From assembly GCA_013289585.1 (NCBI GenBank), contig JABCZR010000028.1, forward strand, positions 1 through 49,723: 49,723 nucleotides of DNA, in the 5' to 3' direction. The notes beneath the pieces were generated by a model. It made no database searches. It saw only the letters and a list, made by a program, of their open reading frames with translations, and was not told where the DNA came from. The DNA is from Acidobacteriota bacterium (GTDB taxonomy: Bacteria > Acidobacteriota > Terriglobia > Acidiferrales > UBA7541). The stretch's first letter is position 1. Each line of letters begins with the position of its first letter. Position numbers and translations under genes: made by a program. Positions 1-49,723 of this stretch are shown here, in pieces.

Positions 1-2
1 AT

Positions 3-140
3 CGCCGTCCTCCTAAACGTTGGCGAGGCCTAGCTCGCGCTCGCCCGCCGAAACGTTATAGATATAAACAATATGACCTCCAATATGACTTCCTTGGAGG
101 CCGCGATGAGACCCGAACTGAACTAAACGACAGCTTCTGA
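3..140 (+). CDS. possible 3' end of a gene cut by the window edge
   Basis: The third reading frame is open from the first base of the window to a TGA at 138-140. It would encode about 45 residues, strongly basic in the first half (RRPPKRWRG...) and ending in ETRTELNDSF. It has the same orientation as the element genes that follow and ends 30 bp before the next start. It could be the tail of an upstream mobile-element protein, but a chance open frame of this length is quite possible and no family is recognisable. Confidence 0.22.
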   Translation, partial: RRPPKRWRGLARARPPKRYRYKQYDLQYDFLGGRDETRTELNDSF

Positions 141-170
141 GCGGCTATTGGAACTCCGAGGAGGATTATC

Positions 171-1163
171 GTGTCTCGTGGCTTTGACAGCTTCGAAATT
201 GACGACCTTCGCAGCTCTGATTTTGGGTCCGAGCGCGATGTAAATCGCGGTTCGTCCTCCGTATGGAACACCCAGCACAATCTCCACAACATTCACCGTG
301 AGGAAGACCGCGCCGACAGACTTGACCGCGAGGAGCGCGAGCGTTCCGAGAATGAGCGTCCGCCGCTGGCCCGGGAAGAACGAATCGAAACGATTCTTTC
401 GCAGCGTATCCGAACATCGTACATCGACAGGGGCAAGAATTATTCGCTGCGTGATTCCGAGATCCATACGCTAGCTGAGGTCGGCAAATTCCGAGTAGTG
501 GCAGCTCGCGATTTGGCCCAGTTCGCCTACAACGGCGACCGTTCCCGCATGGAGAACGATGTCGAAAACCTAGTGAGGCATGGGCTCATGCGGCAGACCG
601 GCATCGCTGACATTGACCACACCCCGATTCAGGCTCTGACGCTCACGAAGGAAGGTCACAAGCTCCTGTCTCGCGGTAAAGTCGTTTCTCCAAGCCAAGC
701 CATCTACCACGGACTGAAGAAACCCAAGGAAGCTTTCCACGACACGGACCTCTACCGGCTCTATCACAAGGTCAGCGAAGAGATCGAGGGCCGCGGGGGC
801 AGAGTCCTACGAGTCCAACTCGATTACGAAATGAAACAGGAGCTGTATGCTCGCCTTGCCCGCGCATCCCAAGACAAGAGCCGAGCACCAGAGAGGCAAA
901 GGAGAGAAGTCGCCGAGCGGTATCACCTCAAAGTTGTCTCCGGCAAGATTCCGATTCCCGATCTGCGGATTGAGTATGCGAACGAGAACGAAAACCAGAT
1001 TCACTGGCGCGACGTTGAGCTTGCAACCGACCACTACCGCCCAAGCGGACTTTCCCAGAAGGCTCGCGCAGGCTTTCAGATTTATGCCCGTCACGGCGAA
1101 ACTGGCCGGCTTCGCCGTATCCGCGACGAGCGGGAGTTGAGTGCAGTTATCCTCGGCTTCTAG
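171..1163 (+). CDS. replication-relaxation-like winged-helix protein of an integrative element
   Basis: This 330-residue protein starts at a GTG with a strong ribosome site (GAGGAGGA) 5-12 bases upstream. Residues 1-80 are disordered-looking and very rich in Arg and Glu. Residues about 90-160 look like a winged helix-turn-helix (LAEVGKFRVVAARDLAQF, then VENLVRHGLM). The C-terminal part contains PIPDLRIEY at 251-259 followed by a DVELATDHYR segment, the pattern of the replication-relaxation family (PF13814) found next to plasmid and integrative-element replication or mobilisation genes. It is followed after 3 bp by a second winged-helix protein and further on by an integrase, so a role in element replication, transfer or its control is inferred. 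The family assignment is from pattern memory, not a search. Confidence 0.6.
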   Translation: MSRGFDSFEIDDLRSSDFGSERDVNRGSSSVWNTQHNLHNIHREEDRADRLDREERERSENERPPLAREERIETILSQRIRTSYIDRGKNYSLRDSEIHTLAEVGKFRVVAARDLAQFAYNGDRSRMENDVENLVRHGLMRQTGIADIDHTPIQALTLTKEGHKLLSRGKVVSPSQAIYHGLKKPKEAFHDTDLYRLYHKVSEEIEGRGGRVLRVQLDYEMKQELYARLARASQDKSRAPERQRREVAERYHLKVVSGKIPIPDLRIEYANENENQIHWRDVELATDHYRPSGLSQKARAGFQIYARHGETGRLRRIRDERELSAVILGF

Positions 1164-1166
1164 TCT

Positions 1167-2243
1167 ATGAACTTCCGAGAAGACCAAATCGCTAACCTCC
1201 GCAACTTCGGTTATACCGAGGTAGAAGCCCGGTTTCTCTACCTTGTGGCAACACATTCGGGTTATTTCACGGTGCGACAGTTTCTCGACTTTGCCAACGC
1301 CAAGAGCGGCAAGCGCAATGCCCGTCTCGTCGAGAAGCTGTTCGGCCTGGGTCATGCTAGCGCCCAAAGATACAGACGGAGGAGTCTTGTCTATCATCTG
1401 TGCTCGCGCCAAGTCTTCGCCGCTATCGGCAAAGACCACTTGCGCAATCGACGGCACCACGAACTCCGCCACATTAAATCTCGGCTCTTGGCGTTGGATT
1501 ACATCCTTACTCACCCGGAGGACGATTATTTTGAGACCGCGGAAGCAAAGCGCCGTTACTTTGTCCAAACATTCAAAGTCAACGAGACTGTGTTCTCCCC
1601 GTCCGTGGACCACGGCAACGGCATCACTTTCGCCGAAGGATTTCCGCTGTGCGTTGCCCCTTCTTCTCCCGATCACCTGCCTGTGGTCACCTTCACCTAC
1701 GTTGACGCCGAGCACCGAGACCTCGATCCGTACATCGCCTATTTGCGCGCCTACCGCCCACTGTTCCGGCAACTTCCGAGCTTCCAATTCCTCTACATTT
1801 CAACGGCTGCGAGCCTGCAGAAGGAGGCTGCCGAGATCTTTTCGTTACTCGTGGAAGGTAAGGGCCTCATGGATTTAAAACGTTACTTCGATCTGGAAAC
1901 AAAGTGGGACCGCGAACAGTACGGGCTCGTAACCGAGCAGGACGCGATCTTTTTGAGCGAAGCGAGGAAGCGTTACACCGGAAGGAGTATCGACACTCTC
2001 TACTATCTCTGGAAACGAAATCAACTGCCAAAGGACTTACAGATTGAGGTAGCACAAACATCCATTGCCACGCAGAAGATCCTCTTCCGAACCATCACGT
2101 TGAGGGGACAGGAAGCAATTTTTGGGGATAGCACAAAGAACTGGGGTGACGGCTGGCAGATTCGAGGATGTTCACGGGCAGCATCACCTCGCAGGTCACT
2201 TTTAGAACCAACCCAAGGTCTTCAGAAACCGGCAGATGCGTGA
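1167..2243 (+). CDS. second winged-helix protein of the element, function unknown
   Basis: The 358-residue product begins 3 bp after the preceding stop codon, so the two genes are surely cotranscribed. The N-terminal ~90 residues (FGYTEVEARFLYLVATHSGYF, then VRQFLDFAN and LVYHLCSRQVFAAIG) have the look of a winged helix-turn-helix, again resembling the N-terminus of replication-relaxation type proteins. The rest is a mixed alpha/beta region without a motif I recognise. No transmembrane segment or signal peptide is visible. The tandem arrangement suggests the two proteins act together, perhaps as a hetero-oligomer on element DNA; that is inference. The C-terminus (RAASPRRSLLEPTQGLQK) looks low in structure and may have been extended or altered next to the palindrome that follows. 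Confidence 0.5.
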   Translation: MNFREDQIANLRNFGYTEVEARFLYLVATHSGYFTVRQFLDFANAKSGKRNARLVEKLFGLGHASAQRYRRRSLVYHLCSRQVFAAIGKDHLRNRRHHELRHIKSRLLALDYILTHPEDDYFETAEAKRRYFVQTFKVNETVFSPSVDHGNGITFAEGFPLCVAPSSPDHLPVVTFTYVDAEHRDLDPYIAYLRAYRPLFRQLPSFQFLYISTAASLQKEAAEIFSLLVEGKGLMDLKRYFDLETKWDREQYGLVTEQDAIFLSEARKRYTGRSIDTLYYLWKRNQLPKDLQIEVAQTSIATQKILFRTITLRGQEAIFGDSTKNWGDGWQIRGCSRAASPRRSLLEPTQGLQKPADA

Positions 2244-2261
2244 AGAACGGAGGTGACATAT

Positions 2262-2386
2262 GCACGCGGCCAAAACACTAGGATGGGCGGGAGCGACCCC
2301 ACTTTTGGGGGCTTTCAGCCGCCCAAAACTTCGTGGGATCGCTCCCGCCGCCCCGAGCAGCTCGGGGCCGTGTTTTGGCCGCGCGC
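2262..2386. repeat. 120-bp nested inverted repeat (cruciform or structured RNA)
   Basis: An outer perfect 14-bp stem joins CGCGGCCAAAACAC (2265-2278) to its complement at 2370-2383. Inside it, 2286-2302 pairs with 2333-2349 with one mismatch in 17. The apex 2303-2309 (TTTTGGG) pairs with 2322-2328, and GGC 2310-2312 with GCC 2318-2320. A side hairpin, CCCCGAG (2351-2357) with CTCGGGG (2361-2367) around a CAG loop, fills the right flank. The whole can fold as a three-way junction in DNA or RNA. It lies between the second winged-helix gene and the small RHH-like gene, outside both. Confidence 0.9.
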
Positions 2387-2455
2387 AGGAATCGGAACAT
2401 ACCGTTTGTAATGCGCGATGTAATGCATCACGAAGCACGAAAGGAGAACCAACTC

Positions 2456-2704
2456 GTGGCAATTCTGAAAGCACCATCGAAGCAACCCAAAACTACAACC
2501 CTTCAGGTCCGCCTAGAGGAAGAAGTCAGGCACAAACTGGACAGATACGCCGAGTTCATCGACGCGAATGCTTCTTACGTTGTGAGCGAGGCACTCAAGC
2601 TCCTGTTTAGGAAGGATGAAGAGTTCAAACGCTGGCTAGGCCAACACGCCAACAATCACAAACAAGAACAAATCCAAGGAGACGCTCTTACAAAGACTGC
2701 GTAG
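2456..2704 (+). CDS. small ribbon-helix-helix-like DNA-binding protein
   Basis: The GTG at 2456 is chosen because AAAGGAGAA (2440-2448) stands 7 bases before it; an upstream extension of the frame runs into the palindrome and is not expected to be translated. The 82-residue product has the arrangement of a ribbon-helix-helix protein: a strand TTTLQVRLEEEV near residues 13-24, helix HKLDRYAEFID, turn, and helix YVVSEALKLLF. Proteins of this type act as dimeric repressors, antitoxins or accessory factors of relaxases and integrases. No toxin partner is adjacent; the next gene is an excisionase-type HTH protein. A role in relaxosome or element control is therefore more likely than an antitoxin, but this is inference. 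Confidence 0.65.
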   Translation: MAILKAPSKQPKTTTLQVRLEEEVRHKLDRYAEFIDANASYVVSEALKLLFRKDEEFKRWLGQHANNHKQEQIQGDALTKTA

Positions 2705-2709
2705 CAAAC

Positions 2710-3114
2710 ATGAATCGTCGTTTAACCCAATTCGATGTGCGCGAGAATACAGCGTCGTCAAGACGGCATGCCTCGCGCCTTGCAGTTGCCAGCCACGTGA
2801 AGCCCTTTGGCATCGAAGAAGAGACCGCGCAGAGGGCGAGATCCCCATTCCCGGACGATGCTTCAGCGAAGAATATCTCGGACCTCATGCATGCCGAGTC
2901 ACAGCCTGCGGTCACAGTGGATGAGACACGAGGCGAAAGAAATCTTCTGACCGTTCATGAGGTAGCAGACTTGTTGCAGGTTCCTGCTTCATGGGTGTAC
3001 GAGCGAACCAGGAGGCAAGGACCTGAGCAACTGCCTCACTTCAAGATCGGCAAATACCTCCGATTCGAACAACGCGCGTTATTGGATTTTATTCGGAGGC
3101 AGCGTTGTGCTTGA
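2710..3114 (+). CDS. excisionase-type helix-turn-helix protein (HTH_17/AlpA-like)
   Basis: This protein has 134 residues if the ATG at 2710, 5 bp after the previous stop, is used; the first ~75 residues are polar and may be disordered, and no strong ribosome site is visible. Residues ~78-134 are a typical MerR-like 'helix-turn-helix 17' domain: LLTVHEVADLLQVPASWVYE, then HFKIGKYLRFEQRALLDFI with a C-terminal tip of basic residues. Small domains of this kind, beside tyrosine integrases, bind the attachment site and favour excision or repress the integrase promoter. The stop codon overlaps the integrase GTG by 8 bases, so expression of the two is probably translationally coupled. Confidence 0.75.
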   Translation: MNRRLTQFDVRENTASSRRHASRLAVASHVKPFGIEEETAQRARSPFPDDASAKNISDLMHAESQPAVTVDETRGERNLLTVHEVADLLQVPASWVYERTRRQGPEQLPHFKIGKYLRFEQRALLDFIRRQRCA

Positions 3115-4387
3115 TTCCGCGAAACACGTGCGTATGATGTCGATAGGTATTGCAGAGCCAAGACGAACTTCGGGGGAAAGAGATACACCGATGATTCGTC
3201 ACCGATACCAATCCGGAAGTTTAGTAGTTCGAGGAAAGCGAAAGAAAGTCTGGGTTGCTCGTTGGAGGGAACCTGTGCTCGCGCCTGATGGGACTCTGAA
3301 AAGCATTCGACGTTCAGAGATCATTGGCACGCTCGCGGACTTCCCCACAAGACGCCAGGCACGCGCTCTGCTCGAATCCCGCCTGCATGATGTCAATCAC
3401 ACGCTTCAAAAACCGCAATCGTCAATGCAGTTCCGCGAATTTGTCTGCTCACAGTGGGAGCCCGCCATCCTGCCCACACTGAAGTTTGCTACGCAACGTA
3501 ACTACCGGCACCTCATACGACGCCACTTGTTTCCAATCTTTGGTGATCAACCCATGTGTGATATCAAACGCCAACACATACAGGGGTTTGTCATGGAAAA
3601 GATGGTTCGCCAGGGGTTTTCCTGGAAAACGTCCCTTCATCTCCGCAACCTGGTGAGCAAAATATTCACCACGGCTGTGGACTGGGAGTATGTGCCAGCG
3701 AACCCTGCACGTGGCGTAAAACTTCCTCAGAGGCCAGTTCGCCAACCACTCCGATTCCTTACAGTCGGCGAGGTAAAGCGCTTATTGGAAGCTCTTAGGG
3801 AGCCGGAAAGGACGTTGGTGCTAACAGCCGTTCTGACTGGAATGCGGATCGGAGAGCTACTCGCGCTGCGCTGGAGAAATGTGGACCTCGAACGCAAGGT
3901 CATCCGCGTTCGTGAGGCCGTTTATGAAGGCCACAACTCGACACCAAAAACGCAGGGCAGCATCCGTGACATTCCTCTGGGACCGGCGCTCGAACAAGCA
4001 CTTCGCCTGCATGGTGCGCGCAGCCGAATTTCAGATGATTCACTCCTCTTCCCCAGTCGCAACGGAAGCTATCTGCGACCCGGAAATCTGCACAAGCGCT
4101 ATTTGCATCCCGCATGCGCGAAAGCAGAACTCCGGCGTTTCAGTTGGCACGATTTCCGTCGAACGCACGCGACGTTGCTCAGTGACATGGGCGAACCGTT
4201 GAAGACGGCGCAAGCTCAACTCGGCCATGCCAGCCTCAGCACGACAGCAGAACTCTACGCGCAGGCAGTCCCTGCTTCGCAGAGAGCCGCTGTAGAAAGG
4301 CTCGAAAAGGCTGTGGGCTTCTTAGTGGACCCAAATGGACCCAAAATCGAGGGGGTTATTCAACCGGGGAGTTTGCTAATTCAATGA
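3107..4387 (+). CDS. int: tyrosine recombinase / integrase
   Basis: This 426-residue site-specific recombinase contains all catalytic residues: Arg247 (TGMRIGELL), Lys281 (beta-hairpin lysine), His348 and Arg351 (WHDFRRTH), His374 (LGHASLSTT) and the nucleophile Tyr384 (AELYAQ). Residues ~30-100 resemble an arm-binding domain (RYQSGSLVVRGKRKKVWVAR), and ~105-205 the core-binding helical domain. The GTG start at 3107 is supported by GGAGG at 3095-3099; an internal ATG at 3191 would give a start typical of the family. The gene ends 17 bp from the 3' end of tRNA-Arg, the standard arrangement of an integrase with its attachment site. It appears intact, so the element may still be mobile. Confidence 0.95.
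   Translation: MLDSAKHVRMMSIGIAEPRRTSGERDTPMIRHRYQSGSLVVRGKRKKVWVARWREPVLAPDGTLKSIRRSEIIGTLADFPTRRQARALLESRLHDVNHTLQKPQSSMQFREFVCSQWEPAILPTLKFATQRNYRHLIRRHLFPIFGDQPMCDIKRQHIQGFVMEKMVRQGFSWKTSLHLRNLVSKIFTTAVDWEYVPANPARGVKLPQRPVRQPLRFLTVGEVKRLLEALREPERTLVLTAVLTGMRIGELLALRWRNVDLERKVIRVREAVYEGHNSTPKTQGSIRDIPLGPALEQALRLHGARSRISDDSLLFPSRNGSYLRPGNLHKRYLHPACAKAELRRFSWHDFRRTHATLLSDMGEPLKTAQAQLGHASLSTTAELYAQAVPASQRAAVERLEKAVGFLVDPNGPKIEGVIQPGSLLIQ
4326..4345 (+). repeat. tandem 10-bp direct repeat at the end of int
   Basis: TGGACCCAAA occurs twice without a gap, inside the last codons of the integrase and 60-80 bp from the tRNA-Arg 3' end. Short direct repeats near an attachment site can be arm-type integrase or excisionase sites; here this is only a possibility. 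Confidence 0.4.
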
Positions 4388-4404
4388 AGGGCAAACTATT
4401 TAAG

Positions 4405-4425
4405 TGGTGCGCCCGGGGGGACTCG
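4405..4425. other. probable attachment site of the integrative element
   Basis: The CCA end and acceptor/T-arm side of tRNA-Arg faces the integrase stop codon across 17 bp. Integrases of this class usually recombine within the 3' half of a tRNA gene and restore it from the element. No second copy of the sequence is visible in the window, so the other boundary must lie to the left of position 1 and the exact crossover core cannot be defined. Confidence 0.45.
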
Positions 4426-4481
4426 AACTCCCGACCTTCTGGTTCGTAGCCAGACGCTCTATCCAACTGAGCTACGGGCGC
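4405..4481 (-). tRNA. tRNA-Arg (anticodon ACG), CCA encoded
   Basis: The complement folds as a complete cloverleaf: acceptor GCGCCCG with CGGGCGC, D-arm GCTCAGTTGGATAGAGC, anticodon stem CTGGC/GAACCAG-type arm with loop CTACGAA (anticodon ACG), variable AAGGTC and T-arm with GTTCGAGTC. CCA is encoded at 4407-4405. The ACG anticodon is the wobble-modified arginine tRNA whose A34 is the substrate of TadA, itself encoded at 19932-20381. Confidence 0.96.
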
Positions 4482-4544
4482 ACTGTAAATAAATATTAGC
4501 ACAAGGCATCACGCTCTCGCCACGCGATCTCGATCAAACCTCTT

Positions 4545-5795
4545 TCAACTTTTCGTCGGATTGCTCCTGCCGAATTCCGCGCGATGCGCTTCCGGACCAA
4601 AATAAATCACCACTGCTCCCACCAGCAGCACGACCGCGGCAAAAAGTCCCATCGCCCGCCCATAACTCATAAGATGAGACATGCGCGCCTCAAAGTAGGC
4701 GCTCCCTGACGCAATCAGCACCCCGAATTGATACGCCAGTCCCGGAAAGAATCCGCGCAATTGGTCGGGCGAAAGCTCATTGATGTGCGCCGGTATCACC
4801 CCCCACGCGCCCTGCACCATGAACTGCATCAGAAATCCGCCAACCAGAATCAGCGGCAAATTGGGCGCAAACACCCACAAAGGGATCATCGCAATCCCCA
4901 GCAGCACGGCCGTAACCATCGCCCGCCGTCGCCCGCTGCGGTCGGAAAAATATCCGAACGCCAGTCCTCCGCAAATCGCTCCGACCATCGAAAACGCCGT
5001 GAAGTCCGACGTCCGCTGCGGGCTGAATCCATGCTGCTGTTGCAAATAGGTAGGGTACATATCCTGCGTGCCGTGCGAGATAAAATTCACCATCGCCAGC
5101 AAAACCACGAGATACGCGAAGCGCTTCCAATTGCGGAAAATGGCTTGCCTGTACGTGGTCCAATCGGTGCGCGAGCGGTGCCAGGCTTCAGGTTCTTTCA
5201 CTTTGGCCCGCACGAACAGAGTCAGCAGCGCAGGTAACCCGCCGATGAAGAATAGTGGCCGCCAGCCCCAATGTGGGTAAACGAGACGATAGACGCCCGC
5301 GGCCAGCAGAAATCCAAGCGCGTACCCTTCCTGCAAGAAACCCGAAACGAGCCCCCGCCACCGCGCGGGAACGGATTCCATCGCCAGCGAAGCCCCCACG
5401 CCCCACTCACCGCCCATTCCGACCCCGTAAAGCAGTCGCAAGAAAAAGAAAACTTTATAGCTCGGCGCAAGCCCGGAGAGAACTTCAATCAGCGAGAAGT
5501 ACAAAATATTGACGATCAGCGGAGTGCGCCGTCCATACCGGTCAGCAAATAATCCAAACAAAATCGCGCCGATCCATCGCGTCGCCAGGCTCGCGGTGAT
5601 CGTTAACGCCAGCGCGGGGATGCTGGTGCCAAATTCCTTGGCAATGGGAGCCAACACAAATGTGAGGATGAAAAAATCGAACGCGTCGAAGGTCCACCCA
5701 AGAAATCCCGCGAGGACCGCGTGAAATTGTCCTTTGCTGCCGGATGTGGGGGAGTTACTCGCCGTTGTTTCCACTTTAGTCCGTGCGCCACTCAT
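4545..5795 (-). CDS. MFS permease of the SHS type (lactate/sialic acid/glycolate-like carboxylate transporter)
   Basis: The 416-residue product has 12 predicted membrane helices with the MFS signature between helices 2 and 3 (LFGLFADRYGRRTPL) and its repeat in the second half (FGYFSDRSGRRRAM). The start of helix 1 (GWTFDAFDFFILTF) and VGMGGEWGVGASLAMESVP are characteristic of the sialate:H+ symporter (SHS) group, which includes NanT and the Jen1-type lactate permeases. It therefore probably imports a monocarboxylate or similar acid by proton symport at the inner membrane. Its start overlaps the end of the sodium symporter gene by 20 bp, so translation is coupled. Substrate cannot be read from the sequence; linkage to an N-acyl-amino-acid deacylase suggests an organic acid or acyl amino acid. 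Confidence 0.85.
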   Translation of the reverse strand: MSGARTKVETTASNSPTSGSKGQFHAVLAGFLGWTFDAFDFFILTFVLAPIAKEFGTSIPALALTITASLATRWIGAILFGLFADRYGRRTPLIVNILYFSLIEVLSGLAPSYKVFFFLRLLYGVGMGGEWGVGASLAMESVPARWRGLVSGFLQEGYALGFLLAAGVYRLVYPHWGWRPLFFIGGLPALLTLFVRAKVKEPEAWHRSRTDWTTYRQAIFRNWKRFAYLVVLLAMVNFISHGTQDMYPTYLQQQHGFSPQRTSDFTAFSMVGAICGGLAFGYFSDRSGRRRAMVTAVLLGIAMIPLWVFAPNLPLILVGGFLMQFMVQGAWGVIPAHINELSPDQLRGFFPGLAYQFGVLIASGSAYFEARMSHLMSYGRAMGLFAAVVLLVGAVVIYFGPEAHRAEFGRSNPTKS

Positions 5796-7599
5796 TCGGC
5801 TTGGGCATGGATCGCGAGATCGCGATAGCGCTCACTACCGCCACCGCGCCAAAAATTCCGCCAGTAGAATATCGCCCGAAGCACAACGCTCCGATGCAGG
5901 CCAGCATGGAGTAAACCATCACGCAGCCCAGCAGCCAGCTCAGCAGATTCCTCCCGAGATCACGCGTGACGGTTTCATCCCCGGCAATTTTCGCTACCGG
6001 CTTCCAACCCGTGATCTGCGGCCGGACTTTCTTGTAAAACCGCACCAGCGTGTCGCCGTGTTCCGGCGCCGTCAGCATCGTGACCGAGAGCCACACCAGC
6101 GTTGTCACTCCCGTTGTGCAGAGTGTGGTCTTCGCAAAAATCACCGGGTCTGAACCGCTGAAGGGCTGCGGCCTTCCCGCGATCGCCATCCACAACGCAC
6201 TCGAATGCAGCGCCAGCGTCGTCACCAGCGCCGCCACCATCGCGGAGATTTCGCTCCACGCATTCACCCGCCACCAATACCAGCGCAGCAAGTAAACGCC
6301 GCCGGTGCCTGCTCCCAACTCCAGCACAATCTTCCAGCCTTCCGAAACAGACGTAAGATTCCACGCGACTACCGCGGCAGCCACGCACAGAAACGCCGTC
6401 GCCAGCCGCGAGGCGTTCACGTAATGCACTTCGCTTGCATTTTTCTTCAGGAAGCGCCGGTAGAAATCCTCCACCAGGTACGAGCTGCCCCAATTGAGCT
6501 GCGTGGCAATCGTGGACATGAACGCCGCCATGAATCCAGCGAGCAAAATCCCGAGAACCGCATGCGGTGTATTTCGCGTCGCAACCATCATGTACCCGCG
6601 CTCTGGCTGCGCCAATCCCGGATAGAGCACAACCGCCGCCAGCGCCGTCAGGATCCACGGCCATGGCCGGAGCGCGTAGTGCGCCAGGTTAAACCACAGC
6701 ACCGACAACAGTCCGTTTCTCTCATCTTTCGCGCTGAAAATTCTTTGCGCGATGTATCCTCCGCCGCCCGGCTCCGCCCCCGGATACCAGAAAGCCCACC
6801 ACTGCACCGTCAAATGAACGACAAACGTAATGACCGGCAGCGTCCACAGCGCCTCTCCGGTCCAGCCACGCGAAAAATCAGGAAGCATGGCGGTGATGTC
6901 GCTCGCTCCCGGCCCCGCCGCCGCGCGTTTTGCCGCGAGCGTTGCCAGCATCTGCTGCATTCCACCCGCCGCGTGGACGCCGTACCACGCCACGCCAATA
7001 ACAATCGCCATCTTCAGCACGAATTGAAACAGGTCCGTCCACAGCACGCCCCACAACCCGCCCAGCGAAACATAAATCCCCGTGAACGGCATCAGGAAGA
7101 AAACGCAAATCGCCAGCGCTTTCGCATCGCTCACCCCCAGCGATGTGCTGATGATATTCACCATGGCCTTGGTTACCCAGCCCAGAATCAGGCAGTTCAT
7201 CAGCAGCCCGAGATACACGGCGCGAAATCCTCGCAGGAACGCGGCGGGTTTGCCCGAGTACCGGAATTCCGCAAACTGCACATCGGTGATCAGGCCCGAA
7301 CGTCGCCACATTCGAGCGAACAAAAATACCGTCATCATCCCCGAAGGAAGAAAGCTCCACCACAACCAATTCCCCGCCACGCCTTGCGTGTAAACCAGGC
7401 CCGTCACCGCAAGCGGCGTGTCCGCGGCAAAGGTCGTCGCCACCATTGATGTTCCCGCCAGCCACCAGGAAACATTGCGGCCCGACACGAAATAATCTTC
7501 CGTGCTTTTCCCCGAGCGGCCACGGAAATAAAGACCCAGAAATAGCGTAATCAGCAGATAACCCACGATGGCAGCCCAGTCCGCAGCCGAGAGCGTCAA
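5776..7599 (-). CDS. sodium:solute symporter (SSS family)
   Basis: This integral membrane protein has about 13 or more helices. The N-terminal half shows family features: LFLGLYFRGRSGKSTEDYFVSG-type segment after helix 1 and a helix with GTSMVATTFAADTPLAVTG. I prefer the TTG at 7597-7599 as start, because GGGAAAGGA lies 7 bases before it and it places the protein directly at helix 1 (TLSAADWAAIVGYLL); a GTG at 7647 would add 16 residues. The symporter would use the sodium gradient to import a small solute. It sits 125 bp downstream of the deacylase gene and overlaps the MFS permease, making a hydrolase-plus-two-transporters unit. Substrate is unknown. Confidence 0.87.
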   Translation of the reverse strand: MTLSAADWAAIVGYLLITLFLGLYFRGRSGKSTEDYFVSGRNVSWWLAGTSMVATTFAADTPLAVTGLVYTQGVAGNWLWWSFLPSGMMTVFLFARMWRRSGLITDVQFAEFRYSGKPAAFLRGFRAVYLGLLMNCLILGWVTKAMVNIISTSLGVSDAKALAICVFFLMPFTGIYVSLGGLWGVLWTDLFQFVLKMAIVIGVAWYGVHAAGGMQQMLATLAAKRAAAGPGASDITAMLPDFSRGWTGEALWTLPVITFVVHLTVQWWAFWYPGAEPGGGGYIAQRIFSAKDERNGLLSVLWFNLAHYALRPWPWILTALAAVVLYPGLAQPERGYMMVATRNTPHAVLGILLAGFMAAFMSTIATQLNWGSSYLVEDFYRRFLKKNASEVHYVNASRLATAFLCVAAAVVAWNLTSVSEGWKIVLELGAGTGGVYLLRWYWWRVNAWSEISAMVAALVTTLALHSSALWMAIAGRPQPFSGSDPVIFAKTTLCTTGVTTLVWLSVTMLTAPEHGDTLVRFYKKVRPQITGWKPVAKIAGDETVTRDLGRNLLSWLLGCVMVYSMLACIGALCFGRYSTGGIFGAVAVVSAIAISRSMPKPNEWRTD

Positions 7600-7723
7600 A
7601 GTTTTTCCTTTCCCGTTCAGAAGGGAATGCGCAGTACTATATAGCACTCCGCCAATTTTGACTGCATACTCTTTTCCCGTTCCGCCATAACTTCATCGAG
7701 AACTTATGCAGGATGAAAGCGGG

Positions 7724-9244
7724 TCAATGCAGAATCGGCGCACGTGCCGCCCGCCCGGGAAACACACCGCCCACAAGCTGCCCGTCCTTGACCACCGCGA
7801 CCCCATTCACAAACACAAACTGAATCCCCTCCGAATACTGCAACGGCTCCTCGAAAGTGGCCTTATCAATCACGCGGTTCGCGTCAAACACGGTAATGTC
7901 CGCGTTCGCCCCCACGCGAATCCGTCCTTTGTCCTTGAAAGCCGGTGCGCGCTTCTCCAACCGTTGCGCCGGCATTAGCGTCATCTTGTTCAGCGCCGTC
8001 ATCAAATCCAGCGCTTTTTCTTCCCGCACATAATGTCCCAGCACACGCGAATACGTTCCTTGCCCGCGTGGATGAACTTTGGCTCCGGTAATGGGCATGC
8101 CATCGCTGGCAATCATCACCATGGGATTCGCTACGGCGGTGCGCGCCGCTTCCTCCGGAATCGAATGGATTACAACGATTCCGCCAGTCTTGCGGTACTT
8201 CTCAAAAGTTTCCGCGGTCAATCGTTCCCCCGTATCGGCCCACTGCACGTCGTGATAACTGATTTCCATTTTTTCCTGCCAGCCCGGATCGAACACTGCG
8301 GACTGCAGGTACGTGCTGCCCGCAGTGTATGGATAGCATTCCGTCGTAACGTCAATACCGCGTTTCTGTGCGCCTTCGACCATGGCGATCAGTTGCGGCG
8401 TGTATTTCATTCCCATGCTGGTGATGTGGACGACATGGAGCGGCGCCCCCGTCGCAGCCGCCGCGGCGATCACCTCTTCCAGCGCGCTCAAACCAGTTTC
8501 TGGCTCTTTCCCTCCTGCATAACGCAGATGAACATGCACCGATGCGTCATATTTCGCCGCCACACGAAAGGCCTCCACAATTTCCCAGTGCGAGGCTCCC
8601 GGCGTGTAGTTGATGCCCATGCCTTCGGCAAGAGCGCCACTTTGAAATCCTCGGTCCAACGCTTCTTTGATTTGAACGATTTCTTCCGGAGTTGCCTCTC
8701 GATGAGCCGCGGCATCTTCGGCAGCCATCTCCGCCGCACTCGCCTTTCCCCCAAGCCCCTGCTCTCCATTTGTCTTCGTGAGAATATTTCTGCGCACCGG
8801 AATATGACCGATGCTCACTCCATAATTGATCAGAGACTTCCCTTCCCTTGCCGCATACCAGCGGTCCACGTCGGCAGTGCCGCCTTCCAGCTCCAGCGAG
8901 GTCGTCACGCCGTCGTGCGCCTGAAATTGATAATTCCGCGGCTCCTGCCCGTGTTCATGCAAATCGATGAAACCCGGCGCAACCACGAGCCCTTTGGCAT
9001 TAACGGTCTGCTTTCCTGGAAGCGGCTCTGTCGAGATCGCCGCGATCTTTCCTCCGCGGATTCCCACGTTTCGAACCGCGTCCAGGCCCGACTCCGGATC
9101 CATCACTCTGCCGTTCGCGATGACCAGGTCGTAGCCCACGTCCTCCGGAGAAGCAGAGTTCGCCATTCCCAAGCCGCAAAGCGCCAATCCACCAGCGACC
9201 GCCAAAGCCAGCACCCATTTTTTCGCGGCGTTTACAGATCTCAT
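7724..9244 (-). CDS. exported D-aminoacylase / N-acyl-D-amino-acid deacylase-type amidohydrolase
   Basis: The 506-residue product is a metal-dependent amidohydrolase of the D-aminoacylase subgroup. Features in order: signal peptide (KKWVLALAVAGGLALCGLG), small beta domain (YDLVIANGRVMDPESGLDAV), the metal-binding GFIDLHEHGQ, a second-barrel HVHLRYAG, HVVHITSMG, and the catalytic Asp in MIASDGMP. The ATG at 9244 is chosen because GGGAGGCGGAAG precedes it; an in-frame upstream start is possible at 9262. Such enzymes release D-amino acids and a fatty or acetyl acid from N-acyl derivatives. The signal peptide places it outside the cytoplasm or on the membrane, consistent with feeding the two transporters downstream. 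One metal ligand reads HEH instead of the common HTH, so the exact substrate may differ. Confidence 0.85.
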   Translation of the reverse strand: MRSVNAAKKWVLALAVAGGLALCGLGMANSASPEDVGYDLVIANGRVMDPESGLDAVRNVGIRGGKIAAISTEPLPGKQTVNAKGLVVAPGFIDLHEHGQEPRNYQFQAHDGVTTSLELEGGTADVDRWYAAREGKSLINYGVSIGHIPVRRNILTKTNGEQGLGGKASAAEMAAEDAAAHREATPEEIVQIKEALDRGFQSGALAEGMGINYTPGASHWEIVEAFRVAAKYDASVHVHLRYAGGKEPETGLSALEEVIAAAAATGAPLHVVHITSMGMKYTPQLIAMVEGAQKRGIDVTTECYPYTAGSTYLQSAVFDPGWQEKMEISYHDVQWADTGERLTAETFEKYRKTGGIVVIHSIPEEAARTAVANPMVMIASDGMPITGAKVHPRGQGTYSRVLGHYVREEKALDLMTALNKMTLMPAQRLEKRAPAFKDKGRIRVGANADITVFDANRVIDKATFEEPLQYSEGIQFVFVNGVAVVKDGQLVGGVFPGRAARAPILH

Positions 9245-9340
9245 GCTTCTTCCGCCTCCCAATTCGCGCGCTAAGTCTCTTAGGGCAGGCTACGGCTGTC
9301 AAAGGAATTCTAGGATCAACTGCGGCTGGCAAGAGATCCG

Positions 9341-9383
9341 GTGCAAAGAAGAACCCCGAGTCGCTGGGGGGAGCGACCCGGGG
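9341..9383 (-). terminator. rho-independent terminator of the small-gene pair
   Basis: CCCCGAGTCGCT (9354-9365) pairs with AGCGACCCGGGG (9372-9383), 11 of 12 positions, around a G-rich loop. Read on the minus strand, the stem is followed by TTCTTCTTTG. It lies 70 bp after the stop of the 9452-9655 gene. Confidence 0.75.
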
Positions 9384-9435
9384 CGGGGGTACTGCTGAGG
9401 GGGGCCGGAGGAAACTTGTTTTTAGACTTCTGCGA

Positions 9436-9456
9436 ACTAGTCTAAATTAGACTAGT
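9436..9456. repeat. perfect 9-bp palindrome at the stop codon of the small HTH gene
   Basis: ACTAGTCTA (9436-9444) and TAGACTAGT (9448-9456) are separated by AAT. The right half contains the stop codon of the 9452-9655 gene. It could be a binding site for a dimeric regulator, possibly the neighbouring HTH protein, or a weak hairpin; it is not followed by a T run on the minus strand. Confidence 0.8.
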
Positions 9457-9655
9457 GCACGTGTTGCACGGCGAGCAGGCAGATCTGCCTCAGCTCTTCG
9501 TACGTGAAATACGTCTCTTCCTGTCCGCCGGCGGTCTCTCGATGGCCGAATCCCGATTCACTCGAGATGCGGCTCAATTCCATTTCCGAGATTCCCAGCA
9601 AAACCGCTGCACGCCGCCGTGTTACGTATTTCAGCTCTTGTGCTTTCATCGTCAT
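9452..9655 (-). CDS. small MerR/AlpA-like HTH protein
   Basis: A 67-residue protein if the ATG at 9655 is used (GAGGG 8 bases before it, lying within the end of the upstream gene); a GTG at 9670 and ATGs at 9661 and 9649 are alternatives. It shows a MerR-like helix-turn-helix: YVTRRRAAVLLGISEMELSR, then a short wing with FGHRETAGGQEETYFTYEELRQI. This is the size and form of single-domain DNA-binding proteins. It is coupled to the 69-residue gene upstream and precedes a palindrome and a terminator. Autoregulation through the palindrome is plausible but not shown. I do not recognise a specific named family. Confidence 0.6.
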   Translation of the reverse strand: MTMKAQELKYVTRRRAAVLLGISEMELSRISSESGFGHRETAGGQEETYFTYEELRQICLLAVQHVH

Positions 9656-9666
9656 GGTCATTTCCC

Positions 9667-9876
9667 TCACGCAGGAAGTAGAACCATTGCGTCTTCTTCA
9701 ACGGCCAAAATCATTGCTTTGTAAATATCTACGTCCCAGCCCTCGCCGATCCTCATCCTTACCGTTTCGCCGCCGTCATCCTTCAGCAGCCTGCCACGCA
9801 GCGGCACCTTAATGTCCCCAAGCGCCACTTGCAGGATCACTGGATGCCCGATCCAAGTCTTGAACGCGCTTTCCAT
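9667..9876 (-). CDS. 69-residue conserved-looking protein of unknown function
   Basis: The start at 9876 is supported by GAGGGGAAC 6 bases upstream; the frame can be extended to 10146 but the extension looks non-coding. The product alternates hydrophobic and charged residues in a pattern of five or more short beta strands (HPVILQVALGDIKVPLRGRL, then RMRIGEGWDVDIYKAMILAV, EDAMVLL). This is reminiscent of a small beta-barrel such as an Lsm- or SH3-like fold, but I cannot assign a family. It is the first gene of a two-gene unit with the HTH protein that begins 11 bp after its stop. Confidence 0.6.
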   Translation of the reverse strand: MESAFKTWIGHPVILQVALGDIKVPLRGRLLKDDGGETVRMRIGEGWDVDIYKAMILAVEEDAMVLLPA

Positions 9877-10091
9877 TCTTGTTCCCCTCAGTACTGCAGC
9901 CTGACAGGAACGAGAATCGCGCTTGGCGATGCGGTTCACAATGGTACAGAGAGGGTACGCGACTAGTAAGAAGGTACTGTTCAAACCTCGCTGCATCGAT
10001 TTTCTAACTCTCTTATCGAGGTACGTCCGTACTGTCTGCGCGGGACGCGCGGCCCATTGGTCAGAGCACCCGCAACCTTCATCCTGCGTAC

Positions 10092-11003
10092 ATGCCGCAA
10101 CACAATTTCTCTGAGCGGAAGCCCTCGCAAGAAGGTTCAGCGGCACCGTCCGTTCGGCCAGGCGTCGGACTGGCCCTGGGTGGAGGATTCGCCCGCGGCT
10201 TCGCCCATCTCGGCGTTTTGCAAGTACTCGAGCAGAACCAGATCCCCATCTCTCACATCGCGGGGACCAGCGTCGGCAGCATCCTCGGCGCAGCCTACGC
10301 CAGTGGAGCGCCTCTCTCCCGAATCATCGCAACTTGCCGCACTCTACGCTTTCGCGATATCGCCCGCTGGCGCGTTTCCCGGCTCGGCTTGGCCAGCAAC
10401 CATCGCCTTGGGGACTTGATCGAACGCGTCTTCGAATCCCGTCAGTTCGAAGACCTTCGCATCCCTCTCGCTGTGGTCGCCACCGACCTCACGTCCGGCG
10501 AACCTGTCGTGTTCACGCAGGGCGCTCTCGTGGATGCCATTCGCGCGAGCTGCGCTTTCCCCGGCTTGTTCGAGCCCGTGGAGATTGGCACTCGCTGTCT
10601 TGCCGATGGAGGCCTGGTCGCACCGGTCCCGACCGTAGCCGCACGCCAGCTCGGCGCAACTTCGGTCATCGGCATTTCCGTGGGAATGCAGGACGGCCAT
10701 CGCGGCGCACCCACCAACATCTTTCAAGTTGTCAGCCGCGCGGTCAACGCCGCCCAAAAACATCAACTCGAAATCTGGGAACGCCACGCGGATCTTGTCC
10801 TTCGCCCCGAGGTGCAGTCCCTCGCTTGGGACGATTTTGACCGCGCCGAAGAAGCCATCGAGGCGGGAGCGGTGGCTGCCCGCCGCGCGCTTCCGCGCAT
10901 CCAGAAGCTGCTGGGACAAAAGGAAGACACCGCGCAAAATCGTGAAGCTCGGCTCGAAGCAGAAGACAAAGGTTACCTTTGGCTCGCGGAGGCTCTCCGA
11001 TGA
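10092..11003 (+). CDS. patatin-like phospholipase (RssA/YchK type)
   Basis: This 303-residue serine hydrolase has the complete patatin set: oxyanion loop GGGFARGF (30-37), nucleophile elbow GTSVG with Ser60, and the catalytic Asp172 in LADGGLVAPVP. There is no signal peptide, so it acts in the cytoplasm or at the inner face of the membrane, hydrolysing phospholipids or other acyl esters. The C-terminal third (AQKHQLEIWERHADLVLRP) matches bacterial single-domain patatins of the RssA group. It is followed by a DedA-family membrane protein 188 bp downstream, both plausible in membrane lipid maintenance. The ATG at 10092 has no convincing ribosome site; an internal start before the patatin domain is possible. 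Confidence 0.92.
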   Translation: MPQHNFSERKPSQEGSAAPSVRPGVGLALGGGFARGFAHLGVLQVLEQNQIPISHIAGTSVGSILGAAYASGAPLSRIIATCRTLRFRDIARWRVSRLGLASNHRLGDLIERVFESRQFEDLRIPLAVVATDLTSGEPVVFTQGALVDAIRASCAFPGLFEPVEIGTRCLADGGLVAPVPTVAARQLGATSVIGISVGMQDGHRGAPTNIFQVVSRAVNAAQKHQLEIWERHADLVLRPEVQSLAWDDFDRAEEAIEAGAVAARRALPRIQKLLGQKEDTAQNREARLEAEDKGYLWLAEALR

Positions 11004-11190
11004 TTCGAATCAGCGCATACCTCGCTACCTTTACCATGCTGCTCATTCTCTGGCATGAATGTGGGGAGGATCTTGGCGTTTTCTGCTACCGTATAGGATT
11101 GGGTGCCGTCACGAACGCCCGTTCGCGTTCTCGAGTCCTTGTACCCGTAAGCAGTGCCGTGAATCATTCCACCGTGAGGCCTAATTCCGA

Positions 11191-11850
11191 GTGCTCGACG
11201 CCATCCTTCACTTCCTCCACTCGCTTTACAACCCGGATGGACTCAAGGAGCTAATCCGCTCCGGCGGCGCCCCCCTCGTTTGCACCATCGTTTTCATTGA
11301 AACCGGTTTTTTTGTGGGCTTCTTTCTTCCCGGCGATTCCCTGCTCGTCACTGCCGGCATTTTCGCGGCCTTGCCCGACGGAATTCCTCTCAAATGGTTA
11401 TTATTCCCCGTGATGCTTTGCGCCATCGTCGGCGATCAAATCGGCTACTGGATCGGTCGCTCAGCAGGAGCGGCGCTCTACCGCCGCGAAGACTCGATGT
11501 TCTTCCGCCGCAGCCATCTCCAGCGCGCTCATGATTTCTATGAAAAATATGGTGGCCGGGCCGTCATCCTTGCGCGCTTCGTCCCCATTGTTCGGACCTT
11601 CTGCCCGCCCGTCGCGGGCGCCGCGAGAATGCCCTACGCCCGTTACGTCGCCTTCGACATTTGTGGAGGCGTTTTGTGGGTCGGCGCAATGATCCTTGGC
11701 GGCTACTCCTTGGGCCGCTCCGTCCCCAACATCGGCTCCCGCATCCATTACGTGATCGCCGTGGTGATCCTCGTATCGGTCTTGCCGGTGATTATCAGCC
11801 TCCTCCGCTCCAGGCGCGCCCCTTCTATCTCTAGTGCCGAGGGCAAATAG
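11191..11850 (+). CDS. DedA-family membrane protein (SNARE-associated / VTT domain)
   Basis: The 219-residue protein starts at a GTG. It shows the DedA motifs: an amphipathic re-entrant region with FIETGFFVGFFLPGDSLLV near residues 33-52, and the second-half RFVPIVRTFCPPVAG containing the conserved Arg and Pro. Four to five membrane segments are visible, ending with a basic C-terminal tail. DedA proteins are thought to be lipid scramblases or flippases that recycle carriers such as undecaprenyl phosphate or phosphatidylethanolamine, and support membrane potential homeostasis. The next gene begins 4 bp after the stop if its GTG at 11855 is used. Confidence 0.93.
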   Translation: MLDAILHFLHSLYNPDGLKELIRSGGAPLVCTIVFIETGFFVGFFLPGDSLLVTAGIFAALPDGIPLKWLLFPVMLCAIVGDQIGYWIGRSAGAALYRREDSMFFRRSHLQRAHDFYEKYGGRAVILARFVPIVRTFCPPVAGAARMPYARYVAFDICGGVLWVGAMILGGYSLGRSVPNIGSRIHYVIAVVILVSVLPVIISLLRSRRAPSISSAEGK

Positions 11851-11854
11851 CCCC

Positions 11855-12475
11855 GTGCCGTCTCGCAAATTCCGCGCCATCATCTTCGACATCGGCCGCG
11901 TGCTGATCAAAGTGGATGTCAGCCGCGCTATGGCCGGACTTTCGACCGGACTCAAGCTCACTCCTCAGGAGACCTGGTCCGCCATCGAAAAGGATCCGCT
12001 CTGGCCAGACTGGCAGGAGGGCCGCATGTCTCCTCAAGACTGGCACCTCCATCTCACCAAGCGTCTCGGCGGCTCCCTCACATTCGAGCAATTCACCGAG
12101 GTTTGGAATCGGGCGCTGGTGCCCGAACCCATACAATCCGACCAATTCCTCGAAAGACTCTCCAGAGACTTTCGACTCGCTCTCCTCTCCAATACCGACC
12201 CGATCCACATGTCTCATGCTGAAGAACGCTTCTCCTTCTTTGGTTTTTTTCCGACTCGCATCTACTCCTTTCGGGTTGGCGCAAGCAAACCTGACCCCCT
12301 CATCTATCGAGAAGCCCTCCGAGCCTGCAAAGTCCCCGCCGCGGAAGCCATCTACATTGACGACGTTCCCGCCTATGCCGAAGCCGCCGATCGTCTTGGC
12401 ATGACCGGAGTCGTATTTCAGAACCCTGAGCAGCTCCAATCTGATCTCCGAAACCTCGGCGTCGGGCTTGACTGA
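11855..12475 (+). CDS. HAD-superfamily phosphatase (YihX-like)
   Basis: The 206-residue product is a HAD hydrolase of the class with a helical cap. Motif I is FDIGRVL, in which the second Asp is Gly as in YihX-type FDxGxV proteins; motif II is LLSNTD; motif III is the Lys in VGASKPDP; motif IV is IYIDDVPAY. The GTG at 11855 is chosen because GAGGG at 11839-11843 precedes it; a GTG at 11834 overlapping the dedA gene is the alternative. These enzymes dephosphorylate small sugar phosphates or nucleotides. Its cotranscription with dedA gives no clear substrate. Confidence 0.85.
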   Translation: MPSRKFRAIIFDIGRVLIKVDVSRAMAGLSTGLKLTPQETWSAIEKDPLWPDWQEGRMSPQDWHLHLTKRLGGSLTFEQFTEVWNRALVPEPIQSDQFLERLSRDFRLALLSNTDPIHMSHAEERFSFFGFFPTRIYSFRVGASKPDPLIYREALRACKVPAAEAIYIDDVPAYAEAADRLGMTGVVFQNPEQLQSDLRNLGVGLD

Positions 12476-12692
12476 AGCTTCGCCAAGCAAAAAATCCGTT
12501 GTTCGCTGTACGTTCGCGTAAACTTTGCTAGGACTAGTACCGCCCCATGTTTTTCATCTCCTTCCAACCGCCCATTCCTCTATCACTTAGCGCCACTCAC
12601 GGTTTTCCTCCTTTGGCTCCGCGCATGCAAACTCTCTGTTACAGGCCGGTTAAAACGGCATCCCCAATACGGGGTGAGGAGAGATATTGACT

Positions 12693-13550
12693 ATGTCAGA
12701 GGATCGCATCGTAGAAGTAAGAAACGGTTCTTCGTGGCAGCTTCCCGCGATTATCGTTCTAGGTTTGGTGGCCCTTGGCGGCCTTGCTTTCGGCTATAAC
12801 GCCTCTTCGAAGCTCGATACCACGCAGCAGGCGGTAGCAACGCAATTGAAGACCACTCAACAGTCTGTGCAGCAGGACATGTCGTCCTTGAAAGATCGCC
12901 TCGCGCAGGACGAAAAGGCGAATACCGATCTCCAGGGCGACCTGAAGGTCATCACCGGCAAACTCAAGATTACCCAGGGTCAACTGAGAAAGGCTCGCGA
13001 AGAAGCGGCCAAGCTCAACGACGCCACTGTCGAGAAGGTGTCCGCGCTTGACACGTCCGTTCATTCGGAACTCGCCACCAAGGCGACCAACGATGACGTC
13101 AAGACCGTGGACACCAAGGTTGTCGGCGTCAAGACCGACCTCGACGCCACCCGCGAAGACCTGAAAATGGCTCGCAGCGAGATGGGCACGCTCATCGCGC
13201 GCAATCACGATGAAATCGACCAGCTCCGCCGCCTCGGCGAACGCGATTACGTTGAATTCACCATCGTCGGCAAGAACAAGCCTCAGAAGGTGGGCAACGT
13301 TACCGTCGAACTGAAGGGCGTCAACGAAAAGCGCAATCAGTTCAGCGCCGCATTGACCATCGAAGACAAGCAGTTCGAAAAGAAGAACCGCGCCATGAAC
13401 GAGCCGATCTTCTTCTATACTTCCGGCACGCACATTCCGGAAGAAGTCGTCATCAACAAGGTGGGCAAGAACACCATCAGCGGATACGTCAGCATCCCCA
13501 AGGCGAATTCGCAAGTGGCTTCCACCGGCAGCGAAAAGTCTGGGAACTAA
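12693..13550 (+). CDS. membrane-anchored coiled-coil protein of unknown function
   Basis: The ATG at 12693 follows GAGGAGAG by 10 bases. The 285-residue protein has a short cytoplasmic N-terminus, one membrane helix (LPAIIVLGLVALGGLAFGY, about residues 17-35) and a long heptad-rich region (about 40-185; TTQQSVQQDMSSLKDRL, LRKAREEAAKLND, DLDATREDLKMARSEM). The C-terminal ~95 residues form a compact beta-rich domain (RDYVEFTIVGKNKPQKVGNV onwards). A parallel coiled coil presenting a periplasmic domain is the likely shape. It stands alone between its own leader region of 217 bp and a strong terminator, suggesting an independently regulated and perhaps abundant envelope protein. Family not recognised. 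Confidence 0.8.
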   Translation: MSEDRIVEVRNGSSWQLPAIIVLGLVALGGLAFGYNASSKLDTTQQAVATQLKTTQQSVQQDMSSLKDRLAQDEKANTDLQGDLKVITGKLKITQGQLRKAREEAAKLNDATVEKVSALDTSVHSELATKATNDDVKTVDTKVVGVKTDLDATREDLKMARSEMGTLIARNHDEIDQLRRLGERDYVEFTIVGKNKPQKVGNVTVELKGVNEKRNQFSAALTIEDKQFEKKNRAMNEPIFFYTSGTHIPEEVVINKVGKNTISGYVSIPKANSQVASTGSEKSGN

Positions 13551-13591
13551 CTACGAAGAGAAGGGCTCCGGCAGATTTAGCCGGGCGCACC

Positions 13592-13628
13592 AAAGGCGGG
13601 CAGAATCTTCTGCCCGCCTTTTTCTTTT
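13592..13628 (+). terminator. strong rho-independent terminator
   Basis: AAAGGCGGGCAGAA (13592-13605) pairs perfectly with TTCTGCCCGCCTTT (13608-13621) with a TC loop, followed by TTCTTTT. It ends the coiled-coil gene 42 bp after its stop. Confidence 0.93.
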
Positions 13629-13663
13629 GCACCAACTCCGGCCAGCTCCAGAATTCCGCTAGA

Positions 13664-14545
13664 ATGAAGTTCGCCATCCCGGAGCACTGTTTGCGCCAGA
13701 CCTCCAGTATTCTCTACATTGCCGTCGATTCGCTGATTCCCCTCCGCGGCAAAAGCGTTCCCGGATTGGATGAGTTCACCGCGACCCTCGATCATGAGGG
13801 TATTCCTGATGTCTGGGTCACTAGCCGCTCGCGCCTGCAATTTGACGAGCCGCGCCGCAAGAACGGCCACACCCATCCCTTCATCGCGGAAGACGGTTGC
13901 GCCGTCTATCTACCCGAAGATTACTTCCACTTGCGCCCGGAGTCTGTTGCTTCGAAGCAGCAGAAAGCGTCTACGCTGCGCCTCGGGCGCTTTACTTGCA
14001 TTCCCATGGCAGAGGCCTTGCCCGCTGCTGCTGAGGCCCTGGAAACCCTCTCCGAGGACACCGGAGTGCCCGTGGTGACGCTTCGCTCCCTGTCCCCCCG
14101 TGTGCTTGCACAGAATACAAATCTTCCCCAGCTTGAGGCGGAACTCTCCAGGCAGCGCGACTTCGACGAGGTATTTTTCTTTGCTGGTGTTTCGGACGAA
14201 GATGTCGAGCGCTTTCTCGTCGAGGGCCGAAATCGCAAGCTCCAGTTTCGGCAGCATGGAGTGCTTTGGTCCGTAGCCATCGGCGCTAGCCTCCAACGCT
14301 GCATCCGTGAGCTCTCGAAGCTCTACGACCGGGCGCTGCGCTATCATGCTCATTCCATTGGAATCGCCACGCCGGATCAGGCGGCAGGCCTCTTCCCTTT
14401 CTGTGAGCGCACCATTCTCCTCGCGGAAAGCAGCTTGCTAGTCGATTCGGCGGATCAGCCTGAGAGTCCCCGAGCGCGGCGATTCCCCCTTCGTGCCGCA
14501 GACACTTGGGATCGCGTCCTGGAAGCTGTCCACACTAAAAGCTAA
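13664..14545 (+). CDS. degenerate HAD-fold protein related to mannosyl-3-phosphoglycerate phosphatase
   Basis: The 293-residue product aligns by eye with Cof-type HAD phosphatases of the mannosyl-3-phosphoglycerate phosphatase branch: the cap-entry signature HPFIAEDGCAVYLPEDYF (71-88) is nearly canonical, and GIPDVWVTSRSR (46-57) is motif II. However, motif I, normally FxDLDGTL, is YIAVDSLIP (18-26), so the Asp nucleophile is Ala20. The motif III lysine position reads IGASLQRC (206-213), and motif IV, normally GDSxND, is IATPDQ (234-239). The fold is kept while nucleophile and metal ligands are lost. No mannosyl-3-phosphoglycerate synthase gene is near. It may be a binding or regulatory protein rather than an enzyme; this is inference. 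Confidence 0.7.
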   Translation: MKFAIPEHCLRQTSSILYIAVDSLIPLRGKSVPGLDEFTATLDHEGIPDVWVTSRSRLQFDEPRRKNGHTHPFIAEDGCAVYLPEDYFHLRPESVASKQQKASTLRLGRFTCIPMAEALPAAAEALETLSEDTGVPVVTLRSLSPRVLAQNTNLPQLEAELSRQRDFDEVFFFAGVSDEDVERFLVEGRNRKLQFRQHGVLWSVAIGASLQRCIRELSKLYDRALRYHAHSIGIATPDQAAGLFPFCERTILLAESSLLVDSADQPESPRARRFPLRAADTWDRVLEAVHTKS

Positions 14546-14548
14546 AGT

Positions 14549-14653
14549 CTGCGGAAAATAAGAGACATAAATGAGCGTTAAGTTGCACACTCCTGCTCCG
14601 AAATCTGCGACCAACCTCTCGCTCTCGTTCCGCAAATTGCCTATTTTCCGCAG
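14549..14653. repeat. 12-bp inverted repeat flanking an 81-bp spacer
   Basis: CTGCGGAAAATA (14549-14560) is perfectly repeated in inverted form at 14642-14653 (TATTTTCCGCAG), directly after the degenerate HAD gene. The spacer contains no gene. It may be a long-loop transcript structure or the ends of a tiny element. Confidence 0.6.
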
Positions 14654-14801
14654 CATAGCTTCTCGCGACTGCTGATTTCGTTCCTGGCCTTCCGATTGCC
14701 CTGATTTCTCCAGGCGAGTTGCGCTGTCCCAAGCTCTGTCGAATCGGATTTGCGTTTATCGAGCTCGACTGCGCAAACCGCGTACTAGGAGTCCTCATAC
14801 C

Positions 14802-14981
14802 ATGACCTGGCTTCGCCGCGCTCTTCACCTTCCTGCTCCTGAGTCCAACATCGGGCTCGTTCTTGTCCTCTGTGTGGTCACCATGAGTTTCATGTCCGTC
14901 GCCCTCGTCTGGCAGGCACAGATCATTGCCAACCAGCGCGAGGCCATCCAGTGGCTTGAACAACTCAAGTTTGGGAGCTAG
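14802..14981 (+). CDS. 59-residue single-pass membrane protein
   Basis: ATG at 14802 is preceded by AGGAGT (14787-14792) at 9 bases. The short product begins MTWLRRALHLPAPESNIG, continues into one hydrophobic helix (about residues 18-38, LVLVLCVVTMSFMSVALVWQ) and ends in an amphipathic segment (IIANQREAIQWLEQLKFGS) before a TAG. Positive charges before the helix suggest an N-in orientation with the tail outside. The ribosome site, composition and clean stop support a real gene. Function unknown; single-pass small proteins of this kind often modulate larger membrane complexes. Confidence 0.55.
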   Translation: MTWLRRALHLPAPESNIGLVLVLCVVTMSFMSVALVWQAQIIANQREAIQWLEQLKFGS

Positions 14982-15142
14982 CCAGGCCTTCCCCGCATCG
15001 CGACTCTCATCCTCTATTCTCGGTTAACACCCCTCTCTACTTCACGTGCTACCCACCCGTTAGTATCTGAGGCCAGATCCTGTACATTCCTTCACGACTT
15101 TTATCTCAACTTGTGATTCAATAGCCCCACAGGGGAATTCTT

Positions 15143-15376
15143 TTGTTCGGGAGATTTTCTTTGCGACGAATCTTGGGACTCTGTCTGCTGTCCTCGACGC
15201 TTGCGCTTTTTTTCACTGTTAAATCCGCATCCGCAATGCAATCCGATTCACAGAAATCGGTAACTGCGGCTTCCACACAAGCTTCTAACCCTGCGTCCTT
15301 GCACGATCGCCATAACCGCCATCACACCAATGGCAAACGTCACCATCACCATCACACTTCTTCCGCAAAACATTAA
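15143..15376 (+). CDS. small secreted histidine-rich protein
   Basis: This 77-residue protein uses a TTG start with AGGGGAATT 6-14 bases before it. It has a clear signal peptide (FSLRRILGLCLLSSTLALFF, then cleavage near VKSASA-M). The mature ~45 residues are rich in Ser, Thr and Ala at first, then basic and histidine-rich (HDRHNRHHTNGKRHHHHH). A tail of this type can bind zinc, nickel or copper in the periplasm. A perfect terminator follows 22 bp after the stop, so it forms its own transcription unit. No metal transporter is adjacent and metal binding is inferred from composition only. Confidence 0.65.
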   Translation: MFGRFSLRRILGLCLLSSTLALFFTVKSASAMQSDSQKSVTAASTQASNPASLHDRHNRHHTNGKRHHHHHTSSAKH

Positions 15377-15397
15377 TTCCAAGCATTTATCGAAAAA

Positions 15398-15439
15398 AGC
15401 AAAAGGGGGAACCGGGCGGTTCCCCCTTTTGCTAGTTTT
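15398..15439 (+). terminator. rho-independent terminator, possibly bidirectional
   Basis: AGCAAAAGGGGGAACC (15398-15413) pairs perfectly with GGTTCCCCCTTTTGCT (15418-15433) around GGGC, followed by AGTTTTA. On the other strand the stem is followed by TTTTTTCG, so it could also end leftward transcription from the methyltransferase gene. Confidence 0.9.
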
Positions 15440-15672
15440 AGGTGTCGTCTCGGAAGCGCGCTAATAGCACGTATGTTTCACGAGCGACGCGCACCGCAAG
15501 AGCGGTGTGTTCAACTTTGGTGCAGCTCTAAGCCCGGTGGAGTCATGGTCCCTCCGGAGCTCCTTGAGCTCACGCCTTGCTTGTACGCCCGCAATTCGTC
15601 GAATGCAAGCGAAGAGTTGGTGAACACGCAATTTCCACAGGGCGCCCACATCCTGAAGTTTTCGAATTTTGG

Positions 15673-16422
15673 TTACTTGATGAACAGCGTCTCGCGCAGT
15701 TGGTCCCGGCTTACGAACGATTTCATCGTGCGGTAGCGCCCGAACAGATCCTGAATCTCGCGGTTCTGATAAACCTTCTGCGCCGGGCAGATGATTGCAC
15801 TTGAAATCATCTGCAGCGTATTCGAATCCGCCACGCGGTAGCGCTGGAAACCTTCCGGCTTCTTGCTATGAAACATCGCGAACACCACGCCGCCCGCCCG
15901 CAACAATTCCGTCACATTCAAGACCATCTGCTTCGCCAACGTCGGCTCCAGGTAGTCCAGCAAATCCCACAACAGCACCGCATCAAACGATGCTCTCGGA
16001 TATTGCAGGTTCTCTTTCAGAAAACGCGCGGCGCGGCCAGATGGCGTCATGTCCAGACCCTCGACCAGCGACGCATCTTCCCGCAGCCGGGCCTCTTCCT
16101 CGCTCAGGAATCCTTTCCACCCGCGCAGAATATCCTCCGAAGAAACGCGAAATCCTCGCTCGATGAAGAAACTTAAGGTGGTCTGCCAAGCCGGCCCAAG
16201 GTCGAGCAGCTTGCCACGTCCCAGACCATCCAGATTCCACAACAGTTCCTTCAACCCGTTCGAAACACGCGTGCTTTCCACTATTTCTGGCGCACGAGGT
16301 GCGCTTCCGCCCACTACCGGTGAGCCCGGCGTGCGGGGACGGATCGTCGAACCCACAGTCCGGGACATTTCCCGGCTTGTTCCGGCTCCCACTCCGATAC
16401 CGAGCTTGTGCAGGAAACTCAT
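15673..16422 (-). CDS. class I SAM-dependent methyltransferase
   Basis: The 249-residue product begins with a flexible Ser/Pro/Gly-rich segment of about 45 residues, followed by a Rossmann methyltransferase domain: motif I GKLLDLGPAWQTTLSFF with GRGKLLDLG, an acidic residue at the end of strand 2 (RVSSEDIL), and strand 4 FDAVLLWDLLDYLEP followed by LLRAGGVVFAMFHS. The target is unknown. It begins 3 bp after the bactofilin stop and must be translated from the same message, suggesting a role linked to the bactofilin scaffold or the envelope polymer it organises. Confidence 0.8.
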   Translation of the reverse strand: MSFLHKLGIGVGAGTSREMSRTVGSTIRPRTPGSPVVGGSAPRAPEIVESTRVSNGLKELLWNLDGLGRGKLLDLGPAWQTTLSFFIERGFRVSSEDILRGWKGFLSEEEARLREDASLVEGLDMTPSGRAARFLKENLQYPRASFDAVLLWDLLDYLEPTLAKQMVLNVTELLRAGGVVFAMFHSKKPEGFQRYRVADSNTLQMISSAIICPAQKVYQNREIQDLFGRYRTMKSFVSRDQLRETLFIK

Positions 16423-16425
16423 CGA

Positions 16426-16968
16426 TTAATCCGCCGCCGTCCCTGAACTCAAAGTTGTCGTATCAGAAGACTTGCTCGCCGCCGCTGCTGCCGCCTTGAT
16501 GTCAGTCGTCCTTGATGGCTGCTTGCCGGCCTCGACCTTGCCCTTCAGCACCGCACCTTCTTCGATGGACAAGCGCTCGGTCTGCACTTCGCCGGTGATC
16601 TGGCCCGTACTCCAGAGCTGCACCTTGTCGCGGCCCGTAACCTTTCCTTCCACTTTTCCGCGCACAATCACTTCGCGCGCATTGACGTCCGCCTTCACCG
16701 TGCCATTCGGCCCAATCGTCAAGCTTCCGTTTGTCAAATTGAGCTTTCCGTCAACGAGTCCATCGACAAAAAGATCTTCGCTGCCCGTCACTTCGCCTTT
16801 AATTCGAATTCCCTGGCTGATTGATGCGGAACCGCGAGACGAAGATGGAAGAGCCGCTGACAAAGGAGGAGTACTGCTAGAAGTTACGTTCGATATTTTC
16901 TGCGAACTTGTCGTGTCGGAGAAGCTGTCTGAAACTCCTTGCGGCTTAGCGTCTTCTTTTTTCCACAT
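16426..16968 (-). CDS. bactofilin
   Basis: The 180-residue protein starts at ATG 16968 after GAGGTG. Residues ~1-50 are a disordered Ser/Thr-rich tail, and ~52-150 the bactofilin beta-helix domain: IRIKGEVTGSEDLFVDGLVD, then repeating six-to-seven-residue strands such as NGSLTIGPNGTVKADVNARE, VIVRGKVEGKVTGRDKV and GEVQTERLSIEEGAVLKG. A Ser/Thr/Ala-rich C-terminal tail follows. Bactofilins polymerise without nucleotides into membrane-associated filaments that position cell-wall enzymes, stalk or polarity proteins. The N-terminal peptide MWKKEDAK is the kind of short basic/aromatic end used for membrane attachment. Confidence 0.95.
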   Translation of the reverse strand: MWKKEDAKPQGVSDSFSDTTSSQKISNVTSSSTPPLSAALPSSSRGSASISQGIRIKGEVTGSEDLFVDGLVDGKLNLTNGSLTIGPNGTVKADVNAREVIVRGKVEGKVTGRDKVQLWSTGQITGEVQTERLSIEEGAVLKGKVEAGKQPSRTTDIKAAAAAASKSSDTTTLSSGTAAD

Positions 16969-17117
16969 CAAACACCTCGACATCGAAAATTAGATTTTCG
17001 AAGCCGCATATCGCAGGGCTGGTTGGGAGCCGCGACTCGGAAGAGTGAACATAGTACACGACTTAGCCGCTGTAAACAAGAATGGCGGGTAGCAAATGTG
17101 GTGTGTTTCGTGAAGGG

Positions 17118-17828
17118 CTATACTACGTATAGCGGAATTGGTGCTCTCAAACCCACTACGGATTGTGATGTCTCACCCGTCTCATGCTTCCCGCGCAATT
17201 CCCACATCGCTACCATCATCCCCGCGAATTCCCTCGTTAACTCTTTGATTGACTTACGCTTTTCCCACCAGTGCTGTGGGTCGAAGTCCCCGTCTCGCGC
17301 GCTTGCCACGTACACCTCTATGCCCTGTGGAAAAACTTTCCGGAAAATATACCGCGCTCGCCTCGTGTGATAGTTTGACGTCACCACAATGACACTGTGC
17401 CATTTTTTTTCCTTCGCTAGCCGCACAACGGCTTCCGCTTCTTCCCGCGTGCTGTCCGCGTCGTGTGCCAGCCGCACAATTTTGTCTTTCGGCACGCCGC
17501 GTTCGATCAAGTCATGCTCCATCAGTTCGGAGATGCCCGCGTTCGGCCGCAAGCGTCTTCCGCTCGCCACAATCAGATTCGCCTTCCCTTCCCTCAGCAA
17601 TTCCGCCGCGCGCTGCGCTCGATCGGCATAAAAATTGTCGTCGCTCAGCACAATCAGCGCGTCCGCTTTGCCATCAACGTCCTCGATCATCCATGATTCC
17701 GCGATGAAACGGAGTATCGGCCCCCGCGCTATATACAAAATCGTGCACAATACCACCAGACACACAACTACGATCAGGTTCACGAGGATGCCGCCCCGTT
17801 CCGATTCCTTCCCTTTGCCTTGTTTCAT
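17118..17828 (-). CDS. YdcF/SanA-family (DUF218) membrane-anchored protein
   Basis: The 236-residue product has an N-terminal membrane anchor (ILVNLIVVVCLVVLCTILYIA) followed by a DUF218 domain: ADALIVLSDDNFYADRAQRA, LIVASGRRL, the acidic ISELMEHDLIERGVPKDKI, DSTREEAEAVV, and VVTSNYHTRRARYIFRKVF. This family (YdcF, ElyC, SanA) is linked to peptidoglycan and lipid-carrier metabolism at low temperature and to barrier function. The usual lead motif LGGG is replaced by LSDD, which is notable. The ATG overlaps the galT stop codon by four bases, so the two are coupled. Confidence 0.87.
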   Translation of the reverse strand: MKQGKGKESERGGILVNLIVVVCLVVLCTILYIARGPILRFIAESWMIEDVDGKADALIVLSDDNFYADRAQRAAELLREGKANLIVASGRRLRPNAGISELMEHDLIERGVPKDKIVRLAHDADSTREEAEAVVRLAKEKKWHSVIVVTSNYHTRRARYIFRKVFPQGIEVYVASARDGDFDPQHWWEKRKSIKELTREFAGMMVAMWELRGKHETGETSQSVVGLRAPIPLYVV

Positions 17829-18805
17829 GAATTCGGGTCCAGCGTCCTCAATTGCGCCGCTGCTTGCTCCGGCAATTCCGCATTGAAGTACACCTCTTTG
17901 ATGCTGTAGGACTTGCTGCGCTTTTCTACGATCGGCAGAATTTCAATGTGCCAATGATAATCCTCCGCCAGCGTCTTCCAATATCCGGCGAGTTCGCCTT
18001 TTTTGCTCTTCGTGCTCGGCGCCGTGTGCACTACCAGGTGAAATGCCGGCGCCACTTTCTCCAATCGCCGCAAGACCCGCCCTAGCAACGCCGCCAGTTG
18101 CCGCCGATTCGAACCCGGCCGCGGCTGTTCGAACAGATGATTATGCCGCCGGTGCACCAGCCAGATTTCGTAGGGCACACGTGACGCATAGGGGCACAAC
18201 GCATAGTATTCGCCCTGCACATCCACGATGCGTTTCCCTTGTTTCTCTTCCTGCTTCACCGTGTCGCAGAAAATGCAGCGCTCTTTATCCTTGAACCATT
18301 CGTGTGCCGCGCTCAGTTCATACTTGATGCGCCGCGGCACAAAAATTGTCGCCGTCACCTGCGAGTGCGCGTGCGCCCACTCTTCCCCAGCCATCGCGCC
18401 CTGGTTCTTGAAAACGCTCACGTATTTGAATCGCGCATCTTTTTTCAGATCGGCGATGCGCGACGCCCACACCCACAGCACGCGCTCAATCTCTTCGTCG
18501 CTGAACTGCGACATCCGCTTTTCGTGCGCTGGCGTTTCCACCACCACCTCATGCGCGCCGATCGCCCCCATCTTGTCGTACATGCCCTCCGCGGAGCGCC
18601 CAGGCTCGCCTTCCACATGGTAGAGCGGCTCCGGATGCGCCAGCACGCGCACCTGCCAGGCACCTTCCGCAGGCCACGTCAGGATCGAAGGCAGCTTGTC
18701 TACTTTCCCGGGCTCCAGCGGACATTCCTCGACCGATTCGCCGAGTATCTCTCTCTGCCCCAGGATGACCCAGCTTTGTGTGATGGGATCTTTGCGGAGT
18801 TCCAT
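17825..18805 (-). CDS. galT: galactose-1-phosphate uridylyltransferase
   Basis: This 326-residue HIT-superfamily nucleotidyltransferase contains the active-site AHAHSQ (144-149), with His147 as the residue uridylylated during the reaction and Gln149 the partner. The N-terminal ELRKDPITQSWVILG and the central CPYASRVPYEIWLVHRRHNH are typical of GalT. The usual HPHxQ has Ala in place of Pro. The enzyme exchanges UMP between UDP-glucose and galactose-1-phosphate in the Leloir pathway; related enzymes act on other sugar-1-phosphates. No galK or galE gene is beside it. It is placed between nuoI (9 bp upstream) and ydcF (4-bp overlap). Confidence 0.9.
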   Translation of the reverse strand: MELRKDPITQSWVILGQREILGESVEECPLEPGKVDKLPSILTWPAEGAWQVRVLAHPEPLYHVEGEPGRSAEGMYDKMGAIGAHEVVVETPAHEKRMSQFSDEEIERVLWVWASRIADLKKDARFKYVSVFKNQGAMAGEEWAHAHSQVTATIFVPRRIKYELSAAHEWFKDKERCIFCDTVKQEEKQGKRIVDVQGEYYALCPYASRVPYEIWLVHRRHNHLFEQPRPGSNRRQLAALLGRVLRRLEKVAPAFHLVVHTAPSTKSKKGELAGYWKTLAEDYHWHIEILPIVEKRSKSYSIKEVYFNAELPEQAAAQLRTLDPNS

Positions 18806-18814
18806 TCGGTATCT

Positions 18815-19270
18815 TTAGCGGGTGTAGCGCGCTGGTGTTGGCCCTTGCTCCAGGCGGTGGCGGTCCCAGATCGCCCCTTCGCGCGTGAAGTACGCCATTT
18901 CGAAATCCTGCGTGAGTTCCAATGCGTCCGTTGGGCAGGCATCTTCGCAGAGCCCGCAGAACATGCACCTCGAAGTATCGTATGTGAAAGTCGTCAGCAC
19001 CTTGCGCCGTGTCGCATCGTCGCGTTCCCATCCCACCACGATCAAATTCTCCGGGCACGCCAGTGCGCATAAATTGCAGCCGATGCACAACGTCTCGCCT
19101 GTCTCCGGATTATTGTTCAGCCGGGGCGCGCCGCGGTAGCGCTCCGCCACCATCGGCCGCTCCAGCGGATACTGCTCCGTAACAATATTCTTCGGGTTTT
19201 GCGCCCGAAAGGTGACCGCCAACCCCTTCAAAAAGTCCACTTGAAACAACCGTTCCAGGAGTTCACGCAT
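18815..19270 (-). CDS. nuoI: NuoI-type 2x[4Fe-4S] subunit of NADH-quinone oxidoreductase
   Basis: The 151-residue protein starts at ATG 19270. It has two complete tetracysteine motifs, CIGCNLCALACP (Cys62, 65, 68, 72) and CMFCGLCEDACP (Cys102, 105, 108, 112), embedded in the NuoI pattern (LERPMVAERYRGAPRLN before the first cluster; TTFTYDTSRCMFC). NuoI carries clusters N6a and N6b, passing electrons toward the quinone site at the membrane-facing part of complex I. Here it is outside any visible nuo operon and directly precedes galT. It may be a relocated single copy or a second copy used by another complex. Confidence 0.88.
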   Translation of the reverse strand: MRELLERLFQVDFLKGLAVTFRAQNPKNIVTEQYPLERPMVAERYRGAPRLNNNPETGETLCIGCNLCALACPENLIVVGWERDDATRRKVLTTFTYDTSRCMFCGLCEDACPTDALELTQDFEMAYFTREGAIWDRHRLEQGPTPARYTR

Positions 19271-19415
19271 GCGCGTAGTTTGTTTCCCCCTTCCTGAATT
19301 GTCAAGCAACGCCTTTGGCAGGTAGTGTGATCAGTTTCCAGTTAGCGCGCGATAATCAGACAATGAAATGCCGTAGGCAATGACTGGCGTATACTTGCCG
19401 TTTAGGGGATAAGTT

Positions 19416-19889
19416 ATGAGAGCCGCAGTCCTTGGCGTGCCCCTGTTTTTTCTAACACTCGGAGGATGTGGTCACGGTGCCGCCGGTTCGTCCATCGAAC
19501 CGGCGGCGGCGCAAAGATTGAGCGATTCGTTTATGGCAGATTTGGTTGCTCACCGAACGGACGCGGCCGACGACAAGATGGAACCCGAATTTACGAAGAT
19601 GGTCCATCGCTCCGAATTTCCACCTCAACTAGAAAAGTTATTACAATACTGCGGCTGGCCTCTGAGTAGTGAATTGAAACAAGCAGGAGCAGGGACGAAA
19701 GTCTACTTAGATGGCCATTCGAATGCTATCCGCAAGTTCACGTATGCGGTACCTACCAGCGAGTACCCCAAAGGAGGGTGTTATTTTTCGATCGACGTGG
19801 TCCCTAATGGAGACGGCTTGAGAGTAACGACATTCGGGCCGTTAAAAAGTTATCTCGGGCAATCCGTTACCGTAGCTACCGATGTGTAA
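19416..19889 (+). CDS. putative lipoprotein of unknown function
   Basis: The ATG at 19416 opens a signal peptide with a lipobox (PLFFLTLGGCGHG), so the mature protein is probably lipid-anchored at Cys18. The remaining ~140 residues are soluble, with an N-terminal helical half (AAAQRLSDSFMADLVAHRTD) and a C-terminal beta-rich half (KVYLDGHSNAIRKFTYAVPT, YFSIDVVPNGDGLRVTTFGP) of the type seen in small DUF4019- or NTF2-like envelope proteins. I cannot name the family with certainty. It lies 42 bp before tadA but, given its exported nature, any link is probably incidental. Confidence 0.65.
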   Translation: MRAAVLGVPLFFLTLGGCGHGAAGSSIEPAAAQRLSDSFMADLVAHRTDAADDKMEPEFTKMVHRSEFPPQLEKLLQYCGWPLSSELKQAGAGTKVYLDGHSNAIRKFTYAVPTSEYPKGGCYFSIDVVPNGDGLRVTTFGPLKSYLGQSVTVATDV

Positions 19890-19931
19890 ATTCCGTTTCC
19901 CTCCTTAACGCGTGTTATTCTCTCGCCGAAT

Positions 19932-20381
19932 ATGGATTCAGATATCCAATTCATGCAAGAAGCCCTCGGTGAAGCCCTGGCCGCGGCTACCGCAGGCGAG
20001 GTTCCAATTGGCGCCGTCATCGTCCACGATGACAAGATCCTTGCCCGTTCCGGCAATCGCACCATCCGTGATAATGACCCCACCGCCCACGCCGAAATCA
20101 TCGTCCTTCGCGAAGCTGCCCGCCTGCTCGGAAATTATCGGCTTGCCGACACGACGCTCTACGTCACCATCGAGCCCTGCAGCATGTGCGCCGGCGCCAT
20201 CGTCCAGGCCCGCGTGCCACGTCTCGTCTACGGCGCCGACGATCCCAAGGGGGGCGCGGTGCGGTCCTGCTTCGAAATCCTTTCCAACCCCCGCCTCAAC
20301 CATCAGGTCGAAGTCACCGCTGGCATCCTCGCCCCCGAAGCTGTCTCCCTGCTTCAGTCTTTTTTCGCCGCGCGCCGTTAA
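19932..20381 (+). CDS. tadA: tRNA-specific adenosine deaminase
   Basis: The 149-residue zinc deaminase has the full active site: HAEI with His53 and the proton-shuttling Glu55, and PCSMCAGA with Cys83 and Cys86. The N-terminus MDSDIQFMQEALGEALAAA and the C-terminal VEVTAGILAPEAVSLLQSFF match TadA. It converts A34 of tRNA-Arg(ACG) to inosine, allowing decoding of CGU, CGC and CGA. Its tRNA substrate is encoded at 4405-4481 and carries the element's attachment site. The gene is followed by tRNA-Ser. Confidence 0.95.
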   Translation: MDSDIQFMQEALGEALAAATAGEVPIGAVIVHDDKILARSGNRTIRDNDPTAHAEIIVLREAARLLGNYRLADTTLYVTIEPCSMCAGAIVQARVPRLVYGADDPKGGAVRSCFEILSNPRLNHQVEVTAGILAPEAVSLLQSFFAARR

Positions 20382-20454
20382 CCAACGCTCTCCGCGCAGA
20401 CGGCCATAGCCCCTGCACAATCCCTCTGCTAAAATGAAATACGTAAACGACCGC

Positions 20455-20544
<90 letters not shown>

Positions 20545-20577
20545 TTTTCCCCGTACCTCAAACAAGTTATAGCAAGG

Positions 20578-20608
20578 AAAAAGGCCCAGACTTCTGCTGG
20601 GCCTTTTT
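20578..20608 (+). terminator. terminator between tRNA-Ser and msrA, works both ways
   Basis: AAAAAGGCCCAG (20578-20589) pairs perfectly with CTGGGCCTTTTT (20597-20608). Both sides end in A/T runs, so it can terminate the tRNA-Ser transcript rightward and the msrA transcript leftward. Confidence 0.92.
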
Positions 20609-20638
20609 CGATCGCAATTCCTGTTCTTTTTCTCTGGT

Positions 20639-21112
20639 TTAAAAGTGGCAGCTGGCCGCGCCGCGCTTCTGAAGGTATTTCTGGTGGTATTCCTCGGCGC
20701 GATAAAAGGTGCTCGCCGGCGTGATTTCCGTAGCGATGGCCCGCTTGAACTTTCCGCTGGCTTCCAGTGCTGCGCGCGACTTCTTCGCAATGGCTTCCTG
20801 TTCCGGTGAATGGAAGAAAATCGCCGTCCGGTACTGCGCGCCGAAGTCGGGCCCCTGACGGTTCACTTGCGTCGGGTCATGCACCCGCCAGAACGTGTTC
20901 AGCAACTGTTCGTAACTGAGCTTCGCTGGATCAAATGTGACCTGCACCACTTCTGCGTGCCCCGTTTCATCCGTACACACGTCCTTGTACGTGGGGTTCG
21001 GCATCTCTCCTCCGCTATAACCTACTGCCGTGTCAATCACTCCAGGTATCTGCTGGAACGCCGCCTCCACGCCCCAGAAGCACCCCGCTCCAAACGTCGC
21101 GATCTCTGACAT
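20639..21112 (-). CDS. msrA: peptide methionine-(S)-S-oxide reductase
   Basis: This 157-residue protein carries the catalytic Cys11 in GAGCFWG and the conserved stretches [49 protein letters not shown] and EEYHQKYL. A Cys near the C-terminus (GAASCHF) can act as the resolving residue. MsrA repairs oxidised methionine in proteins using thioredoxin. It has no signal peptide and is therefore cytoplasmic. It is a single gene, ended by the shared terminator. Confidence 0.96.
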
Positions 21113-21199
21113 TGCTTTCTCCCCGTGAATCGATCCTCTAGTACAGCTTCAGAACAAACCTTAGATGCGCGAGCCGCCTCTCTTGTTTCGCCGAAAAGT

Positions 21200-22372
21200 T
21201 TAGGACGCCTTCTTTCGCGCCGGTGCTGCGCTCGCCCCTGCCAAACCTTTCAATTTCTCCTGCGCCGGCCCCTTATAAGGGCTATTTACAGAAGCTGCCT
21301 GCGTAAAAGCCTCTTTCGCTTCGGCGTTTTTCTTCAAATTCAGCAGCGCAAATCCCAGCCGGTACTGGTTCCTAGCGTAACTCCCATCATCCGGTTTCAA
21401 GAGCGGCGCCGCGGCCCTGAAATTTACTACCGCTGTTGCGTTGTCCTTCTTCTGGATATCCACTTCCCCCAGGGAACTCAGCGCCAGTCCTTTTTGCAGC
21501 CCGCTCTGTTGCTTCCATTGGTCGTCCGTCATCTCGTCCGGCTTCTTCGCCCCGTCCAGCACGGCGATCGCTTTCTTGGCATAAGCCTCGGCCTTATCCA
21601 ACTGCTCCCCCTTTTCGCCGTAATAATCGGAGACCAGCAGCAACATGCCCACGTTATTCGGATCCTTTGCCAGTAGCCCGTTGGCCACTTCTAGCATCTT
21701 CGGCGCACTCTGCGCCTGCTGATAAGCCGTAGCCGCCACGCCCAGCGCCTGAATCGCATACGGCGAGTCCGGGAAAATCTGTGCGAATCGCGTCAGCAGG
21801 TCCGCGCGCTTTCCAGGGTCCTTCACCTGATAAACACCGCTGAAAACCGCCTGCTGAATGTAAGTGATGGCGTCCTTGTTACTCTCCAGCGTGTGGGCCT
21901 TTTGATCCGCCCAAGCCTGTTCCGCAGTCCCAGCCGGCGCGGGTGCATTTTTGTAGCGCTGCAGAATCCCCGCGGCTTTTTCTCCATACGCAATCAGTCG
22001 CTCGGCATCCGCTTTTTCCGAAGCCGCGCGCACCATGTTGACCGCATTCTGAAAATTATCCGGGTCCAGCGCAAAGAGTTTGTCGCCGTATTCAAACGCC
22101 TTGTCATAATTCTTCAGCGCGAGGTACGTCTCCACGTAGAGACCATCCACCAAAATTGGATAATTGCCCTCGTTGCCCGGCCCCGCCGCAAACTTGTCGA
22201 TCAGCGCGAGCTTTTGCGCCGGATCGGTCGCCGCATTGATTTCCGTTAATGCGTGATCCGCCTCCGAACCCGCCTGGATCGGAACGTATTTGCCGATTTG
22301 CTGCGCAAACGCGGGAATCGCCGTGCATCCCAGCAGAACCAGGATTCCAACCAACCATTTTGTCCTTTGCAT
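21200..22372 (-). CDS. exported tetratricopeptide-repeat protein
   Basis: The ATG at 22372 follows GGAGGTGCCC. The 390-residue product has a signal peptide (WLVGILVLLGCTAIPAFAQ) and then helical repeats: LALKNYDKAFEYGDKLFALDPDN, further weak pairs in the middle, and QYRLGFALLNLKKNAEAKEAFTQAA near the end, each close to the TPR consensus. The C-terminus is Ala/Lys-rich. It is probably a periplasmic scaffold for protein partners. It follows the polyketide synthase gene by about 100 bp on the same strand, but there is no specific evidence for a joint function. Confidence 0.85.
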   Translation of the reverse strand: MQRTKWLVGILVLLGCTAIPAFAQQIGKYVPIQAGSEADHALTEINAATDPAQKLALIDKFAAGPGNEGNYPILVDGLYVETYLALKNYDKAFEYGDKLFALDPDNFQNAVNMVRAASEKADAERLIAYGEKAAGILQRYKNAPAPAGTAEQAWADQKAHTLESNKDAITYIQQAVFSGVYQVKDPGKRADLLTRFAQIFPDSPYAIQALGVAATAYQQAQSAPKMLEVANGLLAKDPNNVGMLLLVSDYYGEKGEQLDKAEAYAKKAIAVLDGAKKPDEMTDDQWKQQSGLQKGLALSSLGEVDIQKKDNATAVVNFRAAAPLLKPDDGSYARNQYRLGFALLNLKKNAEAKEAFTQAASVNSPYKGPAQEKLKGLAGASAAPARKKAS

Positions 22373-22472
22373 GGGCACCTCCAAGGGCAGGAAAGTAGCT
22401 GCATCTTAGTGCCGCCCCGGGATTCGCGCAAACGAATTTCCTCGGATTCGCCGAATCGCTGCGCGCGCCGCT

Positions 22473-23570
22473 CTACGCCCACTGCAACAACAGAAGCTCC
22501 GAGCTGAACCCCGGCCCGAATCCGGCCATCAGACCGTATTCCCCGGGTTTCATTTGTTTTTTCGTCAGCCACTCCTGGAGGATAAACAGAATCGTGACGC
22601 TCGAAATGTTTCCGTAGTCGCGAAGCACGTCCCAGGAAAACTCCGTGTGGCTCCGCCGCAGGCCCAACTCTTCTTCGATACAGAGCAGCAGTTTCTGCCC
22701 GCCGGGATGGAGCAGGTAGGCGCTCATTTCTTGTGGTGTTAGATTGTTTCGTCCGAGGAACTTTTCCACCAGCCCCTTGATTTTGTCGCGCAGCAATTGC
22801 GGGACGTCTTTCGAAAGCACGATGTGGAATCCCGTGTCGCGAAGATCGAAGCCTAGAGCATCCATGGAGCCGGGGAGCGTGAAAGATTCGGAATCCAGGA
22901 TTCTCGGTCCTGGCGCAGGCCGGTTCGTGAGCACCGCTGCCGCGGCGCCGTCCCCAAATAGAACCGCGGAAATCAGATTTGCCTGCGAAAGATCCTTGCG
23001 CTGAAACGTAAGTGATGGCAATTCGACGGCTACAATCAACACCGTCTTGCCGGGAGCCCCACGCAGGAAATCCGCGGCCCGCGAAAGCGCTATTGCGCCG
23101 GCGACACAACCTAATTCGGTGATGGGCAGCCGCCGCACGTTTTCGCGAAAGCCCATCAGGTTCAGGAGATGCACGTCGAGCGAAGGAATCATGTACCCGG
23201 TGCAAGAAACAGTGATGATCAGGTCCACATCCGCCGGAGCCACGCCAGCCTTCGCAAGGGACTCCTCGGCGGCTTTGCGCCCCAGGGCTATCGCGTGCTC
23301 CTGGTATTCCTCGTTGGTCTTGGAAAGCGGCCGCGGGACGATCGTGTAATCAATCGGAAAGATGCAGTGCCGCTTGTGGACCTGCGCGTTGTCCACCACC
23401 GTCATCATGGCCTCGAGCTTCCGCTCGGGAATGTCAAACACCCGCCCCATGTAATACTTCACGTCCTCGCGGGTGATCGTGTGCGGCGGCAGCGCCGTCG
23501 CCGTGGCAACGATCGTGGGGTGCGCAACCGACGCGGTTTCTAGGGTCTGAGTACTCATGGATTCCATCAT
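22473..23570 (-). CDS. type III polyketide synthase (chalcone/stilbene synthase-like)
   Basis: The 365-residue homodimeric ketosynthase has the full catalytic triad: Cys155 in TELGCVAGA, His288 in LLHPGG and Asn321 in DYGNISS. Other family stretches are CTGYMIPSLD and the C-terminal GLMAGFGPGFSSELLLLQW. Bacterial relatives condense malonyl-CoA on fatty acyl-CoA to give alkylresorcinols or alkylpyrones, or make naphthalene precursors from malonyl-CoA alone. Start: AAGGAG precedes an ATG pair; MMESM and the third Met are alternatives. Unlike many clusters, there is no methyltransferase or hydroxylase beside it, so the primary product may be the end product or tailoring enzymes may lie elsewhere. 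Confidence 0.93.
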   Translation of the reverse strand: MMESMSTQTLETASVAHPTIVATATALPPHTITREDVKYYMGRVFDIPERKLEAMMTVVDNAQVHKRHCIFPIDYTIVPRPLSKTNEEYQEHAIALGRKAAEESLAKAGVAPADVDLIITVSCTGYMIPSLDVHLLNLMGFRENVRRLPITELGCVAGAIALSRAADFLRGAPGKTVLIVAVELPSLTFQRKDLSQANLISAVLFGDGAAAAVLTNRPAPGPRILDSESFTLPGSMDALGFDLRDTGFHIVLSKDVPQLLRDKIKGLVEKFLGRNNLTPQEMSAYLLHPGGQKLLLCIEEELGLRRSHTEFSWDVLRDYGNISSVTILFILQEWLTKKQMKPGEYGLMAGFGPGFSSELLLLQWA

Positions 23571-23950
23571 ACTCCTTACAACCTGGTATTCCTTCCCGCG
23601 CGCCAGTAAACAGCATGCGAGAGGCGACCGAATTTAATCTCTGTCCAGCGCGCTTGCTCTGGAATCCTAGCGTAAAGGCTCCCAAACAAGCCGCCGCCAA
23701 AAATGTTTTTGACTTTCTCGGGTGTCCAGCGCATTGGTTGGCGCAAGGACGGAACAACTCTTGATTTCGCTACCCGCTCTCGCGGCAAGTCCGGGTGAGC
23801 GCTGGAAGGCGCAATCAAAAACCAAGGCGAGGCTACAGAACCAATACATTTATCTGCCGCCTTAGCATACAAGGATACACTTCTTCCTTGCGGCAGGCGA
23901 ATCGCTACCCACAGACACGCCGGTTCGCCGCCATCCAATGCGACGATTGT
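23571..23950. other. 380-bp intergenic region before the polyketide synthase
   Basis: Between the stop of the MHS permease and the start of the polyketide synthase gene, both on the minus strand, I see no convincing gene. A minus-strand frame of up to 120 codons (23938-23576) exists but has no ribosome site, mixed codon use and no family resemblance. The region presumably holds the promoter of the polyketide synthase gene. Confidence 0.5.
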
Positions 23951-25252
23951 CTAGGATTCGACTGCCACGGGCCGATCGACCTCGGCTACAGGAGAATGCG
24001 GCCTGGCAAGAAGGGTTGCCGCTAACCCGCAGGCAGCCGCGAAGGACAGCCACAATCCGGGAATCGCGCGATTGCCGGAAATATGAATCAAATAAGTGCT
24101 TAAGGCAGGCGTGAAGCCGCCGAAAATCGCTGTCGCCAAGCTATAGGCTAGAGCAAATCCTGAAGTTCTAACCTCAAGCGGCATGATTTCGGTGAGAAAG
24201 ACAACCATGGCACCGTTATAACTCCCGTAAATAAAGGAAAGCCAGAGTTCAACCATCAATAGCCTGGCAAAAGAAGGTTCCCGAACCAGCCATAGCATCG
24301 CCGGATAGGCGGTGACCAGCATCAGCAGCGTGCACCCGAACAGCAGCGGCCGGCGTCCCACGCGGTCGGAAAGCGCCCCCATGATCGGCAGCCAGAAGAG
24401 ATTTGACGCTCCAACGCAAAGGGTCACCACCAGACTATCGGCGCTCGCAAGATGCAGCACAGAGTTCCCGAATGTCGGCGTATACGCCGTGATCATATAG
24501 AACGATACCGTGGTCATAGTCACCATCAACGTCCCGACCACGACGATCGCCCAATTGTTCGCCAGTGTGCTTAATATCTCCGAAGTCTCCGGTCTGTGTT
24601 TGCGCGCCAAGAACTCATCCGTTTCTTGCAACGACTTTCTCAGCCTGAACAGAAACGGAACAATGATGCAGCCCAGCAGAAGTGGAACTCTCCATCCCCA
24701 CTGCTGCATTTTTTCCGGCGGGAGAATAGAGTTCAGGACTACGCCGACGGACGCCGCAACCATCACCGCGACCTGCTGGCTGCCGGATTGCCAGCTCACA
24801 TAGAAGCCCTTGTGGCCGGGTGTGGCGATCTCTGATAGGTAGACAGAGACGCCTCCCAACTCCATGCCAGCCGAAAAACCTTGAAGCAGCCGGCCGATAA
24901 CCACAAGCAGCGGCGCCAACAGTCCGATGGTTGAATAACCCGGCATGCAGGCGATGGTGAAGATCCCGGCGGACATCAACCCTAGTGTGAGCAGCAAGCC
25001 GGCGCGACGCCCGTGCCGGTCCGTGTAAGCTCCGAGCACCAGGGCCCCGATAGGACGCATCAGAAACCCCGCGCCAAAGGTCATCAGCGAAAACATCAGT
25101 GAAACGAAAGCGCTGCCGCTCGGAAAGAAGGCATTCCCGATCGCAGCCGCATAGTAGCCAAACACCATGAAGTCGTACATCTCCAGGAAATTCCCGCTGG
25201 AGACCCTCACCACGGACCAAATCTTCGATTGACGTTCAGAGGATGCGATCAT
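23951..25252 (-). CDS. MFS permease of the MHS type (citrate/tricarballylate-like)
   Basis: The 433-residue product has 12 membrane helices. The first helix region [19 protein letters not shown], the loop 2-3 signature [17 protein letters not shown] and [20 protein letters not shown] are characteristic of the metabolite:H+ symporter family, closest in style to citrate (CitA/CitH) and tricarballylate (TcuC) carriers. The second-half MFS signature [13 protein letters not shown] is present. It should import a di- or tricarboxylate with protons. It stands alone, with 380 bp on its downstream side and a divergent SDR gene upstream. Confidence 0.88.
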
Positions 25253-25454
25253 TTGGCTCTAGCTTGGCTTGAAAAGTTTGTGCACTCCTGTTGCTCGAAA
25301 TTGCTCGACATGCAATGAGCATGATCCACAGGCGCGGATACTTTTTCTTCCCGCGTTGCTGCCTAGTTATAGCTCAAACGATGGCTATTCGTCTCAATGC
25401 GTTGACGCACTTTGCTTTTCGCGAGAGGATTAAAGTTTTGGGTGAGGTGCCGGA

Positions 25455-26246
25455 ATGGATCTGGGACTCGCTGGACGCGTAGCTATCGTCGCGGCCGCCA
25501 GCAAAGGGCTTGGCCGCGCCGTAGCAGAAGAGCTCGCTCGCGAAGGCGCGCAAGTCGCCATCTGCGCCCGCACTCCCGCCACCCTTGCCGAAACCGCCGC
25601 ACACCTTCAAAAAACCACCGGGCGCGAAGTCTTCCACCAGCCTCTCGATGTCGCTGATTCCGCGGCAGTTGCCGCTTTCGTCGCCTCCGTCGAAGCTCGC
25701 TTCGGCCGGATCGACATTTGTGTTACCAATTCCGGCGGTCCTCCGTCTAACTCTTTTAGGAATACCCAGCCCGAAGAGTGGCGCGTTGCCATCGACCAGC
25801 TCCTGATGAGCACGGTAAACTTCGCCAGGGAAGTCCTGCCGCGCATGCAAAAGCATAAGTGGGGTCGTCTGATTACGATTACATCTTCTGCGGTCAAACA
25901 GCCTGTGGATGGCCTTCTGCTTTCGAATTCCATCCGCGCCGCCGTCACTGGCCTCGCACGCACCCTCGCCAATGAGTACGCCTCCGACGGCATCACCGTG
26001 AACAACGTTTGCCCCGGCTTCACACGGACTGCCCGCCTCGACAAACTTGCCGCCGGCATCTCCGCGCGTACTGGCGCGAAACCGGAAGAAGTCTTCGCTG
26101 GGTGGGAACGCGAAATTCCCGCTGGCCGCCTCGGCACACCGGAAGAATTCGGCGCGGTCGTGGCGTTCCTCGCTTCCGAGCGTGCCGGCTACGTCAACGG
26201 AACTTCCATCGCCGTCGATGGCGGTCTGGTCAGGAGTCTTCTCTAG
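25455..26246 (+). CDS. SDR-family protein with non-canonical active site
   Basis: The 263-residue Rossmann protein resembles beta-ketoacyl-ACP reductases overall (NSGG at 92-95, VNNVCPGFTRT, GYVNGTSIAVDGG at the end). However, the dinucleotide loop reads AAASKGLG (13-20) rather than TGxxxGIG, and the catalytic YxxxK is replaced by Ser157-x-x-x-Arg161 (SNSIR), after a normal-looking TITSS. This matches the BKR-like SDR subgroup described as lacking a perfect NAD motif and catalytic tetrad. Whether it is an active reductase is uncertain. It starts a compact unit with the ACT-domain protein (6 bp later) and the M1 peptidase. Confidence 0.85.
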   Translation: MDLGLAGRVAIVAAASKGLGRAVAEELAREGAQVAICARTPATLAETAAHLQKTTGREVFHQPLDVADSAAVAAFVASVEARFGRIDICVTNSGGPPSNSFRNTQPEEWRVAIDQLLMSTVNFAREVLPRMQKHKWGRLITITSSAVKQPVDGLLLSNSIRAAVTGLARTLANEYASDGITVNNVCPGFTRTARLDKLAAGISARTGAKPEEVFAGWEREIPAGRLGTPEEFGAVVAFLASERAGYVNGTSIAVDGGLVRSLL

Positions 26247-26252
26247 CTCTCC

Positions 26253-26660
26253 ATGGCCGCCGCATCCCGCTGTTTCGAACTCACTCTCCTCACCGAGCGT
26301 TTTGCCATTTCGCGGCTCGCCGCCGATTCGCTCATTCCGGATTGGGCGACGCGCGGCCCTTTCTTTTCCGTCACTCGCACCGGCGACGAACTCTCTGTTG
26401 TCACGGAAATCTCCCAGGTCCCGGTCGGTGTGCATTCCCAACCCGGATGGCGCGTCCTCAAAGTTCACGGGCCCTTCGTTTTGTCGGAAGTCGGCGTTCT
26501 CTCGGCGCTTGCCGCTCCGCTCGCCGCGGCCAAAATCAGTTTATTTGCCATTTCTACGTTTGATACGGATTACCTGCTCGTGGCCGCAGAAACTCTCTCG
26601 GCCGCCATCACTGCACTCACCCGGGCAGGACACACCATTCACAGGAGCAAAGCAGAATGA
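26253..26660 (+). CDS. ACT-domain amino-acid-sensing protein (CASTOR/DUF2241-like)
   Basis: The 135-residue protein consists of two ACT-like halves. The first half has the family start (FELTLLTERFAISRLAAD), a strand pair with FFSVTRTGDELSVVTE and GWRVLKVHGPF; the second has VGVLSALAAPLAAAKISLFAISTFDTDYLLV, the most conserved part. Proteins of this shape bind small ligands such as amino acids and act as sensors or as partners of enzymes. The gene begins 6 bp after the SDR gene and its stop overlaps the ATG of the peptidase gene, so all three should be made from one message. A link between free amino acids and the peptidase is a tempting inference. Confidence 0.85.
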   Translation: MAAASRCFELTLLTERFAISRLAADSLIPDWATRGPFFSVTRTGDELSVVTEISQVPVGVHSQPGWRVLKVHGPFVLSEVGVLSALAAPLAAAKISLFAISTFDTDYLLVAAETLSAAITALTRAGHTIHRSKAE

Positions 26661-29308
26661 TCGTTACATCCCCTCGTAAAAGCCGGCTACATCGCAGTCG
26701 TCCGGCCTTTTTTACATTCGCTGCTCTGCTGGCGATTTTCATCACCCCATGGCAGCTCCGCGCCGATGAGCCTTACGCTCGCAGCCGCGACTACAATTTA
26801 CAGCATTCCAAAATCGCCCTCCGCTTCGACACCGACCAGAAAAAAGTTCTCGGTGACGTCACCCACACTCTCTCCATTCTCCGCGAAGGCACCACCAAAA
26901 TTTCCTTCGACTCCGTCGGTCTCACGATCCAGAGTGTCATCCTCAACAAATCCGCTGCGAAGTTTGAAACTTCCTCCGACAAACTGATCATTTCTCTGCC
27001 AGCCTCCGCGAAAGCCGGAGACAAGTTCGACGTCGCCATCCGCTACGAAGCCAAGCCCGCAAAAGGCATGTATTTCATTTTGCCGGACAAGGACTACCCC
27101 GACCGTCCCAAACAGATCTGGACGCAAGGCGAATCGGAGGACACGCGGTATTATCTGCCCACTTACGACTATCCCAATGATCGCCTGACCACCGAAACGA
27201 TTCTCACCGTCCCTGCCTCATGGATTACCGTTTCGAACGGCAAGCTCATCAGCATCACCGACGCCGGCAAAGGTCTCAAGACCTGGACGTGGAAAGAGTC
27301 CGTCCCTAGCTCCACTTACTTGATTACCGTCGTTGCCGGAGAATTCGACGAACTGAAAGACACCTGGCGCGGCATCCCCGTCACGTATTACGCGCCAAAG
27401 GGCCGCGGCGATCGCTTGGGCGTGAACTACGGCCGCACACCCGCGATGCTGGACCTGTTCAGCCAGAAATTCGGCGTGGAATATCCTTGGGAAAAATACG
27501 CGCAAGTCATGGTGGATGATTTCGTCGCCGGCGGTATGGAGAATTCCAGCGCCACCACCAACACCAGCACTTCACTCGTTCATCCTAAGCTTGCCCACGA
27601 ATACCCGACGGGGGAAGACGGCCTCATCTCTCATGAACTCGGCCACCAGTGGTTCGGTGACCTCGTAACCTGTAAAGACTGGGGAGACATCTGGCTCAAC
27701 GAAGGCTTCGCGACCTTCGCCGAGTACGTTTGGAGCGAAAAGCAGTATGGCAAGGATCAAGCCGATTACGAGCGCTGGCAGGGCATTCGCGAATGGTTCG
27801 AAAGCAGAAATCTCTGGAACAAGCCCATAGTCCGCCACGACTTCGACGATTCCGGCGAATTCGACGGCAACGCCTACGATAAAGGCGGCCTGGTCCTCTA
27901 CATGATGCGCCACCAGCTCGGCGAAGACGCCTTCTACCGCGGTCTCAAACACTATCTCGAAGTCAATCGCGGCAAAAATGTCGTCACCGCGGATTTTTCC
28001 AAGGCCATGGAAGAAGCCACCTACACCAGCTTGGATCAATTTTTTGTGCAGTGGCTCTACGGAGCTGGCGCTCCCAAATTTGACCTGAGCTACTCCTACG
28101 ACACCGAAAAGCATCAAGTCGCGCTCACCGTCAAGCAGACTCAATCCGTCGAAGGCCGCGTGGGCCTCTTCCGCATTCCCGTTGACGTCGAAATCACCAC
28201 AACCACGGGTCCAAAGCTCTATCCCATCACAGTCTCAAAAGCGAACGAGATCTTCGTCTTTCCCTCGGCCTCTGCTCCGCTCCTCGTCCTTTTCGACAAA
28301 GGCGGCCATGTCCTGAAGTCCGCCGATTTCCACAAGGAAAAGAAAGAGTGGCTCTATCAATTAAAGAATGCCACCGAGCTTTCCGACCGCGCCGATGCCG
28401 TCCTCGCTCTCGGAAAAATCCGGAATGACCAGGAAGTTGTTGCCGCTCTCGGTGACGCGCTTCGCAACGATAAAGCCTGGGGCGTGCGCGCCACCGCTGC
28501 CACTACTCTCGGTGAAATCGGCGGCGCCTCCGCGGCCAAACTGCTCCTCGAGGCCTCCAATTCGAACGATGTCCCTTGGGTTCGCAGCGAAATAGTCACC
28601 GCGCTCGGCAATATCAAGGATGACCCAGCCGTCACCGCCCGGCTCAACGATATCGCCAAGGACGACACCTCTTATCGACCTCGCGCCGCCGCGCTGCAGG
28701 CGCTCGGCAAACTCAAAGCGCCCAATGCATTCGCCACTCTCGAAGCCACCGTAGAAGTCGATTCGCCCGACGGCTACCTTCGCAACTCCGCGCTTCGTGC
28801 CTTCGGCTCTCTCGGCGACGAGAAAGCCGTGCAGCATCTCCTCCAGTGGTCCGCTGTCGGAAAGCCTATCGAATCGCGCACCGCAGCGATCTACAGCCTC
28901 GCGCGTCTGCAGAAAGAAAATAAGGACATTACCAGCCAGATTGCTTCCTACCTCACCGAGCCGCGCCATCCCATTCGAATGTCCGCCATCTATGCCCTGG
29001 GCACGCGTGGCGATGCTTCTGCGATCCCTGCTCTCGAAGCTCTGTTAAAGAGCGACGACCTCAGCATCGAAATGGCCCCGATGATCAAGGGCCAGATCGC
29101 GCGCCTGAAAAGGCCCCCGGATGCCAAGTCCGGAACTCATCCGAGGGCTGGATACGGCTCGGATGACGAAGCCGAAGAACCAGCCGCGGCTGGCACGGGA
29201 GAGAAGTCCTCGACCGATCTGCGCCTCGAAAAACTCGAGCGCCTCCTTCAGCAAATGAATGACCGCCTCAAGACCATCGAAACGCGCCTGCCGCCGCCAA
29301 AGCAGTAG
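26657..29308 (+). CDS. M1-family zinc aminopeptidase with C-terminal HEAT repeats
   Basis: The 883-residue protein has a signal-anchor N-terminus (RPAFFTFAALLAIFITPWQL), the N-terminal beta domain, the exopeptidase motif GGMEN (292-296), the zinc site HELGH (His326, Glu327, His330) with Glu349 in WLNEGFATFAEY, and the transition-state Tyr407. The catalytic part ends near residue 550. About residues 570-815 are HEAT-like repeats (TELSDRADAVLALGKI, VRATAATTLGEIGGASAAK, RPRAAALQALGKLKAP), and the last 35 residues a coiled coil (LRLEKLERLLQQMNDRLKTI). It should remove N-terminal amino acids from peptides outside the cytoplasm. HEAT fusions to M1 peptidases occur in Acidobacteriota; the repeats probably bind a partner. 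Its ATG overlaps the ACT-domain gene. Confidence 0.93.
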   Translation: MIVTSPRKSRLHRSRPAFFTFAALLAIFITPWQLRADEPYARSRDYNLQHSKIALRFDTDQKKVLGDVTHTLSILREGTTKISFDSVGLTIQSVILNKSAAKFETSSDKLIISLPASAKAGDKFDVAIRYEAKPAKGMYFILPDKDYPDRPKQIWTQGESEDTRYYLPTYDYPNDRLTTETILTVPASWITVSNGKLISITDAGKGLKTWTWKESVPSSTYLITVVAGEFDELKDTWRGIPVTYYAPKGRGDRLGVNYGRTPAMLDLFSQKFGVEYPWEKYAQVMVDDFVAGGMENSSATTNTSTSLVHPKLAHEYPTGEDGLISHELGHQWFGDLVTCKDWGDIWLNEGFATFAEYVWSEKQYGKDQADYERWQGIREWFESRNLWNKPIVRHDFDDSGEFDGNAYDKGGLVLYMMRHQLGEDAFYRGLKHYLEVNRGKNVVTADFSKAMEEATYTSLDQFFVQWLYGAGAPKFDLSYSYDTEKHQVALTVKQTQSVEGRVGLFRIPVDVEITTTTGPKLYPITVSKANEIFVFPSASAPLLVLFDKGGHVLKSADFHKEKKEWLYQLKNATELSDRADAVLALGKIRNDQEVVAALGDALRNDKAWGVRATAATTLGEIGGASAAKLLLEASNSNDVPWVRSEIVTALGNIKDDPAVTARLNDIAKDDTSYRPRAAALQALGKLKAPNAFATLEATVEVDSPDGYLRNSALRAFGSLGDEKAVQHLLQWSAVGKPIESRTAAIYSLARLQKENKDITSQIASYLTEPRHPIRMSAIYALGTRGDASAIPALEALLKSDDLSIEMAPMIKGQIARLKRPPDAKSGTHPRAGYGSDDEAEEPAAAGTGEKSSTDLRLEKLERLLQQMNDRLKTIETRLPPPKQ

Positions 29309-29321
29309 GAGTATCAATTCA

Positions 29322-29364
29322 AAATGCAAAATGGGTTCCGGGTACCCGGGACCATTTTGCATTT
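29322..29364. terminator. long hairpin between convergent genes, likely bidirectional terminator
   Basis: AAATGCAAAATGG (29322-29334) pairs perfectly with CCATTTTGCATTT (29352-29364), and CCGGGT (29338-29343) with ACCCGG (29344-29349), leaving a small internal loop. It lies between the peptidase gene and the convergent glycerate kinase gene. There is no pure T run, but each outer arm is A/T-rich. Confidence 0.6.
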
Positions 29365-29370
29365 CCGCCT

Positions 29371-29412
29371 CGTGAACTCCGTTCTCTCCGTGGTCTCTGT
29401 GTTAAATCCTTT
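29371..29412. repeat. pyrimidine-rich CTCTGTG-type intergenic repeat
   Basis: GTTCTCTCCGTGGTCTCTGTG followed by TTAAATCC resembles a degenerate tandem of a (T)CTCTGTGG unit. A related block, CATCTCTGTGCCCTCTGTGC, occurs at 34389-34411 between glcD and glcE. Both are intergenic. Confidence 0.4.
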
Positions 29413-29423
29413 CGTCCTGAGTT

Positions 29424-30737
29424 TTACGGCTCCGCAATCAGTATTCGCAAGTCCCGCAGATTATTCCCCGTCGGCCCCGTCACAATCACATCCTCAAATC
29501 GCGAAAAAAACGTAAACGCATCGCTTCTTCGAAACGCATCTCCCGGATCGAGCCCAATCGCCCGCGCCATCTCCAGCGTCTCGCCGTCCGCCACCGCTCC
29601 TGCCCCCGGACTGTTTCCATCAAGGCCGTCTGTTCCCGCGCTGAGAACCGCAATTTTTTTCTCAGCGATCTTTTCCACGCAAGCCAGCACAAATGCCGAA
29701 TTCCTCCCGCCGATTCCATCGCCCGTCACCGGCGAGCTCACTTCTCCATCGGCGATCAGCGCCACTCGCTGCCCCCGGTGAGTTCTTCGCAGCTCTTCCA
29801 ATTGATCCAGCAAATATCCCGCCGCTTTCTCCACCGGCCAATCGTCCGTCGAATTGTCGCAGCAAGCGATGAATCCCTTCGCCTCCGCGGCGTGATGGGC
29901 CGGATGAAAAAGGTCGTCCATGCCCAGCAACAACATAAAATGCGCGTTTTGAAACGCCAGGGCTTCCGCTTTCGGCGTCTCCGGTATCTTCCCTTCGTCA
30001 AATCGGCGTCGCAGTATGGCCGGAAGCTTCTCGCGTAGCGAATACTCTTCAAGGACTCGCTTCGCATCGGCGACCGTCGTCGGATCGGGCAGCGTGGGCC
30101 CGGACGCCAGCGCCGATTCTTTTCCCGCAGGCACGTCGCTTACCGCCAGCGTGATCTTTGTCGCGTGATTCGCTGCCACTGCCAGGCGCCCGCCTTTCAC
30201 CGCCGAAACGTGTTTCCTAACGGTATTAATTTCTTCGATTGGCGCGCCGCACGTCACAAGCGCGTGATTCAGCTGCCGCACGTCCTCGAGGGTCAGTCGA
30301 GAATCCAGTGGCAGTTCCACCAGCGCCGATCCCCCGCCCGAAAGCAGGAAGAACACCAGCGTTTTTTCATCGCAACCCCTCAGCAGCGCTAGAATTGCCT
30401 CGGCCGCTTTCCAGCTCTCTTCGTTTGGCATCGGATGCCCGGCCGCGAAATATTTCACGCCCGGCAGAGGTCTTCGCGCCGCCGTAGGCGCGGACACGAC
30501 GCCTTCGAATCTCACGAAAGGCATCAGCACGAGTGCGAGCCCATCCACCATCGCATGCGCCGCTTTTCCAATGGCCACGACTCGCAATTTCTCGAAGTTG
30601 CGCAGATCGAATATTGCGCCGTCGCAGTGCAATTGCGTTCCCGTTCGCCAGAGCTTTCGTTGCATGGTCGCGGGAATATCGATCGCAGCCAGGGTTTCGT
30701 GGAAGATTCGGCGGGCGAGTTGCTTCAGATCCGCCAT
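29424..30737 (-). CDS. glycerate 2-kinase (MOFRL family)
   Basis: The 437-residue protein is of the GckA/TtuD family: N-terminal helical start (LARRIFHETLAAIDI), LRVVAIGKAAHAMVDG, AGHPMPNEESWKAAEAILAL, the nucleotide-binding LLSGGGSALVELP, NTVRKHVSAVKGGRLAVAA, SDVPAGKESALASGPTLPDP and the MOFRL end (ALIADGEVSSPVTGDGIGGR, then LSAGTDGLDGNSPGAGAV). It phosphorylates glycerate to 2-phosphoglycerate, feeding lower glycolysis. It is encoded 22 bp downstream of the hydroxypyruvate reductase gene on the same strand, the classic pairing for using glyoxylate-derived glycerate. Confidence 0.93.
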   Translation of the reverse strand: MADLKQLARRIFHETLAAIDIPATMQRKLWRTGTQLHCDGAIFDLRNFEKLRVVAIGKAAHAMVDGLALVLMPFVRFEGVVSAPTAARRPLPGVKYFAAGHPMPNEESWKAAEAILALLRGCDEKTLVFFLLSGGGSALVELPLDSRLTLEDVRQLNHALVTCGAPIEEINTVRKHVSAVKGGRLAVAANHATKITLAVSDVPAGKESALASGPTLPDPTTVADAKRVLEEYSLREKLPAILRRRFDEGKIPETPKAEALAFQNAHFMLLLGMDDLFHPAHHAAEAKGFIACCDNSTDDWPVEKAAGYLLDQLEELRRTHRGQRVALIADGEVSSPVTGDGIGGRNSAFVLACVEKIAEKKIAVLSAGTDGLDGNSPGAGAVADGETLEMARAIGLDPGDAFRRSDAFTFFSRFEDVIVTGPTGNNLRDLRILIAEP

Positions 30738-30759
30738 GGGAGGTTTGCCGCGGAACTCC

Positions 30760-31740
30760 TCAAGATGCCTCCAACACTTCGGGATTCAACATGTTTGGGG
30801 GCCGCTGCCCTCTGAACAGCGCCACGACATTCTGCGCCGCCATGCACGCCATTTTCGTGCGTGTCTCCAGCGATGCCGACGCCAGGTGCGGCGCCAGCAC
30901 CACGTTCGCGCGCTTCAGTCCCGAATGGATAAACGGCTCGTTCTCGTAGACATCCAGCCCCGCGCCCGCAATTTTCTTCTCTTCCAGCGCCGCCACCAGT
31001 GCCGCTTCATCCACCACCGGCCCGCGCGATGTGTTGATCAAAAACGCTGTCGGCTTCATCCTGTAAAACTTCGGCGCATCGAACAACCCGCGCGTCTCCG
31101 GCAGCAGCGGCACGTGCACGCTCACGAAATCAGATTCCGCCAGCAGCGCATTCATCTCTCGAAACTCCGCCTTCAATTCCTTTTCCACTTCCACCAGCGC
31201 CCGCACCGCATCCGTGTAGATCACTTTCATCTGAAATCCGCTGGCGCGCCGCGCCATCGCCCGCCCGATCCGTCCGAATCCCACGATCCCCAGCGTCTTC
31301 CCCCAAACATCGGTCCCCACGAGCTGATCCAGGTCCCAACCTTGCCAGATCCCCGATCGCGCCAGCGCCTCGCCTTCTCCCAGTCGCCTCGCCACCGCCA
31401 TCATCAGCGTCCACGCAAAATCCGCCGTCGTTTCGTCCAGCACGCCTGGCGTATTCGTCGCCACCACGCCCCGCTTCGTGCACGCCACAACATCTATATT
31501 GTCGAATCCCACCGCCACATTCGCCGCAATCCGCAGCTTTGGCGCCGCTCGCAAAAGCTCTTCGCTCACCCTCTCCGTCAACAAACAGATCAACCCCTCC
31601 TTGTCCTTCAGCCGCTGCATCAATTCCGGCCTTGGCGGCCGGTCCGGTTGCGCCCAGTATTCTGCCTCGCAGCCCTCATTCAGGATTTCCCTCGCCGGCT
31701 CAAATAGCGGGTGCGTCACAAACACTCTCGGTTTCGCCAT
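30760..31740 (-). CDS. D-glycerate dehydrogenase / glyoxylate-hydroxypyruvate reductase
   Basis: This 326-residue D-2-hydroxyacid dehydrogenase has the NAD(P) loop GFGRIG (154-159), catalytic Arg239 (NTSRGPVVDE), Glu268 (VYENEP) and His285 (LAPHLASAS). The segment VAVGFDNIDVVACTKRGV and TPGVLDETTADFAWTL places it with GyaR/GhrB-type enzymes. It reduces glyoxylate to glycolate and hydroxypyruvate to D-glycerate in the cytoplasm. The gene precedes the glycerate kinase with a 22-bp gap, so its product is directly phosphorylated by the partner enzyme. Confidence 0.92.
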   Translation of the reverse strand: MAKPRVFVTHPLFEPAREILNEGCEAEYWAQPDRPPRPELMQRLKDKEGLICLLTERVSEELLRAAPKLRIAANVAVGFDNIDVVACTKRGVVATNTPGVLDETTADFAWTLMMAVARRLGEGEALARSGIWQGWDLDQLVGTDVWGKTLGIVGFGRIGRAMARRASGFQMKVIYTDAVRALVEVEKELKAEFREMNALLAESDFVSVHVPLLPETRGLFDAPKFYRMKPTAFLINTSRGPVVDEAALVAALEEKKIAGAGLDVYENEPFIHSGLKRANVVLAPHLASASLETRTKMACMAAQNVVALFRGQRPPNMLNPEVLEAS

Positions 31741-31853
31741 CAGCTCCTCGTCCTCATTTTTAGAAAATTACACTAACACAGGTTGCTCACTCGGAGCGCA
31801 CCGAGCAATGGGAATCTATTCGTGTTCCGCTTGTGCGAACGCTGGGGTGTTCG

Positions 31854-32759
31854 CTATGGATTCGAACCGGTGGACTGGGCAGAATTCTGTTTCAAATCGG
31901 TCGCCGTCGTCGGAAGGTAAAGTCCAGCTTGTGACCCGTCGGTCAAATCCCGGGCGTCGATGGTGAACGTCGCCTCAAACACGCGCTGCATAGCCACGAG
32001 ACGGAACTCCACTTTTTCATCTCGATGCGTGATCAGGGGCTTTCCATCGATCAGACTGGGAAAAGAGAGAGTGATCGCGGGGCGAACCGACGGATAGCCC
32101 GTCGGACCACCCAGACGGGCATGAACCACTCCATTGGAAGTCTTCAGACCTGCGCAAATGAACATGTAAAACCCTTTGGCGGGGAAGCGCGTTCCGCCGT
32201 CCTGAAAAGCGTAATCCAAAAAGCTGCCGCCATCCGGCCCGGACTTTACCAGAATGACTGAGAGGGTGATCATGTCATTTCGGTTGTAGGCAGGCCGCGA
32301 CAGATCGGTCGGTTTCGCCGAAGGATTATTCCTTTCAAAGTGCTGCCCGTGCGCAGTCCATTTTTCATCGAGAGTGATCAGGCGTTGAACGGCCGCTTGC
32401 ACCAGCTTCGCCGACACCCACCGGATCAAATACTGAGCGCCATCTGGTTTTGGACTTATTGACACCGGCGTAGGGGTATGCAGTTCTCCAAGTTCCGCCC
32501 CCTCCGCAGAAAACTCACCGGGAATCGCAGGATTCTTGTAACCGCAGGCGGCGTCCTGCGTGGACGTAGTCACCGAATGCGCCCATGGAGAATCGTTCAA
32601 GACCCTCAGGGCGTCTTCTTCCGACCACAAATCTGGCGGTTTGCTTAGAAAATCCTGCTGACCGCCCAGCGGCACGCAGAGAATCAAGGCCGACAAACAA
32701 GTTGCGACATGGCTGGAGCTCTTCAGGAACGAACGGCGCTTACCGGGTGGGAGACCCAT
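31854..32759 (-). CDS. exported protein of unknown function (Acidobacteriota-style)
   Basis: The ATG at 32759 is supported by GGAGG nine to thirteen bases upstream; a start at 32783 is less likely. The 301-residue protein begins with a Tat-like or Sec signal (GKRRSFLKSSSHVATCLSAL, note RRSFLK). Soon after, it has WSEEDALRVLNDSPWAHSV, a motif I associate with unnamed secreted proteins in Acidobacteriota. The rest is beta-rich: YLIRWVSAKLVQAAVQRL, DMITLSVILVKSG, FYMFICAGLKTSNG, EATFTIDARDL. No enzyme signature is visible. It sits between the glyoxylate reductase and the divergent glcD gene, but with its own ribosome site and no coupling. Confidence 0.65.
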   Translation of the reverse strand: MGLPPGKRRSFLKSSSHVATCLSALILCVPLGGQQDFLSKPPDLWSEEDALRVLNDSPWAHSVTTSTQDAACGYKNPAIPGEFSAEGAELGELHTPTPVSISPKPDGAQYLIRWVSAKLVQAAVQRLITLDEKWTAHGQHFERNNPSAKPTDLSRPAYNRNDMITLSVILVKSGPDGGSFLDYAFQDGGTRFPAKGFYMFICAGLKTSNGVVHARLGGPTGYPSVRPAITLSFPSLIDGKPLITHRDEKVEFRLVAMQRVFEATFTIDARDLTDGSQAGLYLPTTATDLKQNSAQSTGSNP

Positions 32760-32939
32760 GATGAATACCTCCGGGTCCAGCATGCAGACAAAGCGATGGT
32801 ACGCCCGGCCAGTTTGCTTTTCAATCCGCCTTCCTTAGCTTGCGACGTGGCGCAGGGCCGGGCCGCTCTTCTTCTCCGGCTAGAATCTGGCTTAAGATTC
32901 CGGCTATAGTGACAGGATTCCTTTGCGCGTGGACGGCAA

Positions 32940-34373
32940 ATGCATCCTGGCATCATCGACGAACTCGAGAAGCTGCTCGGCGATTCATCCGTCCTCCACA
33001 AGCCGGAAGACCTTCTTCTCTACGAATATGACGGCTCCGTGGAAAAGGGCCGCCCTAACATTGTCGTTTTTCCTACTACCACCCGGCACGTTTCCCGCAT
33101 CGTCAAACTCGCCGCCAAATACAATGTCCCAGTCGTCGGCCGCGGCGCGGGAACCGGTCTCTCTGGCGGCGCGCTTGCCCGTACCGGCGGTGTCATGCTC
33201 GTCTTTGCGCGCATGAACCGTATCCTCGAAATCGACGCCGAAAATCAGCGCGCCATCGTGCAGCCTGGCGTTGTCAACTACGAACTCACCTGCGCCGCCG
33301 AACCCCACGGCCTCTACTTCGCCCCCGATCCCTCAAGTTGGAAATCCTGCACCATCGGCGGCAACGTCGCGGAAAATGCCGGCGGCCCGCACACGCTCGC
33401 GTACGGCGTCACCACCAATCACGTTACCGCCCTCGAGCTGGTCCTTCCCGATGGCGAAATCGTCCGCGTCGGCAGCAAACACGGCGAAGCACCCGGCTTC
33501 GATCTCACCGGCCTCTTTGTCGGCTCCGAAGGCACACTCGCCCTGGCCACTGAGATCACCGTCAAACTCTCCCGCAAACCGGAAGCCGTAAAAACTCTTC
33601 TCGCCATCTTCGATTCCTTGGACGATTGCGCCGATACTGTCGTGGACATCACCGCCCGCGCCATCACCCCCGCCGCGTGCGAAATGCTCGATGGCTGGAC
33701 CTTGCGCACCGTAGAAGATTACATCCACGCGGGCTTCCCCATGGATAGCGCCGCCGTCCTTCTCATCGAACTCGAAGGGCTCACCGAAGCCGTTGCCGCG
33801 CAAGCTACCGCCGTCACCGAAGTTTGCAACTCGCACCACGCCCGCGAAGTCCGCCTCGCTCGTGACAATCCCGAACGCGAACTCCTCTGGAAAGGCCGCA
33901 AAAACGCCTTCGGCGCGCTAGGCCGCCTCGCGCCCAGCAATTACGTCCTTGACGGTGTCATCCCACGTTCGAAACTCCCGCAAACCCTCCGCCGCATCCA
34001 GGAGATCGGCAATCAGTTTGGCTTTCAAATCGGCAACATCTTCCACGCCGGCGACGGCAATCTCCACCCCATCGTCCTCTACGATCCGCGCGACACCGCG
34101 CAATTCCAACGCGCCATGCAAGCCTCCACCGAAATCATCCGCTATTGCCTCGAAGTCGGCGGGGCGCTTACCGGTGAACACGGCGTCGGCATGGAAAAAT
34201 CCGAACTCATGCCATTGATCTTCTCCGACGCCGATTTCGATCTCATGCGCCGCGTCCACGACGCCTTCAATCCCGATTCCTCCCTCAACCCCGGCAAAAT
34301 CTTCCCCCTAAGCAAGGGCTGCGGCGAAATCCGCCCCCGCAAACAGCCAACTCATCCCGCGAGTGCCTCGTGA
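32940..34373 (+). CDS. glcD: glycolate oxidase FAD subunit GlcD-like
   Basis: This 477-residue FAD-linked oxidase of the vanillyl-alcohol-oxidase fold has the FAD pyrophosphate loop GRGAGTGLSGGA (67-78), TIGGNVAENAGGPHTLAYG, FVGSEGTLALATEITV, and the C-terminal substrate/FAD signature IFHAGDGNLHPIV plus GGALTGEHGVGMEK. This is the GlcD or D-lactate dehydrogenase group, oxidising glycolate (or D-lactate) to glyoxylate (or pyruvate). It is followed after 89 bp by a GlcE-like gene. Neighbouring glyoxylate reductase and glycerate kinase genes support glycolate as the substrate. I chose ATG 32940, which has no strong ribosome site. Confidence 0.9.
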   Translation: MHPGIIDELEKLLGDSSVLHKPEDLLLYEYDGSVEKGRPNIVVFPTTTRHVSRIVKLAAKYNVPVVGRGAGTGLSGGALARTGGVMLVFARMNRILEIDAENQRAIVQPGVVNYELTCAAEPHGLYFAPDPSSWKSCTIGGNVAENAGGPHTLAYGVTTNHVTALELVLPDGEIVRVGSKHGEAPGFDLTGLFVGSEGTLALATEITVKLSRKPEAVKTLLAIFDSLDDCADTVVDITARAITPAACEMLDGWTLRTVEDYIHAGFPMDSAAVLLIELEGLTEAVAAQATAVTEVCNSHHAREVRLARDNPERELLWKGRKNAFGALGRLAPSNYVLDGVIPRSKLPQTLRRIQEIGNQFGFQIGNIFHAGDGNLHPIVLYDPRDTAQFQRAMQASTEIIRYCLEVGGALTGEHGVGMEKSELMPLIFSDADFDLMRRVHDAFNPDSSLNPGKIFPLSKGCGEIRPRKQPTHPASAS

Positions 34374-34388
34374 TCCTTCTTCCTGAGT

Positions 34389-34411
34389 CTCATCTCTGTG
34401 CCCTCTGTGCT
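34389..34411. repeat. second CTCTGTG-type intergenic repeat
   Basis: CATCTCTGTGCCCTCTGTGC in the 89-bp gap between glcD and glcE repeats the theme seen at 29371-29412. Such pyrimidine-rich blocks recur in intergenic regions of some soil bacteria; their function is unknown. Confidence 0.4.
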
Positions 34412-34462
34412 ACTTCCTTCTTTCCTTTCAACTTTCAACGTGGCTAGACTTTCGCCCATCCT

Positions 34463-35968
34463 ATGACTAGTCCCTCCACCAACCTCATCGCGCGTTTCGA
34501 ATCCATCCTCGGATCCTCGCAAGTCCTTGCCGATCCTGCTTCCTGGGCAGCCTATGCTGTCGATGAAATTCTTCCCTCCGTCGTGGTCAAGCCTGCCTCC
34601 GCCGAACAAGTCGCCGAAATCGTTCGCTTCGCCTCTCTCGAAAAACTCGCCCTCATCCCCTGCGGCAACCGCACCAAACTCGCTCTCGGCATGCCCCCCT
34701 CACGTTACGACATCGCCCTCGACCTGACTGCCCTAAACCAAATCCCGCACTACGATCCCGGCGACCTTACCGTAAGCGCCGACGCCGGCACTCCGCTCAC
34801 GAAATTGAACGCTCTTCTATACGAACACAACCAATTCCTCCCCCTCCTCGTCCCCTGGTATTCGCGCAGCACTATCGGCGGCACCATCGCCTCCGGCCTG
34901 CATTCTCCGCTGCAGCAGTTCTACGGCGCCGCTCGCGATTTTCTCATCGGCGCGGAATTTGTCACCGGCTCCGCCGCCCTCACCAAAAGCGGCGGCCGCG
35001 TCGTAAAAAATGTCACTGGCTACGACCTGCACAAACTCCTCATCGGCTCGCTCGGCTCCCTCGCCGTCATCACGCGACTGAACTTCCGCACATTTCCGGC
35101 TCCCATCGCCGGCAGCCGCGGCTTCGTCGCTTCCTTTCCCAGCGCCGAAGGCGCGCTGGCACTCCGCCGCGCCATCACTAAGTCCTCCTTGACTCCGCTT
35201 ACACACGACATCATCAGCCCCGAGCTAGCCCAAATCTTCGCCACGCGAACTCCTGCCACTCCGGAGACCGCCGTCTTCGCCGGAGAAAATCGCACCCCAT
35301 CCCAGGCTTCGCTCCCGCCCGTCGGCGATTGGTTTTCCTCCCGCGAGTGGCAACTCTGCGCCGCCTTTGCCGGCACTCCCGAAGTCCTCACTCGCTACGC
35401 ACGCGAACTCACTCTTCTCGCCGAGCGCTCCCGCGCCAATTCCACCACGATCCTGGACGACGCCACGCGCCCCGCCTTTTGGGGGCGCCTCCGCGAAAGC
35501 CTGTCCCTGTTTCTCGAGGCCTCCCCCACCACCGCCATTTTCAAAATCAGCGTCCTTCCCAGCCATCACGCCACCCTGTTCGAAAGCCTCCGCCAAATCG
35601 CCGATCACGCCGCGCTCCCTCACGTATTAATCGCCCGTGCTGGCGGCACCATCTATTTCGCCCTGCTACCCACTTCCACGAACGAAGAAACGATCAGTCT
35701 CCTCGCACACTGCGCGACCCGCATCTTCAACGCCGTTTCCGCTGCTGGCGGACCGGATCCCAGGAATCGAGGCTACGCAACTCTTCTCTTCGCCCCGCTC
35801 GCCCTGAAGCAGAAAATCAACATGGGGGGACCGCATCCCGTATCGCCAGCTTCTACCCGGCCCACCACAAACGCGCGCCTCGAGCAAGCTCCCGGCCTGG
35901 CGCTCATGCGCCGCCTCAAATCCGCCTTCGACCCGCAAAATATCCTGGCTCCAGGCCGCATTTCTTAG
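34463..35968 (+). CDS. glcE: glycolate oxidase subunit GlcE-like FAD-binding protein
   Basis: The 501-residue protein has the FAD-binding PCMH fold: PASAEQVAEIVRFA, the FAD loop PCGNRTKLALG (66-76), DLTVSADAGTPL, STIGGTIASGLHSPLQQFYG and the hallmark VKNVTGYDLHKLLIGSLGSL. The last part (LMRRLKSAFDPQNILAPGR) is common to GlcD and GlcE. At 501 residues it is longer than the usual ~350-residue GlcE, because the C-terminal domain is full-length. GlcE works in complex with GlcD and the iron-sulfur subunit GlcF at the inner membrane; no GlcF gene follows here. Confidence 0.87.
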   Translation: MTSPSTNLIARFESILGSSQVLADPASWAAYAVDEILPSVVVKPASAEQVAEIVRFASLEKLALIPCGNRTKLALGMPPSRYDIALDLTALNQIPHYDPGDLTVSADAGTPLTKLNALLYEHNQFLPLLVPWYSRSTIGGTIASGLHSPLQQFYGAARDFLIGAEFVTGSAALTKSGGRVVKNVTGYDLHKLLIGSLGSLAVITRLNFRTFPAPIAGSRGFVASFPSAEGALALRRAITKSSLTPLTHDIISPELAQIFATRTPATPETAVFAGENRTPSQASLPPVGDWFSSREWQLCAAFAGTPEVLTRYARELTLLAERSRANSTTILDDATRPAFWGRLRESLSLFLEASPTTAIFKISVLPSHHATLFESLRQIADHAALPHVLIARAGGTIYFALLPTSTNEETISLLAHCATRIFNAVSAAGGPDPRNRGYATLLFAPLALKQKINMGGPHPVSPASTRPTTNARLEQAPGLALMRRLKSAFDPQNILAPGRIS

Positions 35969-36111
35969 TTCTCAGTTCCGTCTCTGTTCTTCACATCATT
36001 CCAGTACTGGCCATCTGGTCAGTTATTCATTCCGTAGCCATCACCGAATCGCGTCCTATTCGCTGACACGCGATCTCCCTAAGCTTGAAATGCAGTCCTA
36101 CAGGTGAACCC

Positions 36112-38562
36112 ATGGCCTCGTCCATCCACCGGAACCTGATCGTTCTTTTCATCGCATGCAGCTGCGTGTCGTTGGCTAGCGCGCAGGATCGCCGCAAGCC
36201 TGCCACCGACAGTGAATTGCTGGCTCTGGTCGCCGGCAATGCACTCAGCGAAAACATCGTCCATGAGATCGAATCGCGCGGCCTGTCGTTCCATCCCACG
36301 AACGAGTACCGCGATAAGCTTACCGCTGCGGGCGCGGATCCGCGTGTTCTTGCAGCCGTGAGCAAGGCCACGTCCGTCGGCGCCGCCAGCGGCAACGAAA
36401 AAAAGTCATCCGGTGAGTTACTCGATCATCTTTCTGCGGCTGGCAAATCGATCCGCGCCAAGCAGTATCAGCAAGCTACCCAGGAGCTGGATAGTGCCCT
36501 CGAGTCCGGCGGCGGTCCTGAAACCGGCTTTGTCATGGGTGAACTCCTGAAGGTGCAAGAGCAGTGGCCTATGGCGGCGTCTCTTTATGCACAAGTGCTG
36601 AAGCGGGCCCCCGACTTTCCCGAGGCACACACGAAACTAAGCTACCTGCTTTACCGTATGGGCGACCCAGAGGAGTCGTTGCGAGAGGCCAAAGCGGCGT
36701 TGGCGCAAACCCCGGAGAACGCGGAAGCCCACAAAAACGCAGGGCTGGCCCTCGAGAGCGCACGAAAATTTGACGCCGCGACTGTCGAATACAAGGAAGC
36801 GCTTCGCATTAAGCCTGACTATGTGGCCGTGCGCTATGACCTGGGACTGTTGCTTTACAATAAGGGCGATCTTGATGGTTCCGTGACCGAGTATAAGAAA
36901 GCCATTGCTCTCGATCCGAGCGATGCAACTGTTCACTACAACCTTGGCATCACATTTTACAAGCAGGGCGATCTCGCTTCCTCCATCCGCGAATTTCGCG
37001 AGGCCAAGCGCCTGGATCCTAAGAACCTGAGAGCTCGGGAGAATCTCGGTTCAGCGCTCGCCAAGAGCAATCTCAACGCTGAGGCCGTTATCGAATTCCG
37101 CGAGTTGGAGGCCATGGCCCCGGATTCCGAAGTCTGCCATATTTGTTTGGCGGGCGCGCTTCACCGAACTTGGGATTTCCAGGGCGCCTCGCAAGAATAT
37201 CGCAAAGCCGCCGAGATGGACCCGTCCGACCCAGAACCTCATATAGGTCTTGGTGCCGTCCGTGAAGACCAGAAAAATTACGATGCCGCTTTGAAGGAGT
37301 ATCGTCGCGCTGAACTCCTGGATGAGAATTCTCCCCATGCCCACCGAAACGCGGGCAGGGTCCTGATCGCCAAGAAAGATTATTCGAACGCTTTACTGGA
37401 ATTGAAGCAAGCCGAGAACCTCCAACCGAGTGACTCGCTCACGCATGACCTTTACGGCCAGGCTCTTCAAGGTTCAGGAAATTTCGACGCGGCCGTCTCC
37501 GAGTTCAAGCAAGCTCTCTCTCTCGATTCCAAGCAGACGGAAGTTAGGCTCGAACTGGCGGCCGTACTCGAGAAGAAAGGCGACTGGGTCGGCGCACTCG
37601 AACAGTACCGCCTCGCCTCTCTCGCTGGCTCCACAGTTCCTCTCGGAAACAACATGATGCGAGTCGTTTCCCCCAACCCTCAACTTCAGTACAAAGACGC
37701 GCAGCAACGATTCAGCCAGCATCTCGCTGCCCTGAAGGCGGCAGGCAATTCCGCGGAAGCTGAAAAACTGGAATCCGGCGTCGCGGCTTCCAAGTCGGAT
37801 CCAGGGGCCTCACAGAATCTGGACGCCGCGATGCAAGCAGGAGCCAATGCCCTCACGCAACGGAACTGGGAAGAAGCCGTTAGAAGTTACAAACGAGCTG
37901 TTGAGTTAGCGGAAAAAATACAGCCGCGCGACGGGCGCCTGCCCATCGCTCTCGGCGAACTCGGCAGAATCACCATGGGGCTTCAACAATTCAGCGAGGC
38001 AGACGCATATTTTCAACGGCAAATGAAAGCTACTGAGGAGCTATATGGTGCACAATCGCCAATGATGTCCGATCCGCTGCAAAACCTCGGCATGGAGGCA
38101 TTCGCGCAGCACGACCCCGCCTCTGCTGAAAAATTCTTCGCCCGCGCGATCGATTTGAATGTGAAGGCCTACGGCGAGAACAGCGCTGGCGTGTCCAACA
38201 GCCTCAGAATGATGGCAGGCCTGTTTGCGTTCCAGCACGACTTCGCCAAATCCGAATCGATCCTTCTGCGTGCCGTTAAGATCGACGAAACGATCTACGG
38301 TCACGACGGCCCCAATGCCTTACTCAATGTCACCGCCCTTTGCTCTGTTTACGACCAATTGGGTAATGCCGACAAAGCTGCGCCTTGTCAAGCGCATCTG
38401 CTCGCCATTCTTGAGAAGCAGTATGGCCCTGACAACCCCATCCTCGTCTCCACGCTCACCGGCGAGGCTCAAGCGCTTCGCAAGCTCGGCCGCAACGAGG
38501 AAGCTACCAAGATTGAACAGCGTATTAAGTCGCTCCAAGCCACTGCGGTGAACCAGGACTAA
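36112..38562 (+). CDS. large exported TPR protein
   Basis: The ATG at 36112 follows ACAGGTGA; the frame extends to 36085 but the later start gives a clean signal peptide (RNLIVLFIACSCVSLASAQ). The 816-residue protein starts with a small helical domain (SELLALVAGNALSENIVHEI), then about eight consecutive canonical TPR units from residue ~140 to ~470 (AEAHKNAGLALESARKFDAA, VRYDLGLLLYNKGDLDGSV, VHYNLGITFYKQGDLASSI) and a second set of TPR/kinesin-light-chain-like repeats after residue ~590 (GELGRITMGLQQFSEADAYF, ENSAGVSNSLRMMAGLF). It is probably a periplasmic or outer-membrane scaffold. No partner is evident nearby. Confidence 0.9.
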   Translation: MASSIHRNLIVLFIACSCVSLASAQDRRKPATDSELLALVAGNALSENIVHEIESRGLSFHPTNEYRDKLTAAGADPRVLAAVSKATSVGAASGNEKKSSGELLDHLSAAGKSIRAKQYQQATQELDSALESGGGPETGFVMGELLKVQEQWPMAASLYAQVLKRAPDFPEAHTKLSYLLYRMGDPEESLREAKAALAQTPENAEAHKNAGLALESARKFDAATVEYKEALRIKPDYVAVRYDLGLLLYNKGDLDGSVTEYKKAIALDPSDATVHYNLGITFYKQGDLASSIREFREAKRLDPKNLRARENLGSALAKSNLNAEAVIEFRELEAMAPDSEVCHICLAGALHRTWDFQGASQEYRKAAEMDPSDPEPHIGLGAVREDQKNYDAALKEYRRAELLDENSPHAHRNAGRVLIAKKDYSNALLELKQAENLQPSDSLTHDLYGQALQGSGNFDAAVSEFKQALSLDSKQTEVRLELAAVLEKKGDWVGALEQYRLASLAGSTVPLGNNMMRVVSPNPQLQYKDAQQRFSQHLAALKAAGNSAEAEKLESGVAASKSDPGASQNLDAAMQAGANALTQRNWEEAVRSYKRAVELAEKIQPRDGRLPIALGELGRITMGLQQFSEADAYFQRQMKATEELYGAQSPMMSDPLQNLGMEAFAQHDPASAEKFFARAIDLNVKAYGENSAGVSNSLRMMAGLFAFQHDFAKSESILLRAVKIDETIYGHDGPNALLNVTALCSVYDQLGNADKAAPCQAHLLAILEKQYGPDNPILVSTLTGEAQALRKLGRNEEATKIEQRIKSLQATAVNQD

Positions 38563-38731
38563 CTGCGAAAATGAAAATCGCTGCAGAGCCGCTGTGACGT
38601 TGTGAGCGTCACGGACAACAACCGGTTCCATGTCACGCAGCGAGATCGCCTGGATGGAAGTTTGCGAGCTCGTCCGCACGGGTTGAAGAGGCCAGTTGCC
38701 GCTCTCCAGGCAGTCTGATGGTTTTTAATTC

Positions 38732-40810
38732 TTATTGTTTGGACTTTTCGTGCTCCGCTTTATACGCCTTCCACGCCCCATCAATCACATACGCATGAAT
38801 CGCGTCCGCATCCGCAACCGTCATCTTGTCATGCGGAAACGCAAACTTCGGCGGATCGGCAAAGCCCGGCATGCCCTTATCCCAGTGCGATCCGCCCAGC
38901 ACAATCTGATACCAATCCCTGTGCGCTTCCGGCGGCATGTACCGCAAATCCGGAATCGCTCCATCGAGCACCCACGCTCCGCTCCCATCCAGCTCCGGCG
39001 AATGACAGCCGTCGCAAACAAATGTTCCGTAAAGTTTCTCGCCCTTGCGAATCACTTCCTCGCTCGCTTTTTGTTCCGGTGGCTTCGGTACCGGCGGGAT
39101 CACAATCTTTGGATACGGAAACGGCATCGTTGCCCCCAGCTTGAACGCCAGCAACCGCACCGGCCCGCGCTTCGATTCCGGCGTAGCCATCGTCCGCGCC
39201 GGCGCAAACAGCCGTGACCCCGATCCCCATCCCACCGGAGTAATCACGTACTGCTCGCCCTTCACGGAAAAAGTCACCGGAATCGATTCAATCGCCGATC
39301 CCGTCTTGATCGACCAGACTTTTTTCCCGCTGTCCGCCGCATACGCCGCGAATTCTCCCGTGCCCTGTCCCTGAAAAACGAGATTCCCCGCGGTAGAAAG
39401 CACTCCGCCATTCGTTGCAATTTCTTCGTCAACCGTCCAGCGCGCCGACTGGCTCACGGGATCCCACGCGACGAGCTTCCCAAATAGGCCAACTCCGCCC
39501 TCACCTGCCTCGACTGCCGCTTTCGAATCCGCCCGCCGGTCTGTCGTCGGCACGTACACCAATCCAGTGACCGTGCTGTAGCTCATCGGCCACCAGTTGT
39601 GCACCGTCCACTGCCTCCCGCCGCCTTCCGATCGTGGCACCAGCACCGCCCGCCCCGTCTGCAAATCAATCGACTTGGCCCACACGACTTTCACCAGCGG
39701 CTTCGCCGACAAAAGCTTCCCGGTCTTCGCGTCAAGCACAAAAAAGAAACCGTTCTTCGGCGCAGTCAACGCCACATGGCGTTTCGCTCCGTCAATCACC
39801 AGGTCGGCCATCACGATCTGATTGTTCTCCGAGTGAATCCCTTCCGTCCCCGTCTGGTAGTGCCAGACGTATTCTCCGGTGTCCGCATTCACCGCAATAA
39901 TGCACTCGCCAAAAAGCCGGTCGCCCGTCGCCTTGATATTCCGGAACTCGCCATAATCCACGCCCACGCCCGCCGTCCCTAATATCACCAGCCCCGTCGC
40001 ATCGTCATACGTGATCGCGTTCCACACGTCCCCGCCGCCCACCTTCCACGAATCCTTGCCTCCCCAACTCTTCGCCGCCATCTCCAGCGCCTTCGTTTCG
40101 AACGGTTTCGACGGATCGCCCGGCACCGTCCAGAACCGCCATGCCTCCTTCCCGGTTTCCGCATCGTACGCAACCAACGCCCCGCGCACTCCGTCGTCCG
40201 ATCCGTTGTAACCCATCAAAATCTTTCCTCTGGCCACGTGCGGCGCTCCGGTAATCCCCGTCTGCGTCGGCTCGCAAACCTCCGCTTCCCAAACCTGCTT
40301 CGCTGTCGCGGCATCAATAGCAATCAACCGGCAATCGCCCGTCCCCACGTACACTTTCCCATTCCACACCGCCACGCCCGCATTTACCCGCGCCGAATAC
40401 GACCCATTGATCGCCTGATTCAGCCGGATCTTCGGATCGAACTTCCAAATCACTTTCCCCGACACTGCATCCACCGCATACACAATCGACAGCGGCGCGC
40501 TCACATAAATCACTCCATCCACCACAATCGGCTCCGACACCACACCCATGCCGCTCTCGATATCCAACAACCACGCCAGCCCAAGTCCGCCGATGTTTTT
40601 GTCCGTGATCTGTTGCAACGGGCTGAAGTGCTTCGAATCAAACGTCCGCCCGTTCAGCAGCCAGTTGTTCGCTGCAGCCATCTCCGAAGTAATTCGCCCC
40701 TCCGTCACGTCTCCCGCTTTCGCAGGATTGTCCGCCGAGGTATGAAGCGCAATCGCCGTCCCCATCGCCAGCCCGGCCAGCATCAACACGCAAACTCGCC
40801 ACGTCTTCAT
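38732..40810 (-). CDS. exported PQQ-dependent alcohol dehydrogenase-like quinohemoprotein, divergent
   Basis: The 692-residue product begins with a signal peptide (VLMLAGLAMGTAIALHT), followed by an eight-bladed PQQ propeller (NWLLNGRTFDSKHFSPLQQI; blade repeats such as GKVIWKFDP and GKEAWRFW) and a C-terminal cytochrome c domain with CDGCH (599-603) and the probable Met ligand in GMPGF (646-650). A catalytic-type Asp is present at residue 297 (ATGDRLF). Differences from typical enzymes: no vicinal CysCys pair, NGSDDGVRG (202-210) where relatives have a Glu ligand, and GTAGVGVDYGE (278-288) in place of GTGNxSPWN. The ATG at 40810 has AGGTG 7 bases before it. It should oxidise an alcohol or similar compound in the periplasm and pass electrons to its heme. 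Confidence 0.88.
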   Translation of the reverse strand: MKTWRVCVLMLAGLAMGTAIALHTSADNPAKAGDVTEGRITSEMAAANNWLLNGRTFDSKHFSPLQQITDKNIGGLGLAWLLDIESGMGVVSEPIVVDGVIYVSAPLSIVYAVDAVSGKVIWKFDPKIRLNQAINGSYSARVNAGVAVWNGKVYVGTGDCRLIAIDAATAKQVWEAEVCEPTQTGITGAPHVARGKILMGYNGSDDGVRGALVAYDAETGKEAWRFWTVPGDPSKPFETKALEMAAKSWGGKDSWKVGGGDVWNAITYDDATGLVILGTAGVGVDYGEFRNIKATGDRLFGECIIAVNADTGEYVWHYQTGTEGIHSENNQIVMADLVIDGAKRHVALTAPKNGFFFVLDAKTGKLLSAKPLVKVVWAKSIDLQTGRAVLVPRSEGGGRQWTVHNWWPMSYSTVTGLVYVPTTDRRADSKAAVEAGEGGVGLFGKLVAWDPVSQSARWTVDEEIATNGGVLSTAGNLVFQGQGTGEFAAYAADSGKKVWSIKTGSAIESIPVTFSVKGEQYVITPVGWGSGSRLFAPARTMATPESKRGPVRLLAFKLGATMPFPYPKIVIPPVPKPPEQKASEEVIRKGEKLYGTFVCDGCHSPELDGSGAWVLDGAIPDLRYMPPEAHRDWYQIVLGGSHWDKGMPGFADPPKFAFPHDKMTVADADAIHAYVIDGAWKAYKAEHEKSKQ

Positions 40811-41056
40811 ACCCATTCACCTCTCTCAGGAGTTCTTCAACGTGCGGGAATTTCCGCACCATGTTAGGTGCCTGGTCAAAAGAAAGTCAACGCGCCCCGC
40901 CGCGCGCCTGCGCCCTGACCATCGCGTGGCCTGTTCCCCCAGAAATTATAATTTTATAACTAGTACAAAATGCGACATACATCGCCAGTCCTCCGGCGCA
41001 TAGTCATGTACACCGGGATTCTCCATCTGCAAGTCTCGGACCTGGAGGAATACATC

Positions 41057-41338
41057 TTGCGCTATTTGAATCGTTTTATCAGCACCATCATTCTGGCTTC
41101 CGCCGTTGCTGCACCAGCCGTAGTCATGGCTGCTCCACTGCCTCAAGAAGCCAACGTGCAGGTCCGCGTCTACGATCGGGACCATCACGACTACCACTAC
41201 TGGAACGATCACGAGGACCGCGCTTACAGGGAATATCTCGAGGGTCGGCACCGCACCTATGTTGTCTACGAACATCAGAATCACAAAGTGCAGAACCATT
41301 ACTGGCAGTGGCGCCACAGCCATCCCGATCACGACTAA
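41057..41338 (+). CDS. small secreted protein rich in His and Tyr
   Basis: A TTG at 41057 is chosen because GGAGGA (41044-41049) precedes it by 7 bases and it opens directly on a signal peptide (YLNRFISTIILASAVAAPAV, cleavage near VMAAP); the frame extends upstream without support. The 93-residue precursor yields a mature protein of about 65 residues with alternating His, Asp, Tyr and Trp (YDRDHHDYHYWNDHEDRAYR; HQNHKVQNHYWQWRHSHPDHD). Such short exported proteins occur repeatedly in Acidobacteriota. Metal binding is possible; the function is unknown. A hairpin terminator follows 8 bp after the stop. Confidence 0.65.
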   Translation: MRYLNRFISTIILASAVAAPAVVMAAPLPQEANVQVRVYDRDHHDYHYWNDHEDRAYREYLEGRHRTYVVYEHQNHKVQNHYWQWRHSHPDHD

Positions 41339-41346
41339 CACTAATC

Positions 41347-41383
41347 GGTTGAGAGTCCCTTCTCTCAACCTGCTTCTCTCTTC
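41347..41383 (+). terminator. probable rho-independent terminator
   Basis: GGTTGAGAG (41347-41355) pairs with CTCTCAACC (41362-41370) around a 6-base loop, followed by TGCTTCTCTCTTC, a T-rich but not pure T tail. Confidence 0.65.
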
Positions 41384-41413
41384 AAACCGAGCCGTCAGCG
41401 TTCCTCTACTTGA

Positions 41414-41989
41414 TTAAGGAGCGCCGACGGCTCTTTGCATTGCAATCTTCGACTCCCTCGCAAACCTCTTTTGCAGCGACCTCGCCAACGGATACCCCAA
41501 TCGCGCCAGCAAATTCGGCCGGGAAAACGCATAAAGGTCGTACCACACCGACCCGTCATCGGCATCGAACTCCACACTGAACCTCTCCTCACCCCGTTCC
41601 GCATGCTCCTCCAACGTCCCGTAGGCAAATCCGAATCTTTCTCGCGTTCCGCGTTCTTCAATAACGTAAACGATCCGCGCCGCGTTCAGCGACCACACCC
41701 CAAAATGCGTAACCATCACCGCAACGTTCGCTCCTGCCCGGATCGGCGCATCTGGCCAGCAAAGCTCCACCCACGGCATCTCGAACATCTTCCACTGCCG
41801 CACGGCCCTCACCGCCTGCTCAAAGCGTTCGCGCCCATTGCCCAATTGAATCCGATTGTGGTCAACCGTGTAGCCCTTCGGCGCGTCCCCGCGCGAAGCC
41901 CCCACTTCTGAATAGGAAAACGGACAATTCTCCTGCCCCGCAAGGAACTCGTGGATAAATTCCGGCTCAGGCCTCTTTAGAAAAAACAT
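41414..41989 (-). CDS. DUF1990 family protein
   Basis: The 191-residue soluble protein shows the DUF1990 layout: FSYSEVGASRGDAPKGYTVD at the N-terminus, QLGNGRERFEQAVRAVRQWKMFEMPWV, a beta-rich centre with VAVMVTHFGVWSLNAARIVY, RFGFAYGTLEEHAERGEERF and a helical end (LARLGYPLARSLQKRF). These proteins have a START-like/cyclase-type barrel and are widespread in bacteria and plants, without established function; ligand binding is assumed. It precedes nothing on its strand and follows lysC by 80 bp, both leftward, so it may be read through from lysC. Confidence 0.85.
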   Translation of the reverse strand: MFFLKRPEPEFIHEFLAGQENCPFSYSEVGASRGDAPKGYTVDHNRIQLGNGRERFEQAVRAVRQWKMFEMPWVELCWPDAPIRAGANVAVMVTHFGVWSLNAARIVYVIEERGTRERFGFAYGTLEEHAERGEERFSVEFDADDGSVWYDLYAFSRPNLLARLGYPLARSLQKRFARESKIAMQRAVGAP

Positions 41990-42069
41990 ACACTTCCACG
42001 CCTTTCACGGCGCTCACAAGCGCGACGGCGGCTGTTTGTCTGACTGCTTAGATGTGCGATCCCCGAAGG

Positions 42070-43494
42070 CTATGCTTTCTCAGCCTTCTCGAGGCCAAAC
42101 TCGCGATGCGTGGTGAGCAGCGCGGCTTTCACGGCCTTTTCTTCGATGACAAAGGAAATGTTGCATTCGGATGAACCCTGCGCGATGGCAATCAGGTTCA
42201 CGCTTTCGCGGCCGAGGGCGTTGAACGTTTTGCCAGCGATTCCGGGGGTGCCGCGCATGTTTTCGCCGACCACCGCCACGATGGCGATCTTCGAATCCAC
42301 CGTGATGTGCTCGACTTTATGGTGCGCCAGGTCGTGCGCGAACTCCTTGCGCAAGGCTTCGACCGTGCGCTGCGCGTCCGCCGTCGAGACGATGAAGCAA
42401 ATGTCGTTCTGCGAAGAGGATTGCGAAATGAGCAGCACATTCGCGCGCACTTCCGCGGTCGTCGAAAACGTTCGCCCGACGACGTCCGGCAATCCCACGA
42501 TTCCCGGGCCGCCGACGCTGATTAATGTTACGTCGCGAATGGCGGTCAGCGCTTTCACCCCGCCGCCGATGCTGCGTCCCTCGGGCGTGATTTTCGTTCC
42601 CGGTTTTTCCGGCGCGAAGCTGTTGCGAATCCAAACAGGGATCGCTGCCTGGATCACCGGGTTCAGGGTCTTGGGGTGCAGGACTTTCGCACCGAAGTAC
42701 GCAAGTTCCGCCGCCTCCCGATAGGAGATGACCGGAATTGTGCGCGCCTCGGGCACCAGCCGCGGGTCGGCGGTTAACACGCCATCCACGTCGGTCCAGA
42801 TGATGACTTCGTCCGCCTCCAACGCGGCGCCGAGAATCGTCGCGGAATAATCCGAGCCGCCACGTCCCAGTGTGGTCAGCTGGCCTTCGGCCGTAGCGCC
42901 GATGAAGCCCGTCACGATCGGCACAATCCCTTTTTCCAGGAGCGGACCCAACCGTGCCTGGGATTTTTCGCGGGTCAGCTCCATTTGTGGTTCCGCTCCG
43001 CCGTGAAACGCGTCCGTCACCACCAATTCCGTGGCCTCGACCGCCTCGCTGTAAACCCCAAGCTCGTCCACTGCCGCTGCAACCAACGGTGCCGAGAGCC
43101 TTTCTCCCAGGCTCGAGATGGCATCAAGCGTCCGCGGCGTAAGTTCGCGCAGCAGTGCGGTTCCTTCGCACAGCCGCCGGCCCTCTGCCAGCACCGGTTC
43201 AATCCGTTGGCGTAGGCGCGTGCGTTTCTGATCGTCAGGAAGCAAATTGAAGAGCGCGGTTTCGTGTTGTTGCCCCAGCGCATCCAGGATGGCCTCGGCT
43301 CCCGCTACGTTCCCTGCTTCAGCGGTCTTCGCGGCTTCGATCAGCCGGTTCGTCACGCCGCTCATCGCGGAAACCACCACTACACAGGGATTTTCCTTTG
43401 CCACCCCCGCTATAATTTTCGCGGTGCGCGCGATGCAAGACGCATCGCCCACCGACGTTCCCCCGAATTTCATGACCACTAGTCGCGGCTTCAT
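42070..43494 (-). CDS. lysC: aspartate kinase, monofunctional
   Basis: The 474-residue protein has the kinase start KFGGTSVGD (9-17), SAMSGVTN, SSLGERLSAPLVAAA, the nucleotide loop LGRGGSDYSATILGAAL, TDVDGVLTADPR and two C-terminal ACT domains (ALTAIRDVTLISVGGPG and SKIAIVAVVGENMRGTPGIAGKTF, ending with SSECNISFVI), which sense lysine and/or threonine. It makes aspartyl phosphate, the entry step to Lys, Thr, Met and diaminopimelate. The length and ACT layout match the ThrA-like monofunctional type (AK III). No downstream pathway gene is adjacent. Three TATCCAC copies lie 44-85 bp upstream of the ATG. Confidence 0.95.
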   Translation of the reverse strand: MKPRLVVMKFGGTSVGDASCIARTAKIIAGVAKENPCVVVVSAMSGVTNRLIEAAKTAEAGNVAGAEAILDALGQQHETALFNLLPDDQKRTRLRQRIEPVLAEGRRLCEGTALLRELTPRTLDAISSLGERLSAPLVAAAVDELGVYSEAVEATELVVTDAFHGGAEPQMELTREKSQARLGPLLEKGIVPIVTGFIGATAEGQLTTLGRGGSDYSATILGAALEADEVIIWTDVDGVLTADPRLVPEARTIPVISYREAAELAYFGAKVLHPKTLNPVIQAAIPVWIRNSFAPEKPGTKITPEGRSIGGGVKALTAIRDVTLISVGGPGIVGLPDVVGRTFSTTAEVRANVLLISQSSSQNDICFIVSTADAQRTVEALRKEFAHDLAHHKVEHITVDSKIAIVAVVGENMRGTPGIAGKTFNALGRESVNLIAIAQGSSECNISFVIEEKAVKAALLTTHREFGLEKAEKA

Positions 43495-43901
43495 TCATTT
43501 CACTCCCTATGGATAGAAGAGCATTTGTCTTATCTTAGTGGATATTTCTCAGTGGATATTCTCGTTTTTTCGGTGGATAGTCCGTTGCAAAAGGCTGCCA
43601 GCACGCGACGGATACTCCGAGGCACCGGCACACACCGGCCCTGACCTCGTCCTGACTTGGCGAGTGCTCCACGCATCCTCCGCTGGTTTTTCCACACCGG
43701 GGATAATGGACGCTCAGCTGGCGGGCAAGCTTTGCGCTAGGATTGGCCGGAGCGACGGCCAGCGGCTCGGGCAACCTCCAAAAAACATTTTTCCGCTAAG
43801 CGCCGCGGGCACTGAGCCGCGACACTCTTTTCTGCGCCGTGGGAACCTGCTGGGTCGCAGATGCTATAAAGTTGGTCAGAGCCATTAGGAGGCTACAGTT
43901 G
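43495..43901. other. 407-bp divergent intergenic region between lysC and the DUF4239 gene
   Basis: No gene is convincing here; frames on both strands lack ribosome sites and codon bias. The region carries three copies of TATCCAC on the minus strand near lysC and, near 43881-43895, the ribosome site of the rightward gene. It should contain promoters for both directions, but none has clear -35/-10 elements by eye. Confidence 0.5.
43538..43579 (-). promoter_or_regulatory. three TATCCAC repeats upstream of lysC
   Basis: GTGGATA occurs at 43538-43544, 43552-43558 and 43573-43579, that is TATCCAC on the lysC strand with spacings of 14 and 21 bases. The first two share the longer context AGTGGATATT-T/C. 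The motif resembles a DnaA box core or a regulator site close to the lysC start. Confidence 0.4.
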
Positions 43902-44669
43902 ATGGACCATCTAATAAGATTTCCGACGCTGATATTGGCACTTTCTCTCGTGGTGTTGTGGCTATCGGTGTGGATCGGCGTTTCCATCCGCAAGAGACGT
44001 CGATCCCTGGAGGAAAATGAGCGCGAAGATTTCGGCACGATCATGTCCGCCATCCTGACCCTGCTCGGGCTCATCATTGGATTCAGCTTTTCGATGGCCA
44101 TTTCCCGATACGATCAGCGCAAGAACTTGGAGGAGGCAGAGGCCAACGCGATCGGTACGGAGTACCTTCGAGCAGAGTTTCTGCCAGCCTCCGATGCGGC
44201 GAAAATACGTTCGCTGCTCAGGAATTATATCGATCAGCGCATTGCCTTCTATGCGACTCGGGATGACCGCCAGCTTGGGCAGATCGATGCCGCTACAGCA
44301 CGACTGGAGACCGACCTGTGGTCCGCCGTCCAGGTTCCGGCTGCGGCGCAGAACACACTCTTGGCGACTATTGCTGTCACGGGCATGAACGACGTATTGA
44401 ATTCCAAAGGCTCTACTCAAGCCGCATGGTGGAATCGCATTCCAAATGCAGCATGGGGTCTGATGCTGGCAATCGCTATCTGCTGCAGCCTGTTGATCGG
44501 TTATGGTGCCCGTACGGGTAAAGCCAGAACCACGTTACTTCTGGTTCTGCCGCTTGTCGTCTCCATCTCATTCTATTTGATAGCGGACATTGATGGTCCG
44601 CGCGGCGGCATGGTCCGCGTCCATGCGCAAAATCTAATGGTCCTTTCCGACTCTCTGCATAGTCACTAA
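43902..44669 (+). CDS. DUF4239 (bestrophin-like) membrane protein
   Basis: The ATG at 43902 follows AGGAGG by 8 bases; an upstream extension to 43839 is not needed. The 255-residue protein has two N-terminal membrane helices (FPTLILALSLVVLWLSVWIG and IMSAILTLLGLIIGFSFSMA), a soluble helical part starting with SRYDQRKNLEEAEANAIGTEYLRA, and two C-terminal helices (AAWGLMLAIAICCSLLIGYG and TTLLLVLPLVVSISFYLIAD) ending in DIDGPRGG. This is the DUF4239 pattern, annotated as bestrophin-like and possibly an ion-conducting or sensory membrane protein. The activity is not established. Confidence 0.85.
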   Translation: MDHLIRFPTLILALSLVVLWLSVWIGVSIRKRRRSLEENEREDFGTIMSAILTLLGLIIGFSFSMAISRYDQRKNLEEAEANAIGTEYLRAEFLPASDAAKIRSLLRNYIDQRIAFYATRDDRQLGQIDAATARLETDLWSAVQVPAAAQNTLLATIAVTGMNDVLNSKGSTQAAWWNRIPNAAWGLMLAIAICCSLLIGYGARTGKARTTLLLVLPLVVSISFYLIADIDGPRGGMVRVHAQNLMVLSDSLHSH

Positions 44670-44881
44670 GCGCGGCACGGGTTACTAAGACTGGCTCTCG
44701 TAGTTTAGCTCCTTCCATGAGAAGGCCGGTGTATGAGTCAAGACGGTTTTTCGCCTTACATTCCTTCGCCCCAGCCGCAGCAAGTCAAAAGCGTCACCGA
44801 GTCCCAAGGAGAAGAGTCCCATTCGGTTCCTTTTCTCGCGGAAGTTTCACAGCATCCTCAATGATTCATGGCCCAATACGC

Positions 44882-47728
44882 TCATGCCCCTGCACTGTTT
44901 GCCTTCTCCTCGCTGGTGACTCCTTCCCTGGTCGTGAACAACGGAACGCGGACGCGGATTCGCGTCCCATGGGATAGCTCCGATTCAACAGAAAAGTGTC
45001 CCCTAACCAATCGCACCCGCTCGCGCATGCTGATTAAACCAAGACCTGCGTCTCCGTTCGCAGACTCAATGCTGAATCCTGCGCCGGAGTCGGAGACGCA
45101 AAGATCGATTCGATCGTCATGACCAGATAGTTCAACCTTGGCCTCCGCGGCACCGCTGTGCTTCACGATGTTCCGCAAAGCCTCCTGCACGATCCGAAAG
45201 AGGCATAGAGTCACATCCTTTGGAATTTGTCCGGGAATGTCACGATGGACAAATAGAACCTGCAGTTCGTGCTGATCGGAGAGTTCTCTGCAGAAGCCCC
45301 CCACGGCTGCCACCAGACCCAGAGTGTCCAGCTTGGATGGGTGAAGCTGGTGGGACAAATTGTGGATGTTGGACGACACTTCCTTCGCTACTTCCCTAAT
45401 GTTGTGCGCTTGTTGTCGGATCTTGGACGAAAGATCAGGCAGATTCTCTTCGAATTGCGCGAGGCTAACCGAGAGGAGCGCCATCCGTTGGCTCAAATCG
45501 TCGTGTAACTCTCGGGCAATGCGGGCTCGTTCCTGTTCTTGCGCCTCAATCAACCTGCGGCTCACACTGGAGAGCGCCTCTTCCGCAAGCTTGCGTTCGG
45601 TAACATCCGCCACCAAGCCTATGATGCGCAGCATCTTGCCTTGACCGTCGAACAGGACGCGCCCGTTTGCCTCCAGCCAAATCACACTGCCGTCGGGACG
45701 TAACACCCGATAGCTTGTCTGATAGATCGGACTTTCAGGAGAGAGCCCGGTCTCTGGAGTGGCATACGCCTCGCGGTCTTCAGGGAGAACTCTGGCGACG
45801 AATTGCCGACCCGTATCGCGCATTGGGTCCTCCAGCCAATTGAGAATATCTACGCACTGTCCGCTTCGCACTATCACGTCCGTCGCCGCGTCCCACTCGA
45901 ACGCATACATCCTTCCGGCTTGAACCGCCATACTTAACCGCTCTTCGCTCTCCCGCAGCGCCTCTTCCGCCCGCTTGCGCTCTGTGATGTCACTTACCAT
46001 CGCCAAGGCCCCGTCAAACTCTCCTTTGTCGTTGAAGACCGGGGTTGCTGCCATACGTACCCACAATTCCGAACCGTCCCTTTGCCGGAGCCGTTCCTCG
46101 ACCTGTGCACGTACTCCTTGCTGTCGGCGCTTTAAGAGTTGCTTCTTGTGCTCAACATCCTCGGGAAAGTAAGAATCCAATACACTCCGCCCAACCATCT
46201 CTCCCGCTTCGTATCCCAGCATCTCCGCCATCTGCCGATTCACATAGGAAGTGTGAAGGTTCGAATCGAGGAGCCAAACGCCTTCGTTTGCGGTCTCCAC
46301 GATCCTGCGATACCGCTTCTCGGTTTCCTTGACCGCGTCCTCCGCCTGCTTGCGGTCGGTGATATCCAGCGACACGCCCAACATCCGCTCGGGATCACCG
46401 TTCGTCGCGTAGTAGAACTTCCCTCGCGCGACCAGCCACCGAACCGTCCCGTCAGCCCGCACGATGCGAAACTCTACCGCGTACGGCTTCCGGTATTGCC
46501 TTGCATCCGCGAACGCTTCCGAGACTTGCTGTCGGTCATCGGGATGTATATAGCGAATGAACTCTTCTACGCTTCCGGCGTATGTGTTGGACGCGATTCC
46601 GAAGCTACCCTGCAGGTCACCGAACCAAAGAGCTCGTCCGCTCTTGACCTCGGAATCCCACCCCACCGACGCGCTGGCTTCCATTGCCAGATGAAGCCTC
46701 TCGTTGGATAGCCCGATGTCTGAAGACAGCTCCCGGTTGGCGAGGTACTCCTTAACAAAGGCGAAAACAGTCAAAAAGAAAACGGAGACTAATACGATGA
46801 GAAGACGTATCACGCGGCTTCGATACGGCTCGTCCGCTCGAAACAGCTCCCACACCCCGATGACTGGGACGGCAATCACGGACATCAACGCCAGAAGCGA
46901 GGCGTACTTGGTGTCGCCGGTGTCAGGCTGGACTGACCGCGCCAGCTGCGGTGCCAGCCTTCGCCCCCGCAGTGCCACCCAAACAAACCAACAAGCAGCA
47001 GCCGTAGTAAAGGGTATGTATTGCAGGCTACCGTAAAGCCCTCTGAACGAGAAGACGATGTTCACGATCAAAGAGCCAAATAAATACAGGGCCGAAGCAC
47101 CGAGCAGATGCCAATAAATTGACCTCCACGGAGGTTGGGCTCGAAAAATCAGCACACCCAGAACTACGAGTAGCAAGAAATTTTCCGCAAAGTAAAGGGC
47201 TTGGCCCCGCAAGATGAGGGCGGCATCCCAGCTTGTGTACGGGTATTCAACCAGGAGAAGGGCGTATGCAAAAACCCAGAAGAACAATAAGAGAAGAAAA
47301 TTCAAGAACGTTCGATACCCTCGCTGCGGCGATAATCTCAAATGGGGACGCGAGACCACGGCCGCAATCATCAGTACGATGTGCAGAAATAATGGAGCAG
47401 CAACCACCAAATACGCAGGTCGAATCCCGCCAAACCACAGTTCGGAATGGATCCAACTCCATGCGCTGACGGACCACACCCCAAAAGACATCGCAAGGAA
47501 TGACCAAAATATCCGTATCGCTTCCCTGCTCTGAACTGCATTCAGGGTGGCGATTCCCGCAGCCAGAACGATCACCAGCAAATACGTGATCATGCCATAT
47601 GCGGACAGAATGCCCCCTTTCCGGACGGTGACTGAAAGGGTTGCCTGGACTAGTAGAAGCACGACTGCAAGAGCGGGCCACCAAAGAAGGCGAAACGTGC
47701 GAGTTAGAGGCAAGGATTTAAGCATCAT
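44882..47728 (-). CDS. orphan multi-PAS sensor histidine kinase (HisKA_3 type)
   Basis: This large 948-residue sensor has an N-terminal membrane domain with about ten helices (residues ~12-330), then three PAS/PAC units (~345-455, ~468-580 and ~590-715; PAC ends GVSLDITDRKQAE, MVSDITERKRAE and LVADVTERKLAE), a HisKA_3 dimerisation domain with the phospho-accepting His742 in ARELHDDLSQ, and a C-terminal HATPase (QEALRNIVKHSGA, SDSGAGFSI, GLGLISMRERV). This is the NarX/DegS type that usually phosphorylates a LuxR-type response regulator. None is encoded beside it. The 10-helix membrane part resembles 7TM-plus sensor regions and may detect a lipid-soluble or membrane signal. Confidence 0.92.
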   Translation of the reverse strand: MMLKSLPLTRTFRLLWWPALAVVLLLVQATLSVTVRKGGILSAYGMITYLLVIVLAAGIATLNAVQSREAIRIFWSFLAMSFGVWSVSAWSWIHSELWFGGIRPAYLVVAAPLFLHIVLMIAAVVSRPHLRLSPQRGYRTFLNFLLLLFFWVFAYALLLVEYPYTSWDAALILRGQALYFAENFLLLVVLGVLIFRAQPPWRSIYWHLLGASALYLFGSLIVNIVFSFRGLYGSLQYIPFTTAAACWFVWVALRGRRLAPQLARSVQPDTGDTKYASLLALMSVIAVPVIGVWELFRADEPYRSRVIRLLIVLVSVFFLTVFAFVKEYLANRELSSDIGLSNERLHLAMEASASVGWDSEVKSGRALWFGDLQGSFGIASNTYAGSVEEFIRYIHPDDRQQVSEAFADARQYRKPYAVEFRIVRADGTVRWLVARGKFYYATNGDPERMLGVSLDITDRKQAEDAVKETEKRYRRIVETANEGVWLLDSNLHTSYVNRQMAEMLGYEAGEMVGRSVLDSYFPEDVEHKKQLLKRRQQGVRAQVEERLRQRDGSELWVRMAATPVFNDKGEFDGALAMVSDITERKRAEEALRESEERLSMAVQAGRMYAFEWDAATDVIVRSGQCVDILNWLEDPMRDTGRQFVARVLPEDREAYATPETGLSPESPIYQTSYRVLRPDGSVIWLEANGRVLFDGQGKMLRIIGLVADVTERKLAEEALSSVSRRLIEAQEQERARIARELHDDLSQRMALLSVSLAQFEENLPDLSSKIRQQAHNIREVAKEVSSNIHNLSHQLHPSKLDTLGLVAAVGGFCRELSDQHELQVLFVHRDIPGQIPKDVTLCLFRIVQEALRNIVKHSGAAEAKVELSGHDDRIDLCVSDSGAGFSIESANGDAGLGLISMRERVRLVRGHFSVESELSHGTRIRVRVPLFTTREGVTSEEKANSAGA

Positions 47729-48197
47729 GATTTATCCAAGGGCCTTGACAGGGCGGCATTATTCCAGATCGTTGTTGTGGCACAAGATTGTAGCTTCCCT
47801 CGTGTTTGTAGGGAAGAGGGAAGGCACCGGAAAGTCGTCAGCCTTCTCTAAGTTCTGAGGACATCGCCGTTCACAGTCGATGAATAAGTCGATTCCGACA
47901 GGTCAACTAACTCCCGATAAGCCTTAACCGCGTCTTCGACATGTCGCTAGTCGCTTAACCAGACATCTGTCTTACGGCGAGTCACCGGTCGTCATGCTCT
48001 GAACTGGAATGCACATTTTCGATGCCAAAAGTGATGCCCCATTCTCAAGCACGACGGTGCAAAAATGTGGGACCCAGTCCTTTTTCCCCGTTAACGCATA
48101 ATCGGAAACTGACCGATGACCAAAGCGAGGGATGCCGTCTTCCTACGATTCTTGGTGTAAAATCCGCGGTAATTCGGCTCGCTTGTGGGAGAATCTC
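47729..48197. other. 469-bp divergent intergenic region
   Basis: This region lies between the histidine kinase start (leftward) and the small exported protein at 48198 (rightward). I find no gene, tRNA, strong hairpin or clear promoter. The length suggests regulatory content for one or both genes. Confidence 0.4.
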
Positions 48198-48542
48198 ATG
48201 CGTAAGATCTGCCTCTTCGTTATTTGCCTCCTCTTTTGCGCGTTTGCGGTCTTAATTTCCAGAAATTTTCCTACGGCCGTCCACGCAGCCCAAGACCGGG
48301 GCGGTGTGCGGACTCCAACCACGGAATCCGGCCAGCCGGGAACCTGGGTACAACCGGCGGCGGGGAAGCGCACCGTCGATGTCAGGCAGTTGAAATCGGA
48401 AGCGCGTGAGCTAACGGCCATGTCGCAGTTGCTTCCCGATCAGATGGAACAGATTGGCAACGGCAAACTGCCGAAAGATCTCATCGAAAATCTGAAAAAG
48501 ATCGAAAAGCTGGCCAAGCGCATTCGCAGCGAAGTGGAATAG
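48198..48542 (+). CDS. small exported or membrane-anchored protein, unknown function
   Basis: The ATG at 48198 follows GGGAGAA. The 114-residue protein has a signal peptide or anchor (KICLFVICLLFCAFAVLIS, then AVHAAQD), a Gly/Pro-rich linker (GVRTPTTESGQPGTWVQP) and a helical C-terminal region (DVRQLKSEARELTAMSQLLP, then LIENLKKIEKLAKRIRSEVE). The C-terminal helices could form a small coiled coil. It is a single gene. No family is recognised; a role in the periplasm is inferred from the signal sequence. Confidence 0.7.
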   Translation: MRKICLFVICLLFCAFAVLISRNFPTAVHAAQDRGGVRTPTTESGQPGTWVQPAAGKRTVDVRQLKSEARELTAMSQLLPDQMEQIGNGKLPKDLIENLKKIEKLAKRIRSEVE

Positions 48543-48635
48543 CGCCCATTGGACCAGGGGAATTGGCATGTGAATCTACTTCTCCGGTACGCTGCGGGCA
48601 CAGCGTTGACACTCCTGCAACTCACGGCAGCAGTT

Positions 48636-49331
48636 TTAGGGGGATGGCATTTGTGGCGGAGGTGAAGAAGGATCAACCAGATTATCGGCGAGCGCGATAT
48701 CACGAACGAACGCCGCGTAAAATAGTGTATTGATCGCCCCAATCACAGTCAGGAAAAGTACCAATATGTGCGTCGTGAGCGAACCAGCCCACCGCAGGGC
48801 GAGAACCACCGAAACAAGAATTATTGCGCTGAACAGTACCAGCAAAATCAGGCGTAGGAACAATGCCACATGGCTGCGCCCCATCCAAAGAAACCAGAAC
48901 ATGACCGCGATGAGAAACCAGAACAAGGCCTTGTAAACTTCTGCGGGAACCGCGGGAAATTTCTCTGTTAAATATCCCGCCAATATGAGGGCGCCGAGGC
49001 CTCCAGCCAGACCGAGTAGCGCCAGGGGCAACGACACTAGCAGACGGCCGATGCTGGCTCGACGCAGTTGTGAAAGAAGCTCCTTCCAGAGATTCCAGAG
49101 CGCCACAAAGCCGAAGCCGGCTATCCCGACTCCTAACGCCCCGCAGAGCCCCATAAGCGTTCCTCCAACGATTACCAAGCCGTCGCTCGTGGCATCGGCA
49201 GCGCCCGTCAACATATAGACTAATATCGAAGCAGTGATCCCGAATTTGAGAATGCGCATTTCCCAGGAATCAGCTGGCGGACCGCCAGGGATCTCGGAAA
49301 ATGTTGGCGTGACAGGTCGGCGCTCCTTCAA
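48636..49331 (-). CDS. multi-pass membrane protein of unknown function
   Basis: Up to 231 residues from a TTG at 49331, or about 207 from an ATG at 49259 (MRILKFGITASILVYML); the ribosome sites of both are weak. Five to six membrane helices are visible: ITASILVYMLTGAADA, LVIVGGTLMGLCGALGVGIA, LLVSLPLALLGLAGGLGALI, ALFWFLIAVMFWFLWMG, FLRLILLVLFSAIILVSVVL and ILVLFLTVIGAINTLFYAA, with a Pro/Ser-rich C-terminal tail (DPSSPPPQMPSP). No transport or enzymatic motif is seen. Confidence 0.6.
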   Translation of the reverse strand: MKERRPVTPTFSEIPGGPPADSWEMRILKFGITASILVYMLTGAADATSDGLVIVGGTLMGLCGALGVGIAGFGFVALWNLWKELLSQLRRASIGRLLVSLPLALLGLAGGLGALILAGYLTEKFPAVPAEVYKALFWFLIAVMFWFLWMGRSHVALFLRLILLVLFSAIILVSVVLALRWAGSLTTHILVLFLTVIGAINTLFYAAFVRDIALADNLVDPSSPPPQMPSP

Positions 49332-49723
49332 GGTTGTATATGCCTTTGCATAGTAGACAGAGATAGATATCGATCCCAGTAGCGCGCAGACCGTGCCCCG
49401 TGGTAGGTTACTTCACTGAAAAGGTTGCTGGCGATGTGAGGACGCCTCGGATGGAATGTAATGTATAGAAATGGTCCGATGAGGGTCAAGGAATTCTAGC
49501 GTGCTTCAGATTACCTCCAGAAGAGCCGGACAACCGATCGAGTAGGTCACGATACCCACATGTATGGTAAGCGCTGCCAGCTCAACCGGTCGATGCAACA
49601 CCATCCAATGCGTTGATTCGACAATGCTTCTCCGGAAGAACCCATCTGTTTGGCAGTACTCGGTCAAAACCTAGCCAGGGTAGTGTTCCGACTGATCTAA
49701 CCCAGCCAGCGATTTTAGCTTTT
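49332..49723. other. 392-bp region at the right edge without a recognisable gene
   Basis: No open frame with ribosome site or familiar protein sequence is present up to the end of the window. It may hold the promoter of the leftward membrane protein gene and the flank of a gene beyond the edge. Confidence 0.4.

Follow-up and report, generated by a model that had tools for sequence, protein, structure and literature searches.

Near the start of the window (the whole stretch of DNA analysed here, 49,723 nucleotides), two genes that we call wh1 and wh2 are followed by a large palindrome, a small RHH-like gene and an integrase gene, and the series runs up to a tRNA-Arg gene. The features are as follows.

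171–1163, + strand: wh1, coding for a MarR-like winged helix plus an alpha/beta domain
1167–2243, + strand: wh2, unannotated; weak winged-helix-like match at the N-terminus
2261–2278, + strand: outer stem, 5' arm, pairing with 2370–2387; covariation in relatives
2286–2302, + strand: inner stem, 5' arm, including the conserved core GGAGCGACCCC; covariation in relatives
2303–2328, + strand: apical hairpin, TTTTGGG/CCCAAAA with inner GGCT/AGCC; 7-bp stem, 2303–2309 with 2322–2328
2329–2332, + strand: one-sided bulge between the apical hairpin and the inner 3' arm; longer in several relatives
2333–2349, + strand: inner stem, 3' arm, 17 nt with one mismatch against 2286–2302; covariation in relatives
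2350–2368, + strand: side hairpin, 2350–2358 with 2360–2368; pairing kept and sequences varying among relatives
2370–2387, + strand: outer stem, 3' arm, 18 nt with one mismatch; the inner 14 bp are perfect
2407–2426, + strand: direct repeat TGTAATGC, two copies 12 bases apart, between the palindrome and the RHH gene
2456–2704, + strand: gene for an RHH-like small protein, GTG start; RHH by pattern and by a marginal profile match
2710–3114, + strand: gene for an HTH_17 protein, putatively excisionase-like
3191–4387, + strand: tyrosine integrase gene
4402–4449, no strand assigned: 48-bp att repeat that overlaps the 3' portion of the tRNA-Arg gene
4405–4481, – strand: tRNA-Arg(acg), the integration target

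The palindrome at 2261–2387, referred to below as the fold, is predicted to form a three-way junction from either strand. The first-pass annotation had described outer, inner and apex stems and a side hairpin packed into 125 bp, and its coordinates are off by no more than one base; the side hairpin, which it gave as a perfect 7 bp, is slightly longer (9 nt complementary, 8 bp folded). The site does lie, as described there, between two element genes and ahead of the RHH-like one, that is, between ORFs 1167–2243 and 2456–2704. The absence of a T tail was likewise correctly noted: no T run occurs in the sequence 3' of 2387, so the fold lacks the hallmark of an intrinsic terminator. Folding z scores are –8.2 (+ strand) and –11.8 (– strand) with RNA parameters and –10.4 and –11.6 with DNA parameters, with none of 200 shuffles as good on either strand in either case. 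Among the 14 inverted repeats of the 49.7-kb window (arms of at least 14 nt, at most 200 apart), the outer and inner arms of the fold rank second and third. The direct repeat TGTAATGC downstream, judging from its sequence and placement, is a possible operator. Similar direct repeats downstream of the fold were seen by eye at L051 and L052.

The 48-bp repeat over tRNA-Arg recurs on contig C22 (7400–7353, minus strand), which identifies C22 as the other end of the element. The assembled parts total ∼11.8 kb, and the stretch that would join contigs C22 and C28 is missing from the assembly. The element thus has an integrase and a tRNA att repeat at both ends, the make-up of an integrative mobilizable element. 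No VirB or VirD4 relatives were found by tblastn in the C22 and C28 parts, and the missing middle may still hold T4SS genes. The element at tRNA-Arg to which the window copy of the fold belongs is either a smaller one or one that is not fully assembled. The C22 portion (L196, positions 1–7400) contains Rhs-like ORFs, recognized by eye, and a second tyrosine recombinase ORF (6209–5232); the contig breaks there.

Counting copies in the host genome and in related elements had been proposed in the first-pass annotation. In its own genome, the fold occurs at two places, each inside an element, even when matches with E values up to 10 are considered. The second copy (C12) has the same plan with a changed sequence; it is located between a wh2 relative and an RHH gene, after which come a VirD4-like gene and an integrase gene at tRNA-Met. 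A DNA search gave fold matches in 33 of 151 genomes, the host included. We then surveyed 89 genomes of the host family with a covariance model built from 25 copies. The fold was found in 38 of these genomes, at 78 places (counted after dropping, in each case, the weaker of two overlapping matches on opposite strands), and wh2 was found in 33. Both were present in 28 genomes, wh2 only in 5, the fold only in 10 and neither in 46 (Fisher p 4e-10). At 40 of the 78 places, the fold follows wh2 in the same orientation at a distance of no more than 700 bases; there is no place at which the two are in opposite orientation within 1500 bases of each other. The other 38 have no adjacent wh2 match, and residence in a mobilizable element is established for some of them only.

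Beyond the host family, 9 of 396 genomes in a phylum-wide sample gave a match, the host again included. In three genomes from other classes (L082, L083 and L084), the fold once more sits beside a wh2 relative. Four genomes of one family (G172, G196, G438 and G462) contain palindromes without these genes, at eight places in G196, and no such gene is near the fold matches at L078 and at L087 in G332. The palindromes of G196, G172 and G462 (L170–L180) share the GGGAGCGACCCC core and have no ICE genes around them. Those of G196 are present in many copies, in both orientations and with shared flanks; when these multi-copy palindromes were checked as elements, no integrase-bounded units were found, and an integrase is near some copies. 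Searches of phage and plasmid collections returned no DNA match to the fold, and the plasmid collection gave no wh2 match and only distant coupling-protein matches.

Two further arrangements were seen among the copies. Tandem pairs of different folds, ∼0.4–1 kb apart, occur at L051 (5 and 973), L061 (1077 and 1746), L072 (8371 and 8805) and L073 (232 and 1184), and might reflect the stacking of elements or the capture of a second site. In a short-core variant (L054, L063, L065, L066, L068 and L075), the 5'-arm motif CCCACTT is mostly unpaired in the predicted folds yet conserved; on these models, it may mark a recognized single-stranded stretch.

The relatives L037/L131 carry a larger element with a T4SS. 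Its genes run through VirB2, VirB3, VirB4, VirB9, VirB10, a protein in the VirB5 place (with a weak match only), VirB6, VirB8 and a small protein without a family, and continue with wh1, wh2, the fold, RHH, VirD4, VirB11, a RepB primase and an integrase. Gene order in the named loci is largely the same. Relatives of this type have the T4SS with VirB4, the coupling protein and the integrase that define an ICE, and among their scanned proteins none was assigned to a relaxase family. The fold has the neighbours expected of an oriT, lying beside candidate DNA-processing genes and a coupling-protein gene, between wh2 and RHH-VirD4. Searching whole genomes for two relaxase families, PF03432 and PF08751, in the 12 genomes with fold-bearing VirD4 elements, we found the former in one, the latter in four and neither in eight, and in no case is the match on the contig that carries the element. 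Elsewhere in some of these genomes, a frame of ∼926 aa contains a TrwC-type (MOBF) relaxase domain: at G000:C20:10645-11514, in G031, in G034 and, with six matches, in G035. No convincing direct repeat marking att sites of the full ICEs was detected in eight loci or in wider stretches of three genomes, the one hit being a 13-base chance match at L120. At L040, two VirD4-bearing elements (8083 and 19415) on one contig face each other with a tRNA-Pro gene between them.

A pattern-based scan for wh1 across 84,980 species genomes yielded 42 loci, the titles of which name Acidobacteria or groups that we take to be Acidobacteriota. Both wh2 and VirD4 are present at 28 of the 42. The first-pass annotation had held that homologous elements keeping the genes while losing the pairing would speak against its reading. 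Pairing is kept in 25 of these 28 loci; genes without pairing occur in the other three and in two loci found later, and in all five the RHH gene is missing too, either wholly or in its central part. Recognition of the fold in the named loci was by core motif (up to two mismatches), inverted repeat or model. Most of the 25 have the exact core motif and some have one or two mismatches; L113 is counted through its twin L053, the fold of L136 is degenerate, and distant members are missed by the family model at E 1e-5. The same 25 loci carry an RHH-like gene, 24 by BLAST and L136 by eye. Of 30 loci with VirD4, 25 have the fold together with RHH and 5 have neither in undamaged form, a count that is biased because L228 and L233 came from a targeted search; the unbiased figures are 25 and 3 of 28. 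An integrase was recognized in 10 of the 25 fold-bearing loci versus 0 of the 5 fold-less ones, a difference that is not significant, and several contigs end early.

The five T4SS loci with wh1/wh2 but no fold are L112, L119, L121, L228 and L233. Fold and intact RHH are both missing from L112, L119 and L121, with a 50-residue RHH remnant left in L112. Four of the five share one short-gap arrangement and probably represent one subclade. At L228, L230 (=L119), L229 (=L121) and L233, wh1/wh2 run directly into VirD4 and no integrase was seen. Such loci may be non-mobile or use another site. In the family survey, 17 of 57 wh2 matches lacked an adjacent fold (57 of 60 rows were counted, three small fragments of genes already listed being omitted). 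We inspected eight of the 17. In five, VirD4 follows directly; twins of L112, L119 and L121 are among these, and four of the five loci belong to the fold-less set above or are twins of its members. Two lack RHH and fold, and in one, L234, the end of wh2 is gone along with the fold, whereas RHH remains. Several of the remaining nine are fragments or lie at contig ends.

To assess conservation of pairing, which the first-pass annotation had suggested examining with a covariance model, we aligned 25 copies and took the structure from their own RNAalifold consensus. Pairing is possible in 93.8% of cells, and 83 cells are changed on both sides. The covariation score is 0.254, compared to 0.098 for shuffled alignments (reached by 0 of 500) and at most 0.081 when the structure is slid along the alignment. 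Two other measures stand out less: 13 pairs are changed on both sides versus 10.6 shuffled (31 of 500 shuffles reach this), and further pair types number 30 versus 26.8 (25 of 500). The compensatory changes looked for are thus found, and the alignment indicates that pairing of the fold is maintained by them. The side hairpin was followed in 39 copies (truncated, divergent and opposite-strand matches left out). It has a perfect stem of at least 6 bp in 31 copies and of 3–5 bp in 8, and its arms comprise 17 distinct strings, which fall into about seven unrelated types. Copies of the family are characterized by the outer stem and the side hairpin; the distant loci examined retain the core-bearing inner hairpin.

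Compensatory change is expected of structured RNA and equally of folded DNA. An excess of G.U over A.C on one strand is expected of RNA, and we therefore compared the alignment of 25 folds with RNase P from 30 of 35 same-lineage genomes having RNase P. With the strand-neutral consensus, the fold has 13 G.T and 16 A.C, versus 46 and 11 for RNase P (Fisher p 0.0012, only a guide because related sequences are not independent); the fold shows no such excess. With the gene-strand structure, the counts are 26 and 17 for the fold and 130 and 21 for RNase P. Of the two strands, the one opposite the genes gives a slightly more favourable consensus folding. An earlier count over inverted repeats (50 folds: 1951 Watson-Crick, 13 GT, 25 AC and 31 other) was dropped as evidence because the RNase P control was equally unbiased (9 GT, 10 AC), and the alignment-based count was used because fold and RNase P separate there. 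No Rfam family matched the fold at its cut-off, a permissive threshold giving sub-cut-off matches only. The mismatch symmetry, read against the RNase P control, favours DNA over RNA.

Some elements retain the fold in minimal surroundings. L048 is a 4.6-kb element bounded by 27-bp tRNA-Gly repeats (at 1340 and 5945) that contains an integrase, the fold, what by eye is a short remnant resembling an excisionase, and cargo ORFs, together with a toxin-antitoxin-like pair of the Gp49/HTH type; of all the ICE proteins, tblastn finds the integrase alone, with no wh1, wh2, RHH or T4SS gene. L074 is a 9.0-kb element bounded by 46-bp tRNA-Pro repeats (at 6782 and 15689), with an integrase, HTH, RHH, the fold, cargo and a Gp49/HTH-like pair. 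Neither has VirB or VirD4 relatives by tblastn. Thus, both keep the site while lacking transfer machinery, as mobilizable elements do with an oriT. A third case, L188, is a 5.6-kb stretch of a 45-kb contig from a viral collection that holds the fold, HTH_17 and an integrase; no phage structural gene was seen in this stretch, and its VirB11 tblastn match (E 0.008) is at chance level. No RHH gene was detected beside the fold in L048 or in the L188 stretch. Retention of the fold once the machinery is gone points to a function in cis that would be served by a helper. The Gp49/HTH pair lies at the far end of both small elements (L048, 5063–5787; L074, 14753–15501) and is perhaps a stabilizing module.

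Sequence profiles (Pfam, NCBIfam and PDB) say little about the three proteins next to the fold: wh1 gives weak MarR/PadR hints, wh2 remains unnamed and the RHH-like protein gives only a PutA-RHH hint, a marginal match to the PutA RHH domain at E 0.022. The model of wh1 (pLDDT 80) contains a MarR-like winged helix at residues 80–176 (Z 12.6, rmsd 2.0, 79 aligned), and this part dominates the structure search. The model of wh2 (pLDDT 83) has a weak winged-helix match (Z 6.8, rmsd 3.0, 77 aligned). Coverage of both proteins by Foldseek and VIA-align is mainly by winged helices. In the C-terminal alpha/beta domain of wh1, P263, D264, E268, E283 and K297 do not vary across an alignment of 31 sequences, and the motif and strand order suggest that this domain is PD-(D/E)xK-like.

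The reading that we consider probable is that the fold is a cis-acting DNA-processing site, an oriT or combined transfer/replication origin, of compact relaxase-less Acidobacteriota ICEs and of the mobilizable elements that hitch-hike on them. Behind it stand the gene order, the conservation, the covariation, the DNA-like mismatch symmetry, the retention in minimal elements and the co-occurrence of fold and RHH in VirD4 loci. It agrees with the 'origin of transfer or replication' that the first-pass annotation listed among its options. Of those options, this is the best fit: T4SS elements conserve the fold between wh2 and RHH, with compensatory changes, and a minimal element keeps it without these genes. 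Protein binding, extrusion, nicking, transfer and the identity of the cutting protein are inferred. Weighing against the reading are the five T4SS loci that have wh1/wh2 and no fold, the 17 of 57 wh2 matches and the 38 of 78 fold places at which the other partner is not adjacent, the failure to recognize a relaxase or to find att sites of a full ICE, and the similar-core palindrome that is dispersed in another lineage. Under this proposal, the integrase would excise the element, after which the RHH-like protein (probably also wh1/wh2) would bind the conserved GGAGCGACCCC inverted repeat. The DNA would be extruded or made single-stranded, allowing the three-way hairpin to form; the folded DNA would be recognized and one strand cut; VirD4 would deliver that strand to the VirB channel; and the RepB-type primase would start the second strand in the recipient. 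A more specific version, which we regard as speculative and on balance unlikely, is that wh1 (winged helix, PD-(D/E)xK-like, with D264, E283 and K297) and wh2 together form a new relaxase or cruciform-cutting initiator, neither HUH nor recombinase, acting at the extruded three-way junction. If true, the relaxosome would be unlike any described and would account for part of the 'MOBless' T4SS.

Other functions for the fold have to be weighed against transfer. It could instead be a single-strand initiation or replication origin for the RepB-type primase (ssiA-like), or a rolling-circle or single-strand origin used after transfer. A RepB_primase protein is encoded in L037 and has relatives by BLAST at many of the named loci, ssiA is a hairpin flanked by single strands that is recognized by RepB' (PMC4434180), and a cis-acting folded single strand would also suit the minimal elements. 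However, ssiA, at ∼40 nt with one hairpin, is far simpler than the fold, and while many fold-bearing loci have the primase gene, so do L119, L121 and L228, which have neither fold nor RHH; the fold thus seems to track RHH rather than the primase, and we think such an origin rather improbable. A structured RNA, either a leader of the downstream operon or a trans-acting element RNA, seems quite improbable. Its orientation is constant wherever wh2 is adjacent, it lies upstream of RHH or of HTH-integrase, it combines high stability with compensatory changes, and in the gene-strand structure G.T exceeds A.C; but the strand-neutral counts set it apart from RNase P, Rfam offers no family at its cut-off, and the anti-gene strand gives the slightly better consensus. 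The idea of a structured leader of the RHH gene, raised in the first-pass annotation, is weakened further by the folds of L048 and L188, which have no detected RHH gene.

The position upstream of RHH-VirD4 or HTH-integrase, the conserved GGAGCGACCCC arms and the co-occurrence with RHH in VirD4-bearing loci would also suit an operator through which RHH or wh1/wh2 controls a transfer/excision operon, with a helper controlling hitch-hikers in trans; yet an operator needs neither a three-way junction nor a side hairpin that keeps its pairing as its sequence changes, and we give this a slim chance. Slimmer still is that of a dispersed palindromic repeat (REP or MITE-like) sitting in elements by chance. 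The GGGAGCGACCCC-core palindromes of G196, G172 and G462, which are multi-copy or lack ICE genes and in G196 have both orientations and shared flanks, are what such a repeat would look like. The host genome, by contrast, has two places, each in an element, in place of many scattered copies, and placement relative to wh2 is fixed at 40 of 78 family places. Hence, the mobile palindromic repeat suggested in the first-pass annotation does not describe the host family, although it does describe a similar-core palindrome dispersed in another lineage. Folded single-strand recombination sites are known in attC and in the attP of CTX phage, and the fold shares with them a hairpin with a one-sided bulge. 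In all three elements for which both repeats were found (the window element, L048 and L074), however, tRNA att repeats lie elsewhere, making a recombination site barely credible.

The proposed transfer origin can be set beside known systems. The closest published parallel is the oriT of SGI1 with mpsA/mpsB, a 125-bp GC-rich region of inverted repeats that adjoins two atypical mobilization genes; three inverted repeats are named in it, two of which matter for transfer and one of which does not (PMC6414798). The analogy extends to size, to the inverted-repeat site, to the two atypical genes and to the setting in an integrative mobilizable element. MpsA is tyrosine-recombinase-like (PMC6414798), whereas wh1 is winged-helix-like, and the fold, unlike the SGI1 oriT as described there, has covariation, a three-way junction and a T4SS-bearing family in another phylum, and is a putative transfer site. 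The pCW3 oriT is bound by a winged-helix protein, TcpK, that is needed for efficient transfer (PMC6137059), and wh1/wh2 are also winged-helix-like; TcpK binds tandem boxes of nine nucleotides, whereas our system has a large folded palindrome and two longer proteins, which may or may not be related to TcpK. The iOriT elements (PMC11389934) are small, integrative and without transfer genes, with one DNA site in common with the helper, as in the satellites described here; the difference is that the helper family of the fold has no recognized relaxase and that the function of the fold is inferred. RSF1010 ssiA/ssiB with RepB' (PMC4434180) also pair folded single-strand hairpin DNA with a RepB-type primase, as found in the fold elements, but with one hairpin of ∼40 nt, against 125 nt for the fold; the primase is moreover retained in three loci that lack the fold.

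A search of the literature on Acidobacteria ICEs, MOBless T4SS, unusual relaxases and folded oriTs, at the level of titles and abstract openings and with few subscription journals or preprints, gave no description of the fold site, wh1 or wh2. In 2011, T4SS clusters without a nearby relaxase came as a surprise, and unknown relaxases, protein secretion and decay were the candidates; the authors favoured secretion or decay, and in their view most MOBless T4SS were something other than ICEs (PMC3158045). The fold elements likewise have a T4SS cluster without a recognizable relaxase, and they differ in having an integrase, a coupling protein, a primase, a DNA site and mobilizable relatives. The fold family offers a compact MOBless test case: its T4SS comes with a coupling protein, a primase and an integrase, its DNA site is defined and folded, and one of its satellites has only this site and an integrase in common with the ICEs. 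If the site works as we propose, its motif could be used to look for hitch-hiking elements across a major soil phylum, and it would give access to what may be a new way of starting conjugation.
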